Shown: positions 1 to 64,000 of the stretch, piece by piece | Position numbering within the stretch: the stretch's first letter is position 1 | Layout: each line of letters begins with the position of its first letter | Virus record (IMG/VR): IMGVR_UViG_3300028920_000001 | Span: 64,001 to 128,000 of that record | DNA: 64,000 bases | Source of the DNA: a virus | Direction: 5' to 3' (one strand) | Made by a program: the position numbers and the translations under genes | Notes under the pieces: generated by a model | What the model was told of the DNA's origin: nothing | The model's database searches: none | Seen by the model: only the letters and a program-made list of their open reading frames with translations

Positions 1-137
1 CTCAAAGCGGCCTTCACATATACTTCGAGATTGGCCTTAGACTCTTCCTGTCCTAGGAAATCGTCGAAGGTGGTCGGCCGAAGAGCCCGATCCAGATTCT
101 CTTCAGTGTTATTGGTCGTCTCGTGCGTATTCATCAT
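1..137 (-). CDS. ruvB: Holliday junction helicase RuvB, N-terminal fragment
   Basis: Only the first 45 or so codons lie in the window; the gene runs off the left edge. The translation begins with a short polar leader and then reads [13 protein letters not shown] followed by [12 protein letters not shown], which matches the N-terminal entry of RuvB proteins (RPxxLdefiGQexvkenLxvfIeAA). RuvB is the hexameric AAA+ motor that drives branch migration of Holliday junctions with RuvA. Two consecutive ATG codons could start it. RuvA and RuvC are not seen here. The fragment is short but the motif is distinctive. Confidence 0.8.
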
Positions 138-166
138 ATTAATGAATACGGAACGACCAGATTCAC

Positions 167-493
167 TTACGCCTGTCCGATGGGCTTACCCCAAATAGCA
201 TCCCACCCATCTCGATAGGCTTCAGTGGCGGCTGTCGAAGGTCCTTTAGATTCTTCAGGTTCGATCTTTTTACGATTTTGCCGATAAATATATTCCATGT
301 CAAATCGGGAATCGTTTTTTCGAGCGGTGAGTTGAACAGCATCTCCTCCAAGTAGATTAAGAGGCTTACCTTGTGGTACTGGCCGAAATTCACCTATTTC
401 AATTCTCTTTTCAGAATCATTACATACAATTGCTACTCTCCCATTTTCAGTAGGTGGTCCTAGAATAGCATAATCTTTAGATTTCTCGGTCAT
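167..493 (-). CDS. hypothetical protein, 108 aa
   Basis: Not recognised. It is a charged soluble protein with no signal peptide or membrane segment; the middle has basic and acidic stretches ([10 protein letters not shown]). It begins with ATG and stands in a minus-strand run between ruvB and further small genes. It lacks the C-terminal tag found on many neighbours. Confidence 0.6.
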
Positions 494-532
494 AATATCT
501 ATTATGCAGAGTACTCTTTTATTTACATTTGA

Positions 533-1009
533 TTAGCAATACATCACTAATACAATTTGCCAATATTCTTCATCAAGTATATTCTTCAAAGCTCTATTTA
601 GAGTAGTCAGACTAATTTTATGTCGATGATTTTCTTCACTAGGTATTTGCGACTTATCAGGTGCGCCTAGATAAAACCAGGTTTCTTCAGCACCCGGTAC
701 TTTTTCTGCTTTATTTGGATAATTTTGATAAGCCATTTCAATCAGCTTTTGCATAGCTTTTTCTGGATCAATCATCCAATGAGATGGAATCCTGAAAAGA
801 AAAGAACCATCAGATGGATAACTTTGATCTCTTAATTCAATATTGATATGCGATGTAGTTTGATGTTCTCCTGATTCTAAATTTGCTTCCCATTCTTCAA
901 GCCAGGCTCGAATGTGCAATCTAGGTAAGTTTGTGATGGCAATCCCATTCATATTATAATAAAAAGATTCGCTAGTGTGAGTTGCTCCCAATTGAAGTTG
1001 AAAAGTCAT
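533..1009 (-). CDS. hypothetical protein, 158 aa
   Basis: Not recognised. The N-terminal two thirds looks beta-rich and is followed by a charged helical part. It ends in IVLVMYC, a loose variant of the [IV]-M-x-S ending seen on many proteins of this window. Its start overlaps the stop of the next upstream gene by four bases (ATGA), so translation is probably coupled. Confidence 0.65.
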   Translation of the reverse strand: MTFQLQLGATHTSESFYYNMNGIAITNLPRLHIRAWLEEWEANLESGEHQTTSHINIELRDQSYPSDGSFLFRIPSHWMIDPEKAMQKLIEMAYQNYPNKAEKVPGAEETWFYLGAPDKSQIPSEENHRHKISLTTLNRALKNILDEEYWQIVLVMYC

Positions 1010-1281
1010 GATTGCATCACCAAAATTACGGTTAACTCTTCTTCTGTCATGGAAATGGAATCATTTGGAATAAATTCGCCTTCTATATCATGATGCTCAC
1101 CAACATAATCCCGTTCGTTATGAAGATCACATCGTCCAAATATAAAAGTTAAACGTAACCGCCTACTAGTTGAATAATACCAAAATTGAGCTTTGCGCGG
1201 ACAATTACAACTACAGATTGAAGCATCATGTCCATGAAAATAAATATGGTTGGGATCAATATTTTCTGATTTAAAATTCAC
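1006..1281 (-). CDS. tagged small protein with Cys/His cluster, 91 aa
   Basis: GTG start. The N-terminal half holds a His/Cys cluster (HGHDASICSCNC and a later CDLH) that could bind zinc. The C-terminus reads MTEEELTVILVMQS, a full match to the shared ending [ST]-x-E-E-[FYL]-x-V-x-x-[IV]-M-x-S. Function unknown. Confidence 0.65.
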   Translation of the reverse strand: MNFKSENIDPNHIYFHGHDASICSCNCPRKAQFWYYSTSRRLRLTFIFGRCDLHNERDYVGEHHDIEGEFIPNDSISMTEEELTVILVMQS

Positions 1282-1289
1282 TAATGAAA

Positions 1290-1583
1290 TTACACTTCAG
1301 TTTGCATTAAAAGAGCTCCGAATCCGGTCATTATTATCCGTCTTTGTAATGGCTGTTTAACCGCGACTCGAGACCACTGAAGAATACACATGATTAGTTG
1401 ATCTTCAGTAAAACACCCTCTCAAGTCTGCCATAGCTTTTTCAGCTAATTTAATTTCGTCTATATTATCAGATTGGGTAGCAACAGACTTCAGATTTTGA
1501 ATCATTTGCGCTTTAGGTATTAATTTTAATTGAGCTCGACGCTCTTTAACCTGATTCACATTTTTCGCATTCTTCGGATTCAT
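1290..1583 (-). CDS. hypothetical helical protein, 97 aa
   Basis: The start is placed at the internal ATG (MNPKNAK). The open frame extends six codons upstream into the preceding gene. The protein is basic and helical, with no recognisable domain. It overlaps the end of the gene at 1546-1881 by about 38 bases. Confidence 0.55.
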   Translation of the reverse strand: MNPKNAKNVNQVKERRAQLKLIPKAQMIQNLKSVATQSDNIDEIKLAEKAMADLRGCFTEDQLIMCILQWSRVAVKQPLQRRIIMTGFGALLMQTEV

Positions 1584-1881
1584 GCCTAGGTTTATACACA
1601 CCGGTAACTGCTACGATTGCCTTTTCAAGTGTGTCACAAATTGTATTTAATTCTGAATTATACCGGGACGAAGCTACGAACAAATCACTTGAAATATCAT
1701 CAAATAAGGAATCTTTCAATAATCCTGCAAATACTAATTCCCAAGCTCTGTTTGCTAATTCGTTATATTTTGTAATGAGTTGTTCGGTTCCATATAGCTC
1801 AACAAATCCACTTCTATTAGGATTACTAATTTGGTGATTCGCTATTCTGATAGCTAGATTATGGAGGATTTGGTCGTCCAT
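1546..1881 (-). CDS. hypothetical protein with N-terminal IAxRI-type helix, 111 aa
   Basis: Opens with MDDQILHNLAIRIANHQ, resembling the short N-terminal amphipathic motif (hydrophobic, K/N, I/L-A-x-R-[IV]) of several other proteins here. The C-terminus has a Cys pair (ECEKCESG). It overlaps the end of the sigma-factor gene by 23 bases, so the two are probably cotranscribed. Confidence 0.6.
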   Translation of the reverse strand: MDDQILHNLAIRIANHQISNPNRSGFVELYGTEQLITKYNELANRAWELVFAGLLKDSLFDDISSDLFVASSRYNSELNTICDTLEKAIVAVTGVYKPRHESEECEKCESG

Positions 1882-3049
1882 TACCTATAGCATCTGAATA
1901 AAATTTGAGCATTTTAGGATCATTTTTAATTCGCTTTCTCATTCGAGCTAAAGCCATATTTTCGAGCTGTCGGATTCTTTCACGAGAAAGACTGTATCTG
2001 TTTCCTAATTCCTGAAGGGTGTTTTCTTTTAGGCCAAACCGTGATTCAATTATGTCTTTTTCACGACGAGGCAATCCGGTCATCAATTGATCCACAATTT
2101 CTTTAGTTTCTTTCTCTTCGAGTTGAATATCCGGTTGTTTAACTTTAGAATCCTTAATCATATCCATCAAAGTTGTTATTCCATCATCGCCGATGAGATT
2201 ATCTAAAGAAGCAACTCCCATATCTCTAGCTTTTTGTAAAGTAATAACTTTGTCAGAAGTAATGTTGGCTTTTTGGGCCAAATTTTCTATGGAGATCTGA
2301 TTTCCAGTTCGTACGTAATATTCTTCTTCCAATTTTTCCAAATTATAAATTTTATCTGAAACATGGACTGGATTACGAATTATTTTCATTTTATCTGCTA
2401 AATATCTACGCATGCTTTGTTTGATCCACCAACAAGCATACGTAGAAAATCGAACTTCATTACGCCAATCAAATTTTTCGACGGCTCTCATGAGTCCCAT
2501 ATTACCTTCTTGAATTAAATCCGGTATTAGACCGGCAATATTAATTTTGTATACGAGTGAAACTACTAATCTTAGATTATGTCGAACAATTTGATTTTTA
2601 GTCTCAATACATGGTCTTCTTAATTCCAAAAGTTTATTTATCCAATCAATACCACCATTTTTAAATTCCGCTTTCAATATTTCAAAATATAAATCTGATT
2701 GGATATTTTTAATTAAAGGATGGTTCTTAGATTCTTTGACGTAGAATTTGGAAGCTTTTTCAATTTCTCTGGTTTTAAGTAATTTAATTAGACGTTTCAG
2801 AGGTTTAAGGGCAGCTTGTTTATCTTCTCTTTGACTTCGTGAAAATTTGTCTATATATGAAGTTAAAATCGGAATTGAAATCTTAGGCATACTAACTAGA
2901 TGTTTGAGATATGCATCTTCTTGTTTTTCTAATAACTGAAATATCTCTCTTTCTTCTTCTCGAGAAAATAAAGTATTTTTACTTATGCTCGAGTAATACT
3001 TAATGAAAGATGATTCGGTTGGTTTTTTGCTATGATTTAGGTTCTGCAT
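1859..3049 (-). CDS. RNA polymerase sigma-70 family factor
   Basis: This 396-aa protein has the sigma-70 architecture. A region 1.2-like segment lies near residues 12-45. Region 2 (about 155-235) contains RHNLRLVVSLVYK, DLIQEGNMGLMRAVEKFDW and FSTYACWWIKQSMRRYL, covering the core-binding and -10 recognition helices. A region 3-like helix pair follows, then region 4 with LPRREKDIIESRFGL and a helix-turn-helix ending LSRERIRQLE. It would redirect host RNA polymerase to viral promoters; the TTGTANNNT boxes upstream of many starts here are candidate targets (inference). The spacer between regions 1.2 and 2 is short. It is not a host housekeeping factor by length or context. Confidence 0.9.
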   Translation of the reverse strand: MQNLNHSKKPTESSFIKYYSSISKNTLFSREEEREIFQLLEKQEDAYLKHLVSMPKISIPILTSYIDKFSRSQREDKQAALKPLKRLIKLLKTREIEKASKFYVKESKNHPLIKNIQSDLYFEILKAEFKNGGIDWINKLLELRRPCIETKNQIVRHNLRLVVSLVYKINIAGLIPDLIQEGNMGLMRAVEKFDWRNEVRFSTYACWWIKQSMRRYLADKMKIIRNPVHVSDKIYNLEKLEEEYYVRTGNQISIENLAQKANITSDKVITLQKARDMGVASLDNLIGDDGITTLMDMIKDSKVKQPDIQLEEKETKEIVDQLMTGLPRREKDIIESRFGLKENTLQELGNRYSLSRERIRQLENMALARMRKRIKNDPKMLKFYSDAIGNGRPNPP

Positions 3050-3080
3050 GGGAAGAAATGGATTTTACCTAAAACTACAA

Positions 3081-3407
3081 TTACAATTTTAGGTTATCCT
3101 TAATTTCTTCTAATTTCGATAATCTATTATCTAATATCCCATCTTTCTCTCTTAGTATATTTAAGAATTTCCAATCTTCGTCAGTAATTTGTTTAATTTC
3201 ATATTTGGACGGTTTAACCCCAGTCTTTGATAACACCAGGGCCCGTTCTACTCCGGTTGGATCAAATGTGATTTGATTAGTATCAATACCAGCCGATTTG
3301 ATCAAACCCAGAATCTTTTCATATCCGGCTTTAGATCCATCTTTCGATATTACCTCTACTAAATATATACCATATCCTAAAGATTTTAAAAATAGTTGGT
3401 GTACCAT
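3081..3407 (-). CDS. hypothetical protein, 108 aa
   Basis: Not recognised. Soluble alpha/beta composition with a helical, charged C-terminus. It ends just before the sigma-factor gene and starts next to the divergent gene at 3429, so the start region probably holds divergent promoters. Confidence 0.6.
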   Translation of the reverse strand: MVHQLFLKSLGYGIYLVEVISKDGSKAGYEKILGLIKSAGIDTNQITFDPTGVERALVLSKTGVKPSKYEIKQITDEDWKFLNILREKDGILDNRLSKLEEIKDNLKL

Positions 3408-3428
3408 CTCATACCTGTAATGTTATAT

Positions 3429-3833
3429 ATGCCAAATTTCAATCAGGCTGCCACCACTGAATTAATTCAGACAACCATTAGGAATACTCTACGTAGTTTT
3501 GTACCTAAGGAGCTTATCAAAGAGTCAGAAATTGACGCTATAGTAGAGATTTGTATGATGTCAATTAATCCTACTGGAAAAGAAAAACCTAGAAAATTAA
3601 TGGCTTTAATTTCCAATGGTTTACTTGAAAATGTTATTATTCAATTCCCTAAGTTGCAGAATACAGCATTTGACAAAGTTAGTTCATTGTTCGTTATTGA
3701 ATGGTGCTATCGTCATGGACATCTAAAGAGCGATTGGTATTGGAAATGGACTGCACCGCGAAAGGGCCAATTATTTTATCAATCCGATGTGCCTATTAAT
3801 GAAATTGAATTGCCTTCAGATAATCAAAAATGA
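3429..3833 (+). CDS. hypothetical protein, 134 aa
   Basis: The start is placed at ATG 3429, where a TGTAATGT box ends 5 nt upstream; the open frame extends 11 codons further. Helical protein with no known domain. First plus-strand gene of the window, divergent from the gene at 3081-3407. Confidence 0.6.
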   Translation: MPNFNQAATTELIQTTIRNTLRSFVPKELIKESEIDAIVEICMMSINPTGKEKPRKLMALISNGLLENVIIQFPKLQNTAFDKVSSLFVIEWCYRHGHLKSDWYWKWTAPRKGQLFYQSDVPINEIELPSDNQK

Positions 3834-3962
3834 ATCTGCCAATTTTTTATATGATTCAAAAAACTCGAGTAGAGATTTAGACATTTCTTGTTCAGATCTT
3901 TGTGCCGTCTGAATAGCATTGTTATAAATTAATATACAATCGACTTCAAGTGTATCAAACAC
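3816..3962 (-). CDS. small hypothetical protein, 48 aa
   Basis: A GTG-started reading frame that overlaps the stop of the dehydrogenase gene at 3955 (coupled start) and runs into the 3' end of the plus-strand gene. Its product is helical and mildly amphipathic. Supported only by coupling and reading-frame openness. Confidence 0.35.
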   Translation of the reverse strand: MFDTLEVDCILIYNNAIQTAQRSEQEMSKSLLEFFESYKKLADSFLII

Positions 3963-5142
3963 AATTGTCTATTATTTGCCAGGGAAGGCCATACTTATTC
4001 AAATCTTCCATGAAAGGATCTGGATTTAGTTGTTCCAGACAGAAGGTCCCTACACCTTCCCATTTTCCTTCCATGATCATTTTAGCACCAATCATCGCGG
4101 GAACACCTGTAGTATAAGATACAGCTTGAGATCCTACTTCTTCATAACATTGTTCATGATCACAGTTATTGTAAAGGAATAATGATTTCTTTTCTCCCAT
4201 ATGATTAGTACCTTTAACTAAACAACCAATGCAGGTTTTTCCTTTGGTTCTAACGCCTAATGAAGCCGGAGTTGGAAGAATGAAATCAAGAAATTGAAGA
4301 GGAACAATTTCCTGACCTTTGTAAACGACTGGCTCGATTGAAGTCATTCCGACATTTTCTAAAACATGAAGATGATTTAAATATTGATCTGAAAATGTCA
4401 TCCAAAATCTCATTCGTCTGATTTCAGGAAAATGTTTAGTAAGAGATTCCATTTCTTCATGAAACATCAAATAAGCACGCCGAGTTCCAACTCCGGGAAA
4501 ATCAAAATCTCTGAAATCACTTAATGGTGGAGTTTCTTTCCACTCACCTTCCCAGTACTTTCCTTTTTGGGTGATTTCACGAATATTAATCTCAGTATTG
4601 AAATTAGTAGCAAAGGGATGGCCATGATCACCACCATTGCAATCTAAAATGTCAACGGTTTCTATTTGTTCGAAATTGTGTTTCTTTAAATAAGCAATGA
4701 AGACATTAGTTACACCGGGGTCAAAGCCGCTACCAAGTAAGGCCATGATCCCGGCGTCCTTGAACCTGTCATGGTATTTCCATTGATGAGAATAACTGAA
4801 AGTTAACTGATTTGGAGCTTCATAATTAGCAGTATCAAGATAATGAGTCTTAGTCTGAAGACAAGCTTCCATTATTTTGAGATCCTGATATGGCAAAGCA
4901 GTATTAATAACTATTTCAGGTTCATATTCTTTAATTAAAGCAACGGTTTCTTCAACATTATTAGCATCAAGTTTTTCAGCAATTACGTTAGGTGGATTCT
5001 TTAATCGTTTCTTAACGTCTTGGCATTTAGATAATGTACGACTAGCTAAAACAATACGATCAAAAATCTCTGGAACCTGAAAACATTTTTGAGCAGTTAC
5101 ATTTCCAACTCCACCGAGTCCAATAATCAATATTGTTCCCAT
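3955..5142 (-). CDS. carboxynorspermidine synthase / saccharopine dehydrogenase-like
   Basis: 395 aa. An N-terminal Rossmann fold opens with ILIIGLGGVGNVTAQKC (NADPH-binding GxGGVG). The body matches the carboxy(nor)spermidine dehydrogenase branch of the saccharopine dehydrogenase superfamily (LDTANYEAPN, GFDPGVTNVF, CNGGDHGHPFATNFN). That family condenses aspartate semialdehyde with a diamine and reduces the Schiff base to carboxynorspermidine or carboxyspermidine. The matching decarboxylase is encoded at 25747-26871, so a two-step polyamine pathway is likely. A Shine-Dalgarno (AGGAGA) precedes the ATG. Lysine saccharopine dehydrogenase is the alternative, made less likely by the decarboxylase partner. 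Confidence 0.85.
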   Translation of the reverse strand: MGTILIIGLGGVGNVTAQKCFQVPEIFDRIVLASRTLSKCQDVKKRLKNPPNVIAEKLDANNVEETVALIKEYEPEIVINTALPYQDLKIMEACLQTKTHYLDTANYEAPNQLTFSYSHQWKYHDRFKDAGIMALLGSGFDPGVTNVFIAYLKKHNFEQIETVDILDCNGGDHGHPFATNFNTEINIREITQKGKYWEGEWKETPPLSDFRDFDFPGVGTRRAYLMFHEEMESLTKHFPEIRRMRFWMTFSDQYLNHLHVLENVGMTSIEPVVYKGQEIVPLQFLDFILPTPASLGVRTKGKTCIGCLVKGTNHMGEKKSLFLYNNCDHEQCYEEVGSQAVSYTTGVPAMIGAKMIMEGKWEGVGTFCLEQLNPDPFMEDLNKYGLPWQIIDNCV

Positions 5143-5195
5143 AATCTTGTCTCCTATTAGAATATAATGTCTAATAGGACTTTACGCTTTATTAA

Positions 5196-5462
5196 TTATT
5201 TTGATTCTTCGACTTTATTTGAAATAATAGCTTGTTCTTCCTCTTCCAGATCCCAATTGGCAAAATCCCAATTAGTTACAGATCTAATTTCACCACCATT
5301 TTTAGTACGACGGATAGCATAAAATCTCCAACCTTGCTTATCAAGATATACTAAATTTTTGTAAGTAGATAGAGCTCGGCGGATAGTTTCCCACTCTCCA
5401 GGCTTCTTGGTTGCCTTCTTGATATAATCAACCAAATCTTTGATGTAAGGAGGAAACTTCAC
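5196..5462 (-). CDS. hypothetical protein, 88 aa
   Basis: GTG start that overlaps the TGA of the tagged gene upstream (GTGA junction). A basic first half is followed by an acidic tail. No recognised domain. Confidence 0.6.
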   Translation of the reverse strand: MKFPPYIKDLVDYIKKATKKPGEWETIRRALSTYKNLVYLDKQGWRFYAIRRTKNGGEIRSVTNWDFANWDLEEEEQAIISNKVEESK

Positions 5463-5611
5463 GATTCCATTATATTTCGGACGATTTCATACCTGGTGTC
5501 AAGATGATTTAAAATCAATTTACGAATGCTCGAGCTCAATAGGACTCCTAGGAAAAATGCTATATAATGGGAACTATTTATGGCTTGTAGATAATCAATT
5601 ATCCAATCCAT
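5459..5611 (-). CDS. tagged small membrane protein, 50 aa
   Basis: One predicted membrane helix (HYIAFFLGVLLSSS) is followed by a soluble tail ending YEIVRNIMES. The tail is a perfect example of the shared C-terminal ending. A TTGTAAAAT box lies 5 nt upstream of the ATG, with no Shine-Dalgarno. Confidence 0.65.
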   Translation of the reverse strand: MDWIIDYLQAINSSHYIAFFLGVLLSSSIRKLILNHLDTRYEIVRNIMES

Positions 5612-5616
5612 ATGTT

Positions 5617-5625
5617 ATTTTACAA
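5617..5625 (-). promoter_or_regulatory. TTGTAAAAT box (leaderless promoter candidate)
   Basis: TTGTAAAAT on the minus strand, 5 nt before the ATG of the gene at 5459-5611. It matches a -10 element (TANNNT) preceded by TTG, placed so that transcription would begin at the start codon. Confidence 0.5.
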
Positions 5626-5883
5626 TTCAGGTTTTTCTTTACATCTTTGGAGTCGAGGATTACTTTCCATCATTAGAATTAATTTAATATTCCCAACGCC
5701 AGAATAAAGATGATCTAAGTAATCCCGATCATCTAAATGAAATACCTTGGCTGCTCCCCAAACTGAAACTGACCTTCCATCTTGGAGCAGTTTAGTGGCT
5801 GAAGAACCACAAATACAAAATGTCCATTTTGAAAAAATAGATTGAAAAATATGACATTTACTACAAGTTGTGATTTTCATCAA
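5620..5883 (-). CDS. zinc-ribbon-like protein, 87 aa
   Basis: The N-terminus carries Cys pairs (CSKCH then CICG about 15 residues on), a probable treble-clef or ribbon zinc site. The rest is unrecognised. It sits in a compact minus-strand run. Confidence 0.6.
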   Translation of the reverse strand: MMKITTCSKCHIFQSIFSKWTFCICGSSATKLLQDGRSVSVWGAAKVFHLDDRDYLDHLYSGVGNIKLILMMESNPRLQRCKEKPEL

Positions 5884-5885
5884 TA

Positions 5886-6302
5886 CTAAGATTCCATAAT
5901 TTCTTCAACTAAACTTTGATCTAGCATTTCTATAATTTCCTCTCGAGTCCAATTATAATCTTTAGCTAAAATTCTGAAAGATTGGATTAACATCTCTCTT
6001 TGTTGTTGTTTGACATATTCTGGATCATAACCATGAGTTTGAAATTCCATTCCTGATTCCGAAGCTGAACCGGAATAAAGAACAAGATCTCCTCCATTTT
6101 CATACCCCATATTTCCTCTGAATATTAAATTAGCTCCATCTGCATTAAGTTCTTCATTTAGAAATTTGATGTTTCCAGTGTTCCCGATTTCTACTTTTTC
6201 CCCAATTTTAATATGGGTGTTGGAATTGTCACAGAATTTTACAGTTCCACCCGGGCTTACCAAATTGGGATCTAATTCAGAACTATATATATTCTGACTC
6301 AT
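5886..6302 (-). CDS. tagged protein with beta-rich N-terminus, 138 aa
   Basis: The first 90 residues are beta-rich and Gly/Asn-rich, suggesting a small sandwich or beta-solenoid. They are followed by a helical tail, REEIIEMLDQSLVEEIMES. The ending shows the shared [IV]-M-E-S tag on an amphipathic helix. Function unknown. Confidence 0.65.
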   Translation of the reverse strand: MSQNIYSSELDPNLVSPGGTVKFCDNSNTHIKIGEKVEIGNTGNIKFLNEELNADGANLIFRGNMGYENGGDLVLYSGSASESGMEFQTHGYDPEYVKQQQREMLIQSFRILAKDYNWTREEIIEMLDQSLVEEIMES

Positions 6303-6341
6303 GTTTTAACTATACATTAAGAATTTCTAAAACCCCACATC

Positions 6342-6911
6342 TTAAGTCTCCATTACTTTTGATACGACGCGTTCTTTTTGAACTTCTTTCCAAAGACGAT
6401 TAATGTCCTGAGTAGAAAGTACATTAGCCACCTGATGCATAGTTAATTTCATAGCACGTAAATGAAGTTTGCGATTCTTACGATAAATGGCTTTATTTAG
6501 TCTATTAAGGTAAGTTTTGGTTCGAGTAGCCTGCCTACACCGTTTAATTAAATAATTGTGCATAATAGCTAATTTAGAATCAAAATGAGTCGATAGTTGA
6601 CGAGTCCGACGTAAATAAGGACGTTGACCAGATGGAACATTAAGTAATTTCATTGTAGCTTCAAATAAATTATCACAATCAGATTGAGCCTTTCGAGTAG
6701 AAAATCTGACTATCTTACCATTATATTCGAGATGAAGAAATCCTTCTAAACATTGCGCAACTCTATCAGGAGTAGCCTTTTCCCAATCATGATTTAGTTT
6801 GGAATCAAATCTAAAAGTTACTTTCTTAATGGTAATTTTGTTGAATTCCGTGATCCATTTAGCTTCAATGGCACGCCGTTTAACAGGATCACACCACTTT
6901 TTTCTAGCCAT
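6342..6911 (-). CDS. basic hypothetical protein, 189 aa
   Basis: Strongly basic and Arg/Lys-rich, so nucleic-acid binding is plausible but not shown by any motif. It ends VVSKVMET, a near match to the shared tag. Confidence 0.6.
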   Translation of the reverse strand: MARKKWCDPVKRRAIEAKWITEFNKITIKKVTFRFDSKLNHDWEKATPDRVAQCLEGFLHLEYNGKIVRFSTRKAQSDCDNLFEATMKLLNVPSGQRPYLRRTRQLSTHFDSKLAIMHNYLIKRCRQATRTKTYLNRLNKAIYRKNRKLHLRAMKLTMHQVANVLSTQDINRLWKEVQKERVVSKVMET

Positions 6912-6941
6912 TAAGTATGAATACGATGCAAATTTGTGAAT

Positions 6942-7358
6942 TTACGATTCCATGATCGGCTCAATCAAATGAATTTTATAAATAGAAGCTACGGCTTCTT
7001 CGTAAGAAATTCCGTAATTCCACATTGCTTTTCTGAGATCCTTTTCAAATTTAAGTATGAGAAACCAATGATTGAAATCTGTCATTTTTTCTTTAGTAAA
7101 TTCTAAATATTGATTTTGACATTGATCATCCCATACACTACAGTATTTCATGATTTGAACTCCAATATTATAAAGTTCTTCATGAGTAGGCTGATCAAAA
7201 AATGGATAATGTAGATGCATTAATTTGTCAAATAAAGTAGCCCGGTCCCAGCCATTACAAAGATGAATATCCATTTGTTGTCCAAAAATTACTATTAATT
7301 CTGCTCCTCCTTCATAAAGACTACCCAGAGATATTTGTTGGGCATCTGAAAGAGCCAT
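6942..7358 (-). CDS. tagged hypothetical protein, 138 aa
   Basis: Helical soluble protein. The C-terminal segment SYEEAVASIYKIHLIEPIMES is typical of the longer form of the shared tag, an amphipathic helix followed by IMES. A TTGTAAATT box lies 6 nt before the ATG. Confidence 0.65.
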   Translation of the reverse strand: MALSDAQQISLGSLYEGGAELIVIFGQQMDIHLCNGWDRATLFDKLMHLHYPFFDQPTHEELYNIGVQIMKYCSVWDDQCQNQYLEFTKEKMTDFNHWFLILKFEKDLRKAMWNYGISYEEAVASIYKIHLIEPIMES

Positions 7359-7364
7359 ATTTGA

Positions 7365-7373
7365 AATTTACAA
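7365..7373 (-). promoter_or_regulatory. TTGTAAATT box
   Basis: -10-like box on the minus strand, 6 nt upstream of the ATG at 7358. The start has no Shine-Dalgarno. Confidence 0.5.
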
Positions 7374-7376
7374 ATA

Positions 7377-7547
7377 CTAGTATGCACCGTTACAAAGCCA
7401 CGGTGCCACGGCTGTTTTAGTTATTGCCACTAGTATTGCAATTAACACAAATAAAATCGCAATGATATACCTATCCCATCTGCCAGGACACTTATGCTTA
7501 ATTGCAGGTTCTTTTATTTCACCGCAGTTGTCGCAGTAAGCGCCCAT
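7377..7547 (-). CDS. small zinc-ribbon membrane protein, 56 aa
   Basis: The start is set at the ATG that overlaps the stop of the HNH gene (TAATG). An N-terminal CDNCG...KHKCPG zinc ribbon is followed by one long hydrophobic helix (YIIAILFVLIAILVAI). This gives a membrane-anchored ribbon of unknown role. Confidence 0.6.
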   Translation of the reverse strand: MGAYCDNCGEIKEPAIKHKCPGRWDRYIIAILFVLIAILVAITKTAVAPWLCNGAY

Positions 7548-8128
7548 TACGAAACACAATAGTCCTTCCATGTCGAAGGAGCTTCGGACTCCTCGATTTG
7601 GATAGGAGCTAATGGCAGGTATTTTGGTTTAACTGGCTTAGAAAGCAGCTTCATACCAGCCTGTTGTGGCGTACGATTGGCCTTCTTGCTATTGCAGTCG
7701 TAACAAGAAGTCACAATGTTTGTCCACTCGGTTTTTCCGCCCTGATCACGTGGGATTACGTGGTCATAGTTGAGTTTCGACGCAGGTAACCGTTGTCCGC
7801 AATACTGACAACGGAATTTGTCTCGTGTCAGAACGTTGATCCGAGAAAATTTAGCTCCACGCTTGATATGGCTGATATTTCGCACCAGCGTAACAACAGC
7901 AGGAACCTTAATTAACAAATAGTCTCCACCATCTTGGTTGTGTTGCGCGGGTAGCGCATCCACCAGCTCTTCGAATTCCTCGAGCTGATCGAGTTCGATA
8001 CAACCAATAATTTCATCATATTCCTCGATAACACGGACCTTTCCGAGGAACATTTTAATGACAGCTTCCTGCCAGTTAATGATTTCATGCGGAGTTCGCC
8101 ACGGGGTCAAAACCAACGTTCGCATCAT
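7547..8128 (-). CDS. HNH endonuclease
   Basis: 193 aa. The C-terminal half holds a complete HNH nuclease. CQYCGQRL and a later CYDCNSKK form the structural zinc site, around the catalytic DHVIPRDQGG and the N of TNIV. The N-terminal 100 residues are unrecognised but start with a TPWRTPHEI segment seen in stand-alone bacterial HNH proteins. The gene is visibly more GC-rich than its neighbours, suggesting recent acquisition. Homing, defence or packaging roles are all possible. Confidence 0.8.
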   Translation of the reverse strand: MMRTLVLTPWRTPHEIINWQEAVIKMFLGKVRVIEEYDEIIGCIELDQLEEFEELVDALPAQHNQDGGDYLLIKVPAVVTLVRNISHIKRGAKFSRINVLTRDKFRCQYCGQRLPASKLNYDHVIPRDQGGKTEWTNIVTSCYDCNSKKANRTPQQAGMKLLSKPVKPKYLPLAPIQIEESEAPSTWKDYCVS

Positions 8129-8196
8129 GACACACCTACCTGCGTTTCTTTTTCCTCATTTCGTTTCTCCTTCTCACCTGTGACGTGAGGGAAATC

Positions 8197-8784
8197 CTAT
8201 TTTATACTTCCGTAAATCTTTCTGACTTTAGGACCGTCTTTGAGTGGTCGGTCTGGTTCAGTTGTTTCATCCTTAGGAACTATAGTCGCAGCAACTGGAA
8301 TGCTGCCTTTTTCGTCTCTTTTTACAATAATCTGAAATCCACTTGGGGCTATCCAAATCTCATCTTTTTTTCGTTTAGATTTAGTCTTGGATTTAATTGC
8401 CGATACAGCCTCCTTTTCAATAATCTTGGTTGCCTCTTCGATTGTAACATTAGGATCAATTCTTTGAATATATCTTTCTGCAGCATGGGCTGTTACATTA
8501 ATAACTCCGCTTTGTCTTTCTCGAGTGATAGTTTGAATGGATCTGGTTTGTTTAGCGACTGCTCCATGAATTCTTCTTAAACCGCCTGCCCGGACAAGAT
8601 TCTGACAGGCTATTGAATTCGCCCCAATAAAGGAAATTATGATTTCTTTTATTTTATCTTCCCCAGCCACTCGAGCTAATCTAGTAAGCTCCCGAATTTC
8701 TTTTGGTTGAAGCTCTCTTTCATGAGCTTCCTGAACCAATTGATCGAGTCGATCAGACTTAGTGATCTTCTCGTATAAAGTCAC
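8197..8784 (-). CDS. hypothetical protein with HAAERYIQR motif, 195 aa
   Basis: GTG start with a TTGTATAAT box 6 nt upstream. The N-terminal half is helical. The middle has VTAHAAERYIQRIDP, resembling the HAxxRxxxR segment of small nuclease- or toxin-like domains in phages, followed by a basic beta-rich tail (DEIWIAPSGFQIIVKRDEKG). No function can be assigned. Confidence 0.6.
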   Translation of the reverse strand: MTLYEKITKSDRLDQLVQEAHERELQPKEIRELTRLARVAGEDKIKEIIISFIGANSIACQNLVRAGGLRRIHGAVAKQTRSIQTITRERQSGVINVTAHAAERYIQRIDPNVTIEEATKIIEKEAVSAIKSKTKSKRKKDEIWIAPSGFQIIVKRDEKGSIPVAATIVPKDETTEPDRPLKDGPKVRKIYGSIK

Positions 8785-8823
8785 ATTTAATTATACAATC
8801 TAGATGTACTCAGACATCCGTTT

Positions 8824-9003
8824 TTATTGGACAATTATTTTCTTGGGTTTATTAACTAGAGAAATTTCTAAGAAATTATAATTGGAAGGGATTGCACTTG
8901 CGGCACATTGATAACAAATATAATAATTCTCTATTGGAATTAAGTCACTTATCAATTTCATATTATTACATAATTTACAAGTGGCTGCCACAATTTGATT
9001 CAT
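8824..9003 (-). CDS. small zinc-ribbon protein, 59 aa, KKII-type C-terminus
   Basis: CKLCNN and CYQCAA form a two-pair zinc ribbon. The C-terminus reads NKPKKIIVQ, a variant of the KKIITK ending shared by the next three genes. Its start overlaps the stop of the upstream gene by four bases. Confidence 0.6.
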   Translation of the reverse strand: MNQIVAATCKLCNNMKLISDLIPIENYYICYQCAASAIPSNYNFLEISLVNKPKKIIVQ

Positions 9004-9218
9004 TTAGTAATGATCTTTCTAGGCAATATTAATCTAGTTCCCATACTAAATGGGACTTTAGTTCCCATACTAACGTCAGTCTTTAAACCAACGTCAAATT
9101 TCATTTTAGAGTTTATATATTTATGTGTTGCTTGTTTTATACATTCAGCACAAAAACCATCACCATTTGTATTAATCACAAATTCGTTTTGACCATGAAT
9201 TTTGCAAATAAATCTCAT
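9000..9218 (-). CDS. small Cys-rich protein, 72 aa, ends KIITK
   Basis: An N-terminal CKIHG...CAECI zinc ribbon is followed by a linker with repeated SMGT/MGTR units and the terminal PRKIITK. Second member of a four-gene overlapping cluster with this ending. ATGA coupling on both sides. Confidence 0.6.
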   Translation of the reverse strand: MRFICKIHGQNEFVINTNGDGFCAECIKQATHKYINSKMKFDVGLKTDVSMGTKVPFSMGTRLILPRKIITK

Positions 9219-9400
9219 TTAGTAATAATTTTCTTAGGAGGCGGAGAGTTCACTCCCATTACGTCATGAATTGGAGTGAACTTTAATGGCTTGATACTAT
9301 AACCATACCCATACATTAATGAAAAATTCATGGCTTTAGGATTATAGACTGAATCCGCAAAAGATGACTGAAAGAAATAATTTGGAAGTAATTTTTTCAT
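9215..9400 (-). CDS. small protein, 61 aa, ends PKKIITK
   Basis: Aromatic-rich short protein with no recognisable domain that ends PPPKKIITK. Coupled by ATGA overlaps to both neighbours. Confidence 0.6.
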   Translation of the reverse strand: MKKLLPNYFFQSSFADSVYNPKAMNFSLMYGYGYSIKPLKFTPIHDVMGVNSPPPKKIITK

Positions 9401-9564
9401 TTAGTAATAATTTTCTTGGGAAATTCTTTTACAATGAAAATCCTTCTTCCAATACTTTGATAATCCAGATGTTGGCGTAATGGAGATCCCCATGTAGGCC
9501 CAAATTTCACTCTTTTAATGCCTATTTGTGAAACTGTGTCTTTTGTTTGGGATTTGTTAGTCAT
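9397..9564 (-). CDS. small protein, 55 aa, ends PKKIITK
   Basis: Short reading frame (MTNKSQTKD... to EFPKKIITK) linked by ATGA overlaps to genes on both sides. The ending is shared with the two downstream genes, but the bodies differ. This supports a real gene despite its size. Confidence 0.6.
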   Translation of the reverse strand: MTNKSQTKDTVSQIGIKRVKFGPTWGSPLRQHLDYQSIGRRIFIVKEFPKKIITK

Positions 9565-9911
9565 AAGTTCATGAGTTCTTCTATATAAGCTAAATCAATA
9601 ATGGACTGTACCTCTTCCTGTGGTATTAGCTTTCTCTGAATAATATTCATGATATTTGTTTTCAAATTAATGACTTCATCATTTTCTGAAACAAAGAATT
9701 GATCTTTTTTAATTAAATTTTTGGAACCAGAATCAATGGCATTAATTACCCATCTTAATGATGGACTCCACCGTTGTTTAATGGCTGCATAACATAACTC
9801 TGAACATCGTTCTCGTTCTTGTTTTGTTCCATTATGCTTTCCAACTGTATAAGTGATATAAAAAAGAACAGCAAGAACGATCACGCAGAGAACTATTATC
9901 TCCATATTCAT
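9561..9911 (-). CDS. membrane-anchored protein, 116 aa
   Basis: An N-terminal membrane helix (IIVLCVIVLAVLFYITY) is followed by a soluble helical domain. The end, LAYIEELMNL, is a loose form of the [IV]-M-x-S tag. ATGA coupled to the next gene. Confidence 0.6.
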   Translation of the reverse strand: MNMEIIVLCVIVLAVLFYITYTVGKHNGTKQERERCSELCYAAIKQRWSPSLRWVINAIDSGSKNLIKKDQFFVSENDEVINLKTNIMNIIQRKLIPQEEVQSIIDLAYIEELMNL

Positions 9912-10099
9912 GATTCCATTACTTTTTTGACCAATTTAGATGCATGTCTTTCTTTTCGAAATCTTTTACACCACAACCAATATCCAATTTTAGGTAATCG
10001 TTCCCACCATGGGATCCATTTATTACAGACGTACACAGTATAAAAACATTTGCGCCAATAAAGCCAATCAGCGCGTGACATTGGTGTTGGTTTTATCAC
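9908..10099 (-). CDS. tagged small basic protein, 63 aa
   Basis: Trp/Arg-rich short protein ending KLVKKVMES. ATGA overlaps link it to both neighbours. Function unknown. Confidence 0.6.
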   Translation of the reverse strand: MIKPTPMSRADWLYWRKCFYTVYVCNKWIPWWERLPKIGYWLWCKRFRKERHASKLVKKVMES

Positions 10100-10359
10100 T
10101 TGTGTTTTACAATTGGAAATTTATAATCATCAATACCACCTCGCTGGGCCACCGCTTCTACCACGGGTCGTATTACTTCCAACGAGGCTTCTCGAAGAGT
10201 ATTGGCTCTATCTTTTGTAAGGTTCCTTTCTTGTCTTGCGTATTTTTGACTAATTTCTTCATCACTTAAAGCAATAATAGCTTTTGCACCTATTAAGAGT
10301 GCGTCAACTACTATATGATCAGAAATTACTTGATCAGCTTTCTTGGACATTGTCTTCAT
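10096..10359 (-). CDS. hypothetical helical protein, 87 aa
   Basis: Helical and charged, with a central Ala-rich segment. No tag; it ends FPIVKHK. Coupled to both neighbours by ATGA overlaps. Confidence 0.6.
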   Translation of the reverse strand: MKTMSKKADQVISDHIVVDALLIGAKAIIALSDEEISQKYARQERNLTKDRANTLREASLEVIRPVVEAVAQRGGIDDYKFPIVKHK

Positions 10360-10688
10360 GAATTCATAACAGAACGAACTTTATGTAAATCTAGGAAAGT
10401 GCTTAATTCATCAAGCAAATCACCACAGGCTGCTTCTGCTAATTGTACTGCTTGTTCAGGATTTTCAGCATTACCCCATTTAATAGGTCTGTTTTCTCCT
10501 ATATTACAAACATTCCATTTAGTACCTGCTGCTATATTAGAGGTAATATTAATTCGGAATGGATACTGTTCAGCTCTCCATTCATCCATATTTAATCCGG
10601 ATGGACTAAATTGTAAACCACCTGTAAGCCCAATTCCCTCAATTTCTTGACCAAAGATAATTAGTTTTTGACTAGCTTTGTTTAACAT
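10356..10688 (-). CDS. tagged hypothetical protein, 110 aa
   Basis: Mixed alpha/beta protein ending LHKVRSVMNS, the shared tag with Asn at the third position. Overlaps the gene upstream by 17 bases. Confidence 0.6.
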   Translation of the reverse strand: MLNKASQKLIIFGQEIEGIGLTGGLQFSPSGLNMDEWRAEQYPFRINITSNIAAGTKWNVCNIGENRPIKWGNAENPEQAVQLAEAACGDLLDELSTFLDLHKVRSVMNS

Positions 10689-11007
10689 TTAAGTCCTCCT
10701 GCCAAACTTCAACTTGGTCTAAATCGATCCAAGTGCTAATTTCATTATAATTTGCTTTAAAACCGTAGAGATTATATTTAACTGAATAAGTATGTCCCAT
10801 ATCACCAACAGTTGCATGTTCTTCTTTAGAAACAATAGATACACAACTTTCTTTTCCAGACGGGAAACGGATAGTAATTTTATTTAGATTTTCGAAATTT
10901 ATACCATTTTTAATGGAAGCAAAACCACCTGGAGTTAAACGCTTACCTGGAAGAGCATAATATACCCTTCCCCAATCATTTCCTTTTTCTAATTTTACCC
11001 ATGACAT
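10672..11007 (-). CDS. hypothetical beta-rich protein, 111 aa
   Basis: Beta-rich soluble protein with no known domain. A TTGTAATCT box lies about 15 nt upstream of the ATG, further than usual. Lacks a full tag. Confidence 0.55.
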   Translation of the reverse strand: MSWVKLEKGNDWGRVYYALPGKRLTPGGFASIKNGINFENLNKITIRFPSGKESCVSIVSKEEHATVGDMGHTYSVKYNLYGFKANYNEISTWIDLDQVEVWQEDLNVKQS

Positions 11008-11022
11008 AAATAAAGATTACAA

Positions 11023-11223
11023 TTACTTAGTAATAATTTTCTTAGCAGTGATGGAATCAGGCGTTACAAACGTTTCTCTTATTTCTAATTCTTTAACATA
11101 ATCCATTAATAGTTTTTTTAGATCAATCTGATTGATCATTTCTTCAAAAGATTGGCGTATTTCATAACGTCTGGCCGCAGCTTTAATTGGATCTTCAGGA
11201 TCATAAATTATGATGGCATTCAT
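11023..11223 (-). CDS. small protein, 66 aa, ends KKIITK
   Basis: Helical protein (FEEMINQIDLKKLLMDYVKELE) ending SITAKKIITK. ATGA overlap with the upstream zinc-ribbon gene. Confidence 0.6.
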   Translation of the reverse strand: MNAIIIYDPEDPIKAAARRYEIRQSFEEMINQIDLKKLLMDYVKELEIRETFVTPDSITAKKIITK

Positions 11224-11564
11224 GAGTCCATAATGTCTTCTACTTCAGCCATGCGTAAACCAGTTAAAATTACTTCCTTGTAGGTATGAACTCTCGGGTT
11301 TTGCTTTCTTTCTTCACGTTGTTTTTCTAATGCTTCGCTAAGAATCTCAATCTGTGAAGATGTCATCCATTCGGCTCCACAATTAGGACAAACCGGAAAT
11401 TCAAGACTAGCCGGGATTAAATAATTGGGTTCTCCTCGATAACTCCGAGTACGCAAAAGCCCCTTTGAAATAACCATCTCAATTCCGCATTCAGGACACT
11501 TATCCACGTTTCTTATTCTTTCGTTTTGCTTCTTATATTCATGATTCCATAATCGGAGATACAA
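11220..11564 (-). CDS. zinc-ribbon protein with IMDS tag, about 114 aa
   Basis: CPECG and CPNCGAEW pairs, about 37 residues apart, resemble the zinc ribbon of YgiT/MqsA-type antitoxin N-termini. The protein then becomes helical and ends AEVEDIMDS. The true start is unclear: TTG at 11564 or an internal GTG, because the frame overlaps the upstream gene by 26 bases. No toxin partner is evident. Confidence 0.6.
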   Translation of the reverse strand: MYLRLWNHEYKKQNERIRNVDKCPECGIEMVISKGLLRTRSYRGEPNYLIPASLEFPVCPNCGAEWMTSSQIEILSEALEKQREERKQNPRVHTYKEVILTGLRMAEVEDIMDS

Positions 11565-11787
11565 TTTCGTATTCAGCGGTATCTGCCATTAATTTATCTA
11601 ATAAATCACCGGGACGTGAAAATACCCTTTCTAATTGATCTCGAAACCAATCTTCCACATCCTTTACACCATTCTGAACAAATGGGTAACTAGTATGATT
11701 CCAAAGTACAAAATCTGCCTGGGCGTCAGTAATATTTTCACACCCATATTTACTAGCTACTTCTCTGACTAATTCTAATCCAGTCAT
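11539..11787 (-). CDS. tagged hypothetical protein, 82 aa
   Basis: Helical acidic protein ending YEIVSPIMES. It starts just downstream, in transcription terms, of the tmRNA gene. Confidence 0.6.
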   Translation of the reverse strand: MTGLELVREVASKYGCENITDAQADFVLWNHTSYPFVQNGVKDVEDWFRDQLERVFSRPGDLLDKLMADTAEYEIVSPIMES

Positions 11788-11831
11788 TGAGGCATCAGCT
11801 TGACCAAAAGCAGTTATATCGGCATCATGAT

Positions 11832-12185
11832 TGGTGGAGGTGCGGGGAATCGAACCCCGATCTTGCCCAATTTGGTATTACCTTCGTTCACGTGCGTAGC
11901 TGCGTACCCTGCAGCGGGTTTTGTTCACCATCTCACAGAACAGGGGACATACATTAATCTTAGCTGAAGGGCATCGTCGTCCGCAGTTTTTCTTCAGCCC
12001 AGCTCTTGTTGGGTTGGCACCCTCGGGTTACTAGAACTCCTACCTCCGGGCGTCGCCTGCTACTTACGCAGCGATGGCGAGTGAAGCGTTATCGTTCGCA
12101 ACTAACGTTTGCTCGATTTTGAATGGGTCGAGCGCCATTGCACGCAGGAAATACCTCCTTGACCAATCGAAACCAGTTCACCCCC
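11832..12185 (-). ncRNA. ssrA: tmRNA (ssrA), 354 nt
   Basis: The 5' end reads GGGGGTGAACTGGTTTCGA and the 3' end GGTTCGATTCCCCGCACCTCCACCA (shown as two known tmRNA motifs). The 7-bp acceptor GGGGGTG/CACCTCC closes with one G-U pair, and CCA is encoded. The tag frame lies about 86 nt from the 5' end (12064-12099) and reads ANDNASLAIAA then TAA, a canonical proteolysis tag. Length, spacing and tag all fit one-piece bacterial tmRNA. It would rescue stalled ribosomes. A tmRNA on a phage-like genome is notable. Confidence 0.92.
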
Positions 12186-12610
12186 GAGGTTGGTGGCGGG
12201 ACTGGCTGCTCATTGTGAATCGGACGGAATACCGGGGTCATCACAATCAAGCCGGCTAGGTAGTCCCATACCTAGCATCCCGAAAGGATACGACGGACGG
12301 CTCGGACATTTCAGCCCGGTCAAGGGTCTAGGCCCCCTACCGCCCGAAGCTTGGTGGTAATGTCGATACACCTCCTTAGAAAGAAAAAGTGTCCCGGCTT
12401 GCCCTGCCCGGTAGTTAATCGGATCTAGACGGTAGTAGCACCGTTGGGCTTTGGTTTCGCCAGAGTAAGTTTAGTCGTAAAACTTGAAACTTACTCGTCA
12501 GACTTGAACATTCAGGATTGCTCCATTTAGTTTCACTCTCATGACTGGCATAGCTACATTCTCAGGACCGCCGGGACGGCTTAGCCCTGTGCGCATTTGG
12601 ATTTTACAAC
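12186..12610 (-). ncRNA. structured RNA region of unknown class upstream of tmRNA
   Basis: About 425 bases without a convincing gene, visibly more GC-rich than flanking coding DNA and full of hairpins when read on the minus strand: a 10-bp stem near 12460-12495 (GAGTAAGTTT with AAACTTACTC), an ACGGT/ACCGT stem near 12430-12450, a CTAGGTA/TACCTAG stem near 12260-12280, a GATTGTGA/TTCACAAT pairing near 12205-12250, and a UUCG-type loop near 12280-12295. It ends where tmRNA begins, so it could be a long 5' leader or a separate ncRNA. No family was recognised; RNase P consensus segments were looked for and not found. Confidence 0.5.
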
Positions 12611-12630
12611 TGAAAATTTAAAATTTTCAA

Positions 12631-12858
12631 TTATTTAGTAAAAATTTTTTTGGTAGGGAATAACGCTTTGAAATAAGATGCATAGTTCTTCGATTGACTA
12701 ATTGGCTTAGATATAGCTTCAGCCAATTTTTTATATGATTCACCAGTAAGTTCAATTTTACTATCTAATTTGATACCTAAAGATTTAGTATCGAATTCAG
12801 AATTATTGATATATTTTTTAAACTTTTCAAAGTCACCTTTAGCTAGTTTGAATTTCAC
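12631..12858 (-). CDS. small protein, 75 aa, ends KKIFTK
   Basis: Lys-rich helical protein ending LFPTKKIFTK, a variant of the KKIITK ending with different codons from the other copies. Overlaps the end of the upstream gene by 20 bases. Confidence 0.6.
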   Translation of the reverse strand: MKFKLAKGDFEKFKKYINNSEFDTKSLGIKLDSKIELTGESYKKLAEAISKPISQSKNYASYFKALFPTKKIFTK

Positions 12859-13462
12859 CGATAAATAACCTTTCCTTCACTTCTTCTATTTCTTCTTTAG
12901 TAAATTTACCACCATCTTTTTTGGATAAAACCCAACGCCCCGATTTACTTAAATGAGGTGGGGTTAGTATTTCATTATCTTTACATCCAACCTCATCAGG
13001 CAAATCTATTTTGGTGACTCCAATAGTCCCTGCACCTAAATTTTCCCTAAAATCATCGATTTTCTTGAGTACTAAATTGGCACACTTGTTAAACCCATTT
13101 CTTTTAGTTAATTGTAGCTTAGATTCATTTACTTGGTCCTGAATACAACTTACCAATTCGTGATGAACTTTCCTGAGATTGATTCGATGAAGAAATTCAT
13201 CAATAGCCTCGGCATTACCCTCTTTATCCCATTCAGCAAATGTATCGAGAATCAGATCAATTCCTTCTAAATTGGCATCAGTATCTCGGTCTAAAATTCT
13301 TCTACTTATATTATAAATTTTCTGATAAATGTTTCCATCAGTAACTCGAGGCCCTGGATCAAATTCCCTCATAAATGAGGAAGATTTCCGTTCAATTTTT
13401 CTACCGGTAAGAGCTTCAATCTCTTCAATTGATTTGATTTCAATTTCATCCTTGGACATCAT
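12839..13462 (-). CDS. hypothetical protein, 207 aa
   Basis: Acidic N-terminus, central helices and a C-terminal segment (GGKFTKEEIEEVKERLFIGEIQ). No known domain. Overlaps neighbours at both ends, so it is part of one transcription unit. Confidence 0.6.
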   Translation of the reverse strand: MMSKDEIEIKSIEEIEALTGRKIERKSSSFMREFDPGPRVTDGNIYQKIYNISRRILDRDTDANLEGIDLILDTFAEWDKEGNAEAIDEFLHRINLRKVHHELVSCIQDQVNESKLQLTKRNGFNKCANLVLKKIDDFRENLGAGTIGVTKIDLPDEVGCKDNEILTPPHLSKSGRWVLSKKDGGKFTKEEIEEVKERLFIGEIQTS

Positions 13463-13653
13463 TATCTCGTGATAATCTTTTTGGGTTCAGTATAATACAC
13501 CGGAATTGCCCCTTTAGGCATAGGCTCTATATTAAATATTTTTCTGGCAACATTAGCTAAATCAATTCTTCGGCCATATGGTAATTTCATAGATTTATGG
13601 CATTTCCAAGATTCCGAATCTAATGATGTCGGGCCTTTCTTCGCATTTGTCAT
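13462..13653 (-). CDS. small protein, 63 aa, ends KKIITR
   Basis: Basic short protein ending VYYTEPKKIITR, the only Arg-ended copy of this terminal motif. Overlaps the next upstream gene by about 59 bases in another frame, so its start may lie further in. Confidence 0.5.
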   Translation of the reverse strand: MTNAKKGPTSLDSESWKCHKSMKLPYGRRIDLANVARKIFNIEPMPKGAIPVYYTEPKKIITR

Positions 13654-14008
13654 CGCCAGGTTCCCCTTTTTTCACCCCGCAATGAATACAACAGTCATCT
13701 TCAAAAACATGATCATCCGGCATCATCCTGAACAATCGATATTTTTGAATGGGAAAATCCAGACATCCTTGAATGAGACCTAACGCCCCTAATGTACACT
13801 TAGTCTGATTTTTACTAGGTCCCATACAAATAAAATCTAAATCTGAATCAGCCAATTTATCATTAATGGGAACTTGATAATGAAGAAGTGCGCTGAGGGC
13901 ATCAGGGTCAAGCTTATGCATTTGATTAAGCATACGAGCTGCATAAACTACGCTAGTTGGGAGTCGGTCCCATTCTTCTTCAGGAATTTCTTTAAAATTA
14001 CTCATCAC
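13595..14008 (-). CDS. hypothetical Cys-containing protein, 137 aa
   Basis: The C-terminal part has DDCCIHCG followed by a later Cys, a possible zinc site. Otherwise unrecognised. Coupled by overlap to the peptidase-like gene upstream. Confidence 0.6.
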   Translation of the reverse strand: MMSNFKEIPEEEWDRLPTSVVYAARMLNQMHKLDPDALSALLHYQVPINDKLADSDLDFICMGPSKNQTKCTLGALGLIQGCLDFPIQKYRLFRMMPDDHVFEDDCCIHCGVKKGEPGDDKCEERPDIIRFGILEMP

Positions 14009-14823
14009 TGTTCCTTAATGATTTCAAATAGATCTTCCTCGGCATAATCCTCCTTAGCGGGATTATTCCAACCAGGTTGATTCATAAATCCAACTAAGGC
14101 TCCCACATCAATCCAACCTAAAAGTCCTCGACCACCTTGTTTTTTATCATTGGCTAGCCACCAGCGGCCCTTCTTACGAATGGGTTTATGATGCTTGAGT
14201 TTGACACATTGACCGCCAGCATCAACTGCCCCGCCATTTACGGAAATCAAATTGAGTTCTTTACTTCCATCTAATGGATGCCATACATCAGCAATCACTA
14301 ATGCATGGGCAGCTCCACCCAGAGCTTTACTTCCACCAACAATTCCAAACCAGCCTGGTTCTGGCTTAACAGTTTTAGTCCCAGGAACCCAAATTTCAGT
14401 CTTAGCTTCCTTACCGAGCTTTTTAGCGCCTTCAATCAAAATAGTGATGTTCTGAGACATTTTCCATTTGGCTTTTTTCTCAGTTTCATCAATCACACCA
14501 TCCGAATTATCATCATCTCGATTGCAAATCCGAGAATCCCAAAGACCAAGCAAGGCTAAAATGGTATGACAAACATCGGCGCAGCATGAATATTTTGAAT
14601 AAGTCTGACGGCCTTCACAAATGAACCAAATTAAGGCTTGTTCAAAGACTGTGCCGACCTGAGAAGCATGGCACATATGAATGGCTAAACCACGGCTAGC
14701 CTGGGAAATTGCCTCCCCACTGTGTTGACTAGAATTAAATCGAGCCAAGCCTTCTCGAGCGAGCTCAACAACTTCCGGACGCTGAGTTTGCCAGACCTTC
14801 GCCGTAACTTTTTTGATCGTCAT
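14005..14823 (-). CDS. putative NlpC/P60- or CHAP-like cysteine peptidase with EF-hand loop
   Basis: 272 aa. CCADVCHTIL (Cys80/81) and AHALVIADVWH (His172) are spaced as the nucleophile and base of papain-like cell-wall amidases. Between them, residues 104-115 form a textbook 12-residue EF-hand calcium loop (D-x-N-x-D-G-x-I-D-x-x-E). The arrangement suggests a calcium-dependent peptidoglycan or peptide hydrolase, perhaps used in lysis or entry. No signal peptide is seen. Assigned from motif spacing only, so the enzyme class is tentative. Confidence 0.5.
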   Translation of the reverse strand: MTIKKVTAKVWQTQRPEVVELAREGLARFNSSQHSGEAISQASRGLAIHMCHASQVGTVFEQALIWFICEGRQTYSKYSCCADVCHTILALLGLWDSRICNRDDDNSDGVIDETEKKAKWKMSQNITILIEGAKKLGKEAKTEIWVPGTKTVKPEPGWFGIVGGSKALGGAAHALVIADVWHPLDGSKELNLISVNGGAVDAGGQCVKLKHHKPIRKKGRWWLANDKKQGGRGLLGWIDVGALVGFMNQPGWNNPAKEDYAEEDLFEIIKEQ

Positions 14824-14843
14824 GCATAACGATACCGACCATT

Positions 14844-15269
14844 TTAATCAGTAATGACTTCATATAATTCAACATATTCAATCATTTCTTTTACTATTTT
14901 ACGCCAAATTGCATCTTGTTTATGGCGATGAAATGCTCGCTGTTGCAATTGTGTAAGTGAAACTAAATTCATATATGCAAACCAACATAGTGCTTCATGC
15001 GGTTCTAAGTCAGTGTAACGACGGTCATCTCGTTCATAAGTCCATTCGTCATCTTCATGAAAGAAATTCCATCCATTTTTCGAATAATATCCGGTTCTAA
15101 TTATTGCGGATTCTCCAAAGCCAGCGGGATGGTAATCAGTGACAAGCAAAATCAACCGATCATATGCGTTTCCTACGTCCAGAATTAATTTAATTGGTAA
15201 TTCCGGATCTTTGATCTCAAAAATTAAAACGGGATCGGGGACATCAGCTTGCCAATCATTCAGTTTCAT
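14844..15269 (-). CDS. hypothetical protein, 141 aa, member of a local paralog family
   Basis: Start set at the internal ATG (MKLNDWQ). A beta-rich N-terminal domain is followed by a helical tail, with an HRHKQDAIWRKIVKEMIEY-like segment and the end VELYEVITD. The same body plan (beta domain, then H-x-W-x-x-V helix, then tag-like end) recurs at 15708-16148 and 16163-16519. Confidence 0.6.
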   Translation of the reverse strand: MKLNDWQADVPDPVLIFEIKDPELPIKLILDVGNAYDRLILLVTDYHPAGFGESAIIRTGYYSKNGWNFFHEDDEWTYERDDRRYTDLEPHEALCWFAYMNLVSLTQLQQRAFHRHKQDAIWRKIVKEMIEYVELYEVITD

Positions 15270-15675
15270 CTTTGAGATGTTGTTCGAATTCACTTACAGA
15301 ATATACACTATAATTCTGTGTATCCTGATCTGTAGCTTCATCCCAGTGTACGGCGGGAGTTTCTGTTGAATCAGCTAATTGTACCCATTGTTGTAGTTCT
15401 TCAAGTGAATTTATTTCTACAACAAAATCATAATTATGAACATGATGTGGAAAATCACCGATTAAAACAAGTTGATTGACACCTTGGACTTGAGGTGAAT
15501 CAATAGTATATTTATCTTGAGTGATAGTTTCTTGCTTAATCGTACTTTTAGCATCTTCCACAGCTAAAAGTACACGATGGAGGTCTTGGCCTACGAGACG
15601 ACGATCGGGAGCCTTAGAATTCTCAATCTTAGTGGCAATCTGACGAAGAGCCTGAGCTACCTGAGATGGATGCAT
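15256..15675 (-). CDS. hypothetical protein with LRxIAxxIExSK N-terminus, 139 aa
   Basis: The start is fixed by a strong Shine-Dalgarno (GGAGGAG) before MHPSQVAQALRQIATKIENSK. Two other proteins (40655-41209 and 47172-47462) begin the same way and then diverge, so the N-terminal 35 residues form a shared module. The rest is beta-rich and acidic. Confidence 0.65.
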   Translation of the reverse strand: MHPSQVAQALRQIATKIENSKAPDRRLVGQDLHRVLLAVEDAKSTIKQETITQDKYTIDSPQVQGVNQLVLIGDFPHHVHNYDFVVEINSLEELQQWVQLADSTETPAVHWDEATDQDTQNYSVYSVSEFEQHLKDETE

Positions 15676-15707
15676 GTCTCCTCCATAATTGAAGGAGATA
15701 TAAAAAT

Positions 15708-16148
15708 TTAACATCTCATGATTTGGAGTACTGAATAGAATTTTTCAGTTTGTTCCTGAACTTCTTCCCATCGTGATTTTCGATAGTATTTATCAAGTTC
15801 TGCCATTTCATGAGAATAAGGATAAATATTCATCATCGCAGTCCAAAAAATTCTTCTGGGAATCGATTTTTCTAGCTGATGACCGGCCGAATTCCAATTT
15901 GATTGGAATGCTCCATCAATAAAGAATTCCCATCGTGAAGGTCCATAATGGGCAAACCGAAAGACAAATCCCTGTTTGCCATAACCCCAATCTAAAGTAT
16001 CAATAATTTTGGAAACAGTTAAGTCAATTCCTATTAATCTAGTGCTAGTTTGGATAGCTCCAATTCTAATTGCTTCAGCACTATAATTTAAAGTAATTAT
16101 GTATGGATACTTAGCATCATGGGATACAAAACTCCATAAATGATCCAT
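15708..16148 (-). CDS. hypothetical protein, 146 aa, local paralog family
   Basis: Beta-rich first 100 residues, then a helical tail (KSRWEEVQEQTEKFYSVLQIMRC) ending in a degenerate tag. A TGTAAATT box lies 6 nt before the ATG. Confidence 0.65.
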   Translation of the reverse strand: MDHLWSFVSHDAKYPYIITLNYSAEAIRIGAIQTSTRLIGIDLTVSKIIDTLDWGYGKQGFVFRFAHYGPSRWEFFIDGAFQSNWNSAGHQLEKSIPRRIFWTAMMNIYPYSHEMAELDKYYRKSRWEEVQEQTEKFYSVLQIMRC

Positions 16149-16154
16149 TTGTTC

Positions 16155-16163
16155 AATTTACAT
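16155..16163 (-). promoter_or_regulatory. ATGTAAATT box
   Basis: -10-like element on the minus strand, 6 nt from the ATG at 16148, as in the other boxes of this type. Confidence 0.45.
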
Positions 16164-16519
16164 CAGATTGTCATGATATAAGGAACAACCCATAATTCTT
16201 CAGCTCTTTGCATCACCTTGCCCCAGATATCTGAATCTTTATGTCGTGAAAAATAACATTCAAGTGCATCACCGCCATAATATTTTTCAAGAGCCCAATA
16301 ACATAATTCTTCAGTATCATAAATGAAATCATGGTGGGATCCTATGGAATGAAGAGATCCACGAACAATAATTTTCCATCCTCTTTGATTAAATCTGGCA
16401 AAAGCTTGGGGAGATTTATAAGGATGAAGATTAGATATTTCTAATTCAGACCAAAATTTATTAACAGTGAGATAAATATAAAGTGGTGGAGCACTATTTT
16501 CTATTTGAAATGTCTCCAT
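16163..16519 (-). CDS. hypothetical protein, 118 aa, local paralog family
   Basis: Start set at the ATG after the tRNA gene (METFQIEN); the open frame extends upstream only through the tRNA. Same layout as the two preceding genes, with HKDSDIWGKVMQRAEEL and the end VVPYIMTI. Confidence 0.65.
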   Translation of the reverse strand: METFQIENSAPPLYIYLTVNKFWSELEISNLHPYKSPQAFARFNQRGWKIIVRGSLHSIGSHHDFIYDTEELCYWALEKYYGGDALECYFSRHKDSDIWGKVMQRAEELWVVPYIMTI

Positions 16520-16541
16520 CAATACAGTTCTAACTCTAGAG

Positions 16542-16615
16542 CGTCCCTGGTGAGATTCGAACTCACAACCTCCCGACTTGAAAACGGGCACTCAACCATT
16601 CTGAGCTTCAGGGAC
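16542..16615 (-). tRNA. tRNA with UCA anticodon (Trp-type opal suppressor)
   Basis: Complete cloverleaf: acceptor GTCCCTG/CAGGGAC, G73, D-stem GCTC/GAGT, T-arm GTGAG-TTCGAAT-CTCAC, short variable loop. The anticodon loop TTTCAAG gives UCA, which reads UGA. G73, A37, G38 and the T31-T39 mismatch are all shared with the tRNA-Trp(CCA) at 56147, so it looks like a Trp tRNA shifted to UGA. It is too short to be tRNA-Sec. Confidence 0.8.
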
Positions 16616-16624
16616 CAGTTTAAG

Positions 16625-17038
16625 CTACTTTACATCGATTAGTCCAAGCTCTTCTAGCAATTTTCGATTATAATTAGCATATGACCCATTCAGTAACATT
16701 TGCGGGTCAATATATTTAGCAGTTCCTTCTTTAGAAGACTCGAGCTCTTTATCTTCAAATTCAGCTTCATAAGTAAGAACTAAATTGTCGCCTTCAATCC
16801 CGATAAAAATCGGCTTCAATGACGTGGCATAAAGTCCAGTTTCTTCGAAAAGTTCCCTGGTTGCTGCCTGTTCCCAGTTTTCGCCATCTTCCAAATGACC
16901 ACCAGGTAACAGGAATGCCGTTTCGTCGTCCCCTTCTGACACGCCTAGAATTTGGCCGTTTGGTTTCCAAATTAAAATACGGGCAATCTTGTCAAATGAT
17001 TCAAAATCTGAATCAGTAAGTAAATCATCTAAACTCAT
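16625..17038 (-). CDS. NUDIX hydrolase
   Basis: 137 aa. The Nudix box spans residues 46-69 with the invariant pattern GGHLEDG...RELFEETG: Gly, the REUxEE glutamates that bind metal, and the final G. Such enzymes cleave nucleoside diphosphates linked to another moiety (damaged dNTPs, ADP-ribose, Ap4A, NAD or RNA caps). The substrate cannot be read from the sequence. It lies beside a phosphatase gene in the same direction. A TTGTAATCT box is 5 nt upstream of the ATG. Confidence 0.88.
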   Translation of the reverse strand: MSLDDLLTDSDFESFDKIARILIWKPNGQILGVSEGDDETAFLLPGGHLEDGENWEQAATRELFEETGLYATSLKPIFIGIEGDNLVLTYEAEFEDKELESSKEGTAKYIDPQMLLNGSYANYNRKLLEELGLIDVK

Positions 17039-17043
17039 CCTGC

Positions 17044-17052
17044 AGATTACAA
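17044..17052 (-). promoter_or_regulatory. TTGTAATCT box
   Basis: -10-like box, 5 nt upstream of the NUDIX start codon on the minus strand. Confidence 0.5.
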
Positions 17053-17083
17053 TTTATCAAGCGTCTAATTTATTTACAGGATA

Positions 17084-17326
17084 TTAATCCTTAATTCCAT
17101 ACCTCTTTTTAGCTTCATGCCAAGCATCGCGATTCCCATATCCACACTGTTGGGACAATCTTGTCTGATATGCAAAAGCCTTTTGTAGATTTTCTTCATC
17201 ATTGTGTTCCATAACATCTTTAACTACTGTAATATCAATTTTTCGTAAAATACGATTCAGCCTTCGGATTTGATATGATAGCACAATTAATAAAACGACA
17301 TTAACAACTGCGATCGCCACGTTCAC
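17084..17326 (-). CDS. small membrane-anchored protein, 80 aa
   Basis: An N-terminal membrane helix (VAIAVVNVVLLIVLSYQI) is followed by a basic soluble tail with a WHEAKKRYG segment. Overlaps the phosphatase gene by 26 bases, so it is probably cotranscribed with it. Confidence 0.6.
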   Translation of the reverse strand: MNVAIAVVNVVLLIVLSYQIRRLNRILRKIDITVVKDVMEHNDEENLQKAFAYQTRLSQQCGYGNRDAWHEAKKRYGIKD

Positions 17327-18080
17327 AATAATTTCGCCTTGCTTTTACTTGAATGATTTCAAATCCATACCTATGATCATCTAGGATAAGTGCTGATAAT
17401 TTTCCGCCAAACACACATCCAGTATCCAATCCAACGCAAAAGATTGGACAATCATGTCCATCCAAAGCTTCAACTACTGGATAGTCATAAGAACGAGGAT
17501 CATGCCCGTATACGACATGGTTTGGTCCATACCATTTTTGAGTCCAGGAAACGGTATCCGGAGGTTGGTCCAATGAATCTTTCTCAAATGGAACCATTAG
17601 TCCATCTTTATCAACGTATCTGACACGAACCAACTTATCTTTGCGTTGTTCAGATAAAGAACGGCCGGGTTCAAATCCGGCATGCACTACATACCAACTA
17701 TGATATTCATCAATCCAAGCATCGATAGCAGTCCATAATTGCATTTCTCGAATCCACTGAATATCATCAGCAGAAAGGGCATCCCACTTCGCCTTTCGTT
17801 CTGGCGCAGGTGAACGCATTGGGTTTTTCTTTCCGGTAGTGGTTCGTTTCTCTTCATGATCTAACCATCGAAGATATTTTTCTTCATGATTTCCTAATAC
17901 TGAATTAGCCTTAATTTCTCGAGCTAATCCGATACACGCTGCCGGGTCGGGTCCCCGATCGATCAGATCTCCGGTAAAAATTACCCGTTCGTCTGCGGCT
18001 GGACCGGCCAGCTTCAGAAGTTCTTGTAGCTCCTGTATGCAGCCGTGAACATCTCCGATGACAATTGTACGATCAGCCAT
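17301..18080 (-). CDS. PPP-family metallophosphatase (Ser/Thr phosphatase or ApaH-like)
   Basis: 259 aa. The three metal-binding blocks are present in order: GDVHG (residues 9-13), GDLIDRGP (37-44) and GNHE (63-66), followed by later His blocks (VVHAGFEPG, VYGHDPR). This is the PPP phosphoesterase fold of lambda phosphatase, PrpE and ApaH. It could dephosphorylate proteins or cleave Ap4A and RNA caps. Divergent from the purB-like gene; the two start codons are 36 bases apart. Confidence 0.88.
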   Translation of the reverse strand: MADRTIVIGDVHGCIQELQELLKLAGPAADERVIFTGDLIDRGPDPAACIGLAREIKANSVLGNHEEKYLRWLDHEEKRTTTGKKNPMRSPAPERKAKWDALSADDIQWIREMQLWTAIDAWIDEYHSWYVVHAGFEPGRSLSEQRKDKLVRVRYVDKDGLMVPFEKDSLDQPPDTVSWTQKWYGPNHVVYGHDPRSYDYPVVEALDGHDCPIFCVGLDTGCVFGGKLSALILDDHRYGFEIIQVKARRNYCERGDRSC

Positions 18081-18102
18081 ACTAAGTTCTACTCCGATTT
18101 CA

Positions 18103-18111
18103 GTGTAATTT
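18103..18111 (+). promoter_or_regulatory. GTGTAATTT box
   Basis: Plus-strand -10-like element, 5 nt upstream of the adenylosuccinate lyase ATG. It forms part of the imperfect inverted repeat GTGTAATTTACAC. Confidence 0.45.
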
Positions 18112-18116
18112 ACACT

Positions 18117-19466
18117 ATGATTGAACGTTATTCAACCCCTGAATTTATTGAACTTTGGTCCGAAAAAACTAAATACAATATTTGGCTTGAAGTAGAAGCA
18201 GCAGCCACAGCGTCTTTATACGATGATGGATTAATTCCCGAAGGAATAGCTGATAAGATCAAAAATATTAAAATTACTGAAAAAGCAATTAAAGATATTA
18301 AGTCTATTGAAAAAGATGTACGTCATGATGTAATTGCCTTTGTTACGTATCTTGAACAAAAATTAGGTGAAAATGGACGATGGGTTCATCGAGGAATGAC
18401 TTCAAGCGATGTAGTTGATACTGCTTTCGCTCTTCAACTCGTTAAAGCATCAGATCTTCTAATCAAAGATTTGACCAATTTAATTGAAGTTCTCATTTTC
18501 ATGTCAATTCAACATCAGGATACTTTAATGATGGGAAGATCCCATGGAGTAAATGCTGAACCCATTACTTTCGGAGTTATGTTAGCCGGACATTTAGCTG
18601 AATTTAAACGAGCTCGAGCTCGTTTAAATTCAGCTAAAGCAGAAATTTCGGTTGGAAAATTATCAGGTGCTGTTGGGACCTATGTCCATCTGTCTCCCAT
18701 GGCTGAACGTTTAGCCATGGATAGATTGGGTCTACGCCAGGAACCAGTTTCAACTCAGATTGTTCCTCGTGATCGACATGCTTTTTTCTTCATGACTATC
18801 GCCCTGATCGCTACTTCGATTGAACGACTAGCAACTAACATCAGGCATCTCCAGAAAACTGAAACTAAAGAAATAGCAGAGGGTTTTAGTAAAAAACAAA
18901 AGGGTTCCAGTGCTATGCCGCATAAGCGGAATCCGATTTTATGTGAGAATTTATGTGGACTCGCTCGAGTCGTTCGAGGTTATTTAACTCCAGCATTCGA
19001 GGATGTTGTATTATGGCATGAACGTGATATTTCTCATTCATCAGTTGAAAGAATCATAGCGCCTGATGCTACTTCCACCTTGAGTTTCATGCTTCAGCGA
19101 ATGGCTAAGATTATTGGCAATCTTGAAGTTGATGTTCAGCGCATGTCACAAAACGTAAGTAAAAATCAACTCTATGAAAGTGAAAATTTGATGTTAGCTT
19201 TAGTTGATAAAGGAATGTCAAGGAAAGAAGCTTATGAAATTGTGCAGCCATTAGCGTTGAAAGCATATAATGAAGATATTCCTTTTGTACCAATGGTATT
19301 GGGCAATGCTGAAATGTTGAATTATTTAAATTCAGAAGAACTTGCTGCTTGTTTTAACTTAGCCAAGTATACCAGATGGACTGGGGCTATCATCCATAGG
19401 GTCGCCAATGTCAGAGAAACAGATCGAAGTCGGACAAAATTTAAAGAACCCGATCATTTCGGTTAA
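18117..19466 (+). CDS. purB: adenylosuccinate lyase
   Basis: 449 aa, close to the family norm. The fumarase/aspartase superfamily signature GSSAMPHKRNP is at residues 263-273, with the catalytic Ser in the flexible loop. RSHGVNAEPITFG (141-153) carries the general-acid His and TSSDVVDT lies at 95-102. PurB releases fumarate from SAICAR and adenylosuccinate in purine synthesis. In phages with 2-aminoadenine DNA it also finishes the PurZ product; no purZ is seen here. The ATG is chosen because the frame upstream lies in the divergent gene. Its 3' end overlaps the next gene by 59 bases. Confidence 0.92.
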   Translation: MIERYSTPEFIELWSEKTKYNIWLEVEAAATASLYDDGLIPEGIADKIKNIKITEKAIKDIKSIEKDVRHDVIAFVTYLEQKLGENGRWVHRGMTSSDVVDTAFALQLVKASDLLIKDLTNLIEVLIFMSIQHQDTLMMGRSHGVNAEPITFGVMLAGHLAEFKRARARLNSAKAEISVGKLSGAVGTYVHLSPMAERLAMDRLGLRQEPVSTQIVPRDRHAFFFMTIALIATSIERLATNIRHLQKTETKEIAEGFSKKQKGSSAMPHKRNPILCENLCGLARVVRGYLTPAFEDVVLWHERDISHSSVERIIAPDATSTLSFMLQRMAKIIGNLEVDVQRMSQNVSKNQLYESENLMLALVDKGMSRKEAYEIVQPLALKAYNEDIPFVPMVLGNAEMLNYLNSEELAACFNLAKYTRWTGAIIHRVANVRETDRSRTKFKEPDHFG

Positions 19467-19689
19467 ACACGCTGATTTAGAGCGGATTGGTCCAAACGAA
19501 GTTTATAAATCATGGTGCCCAGTCTGTAATCAAGGCGTATTACTTGTATCACGTAAATTAGGCTCCATGCATATTTCTAGATATGAACATTGTACCATGT
19601 GCGGCCAGCAATTCTTTTATACTGATGATAATATTAGAGGAGAACCTTTTGAAGAACAGGGCAAAGCAATTTATACTAAGAATTCATAA
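19408..19689 (+). CDS. zinc-ribbon protein, 93 aa
   Basis: CPVCNQ and CTMCGQ pairs form a zinc ribbon in the middle; the flanks are unrecognised. It overlaps the 3' end of purB in another frame, so an internal start is possible. Ends IYTKNS, which is not the standard tag. Confidence 0.6.
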   Translation: MSEKQIEVGQNLKNPIISVKHADLERIGPNEVYKSWCPVCNQGVLLVSRKLGSMHISRYEHCTMCGQQFFYTDDNIRGEPFEEQGKAIYTKNS

Positions 19690-19936
19690 TATGACATACC
19701 ATGGCGTGTTTAAATTCGATTGGTTTCATCTTCAATGATCTTATATTCTCACTTAATATGGACCATCCTGTTTCACTATCATCTATTACTTTATCAATAG
19801 CCTCTTGGGCAGATTGTTTAGTTTGAAATTTTTTAGCATCTTCTGGATTATATACAAAATGAAAGTCCATGAATTTGCCATCAGCTAAAAATATGCCATT
19901 ATTGCTAGAAATTATCCATAAATCTTCATTTGACAT
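19676..19936 (-). CDS. tagged hypothetical protein, 86 aa
   Basis: Start set at MSNEDLW. A beta-hairpin-rich first half is followed by a helix; it ends MVCHIMNS. Convergent with the zinc-ribbon gene, overlapping by 14 bases. Confidence 0.6.
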   Translation of the reverse strand: MSNEDLWIISSNNGIFLADGKFMDFHFVYNPEDAKKFQTKQSAQEAIDKVIDDSETGWSILSENIRSLKMKPIEFKHAMVCHIMNS

Positions 19937-19946
19937 TCGAATTAAT

Positions 19947-20222
19947 TTACACCAACTCAAGCCTTGAACACAGTTTCCTACTCATCCTTCCAGGTTCTAA
20001 AGCAATCGCTGTTAAAGAATAATCAAGATCGGGTTCTCGAAATTCTGAATACCGAATTTTACAAATTTTAGCTTTATTCACTAACTGATTGAGTTCAATT
20101 TCGTTATTGACTCCTAAAACCACAACATAATTTGATTTTTCAAACCATTGTTTCTCAATTTCAGAATGTTCGTATTGAAATTGACGAGCAGCATGAATTG
20201 ATTGAGCAATAATTTTGCCCAT
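19947..20222 (-). CDS. peptidyl-tRNA hydrolase, PTH2 family
   Basis: 91 aa, slightly short for the family. MGKIIAQSIHAARQF matches the PTH2 N-terminal K-xAxQxxHA segment with the active-site Lys/His region. VVVLGVNNEIELNQLV and the REPD...SLTAIALEPG block match the beta strands and the D-x-x-x-x-x-x-x-T-x-x-A-I-x-P motif. PTH2 enzymes release peptidyl-tRNA that drops off ribosomes. The archaeal/eukaryotic-type fold differs from the usual bacterial Pth1. It complements tmRNA, EF-Tu and the tRNA array. The GxTQI-type segment is altered, so activity needs testing. Confidence 0.75.
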   Translation of the reverse strand: MGKIIAQSIHAARQFQYEHSEIEKQWFEKSNYVVVLGVNNEIELNQLVNKAKICKIRYSEFREPDLDYSLTAIALEPGRMSRKLCSRLELV

Positions 20223-20268
20223 TCACAAATCTGTTCTAACGATAATATATAATTTTTCTATCAGAGTA

Positions 20269-20865
20269 TTAGTCATCATCTTCATAATCATAAGCCTCGG
20301 CCAGTTCTTTACGCTCTTTAGCGCATTGCTTAAAATGCATAGATACTGCACCAATAATGTCTTCTGGAATGTTAGCTTTTCTCATTTCGTTTTTCCATCC
20401 CGGGTAAGGATCATCCCCACTTATATAACTTTTTTCACCCACCTGGAAACATGGCGGATCACTGTAGATATTACCATGTTCGGTTTCTAAGTATGGCCAA
20501 ACTTCAAGTGGAGAATCATTACAACATCCACAATTATGACTCATATCAAATCGCTTCACTTTATTATTAACAGAAGCAGAACAAAATCTAACCCGTTTCC
20601 AACGATTTACATGTCTGCGTAAATCAGTAAATTGCTGGTATAATGCCTCGAGATCAAGCAGTTCTTTTTGTTTCTCCGCAATTTCTTTTTGTAACGTATC
20701 GATGCAACCTGGAATGCTAGCTCGATATTCTTGTTCTGCTTTAATTCTCTTAAAAGCTTCGTCTTGCTTTTTCCTTTCCTCGTCTCTCTTTAATCGTTCT
20801 TTCTCGTCCATTGGTTCACTTTCATCCATGATGTTGAGGAAATCATCTAAAGCTTTAGCTTTCAT
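20269..20865 (-). CDS. coiled-coil protein with Cys cluster, 198 aa
   Basis: Residues 15-85 form a highly charged coiled coil (DEKERLKRDEERKKQ and similar). A CGCC motif and other Cys/His residues follow, then an acidic tail YDYEDDD. No family recognised. Overlaps the next upstream gene by four bases. Confidence 0.6.
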   Translation of the reverse strand: MKAKALDDFLNIMDESEPMDEKERLKRDEERKKQDEAFKRIKAEQEYRASIPGCIDTLQKEIAEKQKELLDLEALYQQFTDLRRHVNRWKRVRFCSASVNNKVKRFDMSHNCGCCNDSPLEVWPYLETEHGNIYSDPPCFQVGEKSYISGDDPYPGWKNEMRKANIPEDIIGAVSMHFKQCAKERKELAEAYDYEDDD

Positions 20866-21455
20866 AGCTTTCCTGCCTTTCTAAGTCCTTCACTCAGACA
20901 TAGATCAAAACTGAAGAATTTCTTGGCGTACCAAGCAATCATCGGTCGATCTTGATATTCATTTCCACTACGATCAAGGCCCCTTTTCTTCAAGGCTTTA
21001 TTGTATCGTTTCCACCAATTCTTTCGCCAAGGAAGTATTTTTTCTAATTTCCAAATCAGTTTATCTGAAAATTTACTGAGATTAGAAAATTTCCGATAAA
21101 TACGTTGGTTATTTTCACCATATTGTAGAAGAGGTCCGCCTCCATACTTAACGAATAATTTATGTCTTTCCCATTCTTGTCTGATCTCTTCATCAGTTAA
21201 TTTAATGAGTCCGAAAACGCGGCCTTGATAGTATTCATCCTCCCCGTCTTCGTCTTCATCTTCATCAATCCAATGAGTTTCGTAAGTGCATTCGAACCAA
21301 TGCTCTTTGTCATTGTACATGCACACGCCTGACAATGGCCCATCATAATATCCACAATGCCAGAGATATTGTGGGGCTTTGTCTAAACGGGGAAGAGTAT
21401 TCATCAATTGACGGATACTCTTTGGATTTTCACGCATAAAATTAACTGTGAACAT
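20862..21455 (-). CDS. hypothetical protein, 197 aa
   Basis: Contains CGYYDGPLSGVCMYN followed by an acidic stretch (DEDEDEDGED) and a basic Trp-rich region. The YDGPLSG block recurs in bacterial and phage proteins of unknown role. Part of a three-gene operon with its two neighbours. Confidence 0.6.
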   Translation of the reverse strand: MFTVNFMRENPKSIRQLMNTLPRLDKAPQYLWHCGYYDGPLSGVCMYNDKEHWFECTYETHWIDEDEDEDGEDEYYQGRVFGLIKLTDEEIRQEWERHKLFVKYGGGPLLQYGENNQRIYRKFSNLSKFSDKLIWKLEKILPWRKNWWKRYNKALKKRGLDRSGNEYQDRPMIAWYAKKFFSFDLCLSEGLRKAGKL

Positions 21456-21463
21456 GATCCCTC

Positions 21464-21847
21464 TTAAACCGTGGCTTCGACCACTGAAGGTTGAAACTCA
21501 GCCAATTGAGGTGGACTCAGCCAATTCTCGAGCTCAGCTTCTGAGATTTCATACTCATGATTGGTCAGGGCATCTTTAAAACCCTGAATTAGATGATAGC
21601 GTAAGTATTTGCAATCATCTTCATAGCATTTTTTCTCGAGTATTCGATACGGAATCCCGCGAAGAAATGCATATGCCAAAAGCAAGTATCTGGCCTCTTG
21701 GCCGACAGCCCGTTTTTCGTCCCAAAGATTATAACGTTCCTGATCTTGGGCAGCGTGAATACGCGGACGAAATGCCTTACCCTCTTTAGCTAGTGCCTTA
21801 ATTTCTTTTTGGATATTCTCGAGCTCGCTTTTCTTATACTTTTTCAT
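21464..21847 (-). CDS. hypothetical helical protein, 127 aa
   Basis: Charged helices, no known domain. The gene heads the operon and is preceded by an 11-bp inverted repeat just before a purine-rich ribosome-binding region. Confidence 0.6.
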   Translation of the reverse strand: MKKYKKSELENIQKEIKALAKEGKAFRPRIHAAQDQERYNLWDEKRAVGQEARYLLLAYAFLRGIPYRILEKKCYEDDCKYLRYHLIQGFKDALTNHEYEISEAELENWLSPPQLAEFQPSVVEATV

Positions 21848-21856
21848 TCTCTTCTG

Positions 21857-21904
21857 CCTTTCTGTAGAAACTGTCTCAAACCGGTTGGTGAGGCTACAGA
21901 AAGG
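21857..21904. promoter_or_regulatory. 11-bp inverted repeat upstream of 21464 gene
   Basis: CCTTTCTGTAG and CTACAGAAAGG face each other across about 26 bases, immediately upstream of the start at 21847. It could be an operator or a leader hairpin that controls ribosome access. Confidence 0.45.
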
Positions 21905-21987
21905 AGGACCGCGAGCTCCAAAAATTCACAAGAATGGGACCATGACCTACCTAAAATAACCCAGCCCTTTAATCTTGTCAATGGGGT

Positions 21988-22296
21988 GTGAATACTGAAA
22001 TTTTAAAGCAAATTGCCGCACGGGTCGCTGCGGATGAAGAAGGAGAATCGGTAACTCCAGCTGAAACTGAAGAATTGAATATTGACCCCAGATGGCCACC
22101 AATCAAGACTTTGGTTCAATCTGAGCTCTATCCTTTATTCAAACAGCTTAAAGTAGTAACTAAAAACGAAGACAAGACTGCCCTAGCCAATATTTATAAA
22201 GAAATATTGGCACAATTAGCCAAATTGGCTTTTCTAATGGGTATGACTTCAGTTAAGACTCAAATACAGACTTTAAAAAGTAAAATCTTTGATTAG
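21988..22296 (+). CDS. hypothetical protein with IAARV-type N-terminus, 102 aa
   Basis: GTG start. MNTEILKQIAARVAADEEG resembles the short N-terminal helix shared by several proteins here. The rest is helical. Convergent with the next gene, overlapping by four bases. Confidence 0.6.
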   Translation: MNTEILKQIAARVAADEEGESVTPAETEELNIDPRWPPIKTLVQSELYPLFKQLKVVTKNEDKTALANIYKEILAQLAKLAFLMGMTSVKTQIQTLKSKIFD

Positions 22297-22841
22297 CCTA
22301 ATATAGTTTTCTTAAATTTATTTAAGATTCGAGTCATTCTCTGTTTAGTGGCTATTTCTTCTTGTGCACCGTCAACTTTGTGAAGCATGTCTGCCCAAGA
22401 CATGTTTAATGAACTAACATATTTGTCTATTTCTTCATCTGGAACAAAATCAGGTATGTAATTTCTACCGTCCCAACAGATTTCTTCCGTGCTTGGTATT
22501 TTATCTAATTTTCCCCAATTAGCATGTAATCCAGCTTCTTCATAATCGTTAATTAAATCTTGTCGATCACGATAATCAATATTATGGCCACCATATAAAT
22601 TATTTGTATGTTCATACATATAAGCTAATTGTTCTTTTCTTTTTCGAGAATAACTTGGACTACGATATCCAGCTTCCCAACATTCTGTGCAGCATGTCCA
22701 CCCACCTTTTTTAAAATGTAATCCACTAAGAACTTCATATTGACCGCAATCACATTTAACTAACCACCTTGGTGGTGGCTTAATTTCCAATTTTCTAATT
22801 ATTATAACTCGACCGTATCTTTTCCCAATTTCGATTTTCAC
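22293..22841 (-). CDS. zinc-finger protein, 182 aa
   Basis: The first 60 residues (GKRYGRVIIIRKLE, CDCGQYEVLSG, CCTECW) match the N-terminal zinc module of the phage HNH/AP2-like protein at 39989, here without a visible nuclease domain. The C-terminal half is helical. Possibly a decayed or repurposed homing-type protein. Confidence 0.55.
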   Translation of the reverse strand: MKIEIGKRYGRVIIIRKLEIKPPPRWLVKCDCGQYEVLSGLHFKKGGWTCCTECWEAGYRSPSYSRKRKEQLAYMYEHTNNLYGGHNIDYRDRQDLINDYEEAGLHANWGKLDKIPSTEEICWDGRNYIPDFVPDEEIDKYVSSLNMSWADMLHKVDGAQEEIATKQRMTRILNKFKKTILG

Positions 22842-22865
22842 GATCTCATAACATCTTCCATAATA

Positions 22866-23927
22866 TTAAATGAGCCGCTTAGCATAAGCAAAAGCATCCT
22901 GAATACTTTGAACTGAGTGTTCCATCCAGAATTTATCTTCTAAATGTTTCCCATCTTTGTAGATGACTAATTTGATTGGGCCTGTTTTAGTGGCCCATTC
23001 GAAATCAACAGTGTATCCTTTCTTTCCACTAATGATTCGGCGACACCATCTACGCTCTTGAATTTTAAAATCAGGACACCAACCGTCATAAGTAACACCA
23101 TAACTATGATGGTCCTCAGGATTTAGTATTGGATCCTTTACCTGATGTGTATATGCAACATAAAGCGGATCATTAGTTTTAAATTTTTCTATTTCAGCTT
23201 CATGTCGTTTTCTTGCCTCTTCAGATTTTTTCCTTCTAATTTGTTCAGCTTCAGAAACCCATTCATGTTGAAAGACTAATTCATCTCCAACTCGTTTATA
23301 ATCCTGATACGCAACAACTGGTGGGATAAAATCATCAGGTTTATCATCATATTCATTGCTTTCATCCAATTGATAACAACGGATTATTCCATCAGATTCA
23401 AATGTAGGAAGCTTTTTAGTAGCTTCAATGTACATATGCTTATCTGCCAGTTTCAGTTCTTTGAAATTTAATGGATCCGAAAAATCATAAAATCTGAATT
23501 CATACGGGCAAGCCCAAATGCAACCATCCACTATTAGAATCTGTTGTTCTGAATAAAAATGGTGATCTACCCAGCAAAAACCATAACCTTTTTTAGCATC
23601 ATCAGGTAAAATATCTACTCGAGTGCTAGTATCTAATTGAATAATAGTTTGTCCTTGGTAATCCTCACCTGCAATTAAATAATCGTGCCCATTTGGATGT
23701 CCGATAATCCAAGAAAATGGAAAGCTACTATAATTACGATTAATTTTAGTTATGATTAAATTATTCCGATAAACTATGCCTTGAGTATAACCCCAGCATC
23801 CTTCTTTAGTTTCAAATTGAAAAATTTCGAGTTTATACTTACCTTCTTCAAAAGTGCGTTGGAGTTTTCCTTCTTTTCCCTCGAAAAGAGGATCAATTTC
23901 TTTTCGTATTTCTGTTCGCCAATTCAT
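22866..23927 (-). CDS. hypothetical protein with beta-propeller-like body, 353 aa
   Basis: Start set at the ATG overlapping the upstream stop (ATGA). Many short beta segments with aromatic and Asp residues (GYGFCWVDHHF, ILIVDGCIWACPYEFRFYD) suggest a propeller. A charged coiled coil near residues 235-255 precedes a C-terminal domain. No function recognised. Confidence 0.6.
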   Translation of the reverse strand: MNWRTEIRKEIDPLFEGKEGKLQRTFEEGKYKLEIFQFETKEGCWGYTQGIVYRNNLIITKINRNYSSFPFSWIIGHPNGHDYLIAGEDYQGQTIIQLDTSTRVDILPDDAKKGYGFCWVDHHFYSEQQILIVDGCIWACPYEFRFYDFSDPLNFKELKLADKHMYIEATKKLPTFESDGIIRCYQLDESNEYDDKPDDFIPPVVAYQDYKRVGDELVFQHEWVSEAEQIRRKKSEEARKRHEAEIEKFKTNDPLYVAYTHQVKDPILNPEDHHSYGVTYDGWCPDFKIQERRWCRRIISGKKGYTVDFEWATKTGPIKLVIYKDGKHLEDKFWMEHSVQSIQDAFAYAKRLI

Positions 23928-24247
23928 TGGAGAGCACCGGGTAGGAAAACTAAATAAACAATAATCCCAATCACACAAAAAAGAAGTTGAAGTCCAGAAG
24001 TGAAACGCGTAGTAGGCCGATATACATCAGATTTTTCAAGATGTTGGAAACCTGCTATTGATCCTAGTGTAACATAGCTAACTAAAACGGAGCTGACTAA
24101 AAAGGTGACTGCGTAAAAGTGACCTCTTACGGGTGTTCTGTATATCATAGTAAATACAGTCAATAAGATAAACACCAAAGCCAAACTAATTATGACTTTT
24201 ACCTGCTGAATACAAGTACGGGCTGCGTCTCTTTTACCTGGACTCAT
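23924..24247 (-). CDS. membrane protein, 107 aa, about 3-4 helices
   Basis: Several hydrophobic segments (VIISLALVFILLTVF, FLVSSVLVSYVTLGSI, LLFCVIGIIVYLVFL). Basic N-terminus. ATGA overlaps with both neighbours. Function unknown. Confidence 0.6.
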   Translation of the reverse strand: MSPGKRDAARTCIQQVKVIISLALVFILLTVFTMIYRTPVRGHFYAVTFLVSSVLVSYVTLGSIAGFQHLEKSDVYRPTTRFTSGLQLLFCVIGIIVYLVFLPGALQ

Positions 24248-24459
24248 GATTCCATTACTTCCTTAGCTACATGGAATTTGGATAGTCGCCATTTTCGAAA
24301 TGCAGAAGGAGCCCAATGAACAGAATCATCCAAGGCCCTCCAATGAGGTCGATATCCATCACGGCCATAGAATGCTTTAACCACAATAATCTCCCCATTT
24401 TCGTCTTCTACTTCAACTGGGACTTCATTCGGTGGTTTGCCAGTTTGCCATTCAGTCAT
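24244..24459 (-). CDS. tagged small protein, 71 aa
   Basis: WQTGKPPNEVPVEVEDENGE resembles the opening of DUF551-type phage proteins. It ends KFHVAKEVMES with the shared tag. Overlaps the fusion gene upstream by eight bases. Confidence 0.6.
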   Translation of the reverse strand: MTEWQTGKPPNEVPVEVEDENGEIIVVKAFYGRDGYRPHWRALDDSVHWAPSAFRKWRLSKFHVAKEVMES

Positions 24460-25456
24460 TTCTTTTCCAAATGGTTAAAGAATCACGGATTCCGGGCCAT
24501 TGAGGGATAAGTAACTGATCAATACATTCAAATTCTTCTTCTAATTTAGTATAAAATTCATCATTAGCTGTACATCCGCCAATCTCTCCAATATGAATAA
24601 GATAACGACCTTTCCAATATTGTAAACATTCAGTAGCCATATTATCACCATGTGGCGGCCAACATAAGAAGAGTGTTCTATCAGGAAAATTTTTTAATTG
24701 TTTAGGAAAACCTTTGAGCACTTTTCGATATAATTGCCCATTTGGATGCCAAACATTAAATCCATTGGGAGGTGGGAATTTGTCAAAACAAATAACATCC
24801 CCACCACAGATTTCGATTGCTTTACCCCAGTATCCAGTTCCGGCTCCCATTTCTACTACTGGACCAAAATCAATGATCTTTTTAATGGCTTCTTCAGTAG
24901 GAACGGCCCAAGCATACTTATTAACAACATAATCTCTGATATATAAAGGTTGAACAACATTCGAGAGATTTGGAACTTCATTCATATAAGTAAATATTTC
25001 TTTATTTATTCCAAATAGAGAACAAATTCTATCTATATCGAAAGTTCCTAAAGAAGACATCGCATTTAGATGCAGAATATCAAATTCACTGATATTTTCA
25101 GGAGGCGGAGGACAAATCTCTAAATAAATTCGTAGCAATTCATTAAACTTAACAAGCTTGGGATTAGTTGAAGCCCAAGTAAGCATGGCTTCTTTTTGAG
25201 ACTTAGATAATTTCTTAATTCGAGCTTCTTCTTTTCGAGCAATGGTTTCAGTTTCGCAAGCTCGAGACCAAACTAGACTAAAAGGTCCACGTCCCCGCGT
25301 GTATTTTGCTCCCTTACTGTTGATGTGATTGTGAATACGGTCTCGAAGATGATTGGTTATTCCAGTATAAAGAGATCCATCGCCACAACGAAGGATGTAA
25401 ACAAACCAGGTGCCGTCATATATTCCGAATGGATGGAATACTATCGGATCTGTCAT
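24452..25456 (-). CDS. GIY-YIG nuclease fused to methyltransferase-like domain
   Basis: 334 aa with the start set at MTDPIVFHP. Residues 15-95 form a GIY-YIG/UvrC-type nuclease of the YhbQ kind (FVYILRC, LYTGIT, then the basic KGAKYTRGRGP block). The C-terminal half resembles a class I SAM-dependent methyltransferase (VVEMGAGTGYWG glycine-rich loop, ICFDKF acidic end of strand 2, LFLCWPPHG). Nuclease-methyltransferase fusions can act in modification, host-DNA attack or homing. Such a pairing on one chain is unusual for the YhbQ group. Confidence 0.75.
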   Translation of the reverse strand: MTDPIVFHPFGIYDGTWFVYILRCGDGSLYTGITNHLRDRIHNHINSKGAKYTRGRGPFSLVWSRACETETIARKEEARIKKLSKSQKEAMLTWASTNPKLVKFNELLRIYLEICPPPPENISEFDILHLNAMSSLGTFDIDRICSLFGINKEIFTYMNEVPNLSNVVQPLYIRDYVVNKYAWAVPTEEAIKKIIDFGPVVEMGAGTGYWGKAIEICGGDVICFDKFPPPNGFNVWHPNGQLYRKVLKGFPKQLKNFPDRTLFLCWPPHGDNMATECLQYWKGRYLIHIGEIGGCTANDEFYTKLEEEFECIDQLLIPQWPGIRDSLTIWKRND

Positions 25457-33050: not shown

Positions 33051-33869
33051 CTACTGGTAGATATTAACTACTGCATTATTACCGTACACTTCTTTAGCTC
33101 GTTGATCATAAGCCATGGCAGCTAATTCTTCTGTTTCAAAACTACCTATAACACGGGTCTTTCCATCGTAAAACAAACGAGCCCTCCAACTTTTACCTCC
33201 TTTTGGTTTATATACTCCCTTATACTTAGAAGTCTTCTTTTTATTCAGGGCTACTCGATCAAAGATGTCTTTCTTTCGTTCCATCCAAACTGAAGCATCT
33301 TTGTACATCCATTCTTTAATACGTAGTATTTCATATTTGCTGCTCCATTGAATCTTGTGGCATTTCTGAAATATAATTTTAGTATTCCTAATACTAAGCC
33401 TGTTTACCAAGATTGATTTAATGAATTGAACGAATTCGTATGTTCCAACAAAATAAACACAAAATAATCCATTCTTCTTTTGACTTATTCCTCCATCTCC
33501 GTCAAAATATCCTCGTATGAAATGATGGACTAATTCTAAAGGAATATAGTCGAATACTTTAGAATTTAATACTTTAGTCTTCTGCTTTGGTACGTCTTTG
33601 TCTAAAATAGAATTACATAAATATTTAGAAGATAACAAACATCGAACATGCTCATAGTTTTTACGAGTTCTTTTATCGTAAGAAGTTTTAATTCGCACAG
33701 AAACATTAAATATGGAAGCCAATTTATCTAAATGCAATTTATCTTTAGATGATAAATAAAAACAAACCTGTTTTCCATTTGGATAAATGCATCCATCGGC
33801 ACAGAAGAATCCAAACCAGTAGGCTTGCTCTTCTGTGCCGATGGTGTCGAAGAATTCTTGTCTCTTCAT
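33051..33869 (-). CDS. LAGLIDADG homing endonuclease with C-terminal AP2-like domain
   Basis: 272 aa. Two LAGLIDADG-type helices are visible: AYWFGFFCADGCI near residue 17 and HFIRGYFDGDGGI near 122. The last 60 residues (SKYKGVYKPKGGKSWRARL...AAMAYDQRAKEVYG) form an AP2/ERF-type DNA-binding domain, common on phage homing nucleases. Freestanding between small genes and the Ro60 gene; a 7-bp hairpin covers its start codon. It cuts a specific site to spread itself. Confidence 0.85.
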   Translation of the reverse strand: MKRQEFFDTIGTEEQAYWFGFFCADGCIYPNGKQVCFYLSSKDKLHLDKLASIFNVSVRIKTSYDKRTRKNYEHVRCLLSSKYLCNSILDKDVPKQKTKVLNSKVFDYIPLELVHHFIRGYFDGDGGISQKKNGLFCVYFVGTYEFVQFIKSILVNRLSIRNTKIIFQKCHKIQWSSKYEILRIKEWMYKDASVWMERKKDIFDRVALNKKKTSKYKGVYKPKGGKSWRARLFYDGKTRVIGSFETEELAAMAYDQRAKEVYGNNAVVNIYQ

Positions 33870-33891
33870 GCCCTTTACAGGGCATTAAAGA

Positions 33892-35637
33892 TTAAAATTC
33901 TCCTTTGGAGAAAGAAGAAATAAGATCGGGGACTGAAGTATCCATGCCACAAATGTCCAACATTCCAGGATCACGCGGGTCAGCGATGGTAAATTTATCG
34001 CTGGTTAGACCGCAAACAATCAGCCGAGCTTGACGGCCCATTTCCTGCCGATACTTACGCAGGGCCTGAAAGGGCTGCATGCGGCCGGCCCACGTTTCAT
34101 TGTCCGTGTAGACCATGAACGTATCAACTTCGATCTTGTGCTTTAGAGCATACAGCATTGGCTGTGAGCAATCAGTTCCACCGAAGTCTTGACGGGCAGT
34201 GACTTCACAAACCTGATCCAGCCGCATTTTCGGGCTGATATTCAGAACAGTTACGCCACTATCAGGATCGCTGGAAGAATTATTACGACTACCCCAACCC
34301 CAACCGCCACCGGATTCACAAGTGAATCCGATTACCTGCCAATTCTGCTCGAGCTTAGCAGTAACCATGGCCATAGCAGCTGCGGCTTCACGACAAGTCA
34401 AAGTACCACATCCTTGGATGGCAGAGCCCATAGACCCAGAAACATCCAAAGCAAGCAAGTAGTTTTTACCTGTCGGCTGAACTGACTTGAATGCCGTATA
34501 AAATGCAGAATCCATGGCATCAATTACTTGAGTTACTGGGCTCCAGCTGAGTTTACCCTTATCACCATGACCAGATTGATACTGCTTCATAGCAATCAGG
34601 ATCTTCATCGGGTGAAGACGACTCTTACGGATGGCTTCCTCGTTGGCGAACTGTTCAGCTACTTTCTTGGAAGCGGCACTCATCGGCTTGATTAGTCCAC
34701 AAGCCGTCATAACTCCCAAATTACGCGTTAGCGCTGTCATCGGAAGACCACGGTCGAGCAGAGCCTCCCAAATCTCAGGCTCTTTCTTCCACTGAGTCGG
34801 AAGCATCTCATGGCTGAGCCAATATTCATGAATCAACTTGATTACTTCCGCCTTTGATTCGGCCAGCTGGACGGCTTCGAAACCATGGACCAGCTTCGGC
34901 AGAGCTTCCCGATTGAGCTCCTCATAGGAGTCCATACGAGAGTCCTTCTTCTGGCCCTTTCTGAGCACTTCTCGGGCCTCGAGGCTACCATCTTGGGTAA
35001 CCCACCGAAATAGCGCTTGATAAGCTCCGGAATCCATTTCCGGGTCACGACGGACCAATTCAAATGGGTTGGCGTGGCTCAGCTTCAGAAGATCCTTGTG
35101 GGACCATCCATTTCGTTGCTGATACTTGACCAATTGAAGAGCCAACTTATCGGCCGGCTTATCGAGATACCAATTAGCTACAGCATTCCGAAGAGCCCGT
35201 CCCCAACGCCGGAAATTCTCAACATCAGCCGCAAAGTTGAATAGATCAGTACCAATACGGCAAACCTTCGGTAAAGCTTGAAGGGCCGCCTTTCGCACTT
35301 CATTATCCGAATGACCGGCTGCCATGGCGAGACAGAATACTGCCGGATCATTTTTGACCGCACGACCTGCCTGGCTGATTTCAGCGATACGCTTGACTGT
35401 CCGGATACCGTCTTGTTTCAGACACTCCCCAATTGCCTTAGCATTTTCCTTGACGAGCTTTTTCTCGCCAACGTAATAAGTCGAACCCTCAGCACCAAGA
35501 ATCAAAAACCGGTCTAAGCTAGTCCAGCAATCGACCTGCCAAACATAACCGCCTGCACGGTTCTTGACCTGATCCTCACGAGCTTGCTCACTCTGAGAAG
35601 TTACTCGTGGATTGACAATTTCTCCATACCTGGTCAT
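33892..35637 (-). CDS. rsr: Ro60/TROVE-domain RNA-binding protein (Rsr)
   Basis: 581 aa. Start at MTRYGEIV after AAGGAG. The N-terminal about 340 residues are a helical-repeat TROVE ring (DCWTSLDRFLILGAEGSTYY, LAMAAGHSDNEVRKAALQALP, LALQLVKYQQRNGWSH). The C-terminal part is a von Willebrand A domain with an intact MIDAS motif, DVSGSMGS, and FGGTDC. Bacterial Ro60 binds misfolded RNA and Y RNAs and works with RNases; it is often linked to RtcB. RtcB is encoded 28 kb away here. More GC-rich than its neighbours, suggesting acquisition. Confidence 0.92.
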   Translation of the reverse strand: MTRYGEIVNPRVTSQSEQAREDQVKNRAGGYVWQVDCWTSLDRFLILGAEGSTYYVGEKKLVKENAKAIGECLKQDGIRTVKRIAEISQAGRAVKNDPAVFCLAMAAGHSDNEVRKAALQALPKVCRIGTDLFNFAADVENFRRWGRALRNAVANWYLDKPADKLALQLVKYQQRNGWSHKDLLKLSHANPFELVRRDPEMDSGAYQALFRWVTQDGSLEAREVLRKGQKKDSRMDSYEELNREALPKLVHGFEAVQLAESKAEVIKLIHEYWLSHEMLPTQWKKEPEIWEALLDRGLPMTALTRNLGVMTACGLIKPMSAASKKVAEQFANEEAIRKSRLHPMKILIAMKQYQSGHGDKGKLSWSPVTQVIDAMDSAFYTAFKSVQPTGKNYLLALDVSGSMGSAIQGCGTLTCREAAAAMAMVTAKLEQNWQVIGFTCESGGGWGWGSRNNSSSDPDSGVTVLNISPKMRLDQVCEVTARQDFGGTDCSQPMLYALKHKIEVDTFMVYTDNETWAGRMQPFQALRKYRQEMGRQARLIVCGLTSDKFTIADPRDPGMLDICGMDTSVPDLISSFSKGEF

Positions 35638-35671
35638 GGTTTTTTCTCCTTGAACGGCCCGAAATTCAGGC

Positions 35672-35695
35672 AAAAACCCAGATAGCGAAATCTGG
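35672..35695 (-). terminator. hairpin with T-run upstream of Ro60
   Basis: CCAGAT/ATCTGG stem followed on the minus strand by GTTTTT. It lies in the leader of the Ro60 gene, so it is an intrinsic terminator that could attenuate Ro60 or insulate it. Confidence 0.5.
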
Positions 35696-35753
35696 AAAAA
35701 TCTACATTTGAGAAATCCGGCTTTACGATTATTATTGTCAGTTTCTTGAAGAA

Positions 35754-36260
35754 ATGAGCAAAAATGATGGAAAGAATGGAGATACAGCTAAAAAGGGTCT
35801 ACTTTATCTTTTAGTTGGTCTGACTCCTGTAACCATTTTGTCGATTGTTGCTTTCGGCACTAGTGATCCTAAAGAAGGAGGTAAATCTGCTCTAAAAGGA
35901 TTAGTCCAGGCTTTTATTAATGCTGGTCCATTAGGCTTAGCTGCTTTCATATTTATTTTATCTACTTTTATTCTCGGATACTTGGCCTGGAAATCTAAAC
36001 AAGAACAAATCCAATTCATGGAAAGCGTAATTGACGCTGGAAAAGAAGAAATTAAAGAAAACCAAAACTTCACCAATACCCAAACTAAAGCATATCTAGA
36101 ATTAGCTGATACCATTAAAGAAAGCAATACCAAAATTCATGAGCTTGTCAAGGCATTATCTGCAGCAGAAAAAAAGTTAACCAAACGGGTTGATGCTATT
36201 GCATTATCCGATCCTCATGTCGATACGTCAAGATATTTAGCTCAAAGAGGCGAGGATTAA
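35754..36260 (+). CDS. membrane protein with C-terminal coiled coil, 168 aa
   Basis: Two membrane helices (GLLYLLVGLTPVTILSIVAF and LGLAAFIFILSTFILGYLAW) are followed by about 90 residues of charged coiled coil. First gene of a three-gene plus-strand operon. Function unknown; envelope or lysis roles are possible. Confidence 0.65.
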   Translation: MSKNDGKNGDTAKKGLLYLLVGLTPVTILSIVAFGTSDPKEGGKSALKGLVQAFINAGPLGLAAFIFILSTFILGYLAWKSKQEQIQFMESVIDAGKEEIKENQNFTNTQTKAYLELADTIKESNTKIHELVKALSAAEKKLTKRVDAIALSDPHVDTSRYLAQRGED

Positions 36261-36484
36261 TGTCAATTATGAAATCCGTTTCTGTTTTTTTCACTACCCT
36301 CTTTGGGACAAGCCAAGCTGAAAAAGAGCTACGTAAGCAGTTCGAATCAACGCTTCAACATAAGAGGGAACGAGCCTCTAATTTAGCATTAGCTAAAGAA
36401 GCGTTGGAAGAAGCCCAACGGAAAATACATATTAGAACTGATGAACTCGAGGGGAATGTGAAAAGAGAGAGCATAAATGGCTAG
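36260..36484 (+). CDS. small coiled-coil protein, 74 aa
   Basis: A short hydrophobic N-terminus (SVSVFFTTLFGTSQA) is followed by a continuous charged helix. The ATG overlaps the upstream stop (TAATG). Same operon as 35754. Confidence 0.6.
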   Translation: MSIMKSVSVFFTTLFGTSQAEKELRKQFESTLQHKRERASNLALAKEALEEAQRKIHIRTDELEGNVKRESING

Positions 36485-37235
36485 GAAAACATCAAGTATG
36501 AGTGGGGAACATAAATTGGAACTAGACAAAGCTATACAAAAAAACAAAAACTTAATTCAAAATGGACAAAAGATGGTTGAAAAAGCCAGCGAGTCTGTTC
36601 CTCCAGATGATCAAGCAGATGTGTCTATTGGTGATAGGCAGAGTCAAACGGGGGTAGAAGTAGCAGCCGTAGAAGTTAAAGAAGCATCTCAAACTCTGAA
36701 AGAATCAGTAGAAGAACTCAAGCTGCCGATGTTATTAGCGGTAGGCATGCTTGAAAAAGTATTAGTTTGGTTAAAATTAACTACTATTATCGGCATCTTA
36801 ACTTTAGTTGTAATGGTTTATGCGGCTATTAAAATTACTATGGCTGCAAGCGTATCGGCTAGGACTAATCAGACTCAAATTGAATTAACTCAAAAACTAG
36901 AAGAAAAACTCAAAGTATCGCCTAAGCAAATACTAGATCAAATTAATAAAAAAGATGTAGAAGAAAAGGCAGAAGAAGAAATTGCAGCTGCAGAACAACC
37001 AACAATTGAAGCTGACGAACACGGGAAAGTAGCTATTGTTGTGCCGCAAAAGTTATCACCTGAAAAGAAACAAGAAATCAGAGAAAGAGTAGTTAGATTT
37101 AAACAAGAGGATAGTCATCCTCCAGTTAAAACTAAAGCTGTGAGAATCGAAGTTGATCTTGAACGGAAAAAGGTAACCGATATAAACCAACAAGAAATTG
37201 TACCACAAACTCAGTCAGCACAATCTAAAAAATAA
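36477..37235 (+). CDS. membrane-spanning coiled-coil protein, 252 aa
   Basis: Long charged N-terminal helix, one membrane helix (IIGILTLVVMVYAAIKITMAAS, about residues 102-123), then acidic and basic helical segments. Last gene of the operon. Together the three may build an envelope-spanning coiled-coil complex (inference). Confidence 0.65.
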   Translation: MARKTSSMSGEHKLELDKAIQKNKNLIQNGQKMVEKASESVPPDDQADVSIGDRQSQTGVEVAAVEVKEASQTLKESVEELKLPMLLAVGMLEKVLVWLKLTTIIGILTLVVMVYAAIKITMAASVSARTNQTQIELTQKLEEKLKVSPKQILDQINKKDVEEKAEEEIAAAEQPTIEADEHGKVAIVVPQKLSPEKKQEIRERVVRFKQEDSHPPVKTKAVRIEVDLERKKVTDINQQEIVPQTQSAQSKK

Positions 37236-37236
37236 A

Positions 37237-37404
37237 CTAAGAATGCATGATAGAACGAATTTTATCTAAATTTATTCTATCTCTACAAGAACATCCGTGA
37301 GAATCTTTTAAATTATTGGCTGGCATTCCGTCTTGAATTATACATAATTTACAATATTTACATGTCCAAACAATTTCTGCTATGTCATATCTAGTTGTGG
37401 CCAA
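37237..37404 (-). CDS. tagged Cys-rich small protein, 55 aa
   Basis: The frame opens inside the tRNA-Gln gene. Placing the start after the tRNA leaves a TTG (LATTRYD). CKYCKLC and HGCSCR may bind zinc; it ends KIRSIMHS. Confidence 0.45.
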   Translation of the reverse strand: MATTRYDIAEIVWTCKYCKLCIIQDGMPANNLKDSHGCSCRDRINLDKIRSIMHS

Positions 37405-37447
37405 AGCCCAAGTCCAAATATGAAAATCGATAAAGATATTTTTATGG

Positions 37448-37520
37448 CTGGCCCGGCAAGGCTCGAACTTGCGACTTTCGGATTCAAAGTCCGACGTTCT
37501 ACCAACTGAACTACGGGCCA
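37448..37520 (-). tRNA. tRNA-Gln(TTG)
   Basis: Acceptor TGGCCCG/CGGGCCA, G73, anticodon loop CTTTGAA (TTG), T-arm GCAAG-TTCGAGC-CTTGC. CCA is not encoded. A second Gln(TTG) lies at 51115. Confidence 0.9.
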
Positions 37521-37525
37521 TCATC

Positions 37526-37759
37526 TTATATTTCCATTATTGCTCGAACTTGTTTTAAGCTACGAGCTTGTTGAACTAATGGATCTATGACTTCTCGGCT
37601 AGTATTCCACCAAGAGCGCCATCCTAAGTCTTCAGGAGGCTCAACCTCAGCTAATTCAAACAATCGTTTTAAATGGTCTTTATGTACTAAACCTAGTGGA
37701 GTTCGACAATGACACCAAAGATAGCTTAATAAATCATCGTCATCTTTAAATGATTCCAT
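37526..37759 (-). CDS. hypothetical protein with tag-like end, 77 aa
   Basis: Start set at MESFKDD, just after the stop of the upstream gene. Acidic and helical; it ends QVRAIMEI. Confidence 0.6.
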   Translation of the reverse strand: MESFKDDDDLLSYLWCHCRTPLGLVHKDHLKRLFELAEVEPPEDLGWRSWWNTSREVIDPLVQQARSLKQVRAIMEI

Positions 37760-37760
37760 A

Positions 37761-37931
37761 TTATTCTTCTTCATCTTCATCTTCAACAGGTTCAGTAGAC
37801 TCAACTGTTACCAACCAATCATCTTCCTCCAAAGAAGCTACTATTTCAGTCACTTCCTCCTCAGGATCTGCTTCTGGGTCCCTGAGTTCAATCGTTTTTT
37901 GAATTGTGAAAGTGACACAAAGTTTCGCCAT
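37761..37931 (-). CDS. small acidic protein, 56 aa
   Basis: Strong AAGGAG before the ATG. MAKLCVTFTIQKTIEL is followed by a very acidic tail (VEDEDEEE). Not recognised. Confidence 0.6.
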   Translation of the reverse strand: MAKLCVTFTIQKTIELRDPEADPEEEVTEIVASLEEDDWLVTVESTEPVEDEDEEE

Positions 37932-37943
37932 CCGTTCGTCTCC

Positions 37944-38159
37944 TTAATCTGTTTTTACACCCACAGAGGCCATTATTAGAATTAAAATAGCTAACAATAC
38001 TAATGGCCAAAGGAAAATCATCCCTGTAATAACTATAAAGGTAGATTTATGATCTCTAAATACAGTTAAGTCTGGGTTATTTTGTAATTTAACAAAATAA
38101 CCCATTACCGGAATGCAAAGTAGCATTATACCCCATAACCAGATTTGAAATAAAAGCAT
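37944..38159 (-). CDS. small membrane protein, 71 aa, two helices
   Basis: LLFQIWLWGIMLLCIPVMGYF and FIVITGMIFLWPLVLLAIL are membrane helices joined by a short polar loop. Possible holin-type topology, but there is no specific evidence. Confidence 0.55.
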   Translation of the reverse strand: MLLFQIWLWGIMLLCIPVMGYFVKLQNNPDLTVFRDHKSTFIVITGMIFLWPLVLLAILILIMASVGVKTD

Positions 38160-38230
38160 CTTTTTACCTTATCAAGTCTTATGTCAAATTTACAATTTGA
38201 ATTATAAAATTCCCATTTAAACATCTTAAT

Positions 38231-38584
38231 ATGGAAACTGGTCCAGACACCCTAAAAAGTTGTTTAGCCTGCGGAGGGAATAATGTAGAAGATTGTCCAT
38301 GGTGCACTGATGGGTATATGGACAAAGAACAAGAACGAAAATGGAAAGTCTTTCGTCAAAAAATGAAGTCTTTATCCAAAACTTACACCTTCCTCCAAGA
38401 CATAACTAAAGAAATCATTGCGCGATTAAGAAATGTAAATAAAGTCAAACCACAACAACTAGCCGACCATGGAGAGGACTTACTTGAAAAATGGTCAGAA
38501 GCTGAAGACAGGGCTAGTTTGACTTCCGGATTATCCAAATTTAATAAAGAAGCCCTGGATTATTTAATGGATGAAAATAATTGA
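38231..38584 (+). CDS. zinc-knuckle helical protein, 117 aa
   Basis: CLACGGNNVEDCPWC is a DnaJ-like CxxC...CxxC zinc ribbon; charged helices follow. No tag. Convergent with the phosphoesterase. Confidence 0.6.
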   Translation: METGPDTLKSCLACGGNNVEDCPWCTDGYMDKEQERKWKVFRQKMKSLSKTYTFLQDITKEIIARLRNVNKVKPQQLADHGEDLLEKWSEAEDRASLTSGLSKFNKEALDYLMDENN

Positions 38585-39090
38585 TCTTTGAGTCCAATCA
38601 TAATATTTTTAATTTCAGGCCATGAAGCAGGCTTGAAACCAAGAGCATCTACCCCAACGTCAATGGCCCCATACTGAGGAGCTCGCCTACCATGGACATG
38701 TCCATAAAGTAGCCAAGTTCTAGGGTGATGCTCTTCGTGGTTCCAAACGAAATAGTGGTTTAACCAAAGTGGCTGTCCATCAATAGCTATTTCAAGCGAT
38801 TCATGAACAGCATCCCAACCAGCACGAAATGTAGCTCGCCGGTCGTGGTTTCCCTTGATTAAAATTTTCCTTCCTTGAAGTTTGTTTAAATACCAAGCTG
38901 GAAGACTCTCATCTCGTCTAGTAAAACAAAAATCTCCAAGCATATAGATGGTATCCGAGTCTTTGACTCGCTGATTCCAATTTCGGATAATTGTTTCATC
39001 CATTTCTCTTGAATTGCGAAATGGACGATTACAATACTTAATGATGTTTGCATGATTTAAATGCAAATCAGATGTAAACCAAATGGTCAT
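38560..39090 (-). CDS. calcineurin-like metallophosphoesterase
   Basis: 176 aa. Metal-ligand blocks: SDLHLNH (7-13), GDFCF (52-56), GNHDRRA (80-86), and C-terminal WNHEEHH plus YGHVHGR. Same small-phosphoesterase group as YfcE/MJ0936-like phage enzymes that hydrolyse phosphodiesters or cyclic nucleotides. Possible target: cyclic-nucleotide defence signals (inference). Complete. Confidence 0.88.
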   Translation of the reverse strand: MTIWFTSDLHLNHANIIKYCNRPFRNSREMDETIIRNWNQRVKDSDTIYMLGDFCFTRRDESLPAWYLNKLQGRKILIKGNHDRRATFRAGWDAVHESLEIAIDGQPLWLNHYFVWNHEEHHPRTWLLYGHVHGRRAPQYGAIDVGVDALGFKPASWPEIKNIMIGLKDQLFSSIK

Positions 39091-39120
39091 ATTTTGTTTC
39101 TATTTCCTTTATTGTTATGA

Positions 39121-39402
39121 TTAACTCAACATTATTTCTGTAATGTTAAGATGATCTAAAAATTCTTGTTCGTTTAGTCCGGTTTCGAAGAAAACATTGT
39201 GCAACAGGATTTTGGCTTTGTTTGGATTCCTGTTTTTTAGTTCTTCTAGCCCTAAACGTAAGGCTTTTACAACATTGGCTGGATTGCTTGCGAGTTCTTT
39301 GGAAACGTCTTTGAATAAATGTGCGCTGTACTTGATAAGGATTTGGAATTGAATTACTAAATTGGTAACGCTTATGCGGTTTTGGTTGGATCTGGAGGAC
39401 AT
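39121..39402 (-). CDS. tagged helical protein, 93 aa, perhaps the end of a frameshifted gene
   Basis: Helical protein ending LDHLNITEIMLS. It overlaps by more than 250 bases the longer frame 39146-39706, whose first 100 residues look coding while its last 80 look random. One frameshift near 39400 would join both into a single gene of about 190 codons that ends with the tag. Confidence 0.5.
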   Translation of the reverse strand: MSSRSNQNRISVTNLVIQFQILIKYSAHLFKDVSKELASNPANVVKALRLGLEELKNRNPNKAKILLHNVFFETGLNEQEFLDHLNITEIMLS

Positions 39403-39706
39403 GATCAGGAATCCCGTACTGTTTAAGATTTAAACGATAGAAAAATAAATATATTTCTGCTTGTCTAAATCTCTCTTCAATTTTAGCTGGTAATTTAGGT
39501 CTTCGTCCTCGAGGAATCTCAATTGTAATTATTGATTTAGGTTCAGAATAATCACTGTAATTATCTGGGTAACGAATAGAATAAATTTCAGGCCATAATT
39601 CTGTAGGATTAGCGGTGGTGGTGCATTTACTTCGATAAGTCCAAAAGAAATATTGACCACAAGGAGTGGTGGTATCATTTTCCGAATAATGATCGAAAGC
39701 TGCCAT
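39146..39706 (-). CDS. hypothetical protein, N-terminal 100 aa likely real
   Basis: The first part (MAAFDHYSEND..., RFRQAEIYLFFYRLNLKQYG) has normal composition. The C-terminal part (QRTRKQSSQCC, RARRTKKQESK) is low-complexity and basic, as expected for the wrong frame. Either a real overlap or a frameshifted copy joined to 39121-39402. Confidence 0.4.
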   Translation of the reverse strand: MAAFDHYSENDTTTPCGQYFFWTYRSKCTTTANPTELWPEIYSIRYPDNYSDYSEPKSIITIEIPRGRRPKLPAKIEERFRQAEIYLFFYRLNLKQYGIPDHVLQIQPKPHKRYQFSNSIPNPYQVQRTFIQRRFQRTRKQSSQCCKSLTFRARRTKKQESKQSQNPVAQCFLRNRTKRTRIFRSS

Positions 39707-39996
39707 TATGATTGCATAATTTTGGCTATATCGAATTCACGTTTGGAAATAAACCTAAGATCTGATTCATTTAATAACACATAATGTGCTTGATAAGAAA
39801 CAGTTGGAACTAATACATGAATACGATAGCGATGTTCCACAGGAGTGACTTGAGTACCATTTATATTAAACATGGGAAAAGATGCTATATGTACGGGTTC
39901 GCCACTGGGCGAACTATGAGTAACTCGCCCGTAGCAACCTTTTGCTTTTGATTTAATAATTTCTACGTATCGACATTTATTTTCAGCATTAGACAT
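39706..39996 (-). CDS. tagged KOW-like protein, 96 aa
   Basis: Start set at MSNAENK. YVEIIKSKAKGCYGRVTHSS resembles the KOW-like opening of the proteins at 47768 and 48028. It ends ISKREFDIAKIMQS, a full-length tag. Confidence 0.6.
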   Translation of the reverse strand: MSNAENKCRYVEIIKSKAKGCYGRVTHSSPSGEPVHIASFPMFNINGTQVTPVEHRYRIHVLVPTVSYQAHYVLLNESDLRFISKREFDIAKIMQS

Positions 39997-40618
39997 TAAG
40001 TAATTTTCCGCAAGTTCCTCTTCCCAATTCAAGGGCGGCTTTCATTTTCATTCCAACAGTAACTACTCGATAGTGAAGTGTGCTCTTTGGAATATTATAC
40101 AATCTGGCCCAATCCACCAAACACTTCTTTTCTCCATCTACTTCATAAAAAGTGTTATTGACTCGATTCCGATTGCACTGATCTAATGTTGCCCAATAAG
40201 TGTTGCTTGGAGTAAAGTCTCTGTTCTTATTTAACCGACTTAAACGATGCTTTGGGCTTGGCCGTTCACCCATGTCTTTTAAGAAATTCTGAAATCCGTC
40301 ATTCCCTCTCCAACGCTTACATACTTTAATCCCATAGTATCCAACGTAAATCCAGGAAGAGGTATCTGGATTATAGCAATTACCAATCATGCTTCTCCAA
40401 GCCAAATAGGTTGGAGTTCCAGTAGACCCATGCTTAAAATTAGATTGTGCGATTCGCTCGAGTCTTAAACAACCACAAGATTGGGTCTGTCCAGATAGCA
40501 AATTCGAAGCCGAAACAGTTTTCAGCACCCCACATTGACACTTGACGCGACACGTGGTTCTCCCGTTGATTTGGACTTCCAATACGGTCAAACGGCCGAA
40601 TACCTGTCCTTCTTTCAT
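39989..40618 (-). CDS. phage HNH/AP2-like homing protein with zinc module
   Basis: 209 aa. GQVFGRLTVLEV...CQCGVLKTV...SCGCL is the N-terminal zinc module. AWRSMIGNCYNPD..YYGIKVCKRW and RLNKNRDFTPSNTYW form the core common to many phage homing-type proteins that modify or bind DNA. The N-terminal module is shared with 22293. Probably selfish rather than part of a host function. Confidence 0.65.
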   Translation of the reverse strand: MKEGQVFGRLTVLEVQINGRTTCRVKCQCGVLKTVSASNLLSGQTQSCGCLRLERIAQSNFKHGSTGTPTYLAWRSMIGNCYNPDTSSWIYVGYYGIKVCKRWRGNDGFQNFLKDMGERPSPKHRLSRLNKNRDFTPSNTYWATLDQCNRNRVNNTFYEVDGEKKCLVDWARLYNIPKSTLHYRVVTVGMKMKAALELGRGTCGKLLNV

Positions 40619-40654
40619 GCAGACCTCCTAAAATTTTATTTTGGTTAGATCAAT

Positions 40655-41209
40655 ATGGAACCTACTGAACTGTCTTCTCAGCTTCGTCAGATTGCAGACT
40701 TTATTGATTCTGAAGAGAAACCAGATAAAACAACTGTTGCTAGTAAAATTAAGACCACTATTGCTGCTTTAGGTCCTGAGTCAATTTCACCTTTGTCATC
40801 AGTAGTAGCTGGCCTTAGAGCAGCTCGATTTCTTACCCATACCTATCATTGGGTAACTACCGGACCTCAATTTTATGGTGATCATCTTTTACTTCAAAGA
40901 ATTTATGAAGGTACAGAATTTGATAACGTAGCTGAAAAAACTGTGGCTTATGAAGGATCCGTAGATCCAATCCAACAAGTACAAGCTGTATCTAACTTAA
41001 TTGCTAAATATGGATCCCAATCTGATGATCCTGAATCATTATTGGCATCTGCCTTAGACATTGAAAAAGCTGTAATTGAAATCATTGCTCAAGCTAAGAA
41101 CCAACTCGAGCAAAGTGGTCAGTTAACTGATGGAATTGATAATATGCTCCAAGGTATTGCTGACGGCCATGAAACCTTCGTTTATTTGCTACAACAAAGA
41201 TTGAAGTAA
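40655..41209 (+). CDS. hypothetical protein with LRQIADFI N-terminus, 184 aa
   Basis: MEPTELSSQLRQIADFIDSEEKPDK matches the N-terminal module of 15256 and 47172. The remainder is helical and acidic. The gene stands alone on the plus strand. Confidence 0.65.
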   Translation: MEPTELSSQLRQIADFIDSEEKPDKTTVASKIKTTIAALGPESISPLSSVVAGLRAARFLTHTYHWVTTGPQFYGDHLLLQRIYEGTEFDNVAEKTVAYEGSVDPIQQVQAVSNLIAKYGSQSDDPESLLASALDIEKAVIEIIAQAKNQLEQSGQLTDGIDNMLQGIADGHETFVYLLQQRLK

Positions 41210-41224
41210 ATTGTAAGTTAGTGA

Positions 41225-41491
41225 GTGGACTACAGTAAATTAATAGAACTTCGTTCTGTCAAATATCAAATTTCCCGTACTTGTGGCTTATGTCAGCACG
41301 GGGAATTTATTGATGGGGAATGGGGAACTTGTTTAGTTAGTGGTTATTCTCCACTAAAACACCGACAACAAGGTAAGAAATGTAAAATCAATAAATTCGG
41401 TAGCTGCAATAAATTCAGATTTGATACTAAATCATATCTTCAGCTTGGGGAATTTGTAGAATTCTTAAATAGAGCTGCTGATAGGACTTGA
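41225..41491 (+). CDS. Cys-rich protein, 88 aa
   Basis: GTG start. Cys residues in CGLCQHG, GTCLVSG, KKCKINKFGSCNKF suggest one or two metal sites. The last codons run into the 3' end of the tRNA-Thr gene on the other strand. Confidence 0.55.
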   Translation: MDYSKLIELRSVKYQISRTCGLCQHGEFIDGEWGTCLVSGYSPLKHRQQGKKCKINKFGSCNKFRFDTKSYLQLGEFVEFLNRAADRT

Positions 41492-41545
41492 ACCTACAAC
41501 CGGAGCTTTACAAAAGCCCTGTTCTACCAATTGAACTACAGCAGC
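41473..41545 (-). tRNA. tRNA-Thr(TGT)
   Basis: Acceptor GCTGCTG/CAGCAGC, anticodon loop TTTGTAA (TGT), T-arm GTAGG-TTCAAGT-CCTAT with one G-T pair. CCA not encoded. Confidence 0.88.
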
Positions 41546-41550
41546 ATGAA

Positions 41551-41811
41551 CTACAGTGGCTTAAATTCGCCATTTTCGTATTTGTATGTTCTGCCTTCTT
41601 CGAAAGATTTACTTCGAATAGCGGTATAATAGTCTTCTATGGTCCCTGGACAACCCAATCTTTGCCATTCTTTCTTAGAAATATAAATAATAGTACAAGG
41701 CAGCCTAGGACCAGTAGTGTTATGATTAGCCCAGGGACAACAGGTATGACATTCGCATCCCCGATTATGTAGTGCAATATTTTGCCACTCAGCTTGATTA
41801 TTGATAATCAT
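41551..41811 (-). CDS. Cys-rich hypothetical protein, 86 aa
   Basis: CECHTCCPW is a dense Cys cluster in the first third; the rest is soluble. ATG start. No tag. Confidence 0.55.
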   Translation of the reverse strand: MIINNQAEWQNIALHNRGCECHTCCPWANHNTTGPRLPCTIIYISKKEWQRLGCPGTIEDYYTAIRSKSFEEGRTYKYENGEFKPL

Positions 41812-41815
41812 ATCA

Positions 41816-42235
41816 TTACCACGCTACCATAATTTCAGCAACGTCAGCCAATGAATTGAGTAAATATTGATTTGCTCCCTGAATATTATTAGCAAAGATT
41901 CTCATAATATCCGGGTCGCCACTATAAATTACAAGTCGCTGAAGGCGATTAATATTTGCTTCTTTCACGTCTCGAGCAAAAGCATAAGCAACATATGGAT
42001 TATTAGATCTAATTATAATCCGCTGGAGTTTCTTTATATCAACATCTTGGCGACTCTGCCACTCTTTGGCAAAAGCCCAAGCTCCCCAAGCTGGATCATA
42101 GTTGTGTCCTCTACGAAAATATCGGGGATTGGTACTCCACCCTGGGCAGGGCCACATCCAGTGCTCTGCATCTAATTTCAAGACAGCCTGATACTGACGC
42201 TTCAGACGCCTAGTAAGCCGCGCTTTTTTGGCCAT
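41816..42235 (-). CDS. helical-repeat protein, 139 aa
   Basis: Contains repeating units of the form NPYVAYAFARDVKEANINRLQ, then DPDIMRIFANNIQGAN, typical of short alpha-repeat proteins. It ends VAEIMVAW, an extended tag variant. Basic N-terminus. Confidence 0.6.
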   Translation of the reverse strand: MAKKARLTRRLKRQYQAVLKLDAEHWMWPCPGWSTNPRYFRRGHNYDPAWGAWAFAKEWQSRQDVDIKKLQRIIIRSNNPYVAYAFARDVKEANINRLQRLVIYSGDPDIMRIFANNIQGANQYLLNSLADVAEIMVAW

Positions 42236-42368
42236 GACATACTCTCCACCTATGAAACCGGAACTGGGTTAGCTTCATATGTGGAAATGCTTGAGCATGA
42301 CCAATAATTAATTTTACACCAACACGGTATTGGTTTACAATGGTACATTTTTGATATAGGATCTAGAT

Positions 42369-42914
42369 ATGGATCTAGATAAGATTGCAACTCGAATTGC
42401 TACAAATTCAGATGACCCAATATTGGACTTAAAAGGCCCATTTAAAGCAGATACACATGATTGGACTAACAGCGGAGGTATAGAAATACTAGATGCTGAA
42501 TTAATTATAAATAATCCCGATTTTTTTAAGGTAGATACTAAAAAACTGAAAGCCATGGAAAAAGCTTCAGCTTGGTATGCCAAACAATATGAAAATGATC
42601 CAAATTGGACTATCGACAAATTGATTGGGGTACGAGAGCCTTATGACATAGTAGTTGAATTTGACGTAACCAGTTCTAAAATAAATAGTTTGGATGATTT
42701 TAATTGGAGTGTTATAAATATTGCTGGTGTAGATTTAACCGAAGAAGATGCTAAACGTACGCATGACCTTCTCCAAAAAGAAATACCGGAAACTTTATTA
42801 GACAAAGCTAAAGAATATATAAGTGAACCCGAAGAAGACTTTAATGAACCAGATCCTGATTGGGGGTACACCACTGATCGGGATTACCCACCTTATGGAT
42901 ATTCACCGGATTAA
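42369..42914 (+). CDS. tandem paralog 1, IAxRI / LxLxGPF protein, 181 aa
   Basis: Opens MDLDKIATRIA and soon reads LDLKGPFKA. The next two genes share both motifs, so this is a three-gene tandem family. The body is acidic and the C-terminus Asp/Pro/Tyr-rich. Function unknown. Confidence 0.65.
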   Translation: MDLDKIATRIATNSDDPILDLKGPFKADTHDWTNSGGIEILDAELIINNPDFFKVDTKKLKAMEKASAWYAKQYENDPNWTIDKLIGVREPYDIVVEFDVTSSKINSLDDFNWSVINIAGVDLTEEDAKRTHDLLQKEIPETLLDKAKEYISEPEEDFNEPDPDWGYTTDRDYPPYGYSPD

Positions 42915-42919
42915 AGAAA

Positions 42920-43423
42920 ATGAACCTCAACAAAATAGCAGCCCGCATGACTGAACCGCTTGATTTGAGCGGACCATTTGAGATTATAGATAATACTGAC
43001 AATTATGTTAAAGTAGAAGTTACTAATGTTGAAGTTCCGGCCAATTTAGCGGCTAAATTACAAGAATACTATTCCTCTAGAGGAATCAAAGGAGAAGATT
43101 CCCCGCTACAAACTCAAGGGGGGAAGTCCATCCTGAAGCAAGGAAAGATTTTATTAGATAAAGATTGGATTGTCCCGGGATATGAACCGGAGGATCTTGC
43201 GGCAGGGATTAGAGGTGGAATGGTCATAGAAGAACATGAAGTTAATGGTATTGAAAATATCCTTTTTACCAATCCGAAAGACGTTGAAAAAGCTACTCAA
43301 TTCTTCCTCGAAGACGTCTTAGCTAAAGACGAAGAAATTCTAAAAACTATCGGTGCAGATCAACCAGAAAAAGAACCAGACTACGACTATGAACCACCTT
43401 CTGAAGAATATCCGGAATGGTGA
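42920..43423 (+). CDS. tandem paralog 2, 167 aa
   Basis: MNLNKIAARM followed by LDLSGPFEI. Acidic, with a C-terminal Tyr/Pro-rich tail like paralog 1. Its stop overlaps the next ATG. Confidence 0.65.
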   Translation: MNLNKIAARMTEPLDLSGPFEIIDNTDNYVKVEVTNVEVPANLAAKLQEYYSSRGIKGEDSPLQTQGGKSILKQGKILLDKDWIVPGYEPEDLAAGIRGGMVIEEHEVNGIENILFTNPKDVEKATQFFLEDVLAKDEEILKTIGADQPEKEPDYDYEPPSEEYPEW

Positions 43424-43770
43424 ATTTATCTAGAATCGCTGCCAAAATAGCAGCATTACATTTAGAAGGTCCTTTTCGTCAAGCCAATGAAAATGAATTG
43501 GCAAATGCCGTTAGTTTTGAAGTTCCCGATCTCGAATTAGATAATGAAGAATTTGCTAAACCATTAAATATTAGTATTAAGATCCAGCAGTATCATGAAG
43601 ATGCCGATTCTGAAGTCGGATTTGAAGGCAGGGATGATATTCAAGAGTTTACTCCAGTAGCTGTAAATGGAATGATGCTTGAAAATCAACAAGACAAAAA
43701 TGCTTTACATCGAGCCATTTACAAATATGTGATGGACCATGAAAAAAGATTGGTCAAAGCTGTAAATTAA
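43417..43770 (+). CDS. tandem paralog 3, 117 aa
   Basis: MVNLSRIAAKIA followed by LHLEGPFRQ. Shorter than its two upstream paralogs and lacking the Tyr/Pro tail. Confidence 0.65.
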   Translation: MVNLSRIAAKIAALHLEGPFRQANENELANAVSFEVPDLELDNEEFAKPLNISIKIQQYHEDADSEVGFEGRDDIQEFTPVAVNGMMLENQQDKNALHRAIYKYVMDHEKRLVKAVN

Positions 43771-43774
43771 TATA

Positions 43775-43999
43775 ATGCCTAAGAAGAGTGGAAATTATTT
43801 AAATGCTGTAGATTGTTGTAAAGAAAAGGGATACGATAAAGGTACTATTTTAGTTTCTACTTCCTGGAATAAGCCTCGAGCTATTGTAGAAATTGATTTT
43901 GCTGGAGTCTGGATGCAGCATATTATAGGCAACCGACGTAGCAGTCAAACTTATGTTAAACGATTTCCACTGGATGTGACTACTATCAATGGCGATTAG
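43775..43999 (+). CDS. hypothetical protein, 74 aa
   Basis: Small beta-rich protein with two adjacent Cys (VDCCKEKGYDKG). Same operon as the preceding paralogs; overlaps the next start. Confidence 0.6.
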   Translation: MPKKSGNYLNAVDCCKEKGYDKGTILVSTSWNKPRAIVEIDFAGVWMQHIIGNRRSSQTYVKRFPLDVTTINGD

Positions 44000-44267
44000 A
44001 CCGTTCTATGAATCAATCATGATTGCAGAAGATAGACGCATCATGCGTATAATTGATGCAACCTGGGAACATCATGCCATTATTAGAGATGGGACGGTAT
44101 ACTTAATAATCGGTTATGATGGTAGTGGATCGGATTTAAAAATAGCAATTGATGAGGTTGCGTTTAGTGATAGTGAACTAATTTCGCTCATAAATGGCCC
44201 AATTTCCACAGAAGCTCAAGCAATCGTTGATAACTTGAACAAAATTTCTAAAATCATGAATTCATAA
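43989..44267 (+). CDS. tagged hypothetical protein, 92 aa
   Basis: Alpha/beta protein ending NKISKIMNS. Convergent with 44254; the two tag-coding ends overlap and form an ATGAATTCAT palindrome. Confidence 0.6.
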   Translation: MAIRPFYESIMIAEDRRIMRIIDATWEHHAIIRDGTVYLIIGYDGSGSDLKIAIDEVAFSDSELISLINGPISTEAQAIVDNLNKISKIMNS

Positions 44268-44496
44268 CTTCCTTCACAATTTCCATCGGGTATGCGTCCA
44301 TCACTCGTTTAAAACAATAACCAAAACATGAATCCCAAGGTCCGGGATCAGCACGCACTTTTTCAACAATCCGGCCCATTTCACAAATTGCAACAAATTC
44401 CAGGGCTTCGAGTAGAGTTGGCTTCTTACAAGCTTTTCTTATAGAATCTTCAATATTGTGATATAATTTTAAAAATTCGGTGGCATTAGTTGTCAT
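44254..44496 (-). CDS. tagged helical protein, 80 aa
   Basis: Helical with a CFGYCFKRV segment; ends MEIVKEVMNS. Coupled (ATGA) to the macro-domain gene. Confidence 0.6.
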   Translation of the reverse strand: MTTNATEFLKLYHNIEDSIRKACKKPTLLEALEFVAICEMGRIVEKVRADPGPWDSCFGYCFKRVMDAYPMEIVKEVMNS

Positions 44497-44978
44497 TCTA
44501 AATCATACACTGTGACAGGAACTTGGATTTCTTTAGATATAATTTCTTCAATACGGCTCCAATCACCTCCAGCAAGTCCAGCTCCCATTCGGGGCATATG
44601 TATACTGGCATCATATAATCTGGCCTGAAGATTCACCTTTAGTAAACCATTTTGGATAGCCTCATATCGGATAGGGGCTTTATTATTTGCTCTTCGAACT
44701 CCATGTTGACCAATCAGATTTGCCACCCATAATTCGGGTTCAACTTCTATAAATTGGACACTTCCTAAGGTAAATTTACCAATAGCTTGAACTTTGCCAT
44801 TCAGCATTCGTCCGGTTCTAAACCAAAGACGATAGGCGTTTTCCGTATCCGGCCAACGCCGAGTTAAAGCTTTAACAAATCCTCGGCCCCATCTCCCTTC
44901 ATCATTACAACAATGGGTAATGATTTTAGGGCCTTCTCCTTGAGGCCGAGTGGCATCGCCTTTAATATAATTAATCAT
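44493..44978 (-). CDS. macro-domain protein (ADP-ribose binding/hydrolase)
   Basis: 161 aa, a single macro domain. INYIKGDATRP, ITHCCNDEGRWGRGFVKAL (ADP-ribose loop with the GxGF-type turn) and IHMPRMGAGLAGGDWSRIEEII (phosphate loop GAGLAGG) are the family signatures, closest to the ALC1/TARG1/DarG-type group. These remove ADP-ribose from proteins, DNA or tRNA. A counter to ADP-ribosylating host defence such as DarTG is a reasonable inference. Confidence 0.88.
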   Translation of the reverse strand: MINYIKGDATRPQGEGPKIITHCCNDEGRWGRGFVKALTRRWPDTENAYRLWFRTGRMLNGKVQAIGKFTLGSVQFIEVEPELWVANLIGQHGVRRANNKAPIRYEAIQNGLLKVNLQARLYDASIHMPRMGAGLAGGDWSRIEEIISKEIQVPVTVYDLE

Positions 44979-45001
44979 AAGATCCTCGGTTAAACATTAC
45001 A

Positions 45002-45088
45002 TGGCGGAGGGCAGTGGTCTCGATCCACACGGTGTGACCCGCAGACTGCTTAGCAGGCAGCTCCAGTCCCTGACATGGTTTACCCTCC
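45002..45088 (-). tRNA. tRNA-Ser(GCT)
   Basis: Class II tRNA with a long variable arm. Acceptor GGAGGGT/GCCCTCC, G73, CCA encoded, anticodon loop CTGCTAA (GCT). The T-loop reads ATCGAGA, lacking the usual T54. Confidence 0.85.
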
Positions 45089-45110
45089 AAACTAGTTTAC
45101 TTCTTGCTAG

Positions 45111-45195
45111 CGGAAGGCGGAGGTCACGATCCTCACGGTGTTACCCGCACACTGGTTTCGAATCAGGTCCCGGTCCAATCCTGGGTTCACCTTCC
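45111..45195 (-). tRNA. tRNA-Ser(CGA)
   Basis: Acceptor GGAAGGT/GCCTTCC, G73, loop TTCGAAA (CGA), long variable arm, T-loop ATCGTGA (A54/T58 instead of T54/A58). The anticodon stem has two mismatches. CCA not encoded. Confidence 0.75.
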
Positions 45196-45338
45196 AACTG
45201 TTCTTTTTCAGACAGACGAGCCTTCTGCTCCTGCCGAGTTTGATGTACAAAGGAATTTTTATTACCGTTTGCCTTCCAGTATTTACACATCAAGCAACCG
45301 GCTCTACGATTCTTAGGACGACCGCGCTTGTGATTCAT
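45141..45338 (-). CDS. small basic Cys-containing protein, 65 aa
   Basis: The start is fixed by AGGAGG before ATG 45338. Basic N-terminus (MNHKRGRPKNRRAGCLMCKYW) with one Cys pair. The frame runs on into the tRNA-Ser(CGA) gene, so its last codons overlap the tRNA 5' part. Confidence 0.5.
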   Translation of the reverse strand: MNHKRGRPKNRRAGCLMCKYWKANGNKNSFVHQTRQEQKARLSEKEQLEGEPRIGPGPDSKPVCG

Positions 45339-45600
45339 GAAATCCTCCTGCCGGCGCTACCGGCTTGGATGTGATTTCATGTCCGCGCGTAATCATATTT
45401 ACCTTTAGGGAGATGGCCAGCGTCTCCAGGCGAATCAACCTATACAGAATGGGTAATAAAAGGGGAGGCCAAACCCTTTCATCATTCCAAACTAAAGATT
45501 GAAAGCCGGTTGCCCCATTCGCAAGCGAATGCATGATCCAGGCGGAGACGTGAGTTCCTGAATGGACAACCCTGCTCGAGCATCGTTCCAATTTTACAAT
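45339..45600. other. stretch without a convincing gene
   Basis: About 260 bases between the small basic gene and tRNA-Ser(TGA). It contains a CATTCGC/GCGAATG hairpin near 45515. One open frame with a TTG start crosses it on the minus strand but has no supporting feature. Confidence 0.4.
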
Positions 45601-45602
45601 AG

Positions 45603-45687
45603 CGGAGGGTAGAGGTCACGATCCCCAATGCTTTCGCATCGCACTGTGTTCAAAGCAGGCTCCGGCCCATGCCAGGATTTACCCTCC
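45603..45687 (-). tRNA. tRNA-Ser(TGA)
   Basis: Acceptor GGAGGGT/ACCCTCC with one mismatch, G73, anticodon TGA, long variable arm GATGC-GAAA-GCATT, T-loop ATCGTGA. CCA not encoded. Confidence 0.78.
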
Positions 45688-45690
45688 AAG

Positions 45691-45778
45691 TGGCGGAAGG
45701 CGGAGGTCACGATCCCCAATGCTTTCGCATCACATCGCTTTCCAAGCGAGTCCGGGCCCTGCCAACGGTTCACCTTCC
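45691..45778 (-). tRNA. tRNA-Ser(GGA)
   Basis: Acceptor GGAAGGT/GCCTTCC, G73, CCA encoded, stem TCGC/GCGA with loop TTGGAAA (GGA), the same variable arm as the Ser(TGA) tRNA, T-loop ATCGTGA. Completes a full Ser set. Confidence 0.85.
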
Positions 45779-45783
45779 AGTAG

Positions 45784-45858
45784 TACGGAGGGCGGGATTC
45801 GAACCCGCACTGTCTAGCATCTCGGGCTAGTGCCTCTGCCTAGTTGGGCTACCTCCGC
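45784..45858 (-). tRNA. tRNA-Leu(GAG), short variable loop
   Basis: Acceptor GCGGAGG/CCTCCGT, D-arm GCCC-AACTAGGCA-GAGGC, stem CTAGC/GCTAG with loop CCGAGAT (GAG, C33), variable loop of only five bases (ACAGT), A73. Confidence 0.75.
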
Positions 45859-45867
45859 ATGTAAAGT
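45859..45867 (+). promoter_or_regulatory. ATGTAAAGT box
   Basis: Plus-strand -10-like box, 5 nt before ATG 45873, directly after the divergent tRNA-Leu 5' end. Confidence 0.45.
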
Positions 45868-45872
45868 ATGAT

Positions 45873-46397
45873 ATGGACGCCAAAAAATTATTGGTTATGG
45901 AAGAATTGCCTTTTGATGTAATTCCTCGATATGATATTGATCCTGAAATTCCTGCATTCTATCTATCTGAAGACGGAACTCAGATTAAGCAGGCGCTTTA
46001 TAGTGGAGACCAGGGATTTAGAGTCCCGCTGCTTTCAGCCGAAAATCGAAATATTGATAATTTAATATGTGATGTCATTATTACTGCTGCAATGGAAAAT
46101 GAAGAATGGACAGCTTCTTCAGTTGAAGAAGCCATTACATTAATTAAAGAGAAATTAATACTTTTCGATGTTGAATTAGATGCTCTTTTAACTAATTCCA
46201 AACTGAATCTACCAATAACTGAGTCATTCACTCAAGTTGCTTACTACGACGAAATTCCAACTAATGTTATTTATGGATTAGGAGAAAACACATACCTTGG
46301 TGTGTTACCATATCGTCCTGAAGGACTTAATGAATATGGTAAATTTGGTATTGCGGTATTCAATTCAAATGCTATCGTGAAAGTAGTTATCAATTGA
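45873..46397 (+). CDS. hypothetical protein, 174 aa
   Basis: Acidic alpha/beta protein with no known domain. Starts just downstream of a -10-like box. Stop overlaps the next start (TTGA). Confidence 0.6.
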   Translation: MDAKKLLVMEELPFDVIPRYDIDPEIPAFYLSEDGTQIKQALYSGDQGFRVPLLSAENRNIDNLICDVIITAAMENEEWTASSVEEAITLIKEKLILFDVELDALLTNSKLNLPITESFTQVAYYDEIPTNVIYGLGENTYLGVLPYRPEGLNEYGKFGIAVFNSNAIVKVVIN

Positions 46398-46618
46398 GTT
46401 ATGTCGAAGAAGTCTGGGACTTAGCTTCACAAGTCGCTAATTTCCAAGATGACGAACTGCTTTGGAACACTAGTGACTATGTTTATATTTCAGTTCCTGC
46501 TCGCTTAATACAAAGACTTTGGTGGGCTACACGTTGTGATCTCGATGTTACTAAAACAGGCATTAAACGATCATGGACTTTCCAAGAAGCGATTGTCTAT
46601 GAAGTGATGGGATCGTAG
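46394..46618 (+). CDS. tagged hypothetical protein, 74 aa
   Basis: TTG start overlapping the upstream stop. Helical and Trp-rich; ends FQEAIVYEVMGS, a full-length tag with Gly. Confidence 0.55.
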   Translation: MSYVEEVWDLASQVANFQDDELLWNTSDYVYISVPARLIQRLWWATRCDLDVTKTGIKRSWTFQEAIVYEVMGS

Positions 46619-46692
46619 TACCCGTGATAGGATTCGAACCTACACTGTACGGCACCTAAAGCCGTCGCCTCTGCCAGTTGGGCTACACGGGC
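46619..46692 (-). tRNA. tRNA-Leu(TAG), short variable loop
   Basis: Acceptor GCCCGTG/CACGGGT, stem ACGGC/GCCGT with loop TTTAGGT (TAG), variable loop ACAGT, T-arm GTAGG-TTCGAAT-CCTAT, A73. Confidence 0.85.
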
Positions 46693-47013
46693 ATGAAACC
46701 TTCAAAAATCAGAAGAAATTATGGACACATGAAGATTGAAGGCATTCCAATTATAGATCCTGAAATTTTGTCATATATGAATTGCTGTTTTGTTCATCTA
46801 TGTAAAAACAAAACCGTTACGTATTACCAACTGCATGAAAATGGGAAGATTTCATACCAAGCATACTGTGTTGATCATCAATATTATCTTCGAGATGAAC
46901 ACAATAAAATCAGTTATGGTTATTGGATACGAGGCATAACAAGTTCGCGTCAGTATCGAGTTCATAAAGAAAACTGGAATCAAATAATAGTATGTAACAT
47001 AATGAACGTATAG
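46693..47013 (+). CDS. hypothetical protein with tag-like end, 106 aa
   Basis: Start set at MKPSKIRR, directly after the tRNA gene. Beta-rich with CCFVHLCKNK and a later Cys; ends IIVCNIMNV. Confidence 0.55.
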   Translation: MKPSKIRRNYGHMKIEGIPIIDPEILSYMNCCFVHLCKNKTVTYYQLHENGKISYQAYCVDHQYYLRDEHNKISYGYWIRGITSSRQYRVHKENWNQIIVCNIMNV

Positions 47014-47087
47014 TGCTCAGGGAGGGATTCGAACCCACACTGTGTAGTGTTTGAAACTACCGCCTCTGCCAGTTGGGCTACCTGAGC
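47014..47087 (-). tRNA. tRNA-Leu(CAA), short variable loop
   Basis: Acceptor GCTCAGG/CCTGAGC, stem GTAGT/ACTAC with loop TTCAAAC (CAA), variable ACAGT, A73. Same body as the other Leu tRNAs. Confidence 0.85.
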
Positions 47088-47171
47088 ATAGAGTTTGGTT
47101 ATGACTTGGAAAGCACACTGGAATTATTTAAAATATATTTGAAGTTATAACTTTAATATAGTAAAATTAAT

Positions 47172-47462
47172 ATGAATATGAATCCTCATCAGTTATCCAC
47201 TTCTCTGCGTCACATTGCTAGTAAAATTGAAAATTCGAAGAATCCTCAACGAGATTTGGTAATAGCCGACTTAAAGAAAATTATTGCAGGTATTGATGAT
47301 ACCGTATCTACCCCTATTCGTGTAACAATTAATACTGTAGTTGACATTCCACAAGAACAGCTTGATCATATTACTGATTTTGATTTAGTAAATCTCATAT
47401 TGCAAAAAATTGGAGATAATAAGTATATAGATGATGGAGAAATTGAATTAGAATTTGTTTAG
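47172..47462 (+). CDS. hypothetical protein with LRHIASKIENSK N-terminus, 96 aa
   Basis: MNMNPHQLSTSLRHIASKIE is the same N-terminal module as in 15256 and 40655. Acidic beta-rich remainder. Ends directly before a tRNA pseudogene. Confidence 0.65.
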   Translation: MNMNPHQLSTSLRHIASKIENSKNPQRDLVIADLKKIIAGIDDTVSTPIRVTINTVVDIPQEQLDHITDFDLVNLILQKIGDNKYIDDGEIELEFV

Positions 47463-47529
47463 TGCGGATAGCAGGATTCCACTGATTAATTTTTGAAATT
47501 AGTGCCTCTGCCAGTTGGGCTATATCCGC
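47463..47529 (-). pseudogene. decayed tRNA-Leu(CAA)
   Basis: Acceptor GCGGATA/TATCCGC and D-arm match the Leu family, and the anticodon loop TTCAAAA still gives CAA. The T-arm has lost about seven bases, including the TTC of the T-loop, so no cloverleaf forms. Confidence 0.7.
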
Positions 47530-47544
47530 TTATAGGTATTATTA

Positions 47545-47553
47545 TTGTAAAAT
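47545..47553 (+). promoter_or_regulatory. TTGTAAAAT box
   Basis: Plus-strand box 5 nt before ATG 47559; the canonical form of this motif. Confidence 0.5.
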
Positions 47554-47558
47554 AAAAC

Positions 47559-47771
47559 ATGCCTGAGAATCAACCAGATTTCATATTAAAATTAAATTCA
47601 AAAGATCCTAATGGGGATTTCAATGAAAGAGTCGGGGCTGGATGGTATACTAAATTTGGGGGCATTTCAATCACTCTAAACCCTGGCATTGTATTATCAT
47701 ATGAGACTATTCAGGATTTTTTTCTTATTCTTGCTAAAACTAATCATAAGAAAAGTGATAAAAAGACATGA
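47559..47771 (+). CDS. hypothetical protein, 70 aa
   Basis: Soluble beta-rich protein with a Lys-rich end. Overlaps the following gene by four bases. Confidence 0.6.
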   Translation: MPENQPDFILKLNSKDPNGDFNERVGAGWYTKFGGISITLNPGIVLSYETIQDFFLILAKTNHKKSDKKT

Positions 47772-48019
47772 TTTGTGTTAGGATAATCCAAGGTAAGTAT
47801 AAAGGTCATTATGGATATATAGATTTGAAATATATATCCAATAGTGAACATGTAATCGACCTGTGTGATTCCGATGACGAAGAATTTAATGATAGAACAC
47901 CTATTCTTTTAGTTACAAAACAAATTGGTATAAAACCAACTCGAATTATGGAGAGTCCCGATCACTTCAATCTGATTTCTAAAGAAGAATACACTGTTGG
48001 AGTAATAATGACGCTGTAA
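47768..48019 (+). CDS. KOW-like protein with tag-like end, 83 aa
   Basis: CVRIIQGKYKGHYGYIDLKY is a KOW-type strand-loop-strand, similar to 48028 and 39706. It ends LISKEEYTVGVIMTL, the long tag form with a changed last residue. Confidence 0.6.
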   Translation: MICVRIIQGKYKGHYGYIDLKYISNSEHVIDLCDSDDEEFNDRTPILLVTKQIGIKPTRIMESPDHFNLISKEEYTVGVIMTL

Positions 48020-48027
48020 GGTAGACT

Positions 48028-48240
48028 ATGACCTACGTTAAATTCATTCAAGGTCCGAATCAAGGACATCATGGGGTTGTAGTTAAAAGTCTTGGGACTA
48101 CTTCCCAAGTTCAAATTATGACCAAGTGGGACGGACCGCCACAACGACAATATCATCCAACCGTTACTGAACCAACAACAAATTTCGAATTGGTAGGTGA
48201 AGATGAGTATAAAACAGCAATGTTAAACTGCTTAAGATGA
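48028..48240 (+). CDS. KOW-like protein, 70 aa
   Basis: YVKFIQGPNQGHHGVVVKSLG is the KOW-type opening; a paralog of the upstream gene. It ends GEDEYKTAMLNCLR, where the tag position has degenerated. Confidence 0.6.
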   Translation: MTYVKFIQGPNQGHHGVVVKSLGTTSQVQIMTKWDGPPQRQYHPTVTEPTTNFELVGEDEYKTAMLNCLR

Positions 48241-48268
48241 AATTTCACTTTTAATCTTACATTTGAAT

Positions 48269-48385
48269 ATGAATGAAGCTCAAAAAAGACGTGTTAATCA
48301 CATCATCATCTTAGGAATCGGGATTGTCCTTGGAATGATGATATCCACACTGCTCCATCATTATGGATTAGCTCCTCTTCAATAG
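48269..48385 (+). CDS. small membrane protein, 38 aa
   Basis: MNEAQKRRVNH, then one membrane helix (IIILGIGIVLGMMISTLL), then a short tail. A basic cytoplasmic end and a single helix are typical of phage micro-membrane proteins. Confidence 0.5.
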   Translation: MNEAQKRRVNHIIILGIGIVLGMMISTLLHHYGLAPLQ

Positions 48386-48391
48386 TATTTG

Positions 48392-48466
48392 TGCGGAGAG
48401 CGGGATTCGAACCCGCACTGGATAGTGTCTGAAACTATTGCCTCTGCCTAGTTGGGCTACCTCCGC
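48392..48466 (-). tRNA. tRNA-Leu(CAG), short variable loop
   Basis: Acceptor GCGGAGG/TCTCCGC, stem ATAGT/ACTAT with loop TTCAGAC (CAG), variable CCAGT, T-arm GCGGG-TTCGAAT-CCCGC, A73. Confidence 0.85.
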
Positions 48467-48492
48467 ATTATGGACGGCACAAATCTGAACAT

Positions 48493-48512
48493 ACGATAAC
48501 CATTAGTGCCCC
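48493..48512 (-). ncRNA. partial copy of the RNA element 3' side
   Basis: GGGGC-ACTAATGG-TTATCG follows the 3' end of the intron-containing tRNA. The region after it (GTATG-TTCAGAT) looks like a worn T-arm. Only half of the element is present. Confidence 0.35.
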
Positions 48513-48633
48513 GAACAGGATTTGAACCTGTAACATCCGGCTTGAATGGCGATAACCCTTATCCTCCGGCCCGAATCGGGCAAAAAATCGGCAAGGATAT
48601 TTTACGGCGCTCTATCCGTTGAGCTATCGGGGC
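48507..48633 (-). tRNA. intron-containing tRNA, anticodon uncertain
   Basis: Acceptor GCCCCGA/TCGGGGC, D-arm GCTC-AACGGATA-GAGC, T-arm ACAGG-TTCAAAT-CCTGT, A73. Removing 54 bases restores a perfect CCGGC/GCCGG anticodon stem. The resulting loop CATTCAA would give TTC (Glu) but has A at position 33, while the D-arm looks Arg-like, so the identity is left open. Confidence 0.65.
48551..48604 (-). ncRNA. 54-nt tRNA intron / candidate ribozyme element
   Basis: TATCCTTGCCGA, TTTTTT, GCCCG-ATT-CGGGC, CGGAG, GATAAGGG, TTATC. CCTT pairs with AAGG below the GCCCG/CGGGC stem. Inserted between tRNA positions 29 and 30. Same length as the insertion at 32021-32074. Confidence 0.65.
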
Positions 48634-48673
48634 GATAGAACTTTTTGCCTCGAGAAGGCCTCGAGAAAAGTTC

Positions 48674-48748
48674 TGGTGCGGAGAACAAGAATCGAACTTG
48701 TCTACAACGCTATGTCAAAGCGTGCTCATCCCAGATGAGTATCTCCGC
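48674..48748 (-). tRNA. tRNA-Val(GAC)
   Basis: Acceptor GCGGAGA/TCTCCGC, A73, CCA encoded, stem ACGCT/AGCGT with loop TTGACAT (GAC), T-arm ACAAG-TTCGATT-CTTGT. Confidence 0.9.
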
Positions 48749-48750
48749 AA

Positions 48751-48880
48751 ACGGGCAAAAAATCGTGAATGGATGTTGAAGGTTGGATTCGAACCAACGA
48801 CCTCCGGATGTTAGTCCGGCGCTCTAACCACTGAGCTACTCGCTCGATTGATGGGCGATAACCCACACACTCCGGCCCGT
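48751..48880 (-). ncRNA. permuted RNA element enclosing a tRNA-like sequence
   Basis: ACGGGC-CGGAG-TGTGTGGG-TTATCG stands 5' and CCATTCACGA-TTTTTT-GCCCGT 3' of a tRNA-like body. The outer ACGGGC/GCCCGT and inner GTGTGG/CCA-TT-CAC pairings match the other elements, so the tRNA sits where the permuted loop would be. Confidence 0.55.
48774..48845 (-). tRNA. tRNA-like gene with mismatched acceptor, possibly inactive
   Basis: The D-arm (GCTC-AGTGGTTA-GAGC), anticodon stem (CCGGA/TCCGG) and T-arm (GTTGG-TTCGAAT-CCAAC) are intact. The acceptor strands GAGCGAG and CTTCAAC barely pair and the anticodon loop has six bases (CTAACA). Either a pseudogene or a precursor needing editing or splicing. Confidence 0.5.
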
Positions 48881-48882
48881 AT

Positions 48883-48959
48883 TGGTGGAGCGCCTGGGAA
48901 TTGAACCCAGCACAGGTCGCTTATCAGGCGTCCTAGGTCAGACCAGACGCTTACGCTCC
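48883..48959 (-). tRNA. tRNA-Ile(GAT)
   Basis: Acceptor GGAGCGT/GCGCTCC, A73, CCA encoded, loop CTGATAA (GAT), T-loop TTCAATT. The D-arm is longer than usual and the anticodon stem has one mismatch. Confidence 0.75.
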
Positions 48960-48974
48960 GTTAAAGTTTCTTAG

Positions 48975-49049
48975 TAGGGGAGATAGGATTCGAACCTACA
49001 CTGTAGGGTTTTTAAAACCCTCGCCTCTGCCTAGTTGGGCTACTCCCCC
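48975..49049 (-). tRNA. tRNA-Leu(TAA), short variable loop
   Basis: Acceptor GGGGGAG/CTCCCCT, stem AGGGT/ACCCT with loop TTTAAAA (TAA), variable ACAGT, A73. Fifth member of the Leu set. Confidence 0.85.
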
Positions 49050-49055
49050 GATCTG

Positions 49056-49064
49056 TTGTATTAT
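49056..49064 (+). promoter_or_regulatory. TTGTATTAT box
   Basis: Plus-strand box 6 nt upstream of GTG 49071. It fixes that start rather than the longer frame reaching into the tRNA. Confidence 0.45.
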
Positions 49065-49070
49065 TTAATA

Positions 49071-49433
49071 GTGGATCAAAGATTAGATAAAATCACAATT
49101 CCTACTACCATAGTTGATATGTATGGAGGTGAAACTTGCTTCTTTTCTTTGAATGATATCTATGCCTCTTTTAATGCTCTTCATATACCGAATGCTGCTT
49201 CCTCTAAAAAATTTGGCTTAGTTTGCATTCATAAATTGGATCAAAGTCAATTACAAACAGACATTTTCCATGCTGTGATTCTTCAAATTAAGAAAATTAA
49301 GCGAATTCATTGGATATCGAACGACTACACCCTAATTCAAACTTTTGACTTAGTTAAGAGCCCTATTGAATATTACCGAAAAATCAAAGAATTGAAAGCG
49401 CTCCATTTAGTTCGAAATATAATGGAATCTTAA
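49071..49433 (+). CDS. tagged hypothetical protein, 120 aa
   Basis: GTG start chosen from the box. Beta-rich body, then a helix ending LHLVRNIMES. Function unknown. Confidence 0.6.
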   Translation: MDQRLDKITIPTTIVDMYGGETCFFSLNDIYASFNALHIPNAASSKKFGLVCIHKLDQSQLQTDIFHAVILQIKKIKRIHWISNDYTLIQTFDLVKSPIEYYRKIKELKALHLVRNIMES

Positions 49434-49443
49434 ATCTTAAATC

Positions 49444-49734
49444 CTAAATATCATGAACTTCGTACACGAAAATTTTAGTCAAAAATTCTTCTTCTGATTC
49501 AGCAAAGAAGAACCAATCATAATCAGAATCAGAATCTATATCATCATTATATAATTGTCTATCACGTTTATACTGAAAGATTTTCATTCCATCCCCATAT
49601 TTCTCGAGTTTAGCTTGAGCTAAAGAATTGGAAACTGTAGTCCCTTGATAGACATCAGAAATAGATCTAAGATCATCTAAATTCATCTTATCGAGAACCA
49701 ATACAGCTTCCCATGGACAGGCATCGATCCTCAT
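49444..49734 (-). CDS. hypothetical protein, 96 aa
   Basis: Acidic alpha/beta protein ending EEEFLTKIFVYEVHDI. It keeps the helical part of the long tag but not the M-x-S end. ATGA coupled upstream. Confidence 0.6.
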   Translation of the reverse strand: MRIDACPWEAVLVLDKMNLDDLRSISDVYQGTTVSNSLAQAKLEKYGDGMKIFQYKRDRQLYNDDIDSDSDYDWFFFAESEEEFLTKIFVYEVHDI

Positions 49735-49961
49735 GGATTATCTTTCTTAGTCACGACTTCTACAATTCTTCTTAGTAAATTCTGTTCTTTTAAGTATACT
49801 AATAAATGTTGAAGCTCCCATGGTTCAAGTTTAGTCAAACCAACTTCTTTAATTCGACGTTTGAAATAATCTCGAGTACTTTCCATGGTTATTTGAGTAA
49901 ATCTAGAATCTTGGTCAGTATATCTTTTTATACCTCCTATAACGGATATTATAGATCTCAC
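49731..49961 (-). CDS. hypothetical protein, 76 aa
   Basis: Helical basic protein. ATG 49961 or the internal ATG 49886 (MESTRDYF) may be the start, since the longer frame overlaps the upstream gene. Confidence 0.5.
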   Translation of the reverse strand: MRSIISVIGGIKRYTDQDSRFTQITMESTRDYFKRRIKEVGLTKLEPWELQHLLVYLKEQNLLRRIVEVVTKKDNP

Positions 49962-50136
49962 TCTTAAGATTTTGTTTCGCTATTATCTGATTCATATAAT
50001 CATTACTAGTATTAAGTGAAGGCTCTACTCTTCCTACTCGACGCATGCAACGAACGGCATTCATAAGTTCCTCAGCGTCATCTTCACGCATCGGTTCTTC
50101 TAAAATAACCGTAAACCCTTTGATTCGGTCTGTCAT
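49915..50136 (-). CDS. hypothetical protein, 73 aa
   Basis: An alpha/beta N-terminus (FTVILEEPMREDDAEELMNAV) followed by a basic Tyr-rich tail. ATGA coupled to the tagged gene upstream. Confidence 0.55.
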   Translation of the reverse strand: MTDRIKGFTVILEEPMREDDAEELMNAVRCMRRVGRVEPSLNTSNDYMNQIIAKQNLKSEIYNIRYRRYKKIY

Positions 50137-50369
50137 GATTCCATCACCTGATATACATAAATTACATCCAAAATTTCTTGTTCATTTCTACGTTTCACCA
50201 TTTCTTTGGAAAAATGGAGTGTATGAGTTTCTCCCATCTTATTCCCAAAAGTAATAAGATAAAATGAGTTACCGGTCCCATCATGCTCAAATCCCATTGA
50301 TAAATATTTAATTCCATTCCTGTCTGCGACATCTTTAATCCATCGCCAATTTTTAGGTCCGTTATACAT
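50133..50369 (-). CDS. tagged hypothetical protein, 78 aa
   Basis: Beta-rich body and a tail NEQEILDVIYVYQVMES, a long tag. Function unknown. Confidence 0.65.
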   Translation of the reverse strand: MYNGPKNWRWIKDVADRNGIKYLSMGFEHDGTGNSFYLITFGNKMGETHTLHFSKEMVKRRNEQEILDVIYVYQVMES

Positions 50370-50387
50370 TAATAACTCTAGAGCAAT

Positions 50388-50463
50388 TGGTACGGGGCGT
50401 GAGGATCGAACTCACCTTGTTCTCCTTGTAAAAGAGATGCCATCACCAGACGACTCGCCCCGC
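50388..50463 (-). tRNA. tRNA-Val(TAC)
   Basis: Acceptor GCGGGGC/GCCCCGT, A73, CCA encoded, stem TCTCT/GGAGA with loop TTTACAA (TAC), T-arm GTGAG-TTCGATC-CTCAC. A 5' half-tRNA-like remnant lies directly upstream (50464-50489). Confidence 0.85.
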
Positions 50464-50488
50464 TCTCTACTTGGTTGAATTACGCCCC

Positions 50489-50671
50489 CTAAGATTCCTG
50501 GTTAGTTTCTCTTAAATCTTTAAGTTTTGCTTTAATCTCGGTAATCCAACCACAACATTTTATACATACATGATCTTTATGTACAATTCCTTCCCTGTTC
50601 GGTGGTCCGAAAAATAATCCACCTGGTTCCATCAACTCCTTTCCACAGAAATCACAGACCACTTGAATCAT
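50489..50671 (-). CDS. small zinc-binding protein, 60 aa
   Basis: Start at MIQVVCDFCG, 5 nt after a box. CDFCG and CIKCCG form a zinc ribbon, followed by a charged helix. It ends RETNQES. Confidence 0.6.
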   Translation of the reverse strand: MIQVVCDFCGKELMEPGGLFFGPPNREGIVHKDHVCIKCCGWITEIKAKLKDLRETNQES

Positions 50672-50676
50672 AATCA

Positions 50677-50686
50677 ATTGTACAAT
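50677..50686. promoter_or_regulatory. palindromic TTGTACAA box serving two divergent genes
   Basis: ATTGTACAAT reads as the box on both strands. On the minus strand it is 5 nt from ATG 50671 and on the plus strand 7 nt from ATG 50694, so one short palindrome could drive both leaderless transcripts. Confidence 0.5.
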
Positions 50687-50693
50687 TATCTTA

Positions 50694-51041
50694 ATGTTGG
50701 AAGAAATCAAAGCTCAGATGGCAACTGTTTCTTCTCGAGAGAAAAGATTAGATATTATTTATGATGTGATCGATGACGCATTGATAGCAGGTAAGTTTAA
50801 TGAAATTAACCAAATGTTTACAGAAATCAAATGTGAGGAATTTGAAGCAACTGAATTGTTAGGATTTCTAACCATCACTTTAATGGCTCATGGCCAATTA
50901 TCCAATCGTGGATGGTTCTATGATCAATGCAAAATTGAATTATTAAAAAGTCGTCCATTAACAGAAGTTAATAAAATGACAAGTGGCTTGGCATTTCCTT
51001 ATCAAGCCCAAACTCAAGCCAAGAAAATTGTTACTAAATAG
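50694..51041 (+). CDS. helical protein, 115 aa, ends KKIVTK
   Basis: Helical soluble protein ending QAKKIVTK, the only plus-strand copy of this terminal motif and far from the 9-13 kb group. The stop abuts tRNA-Pro. Confidence 0.6.
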   Translation: MLEEIKAQMATVSSREKRLDIIYDVIDDALIAGKFNEINQMFTEIKCEEFEATELLGFLTITLMAHGQLSNRGWFYDQCKIELLKSRPLTEVNKMTSGLAFPYQAQTQAKKIVTK

Positions 51042-51113
51042 TCGGAGTGAGAGGAATTGAACCTCCATGATCTCGGTCCCGAACCGAGTGGCTTACCAGT
51101 TGCCTACACTCCG
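51042..51113 (-). tRNA. tRNA-Pro(CGG)
   Basis: Acceptor CGGAGTG/CACTCCG, stem CTCGG/CCGAG with loop TTCGGGA (CGG), A73, T-loop TTCAATT. Confidence 0.9.
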
Positions 51114-51114
51114 G

Positions 51115-51185
51115 CTGGGGTACTAGGACTCGAACCTAGATACTGAGATCCAAAGTCTCAGGTCCTACCGTTGGACGATACCCCA
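51115..51185 (-). tRNA. tRNA-Gln(TTG)
   Basis: TGGGGTATCG opening typical of bacterial Gln tRNAs, loop CTTTGGA (TTG), G73, T-arm CTAGG-TTCGAGT-CCTAG. Confidence 0.9.
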
Positions 51186-51190
51186 ATTGG

Positions 51191-51259
51191 TCGCTACGGA
51201 GGGATCTCGAACCCTCGCCCAAGGCCGTATGAAAGCCCGGTCCTTCCTAGGTCGTAGCG
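51191..51259 (-). tRNA. tRNA-Met(CAT)
   Basis: Acceptor CGCTACG/CGTAGCG, loop TTCATAC (CAT), A73. The D-arm is short. Elongator, initiator or lysidine-type Ile cannot be told apart by eye. Confidence 0.78.
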
Positions 51260-51292
51260 GAAGATTCTAGTTCATTTAACGTAATCTTTAAC

Positions 51293-51712
51293 ATGCTTAT
51301 CGAATGGGATAAAATCATTGGTATAAGCTTTAGAAAAAGAGAAGATGGTTATGATTTTATAGTCACTACTGATGAAGCATATGATGCTGCGGACGGTTGG
51401 CATGCAGGTGATGAAGAGCATACAATATTTTTTAAATCCGATTGTACTTGGCAAGATATAAGAATAAGTCTAGATGCCATTAATTATCATTTTCAGAAAG
51501 AAGTTGAAAAACAAATTCGAGCAATTACACGTAAAGTCTTTGATATCATCGGTCCTAATTTCTCTAATGAAGGACATAGACAATTTCATTGTTGGTGGAA
51601 TTGCCTTCATTTTGAAGAATTCGTATTATATTTAACTAATTATGTTAATTATGAAGATGCTTTGGAAATTTTAAATCGAATTTATTTAGTTAAATCAATA
51701 ATGGATAGTTAA
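51293..51712 (+). CDS. tagged hypothetical protein, 139 aa
   Basis: Alpha/beta protein with the tail NYEDALEILNRIYLVKSIMDS. It is preceded by CGTAATCTTT at box distance. Convergent with 51709. Confidence 0.65.
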   Translation: MLIEWDKIIGISFRKREDGYDFIVTTDEAYDAADGWHAGDEEHTIFFKSDCTWQDIRISLDAINYHFQKEVEKQIRAITRKVFDIIGPNFSNEGHRQFHCWWNCLHFEEFVLYLTNYVNYEDALEILNRIYLVKSIMDS

Positions 51713-52065
51713 GAATTCATAACCTGATAGATAGTCCAACTCGGTGAATTTTCAAAATGTGCTTCATTGATTTCATGAATCTCGAGTCCATCATTAATTG
51801 CACATCCTAATTTATCTTGTCCCTTAGGAGTAGTAATTAATTGAGTTAAGTATTTTTCATTTGATAAATTTAAAATATTACCAAAACGACGACGTTGGAC
51901 TTGAGTAAGTCGTACAAACCAGAAATCGGATTCATTAATAGTAGCCATTCCTAAAAGAAGCGAGTTGCTATCTCGATACCATCGTACATCTTTACCTGTC
52001 ATTAAATGATAATCTCTAGCTTTATTAAGAACTTCACCTAGATCACTACACTGATGTTTGTTCAT
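51709..52065 (-). CDS. tagged hypothetical protein, 118 aa
   Basis: Soluble alpha/beta protein ending SWTIYQVMNS. A TTGTAAAAT box is 5 nt upstream of the ATG. Confidence 0.65.
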   Translation of the reverse strand: MNKHQCSDLGEVLNKARDYHLMTGKDVRWYRDSNSLLLGMATINESDFWFVRLTQVQRRRFGNILNLSNEKYLTQLITTPKGQDKLGCAINDGLEIHEINEAHFENSPSWTIYQVMNS

Positions 52066-52070
52066 ATTTC

Positions 52071-52079
52071 ATTTTACAA
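52071..52079 (-). promoter_or_regulatory. TTGTAAAAT box
   Basis: Minus-strand box 5 nt from ATG 52065. Confidence 0.5.
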
Positions 52080-52084
52080 TTGGT

Positions 52085-52158
52085 TGCGGGCACGGGGAGT
52101 CGAACCCCGCTGTTACTAGCTCATGAGGCTAGTGTGTAATGCCGTTTCACTCGCCCGC
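52085..52158 (-). tRNA. tRNA-Met(CAT), second copy
   Basis: Acceptor GCGGGCG/TGCCCGC, stem CTAGC/GCTAG with loop CTCATGA (CAT), T-arm GCGGGG-TTCGACT-CCCCG, A73. Differs in body from the copy at 51191, so one may be an initiator or an Ile(CAU) type. Confidence 0.8.
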
Positions 52159-52162
52159 ATAG

Positions 52163-52234
52163 TCTCCCCAGCAGGACTCGAACCTGCATAACAAGCTCCG
52201 GAGGCTTGTGCCTTATCCATTAGACGATGAGGAG
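52163..52234 (-). tRNA. tRNA-Arg(CCG)
   Basis: Acceptor CTCCTCA/TGGGGAG, stem CAAGC/GCTTG with loop CTCCGGA (CCG), A73. Confidence 0.88.
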
Positions 52235-52251
52235 AATTTACTACCCTAAAA

Positions 52252-52857
52252 CTAGCATTTATTTCTAATAAAACATAAAGGAAAAACAATATCACTCATA
52301 CAACATGGGATCAGTACTGCTAAAAACAAAAACACACTAATTAAAACTAATTCTACAGCATCAAATCTAGTCTGAGTAGCCATGGAAATATGAAATAATG
52401 ATGCCCAAGTACTAAGCAATACATGAATTGTATGAGGAAATTTGGTACTAGGTATAAGAATCCCTAATAGGATTCCAACTAAAGCTAATGGATTAATTAA
52501 CCACCATTTTTCGATGAATCCAATATGATGATGAGCATGAGGCATATTAAGCAATAGCTCTCCTACATACGGAATGATACAATCACTTAATGTGCCAATT
52601 CCAATAGAACCCATATATCCAATTAATATGATATATCCAAATCTAAATTTACTACCAGAATTTAGACAAAAAATTCCAGTAGTAACCCATGCACTAACTA
52701 AAACATGAAGAGGATGTAAAGTCCAAAACGCATTTTCGGAAAATGATCTTGGTAAGTCTAAAACTAAAATCAATGCCATAATGGCAATTCCAGTAAAGAC
52801 TCCAAAACTAGTAAATGGGGAATGAATTTTAAGTTCTTTTATGATAGTAACTAACAT
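52252..52857 (-). CDS. polytopic membrane protein, 201 aa, about 6 helices
   Basis: Hydrophobic segments include FGVFTGIAIMALILVLDL, VLVSAWVTTGIFCLNSG, YIILIGYMGSIGIGTL, LALVGILLGILI, LVLISVFLFLAVLIPCCM. Conserved His residues (MPHAHHHIGFIEKWW, HVLLSTWASLFH) could bind metal or heme. No family recognised. Encoded between tRNA genes. Confidence 0.65.
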   Translation of the reverse strand: MLVTIIKELKIHSPFTSFGVFTGIAIMALILVLDLPRSFSENAFWTLHPLHVLVSAWVTTGIFCLNSGSKFRFGYIILIGYMGSIGIGTLSDCIIPYVGELLLNMPHAHHHIGFIEKWWLINPLALVGILLGILIPSTKFPHTIHVLLSTWASLFHISMATQTRFDAVELVLISVFLFLAVLIPCCMSDIVFPLCFIRNKC

Positions 52858-52893
52858 ACTAATAAATACAAAAGTAGACTTTAAACTTACGGA

Positions 52894-52966
52894 GCCCCTA
52901 GCAGGAGTCGAACCCGCATTAACCTGGTTCCGTAGACCAGTGCATTCTCCGTTATGCTATAGGGGC
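52894..52966 (-). tRNA. tRNA-Arg(ACG)
   Basis: Acceptor GCCCCTA/TAGGGGC, stem CTGGT/ACCAG with loop CTACGGA (ACG; A34 would need conversion to inosine), T-arm GCGGG-TTCGACT-CCTGC. Confidence 0.88.
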
Positions 52967-52996
52967 AAAAATACTGATGTGCTGTTCTAATCCGGA

Positions 52997-53065
52997 GCCC
53001 CCACTAGGAGTCGAACCTAGAACGCGAAGCTTAGAACACTCTGCTGGGTATCCGTCCCTGAGGGC
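52997..53065 (-). tRNA. tRNA-Arg(TCT)
   Basis: Acceptor GCCCTCA/TGGGGGC, loop GTTCTAA (TCT), T-arm CTAGG-TTCGACT-CCTAG. Compressed D-arm and one anticodon-stem mismatch. Confidence 0.7.
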
Positions 53066-53117
53066 CTATCGTGTGATTATTCGTCTTTTCCACTCTCTGC
53101 ATGCTTTACAATTAGGA

Positions 53118-53963
53118 TCATAACCTTGATGTCTTGAACAAATTCCTGCCATCTCGTTTCTTTCTGCCTGTTAGTTCATATAATGAAGTGCCATTTCTCA
53201 TTAGCCAACAATCAATTGAAATCCAAGTTCTTCCGTCAGTTGACTGACAACTTTTCTTATCCCGATTAACAATAGGGAGTCTTCCAGTTTGAACAAAGAA
53301 ATCTTTGATCCATGATTTAATTAACGGGATTGTAAATGATGGATATGAACGAGTCTTTAGACCAAGCTTCTCTTTCATATAGATTCCTGTACTCATTTTA
53401 TGATTTTTACGAATCCATTCACCAATAGTTCTCCAGTCCCATCCATTAGTAAATTCGTTGCCTTTATGCGGAACTTTTTGGTATTTTGCATAATAGAGTT
53501 TAATCCAACTATCAACAGATGCTTTGGTTAGTGGAACATGTGGTCCTTTAAAACCAATAAACTCTGGTGTTACCCTCTTAGTTTCTATCCTCTGTTTAAT
53601 TGGCTTTCTTCTATCAAATTTTTTATCTAGAGCTCGAGCTTTCTTTAAAGTTATGAGTCTCAAGTTATCTCTGCAGAAATTTAACTTATTCCCATCTAGA
53701 TGATAAATAACGTATCCTCTTTTCCCTTTCTTTCCTTTAATGAAATACTTCAGATTATGACATGGTTCTCCAATACTATGTAGAGAATGGACCTGTTTGC
53801 CTTTTTTCCATACCCACTTATATTCATTAACTCGATCCCAGTCCTTTTCATCAATTAATGCAAAATTTCCATTTCCCACTTCTATCCATTGTTTACCAGG
53901 CTTTTTTCGTGGTTTCGGATGTCCGTAGGTAGATGACGGTTTTGGCACATTATTATTGTACAT
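53118..53963 (-). CDS. HNH homing endonuclease-like protein
   Basis: 281 aa. An N-terminal block (ALIDEKDWDRVNEYKWVW, then YVIYHLDGNKLNFCRDNLRLIT) is the HNH_3-type nuclease with His, Asn, Asn. The C-terminal half has two repeats of a Trp/Lys-rich DNA-binding segment (SWIKLYYAKYQKVPHKG, SWIKDFFVQTGRLPIVN). Inserted among tRNA genes, a common homing target. Confidence 0.75.
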   Translation of the reverse strand: MYNNNVPKPSSTYGHPKPRKKPGKQWIEVGNGNFALIDEKDWDRVNEYKWVWKKGKQVHSLHSIGEPCHNLKYFIKGKKGKRGYVIYHLDGNKLNFCRDNLRLITLKKARALDKKFDRRKPIKQRIETKRVTPEFIGFKGPHVPLTKASVDSWIKLYYAKYQKVPHKGNEFTNGWDWRTIGEWIRKNHKMSTGIYMKEKLGLKTRSYPSFTIPLIKSWIKDFFVQTGRLPIVNRDKKSCQSTDGRTWISIDCWLMRNGTSLYELTGRKKRDGRNLFKTSRL

Positions 53964-53964
53964 T
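53956..53964 (+). promoter_or_regulatory. TTGTACATT box
   Basis: Plus-strand box 6 nt upstream of ATG 53971. It overlaps the start codon of the divergent HNH gene. Confidence 0.45.
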
Positions 53965-53970
53965 AAAATA

Positions 53971-54192
53971 ATGGCTTATCCTATAGGAACTCATGTTAAA
54001 ATTAAAGAACATCATCATAGTATTGATAATGATGCCTGGTATGGAACTATTGAAAATTATGATCATGATACCACACTTTATGAAGTGAAAATTGATCAAG
54101 ATGAAATTAAATGGAATAGACTTGTATTTGAAAATGAATTCGTTATTGTTTCTCCAGATGAGCTTTTATTATTAGAAGTTATGAAATCTTAG
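53971..54192 (+). CDS. tagged SH3/KOW-like small protein, 73 aa
   Basis: Start set at MAYPIGTHV. GTHVKIKEHHHS...WYGTIENYD...YEVKID resembles a small SH3-like barrel. It ends LLLLEVMKS. Confidence 0.6.
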   Translation: MAYPIGTHVKIKEHHHSIDNDAWYGTIENYDHDTTLYEVKIDQDEIKWNRLVFENEFVIVSPDELLLLEVMKS

Positions 54193-54262
54193 AGTCCTAG
54201 GTGAGATTCGAACTCACTTCCTGTGGGTTGCAATCACAGTCCCGCATCCCGCGAACTAGGAC
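54193..54262 (-). tRNA. tRNA-Cys(GCA), intronless
   Basis: Acceptor GTCCTAG/CTAGGAC with U73, the Cys identity base; loop TTGCAAC (GCA). A second, conventional Cys tRNA beside the intron-bearing one at 31979. Confidence 0.85.
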
Positions 54263-54340
54263 AATAAGGATAGGTCTGCAGCCTCATCCTTAATCAGTTA
54301 TTCGGAGGAGTGGCGTCCCACTCATATTAAAGTGAATAAC
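54263..54340. other. intergenic hairpins between tRNA genes
   Basis: Two hairpins: AAGGAT/ATCCTT and a longer CAGTTATTC/GAATAACTG stem with an inner GAGTGG/CCACTC stem. Probably tRNA-processing or termination structures. Confidence 0.35.
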
Positions 54341-54416
54341 TGGAGCGGCCGACGAGGATCGAACTCGTACTTCTAGCTTGGCAAGCTAGCTTGCTACCAT
54401 TAAACAACACGGCCGC
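54341..54416 (-). tRNA. tRNA-Gly(GCC)
   Basis: Acceptor GCGGCCG/CGGCCGC, U73, CCA encoded, stem CTAGC/GCTAG with loop TTGCCAA (GCC). Confidence 0.9.
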
Positions 54417-54671
54417 AAACGACTCGTTCCAATTGGTTTAGCCAACCGGGCCCTGGAACAAGTCGAATCGAAGAATTTTAAACAATCCGATAAGCACAAG
54501 CTCGGATCACAAGGACTGTTATAGACTGTGCCTTTCCATAACACCTCATCAAAATTCTTCAGAGCGACAGGAGGGTAACGCTCCCTCACATCTTAATAGA
54601 CTCGTCACTTTCCGAATCAGTCGCTAGACAACTACCGGTTTCCCGATTCAGAGTCGGGTCCGGCTCGTTAG
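54417..54671 (-). other. possible structured RNA between two tRNA-Gly genes
   Basis: About 255 bases without a convincing gene. On the minus strand GAAGAATTTT pairs with AAAATTCTTC across about 90 bases, enclosing GGAGCG/CGCTC-type and other short stems, and a 5' CCGGACCCGACTC/GAATCGGG hairpin. It could be a processed ncRNA; a Y RNA for the Ro60 protein is one speculative reading. Confidence 0.3.
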
Positions 54672-54744
54672 AGCAGGATACGAGATTCGAACTCGTGATT
54701 TTCTGGTTGGAAGCCAGACGCCTTACCAACTTGGCTAATCCTGC
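54672..54744 (-). tRNA. tRNA-Gly(TCC)
   Basis: Acceptor GCAGGAT/ATCCTGC, U73, stem TCTGG/CCAGA with loop CTTCCAA (TCC), T-arm ACGAG-TTCGAAT-CTCGT. Confidence 0.9.
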
Positions 54745-54801
54745 AAATGACCCGAAGGTCAAGTCAACTCAGATTTCCCATCCTAAGGGCGGGCCTGATG
54801 T

Positions 54802-54875
54802 TGGAGCCAGCCTAGAGAATCGAACTCTAATCGCACCCGTACCAGGGGTGTGCTCTACCATTGAGCTAGGCTGGC
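54802..54875 (-). tRNA. tRNA-Thr(GGT)
   Basis: Acceptor GCCAGCC/GGCTGGC, CCA encoded, stem CACCC/GGGTG with loop CTGGTAC (GGT), T-arm AGAG-TTCGATT-CTCT. Confidence 0.85.
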
Positions 54876-54877
54876 AA

Positions 54878-54942
54878 ACGGGCAAAAAATTGACGGAAGG
54901 CAGTTTCGTTTACAAGGCGATAACCTTCAATCTCCGGCCCGT
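54878..54942 (-). ncRNA. RNA element, permuted form, directly upstream of tRNA-Thr
   Basis: ACGGGC-CGGAG-ATTGAAGG-TTATCG, a short loop, CCTTCCGTCAA-TTTTTT-GCCCGT. GAAGG pairs with CCTTC and ACGGGC with GCCCGT. It ends two bases before the tRNA 5' end. Confidence 0.6.
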
Positions 54943-54950
54943 AAATCTTT

Positions 54951-54959
54951 TTGTAGAGT
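54951..54959 (+). promoter_or_regulatory. TTGTAGAGT box
   Basis: Plus-strand box 6 nt upstream of ATG 54966. Confidence 0.45.
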
Positions 54960-54965
54960 CAAAAC

Positions 54966-55373
54966 ATGGTTGACGATGAACTTGATCAATTATGGGAACA
55001 AATTCCTTGGTCTCCAGGATCATCGCATATTTGTGATGATTCTAAAGAATGCAATGATTTAATAGAGGAACAACTTAAATTCTTAGAGGAGGATCCATTT
55101 AAAGATCCATCAAATCCTCATAATGACATTGTTACGTCGGAAGCAAGAGTCTACAAGTCATTAGGGAGGCATAAAATTGAAAATGAACAAAATCATGAAG
55201 GTTCGTTTCGTGTATTATACCCAAAAAAACGAACTATATTAGTAGATCTATATGGCTTAGCTTATGAACAAGGTCGTTTTAGTACTCACTTAATAACATT
55301 GAGAAAGCAAGATGCAGAGCAACAGGTAGAAACTCGCAAGAAAGCTATTATACTTAGTGTGATGGAGTCATAA
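54966..55373 (+). CDS. tagged acidic protein, 135 aa
   Basis: Acidic N-terminus, beta-rich centre (FRVLYPKKRTILVDLYGLAY), helix ending AIILSVMES. Ser is encoded TCA and Glu GAG here, unlike the common GAA form. Confidence 0.65.
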   Translation: MVDDELDQLWEQIPWSPGSSHICDDSKECNDLIEEQLKFLEEDPFKDPSNPHNDIVTSEARVYKSLGRHKIENEQNHEGSFRVLYPKKRTILVDLYGLAYEQGRFSTHLITLRKQDAEQQVETRKKAIILSVMES

Positions 55374-55580
55374 ATGGCCGTTTATCCTTATCATTGCACT
55401 AATAAAAAATGCGGCCATGAATGGGAAGCTGAACACGGGATGAACGAAGACCCACTTAAGAAATGCCCTAAGTGTAAAAAGAAAACAGCTAAAAGAGACA
55501 TTGCTGGATCAAATTTTGTTCTTAAAGGTCCTGGTTGGGCTGATGATGGTTACAGCCAAAAATTTAACCCTGAGACTTAG
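55374..55580 (+). CDS. FmdB-type zinc-ribbon protein
   Basis: 68 aa. YPYHCTNKKCGHEWEAEHGMNEDPLKKCPKC is the FmdB/CxxC regulatory zinc ribbon (given as its two Cys pairs, C8/C13 and C31/C34), followed by the family's second half with FVLKGPGW. Role unclear; often a small accessory protein. Starts one base after the tagged gene. Confidence 0.8.
   Translation: MAVYPYHCTNKKCGHEWEAEHGMNEDPLKKCPKCKKKTAKRDIAGSNFVLKGPGWADDGYSQKFNPET

Positions 55581-64000: not shown

Follow-up and report, generated by a model that had tools for sequence, protein, structure and literature searches.

What is the GC-rich stretch of DNA that lies directly ahead of the tmRNA gene of this virus, and does it give rise to an RNA of its own? 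The window analysed (G000:C1:64001-128000, the whole stretch of 64,000 nt) comes from a record that represents a huge bacterial virus genome of 426,960 bp. On its minus strand, 445 nt separate the stop of a 75-aa ORF at 12631 from the start of the tmRNA at 12185. The sequence-only reading had described a structured RNA abutting the tmRNA in the same orientation, and this placement was borne out by ARAGORN and by Rfam model RF00023, which put the tmRNA at 11832-12185 on the minus strand, so that position 12186 adjoins its 5′ end. From its sequence, the tmRNA encodes the tag ANDNASLAIAA and its CCA end, and has a G3-U70 acceptor pair. The candidate RNA is likely to extend from about 12597 to 12186, limits which we infer from a promoter-like block (5′) and from the 5′ end of the tmRNA (3′). 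The features of the locus, in the direction of transcription, are as follows.

12601-12630, minus strand: promoter-like block, TTGAAA-N18-TAAAAT (10/12 consensus), with the AT-rich dyad GAAAATTTTAAATTTTC (12612-12628)
12186-12597, minus strand: candidate structured non-coding RNA, approximately 410 nt, GC 0.52, both ends probable
12391-12577, minus strand: predicted 5′ domain closed by GTCCCGGC/GCCGGGAC (8 bp) and GTCCTG/CAGGGC (6 bp), pair probability 0.98-0.99
12463-12496, minus strand: predicted hairpin GAGTAAGTTT...AAACTTACTC, 10 bp plus 4 bp, probability 0.90-0.98
12369-12378, minus strand: UAAGGAGGUG, complementary to the usual 16S rRNA 3′ tail
12294-12346, minus strand: stem CGGGCGGT/GCCGTCCG with inner hairpins, predicted high-probability helix
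12255-12276, minus strand: hairpin GCTAGGTA[TGGGAC]TACCTAGC, 8 bp, seen in the sequence and predicted as a high-probability helix
12212-12247, minus strand: predicted hairpin ATTGTGA...TCACAAT, 7 bp, probability 0.98
12191-12196, minus strand: CCACCA, 5 nt ahead of the tmRNA 5′ end
11832-12185, minus strand: one-piece tmRNA (ARAGORN; Rfam RF00023, 106.5 bits)

No ORF of at least 60 aa was found within the 445-nt gap and stops were present in all six frames, the longest stop-free run being 86 codons, which had no match in Pfam or PHROG at E ≤ 1. A protein-coding gene was rejected, there being neither an open frame nor domain similarity, in agreement with the earlier statement that the stretch holds no gene. 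It had also been called GC-rich, and rightly: its GC content was 0.522 compared with 0.382 for the window, a value reached by 2.8% of 425-nt windows, and the gap was the biggest GC-rich non-coding gap of the window, tRNA regions excepted.

Comparison with all 4227 Rfam families (E ≤ 10, permissive filters) gave meaningful matches to tmRNA models only, the remainder being evident chance matches. RNase P RNA, group I and group II introns, riboswitches and the other Rfam classes were rejected in the absence of any covariance-model match at E ≤ 10. The suggestion that the stretch might be a relative of GOLLD or ROOL was not supported, as neither covariance model matched even at E ≤ 10 and the gap, at 445 nt, is shorter than the sizes cited for these RNAs; membership of these classes was rejected on both counts. 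The permuted tmRNA model (RF04321) matched across the junction with 33.5 bits, below its cut-off of 47, a match explained by the tmRNA 5′ half that the two forms share, with the 3′ half intact downstream. A permuted tmRNA was rejected on this score, on the lack of a T-arm upstream and on the intact downstream 3′ half within the RF00023 match. In many other viral contigs (L083-L118), a T-arm and CCACCA precede the tmRNA 5′ half by at most 30 nt, which is the permuted tmRNA arrangement.

Y RNA and YrlA were also rejected, since the box of the Ro60-binding type, GGTTATCG, is absent from 12186-12630, although copies are present elsewhere in the window, at several sites. The window encodes a Ro60 homologue (33892-35673) and an RtcB ligase (63317-63997). 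Two tRNA genes on the minus strand, 31979-32105 and 48507-48633 (Rfam 48-49 bits), have an anticodon arm lengthened by about 55 nt, which include a Y-RNA-like module, TTTTTGCCCG..CGGGCCGGAGGATAAGGGTTATCG, and may be tRNA/Y-RNA chimeras or YrlA-like RNAs; more Y-RNA-like motifs of the form GGGCCGGAG...GGTTATCG lie among the tRNAs on the same strand (32106-32182, 48846-48880, 54880-54946 and 59228-59289). Four tRNA-Ser-like genes, also on the minus strand (45691-45779, 45600-45688, 45108-45196 and 45002-45089, with the anticodons GGA, TGA, CGA and GCT by eye), have atypical T-loops (ATCGTGA/ATCGAGA) and are missed by both ARAGORN and Rfam. Between two tRNA-Gly genes, about 250 nt of hairpin-rich, non-coding DNA (54417-54670, minus strand) is RNA-like in appearance and had no Rfam match.

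The whole-region MFE of the minus strand was ordinary for its composition and not significant (z −1.36 to −1.67 in two runs); the plus strand gave z −0.06 to −0.21, and in the one run that covered both strands the minus strand folded better (z −1.67 vs −0.21). This test has little power here, since the adjoining tmRNA, a true structured RNA, itself scored only z = −0.82. Perfect helices 8 bp or longer (within 220 nt), on the other hand, were enriched, with four found compared with 0.73 expected; as many arose in 9 of 2000 dinucleotide shuffles, and among 100 evenly spaced windows across the 64 kb only two had an equal excess, both of them tRNA/Y-RNA-like regions. Because the helix count was picked only after the MFE test had failed, this enrichment is supporting evidence and not proof. 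The description of the stretch as hairpin-dense can accordingly be kept for its perfect helices, but not for its overall folding energy. The further description as an unclassified structured RNA agrees with the Rfam result (no match at E ≤ 10), the lack of any sign of coding, the helix enrichment and the promoter-like block at the 5′ edge, and the observation as a whole is confirmed as real.

Among the predicted helices, the stem CGGGCGGT/GCCGTCCG starts within TTCGGGCGGTAGGGG (12334-12348). The TGGGAC loop of the hairpin at 12255-12276 is complementary to the 3′-terminal AGTCCC, and a pseudoknot between the two is possible. An alternative long-range pairing of positions 188-207 with 346-371 (numbered from 12600) would compete with the 5′ domain, the 7-8 bp helix sets 200-207/346-353 plus 188-194/365-371 and 24-31/203-210 being mutually exclusive.

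Two short motifs lie outside this framework of helices. UAAGGAGGUG (12369-12378), without a second exact copy in the window, might base-pair with the 16S rRNA tail; it has no ATG at a usable distance, and as no enrichment of AAGGAGGT was found across the window, the match may be due to chance. Around CCACCA (12191-12196), no cloverleaf was apparent by eye, and neither an ARAGORN tRNA nor an Rfam tRNA match was obtained.

Judged by consensus alone, the promoter-like block is not significant, since three such sites were found where 3.1 were expected and AT-rich DNA gives chance matches. The wider block TTGAAARTTN{0,4}AATTTTCAGKTGTAAA, by comparison, has exactly two copies in the 427-kb genome (reversed-pattern control, none), the second of which (32210-32186) is directly ahead of a Y-RNA-like/tRNA-like unit. 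The pattern was derived from those same two sites, and its weight therefore lies in its absence from the rest of the genome. With a looser regular expression, a similar block, AATTTCTGTTGTAAT, was detected directly before the tmRNA of the relative G019, as the single match in 35 kb there. This rare block seems to precede stable-RNA units in the lineage and could help to find more such RNAs in relatives.

Homologues were sought in several collections. No relative of the stretch was found by blastn against INPHARED and PLSDB, and no homologue by exact-pattern scans of IMG/VR; a similar scan of GTDB genomes returned one deltaproteobacterial tmRNA (tag ANDNAGLALAA) that lacks a similar upstream RNA. 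The search for relatives via the neighbouring ORF gave none, 36 viral loci with CCACCA before the tmRNA held no homologue, and the candidate RNA was not found in five tmRNA-bearing phages traced through EF-Tu. Matches to LR745208.1 and phage Tunturi_5 were rejected as sub-threshold or chance matches within coding DNA. The EF-Tu gene of the phage itself (61069-62268, minus strand) has its closest viral relative, 77% identical, in IMGVR_UViG_3300031673_000209, which carries a tmRNA with the tag ANDNADLAVAA.

A terminase profile search led to a family of huge phages, with a tmRNA in 13 of its 47 records. The terminase of IMGVR_UViG_3300030616_000297 is 100% identical to that of the present phage, and other members show 55-63% terminase identity. 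The closest full genome, G019 (IMGVR_UViG_3300032782_000001; 436 kb, 61% terminase identity), is syntenic at the tmRNA locus: upstream lie homologues of the ORFs at 12839-13462 and 13462-13653 of the window, and downstream a homologue of the ORF at 7547-8128. Only 148 nt lie ahead of its tmRNA, and these contain AGGAGG and TTCGGGCGGCAGGGG, which differs at one position from TTCGGGCGGTAGGGG (12334-12348) in the present stretch; in a scan of 66 phage records, exact matches to the 15-mer pattern were confined to 12334-12348 and the G019 leader. Though strong by eye, the similarity is only suggestive, since the 148-nt leader ranked 40th among 1876 random G019 windows (approximately 2%), and 112th to 137th with other scoring; common ancestry of the TTCGGGCGGTAGGGG/TTCGGGCGGCAGGGG element is possible. 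In the 12 other tmRNA-bearing relative records, some of them near-duplicates, tRNAs or protein genes lie ahead of the tmRNA, with nothing obvious that resembles the candidate RNA.

A C-terminal feature also recurs among the ORFs of the window. About 30 of the 187 window ORFs of at least 60 aa end in a tail of the type hydrophobic-x-x-[IV]-M-[EDN]-S (e.g. 11539-11787, 57927-58310 and 62315-62680), and six of the 187 end in KI[IVF]T[KR]. The former tail also occurs in the relatives G019 and G020 (for example in L237/L238 of G019, and in L239:594-1022). Since its codons vary (GAA/GAG/GAT/AAT; TCA/TCT/AGT/AGC/TCG), selection looks to be on the tail peptide, and such tails are possibly a sorting or packaging tag.

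Taken together, the best explanation, to which we give an even chance of being correct, is a structured RNA, specific to the lineage and about 410 nt long, that is co-transcribed with the tmRNA, freed by RNase P and kept as a folded companion non-coding RNA. The computed results behind it are the non-coding nature of the stretch, a GC content like that of structural RNAs, the helix enrichment, the abutting co-orientation with the tmRNA, and the rare block common to this locus and the Y-RNA/tRNA-like unit. The better folding of the minus strand and the similar block ahead of the G019 tmRNA also speak for it. Against it count the lack of a convincing homologue, with just 148 nt and a similarity at the level of about 2% at the syntenic G019 locus, the non-significant MFE, the chance level of promoter matches and the post hoc nature of the helix test. 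Transcription of the minus strand would start from a promoter at about 12630-12601, and the candidate RNA would make up the 5′ half of a joint precursor with the tmRNA. RNase P, described in PMC3985003 as the enzyme that makes tmRNA 5′ ends, would cut at 12186/12185 to give the tmRNA 5′ end and release the upstream RNA, which would most likely persist as a folded partner of the tmRNA, its stability being presumed.

Much the same arrangement would be expected if the stretch were only an extended leader, at the 5′ end of the tmRNA precursor, that aids folding, processing or regulation of the tmRNA and is degraded after the RNase P cut, and sequence alone does not distinguish such a leader from a separate released RNA. 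We regard it as possible but rather unlikely. The position abutting the tmRNA, within what would be the same transcript, suits a leader, as do two possible sets of helices, 7-8 bp long, that exclude each other; G019, with a tmRNA, a similar promoter-like block and a 148-nt leader containing AGGAGG and TTCGGGCGGCAGGGG, fits a leader of variable length. However, 410 nt of GC-rich sequence is long for a leader in a compact phage genome, and the 12 tmRNA-bearing relative records with tRNAs or protein genes at this place have no such leader. More doubtful still is a relic without present function, whether a decayed gene, the degenerate remains of a tRNA array or a recent acquisition of GC-rich DNA from a host. 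The failure to find homologues and the CCACCA remnant ahead of the tmRNA point in this direction, and the syntenic G019 element holds a T-arm-like GGGTTCAAGTCCC, which would allow descent from a degenerate tRNA; the enriched perfect helices, the tight fit of the promoter-like block with the tmRNA and the lack of similarity to tRNA models or protein families speak against a relic.

That the stretch belongs, as a remote relative, to one of the large RNA classes already described (GOLLD, ROOL, RNase P RNA, group I intron, permuted tmRNA or Y RNA) is very improbable. Such membership would suit a stretch that adjoins a tmRNA in a tRNA-rich phage, and the sub-threshold tmRNA_permuted match of 33.5 bits over the junction could be cited for it, but this idea is largely refuted by the chance nature of all Rfam matches at E ≤ 10 other than those to tmRNA models, while the permuted match is accounted for by the tmRNA 5′ half, with its intact 3′ half downstream, and the Y-RNA GGTTATCG box is missing here though present elsewhere in the window.

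If the companion RNA is real, the ribosome-rescue unit of a huge phage would gain a further RNA gene, and the phage tmRNA would seem to be expressed jointly with a second structured RNA. A bolder version, which we consider improbable, is a phage non-coding RNA of a new class, produced as one transcript with the tmRNA, that carries UAAGGAGGUG without a start codon, acts in trans on ribosomes and takes part in a takeover of translation alongside the phage tmRNA, EF-Tu and tRNAs; this ribosome-directed role is an idea prompted by the reported binding of GOLLD to ribosomes (PMC12286853), and not a result. The finding in itself is of modest interest, and side observations from the same genome, such as the C-terminal tags and the Y-RNA modules within tRNA anticodon loops close to the genes for Ro60 and RtcB, may deserve more attention.

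Among known systems, GOLLD and ROOL resemble the candidate RNA in being GC-rich, non-coding and adjacent to stable-RNA genes in phage genomes; their location near phage tRNA genes is matched here by the adjoining tmRNA and 24 further ARAGORN tRNA calls in the 64-kb window. They differ in size, the tmRNA-adjacent candidate being about 410 nt long, compared with 659 nt for a ROOL example and more than 800 nt for many GOLLD RNAs (PMC12286853). A multimeric RNA nanocage is a feature of GOLLD and ROOL. Permuted tmRNA (RF04321) likewise has CCACCA a few bases ahead of GGGGGTGAACTGGTTTCGA, but at the present locus the ordinary 3′ half of a one-piece tmRNA is in place and no T-arm lies upstream. The 5′ leader of a tmRNA precursor is similar in being co-oriented and directly upstream, and would similarly be split off by RNase P; in contrast to the 148-nt leader of G019, the candidate is approximately 410 nt long, GC-rich and helix-rich. 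With the Ro60-binding Y RNA and YrlA there is a link through the genome itself, which encodes Ro60 together with Y-RNA-like motifs, and in which one such unit is preceded by the same rare promoter-like block as the candidate RNA.
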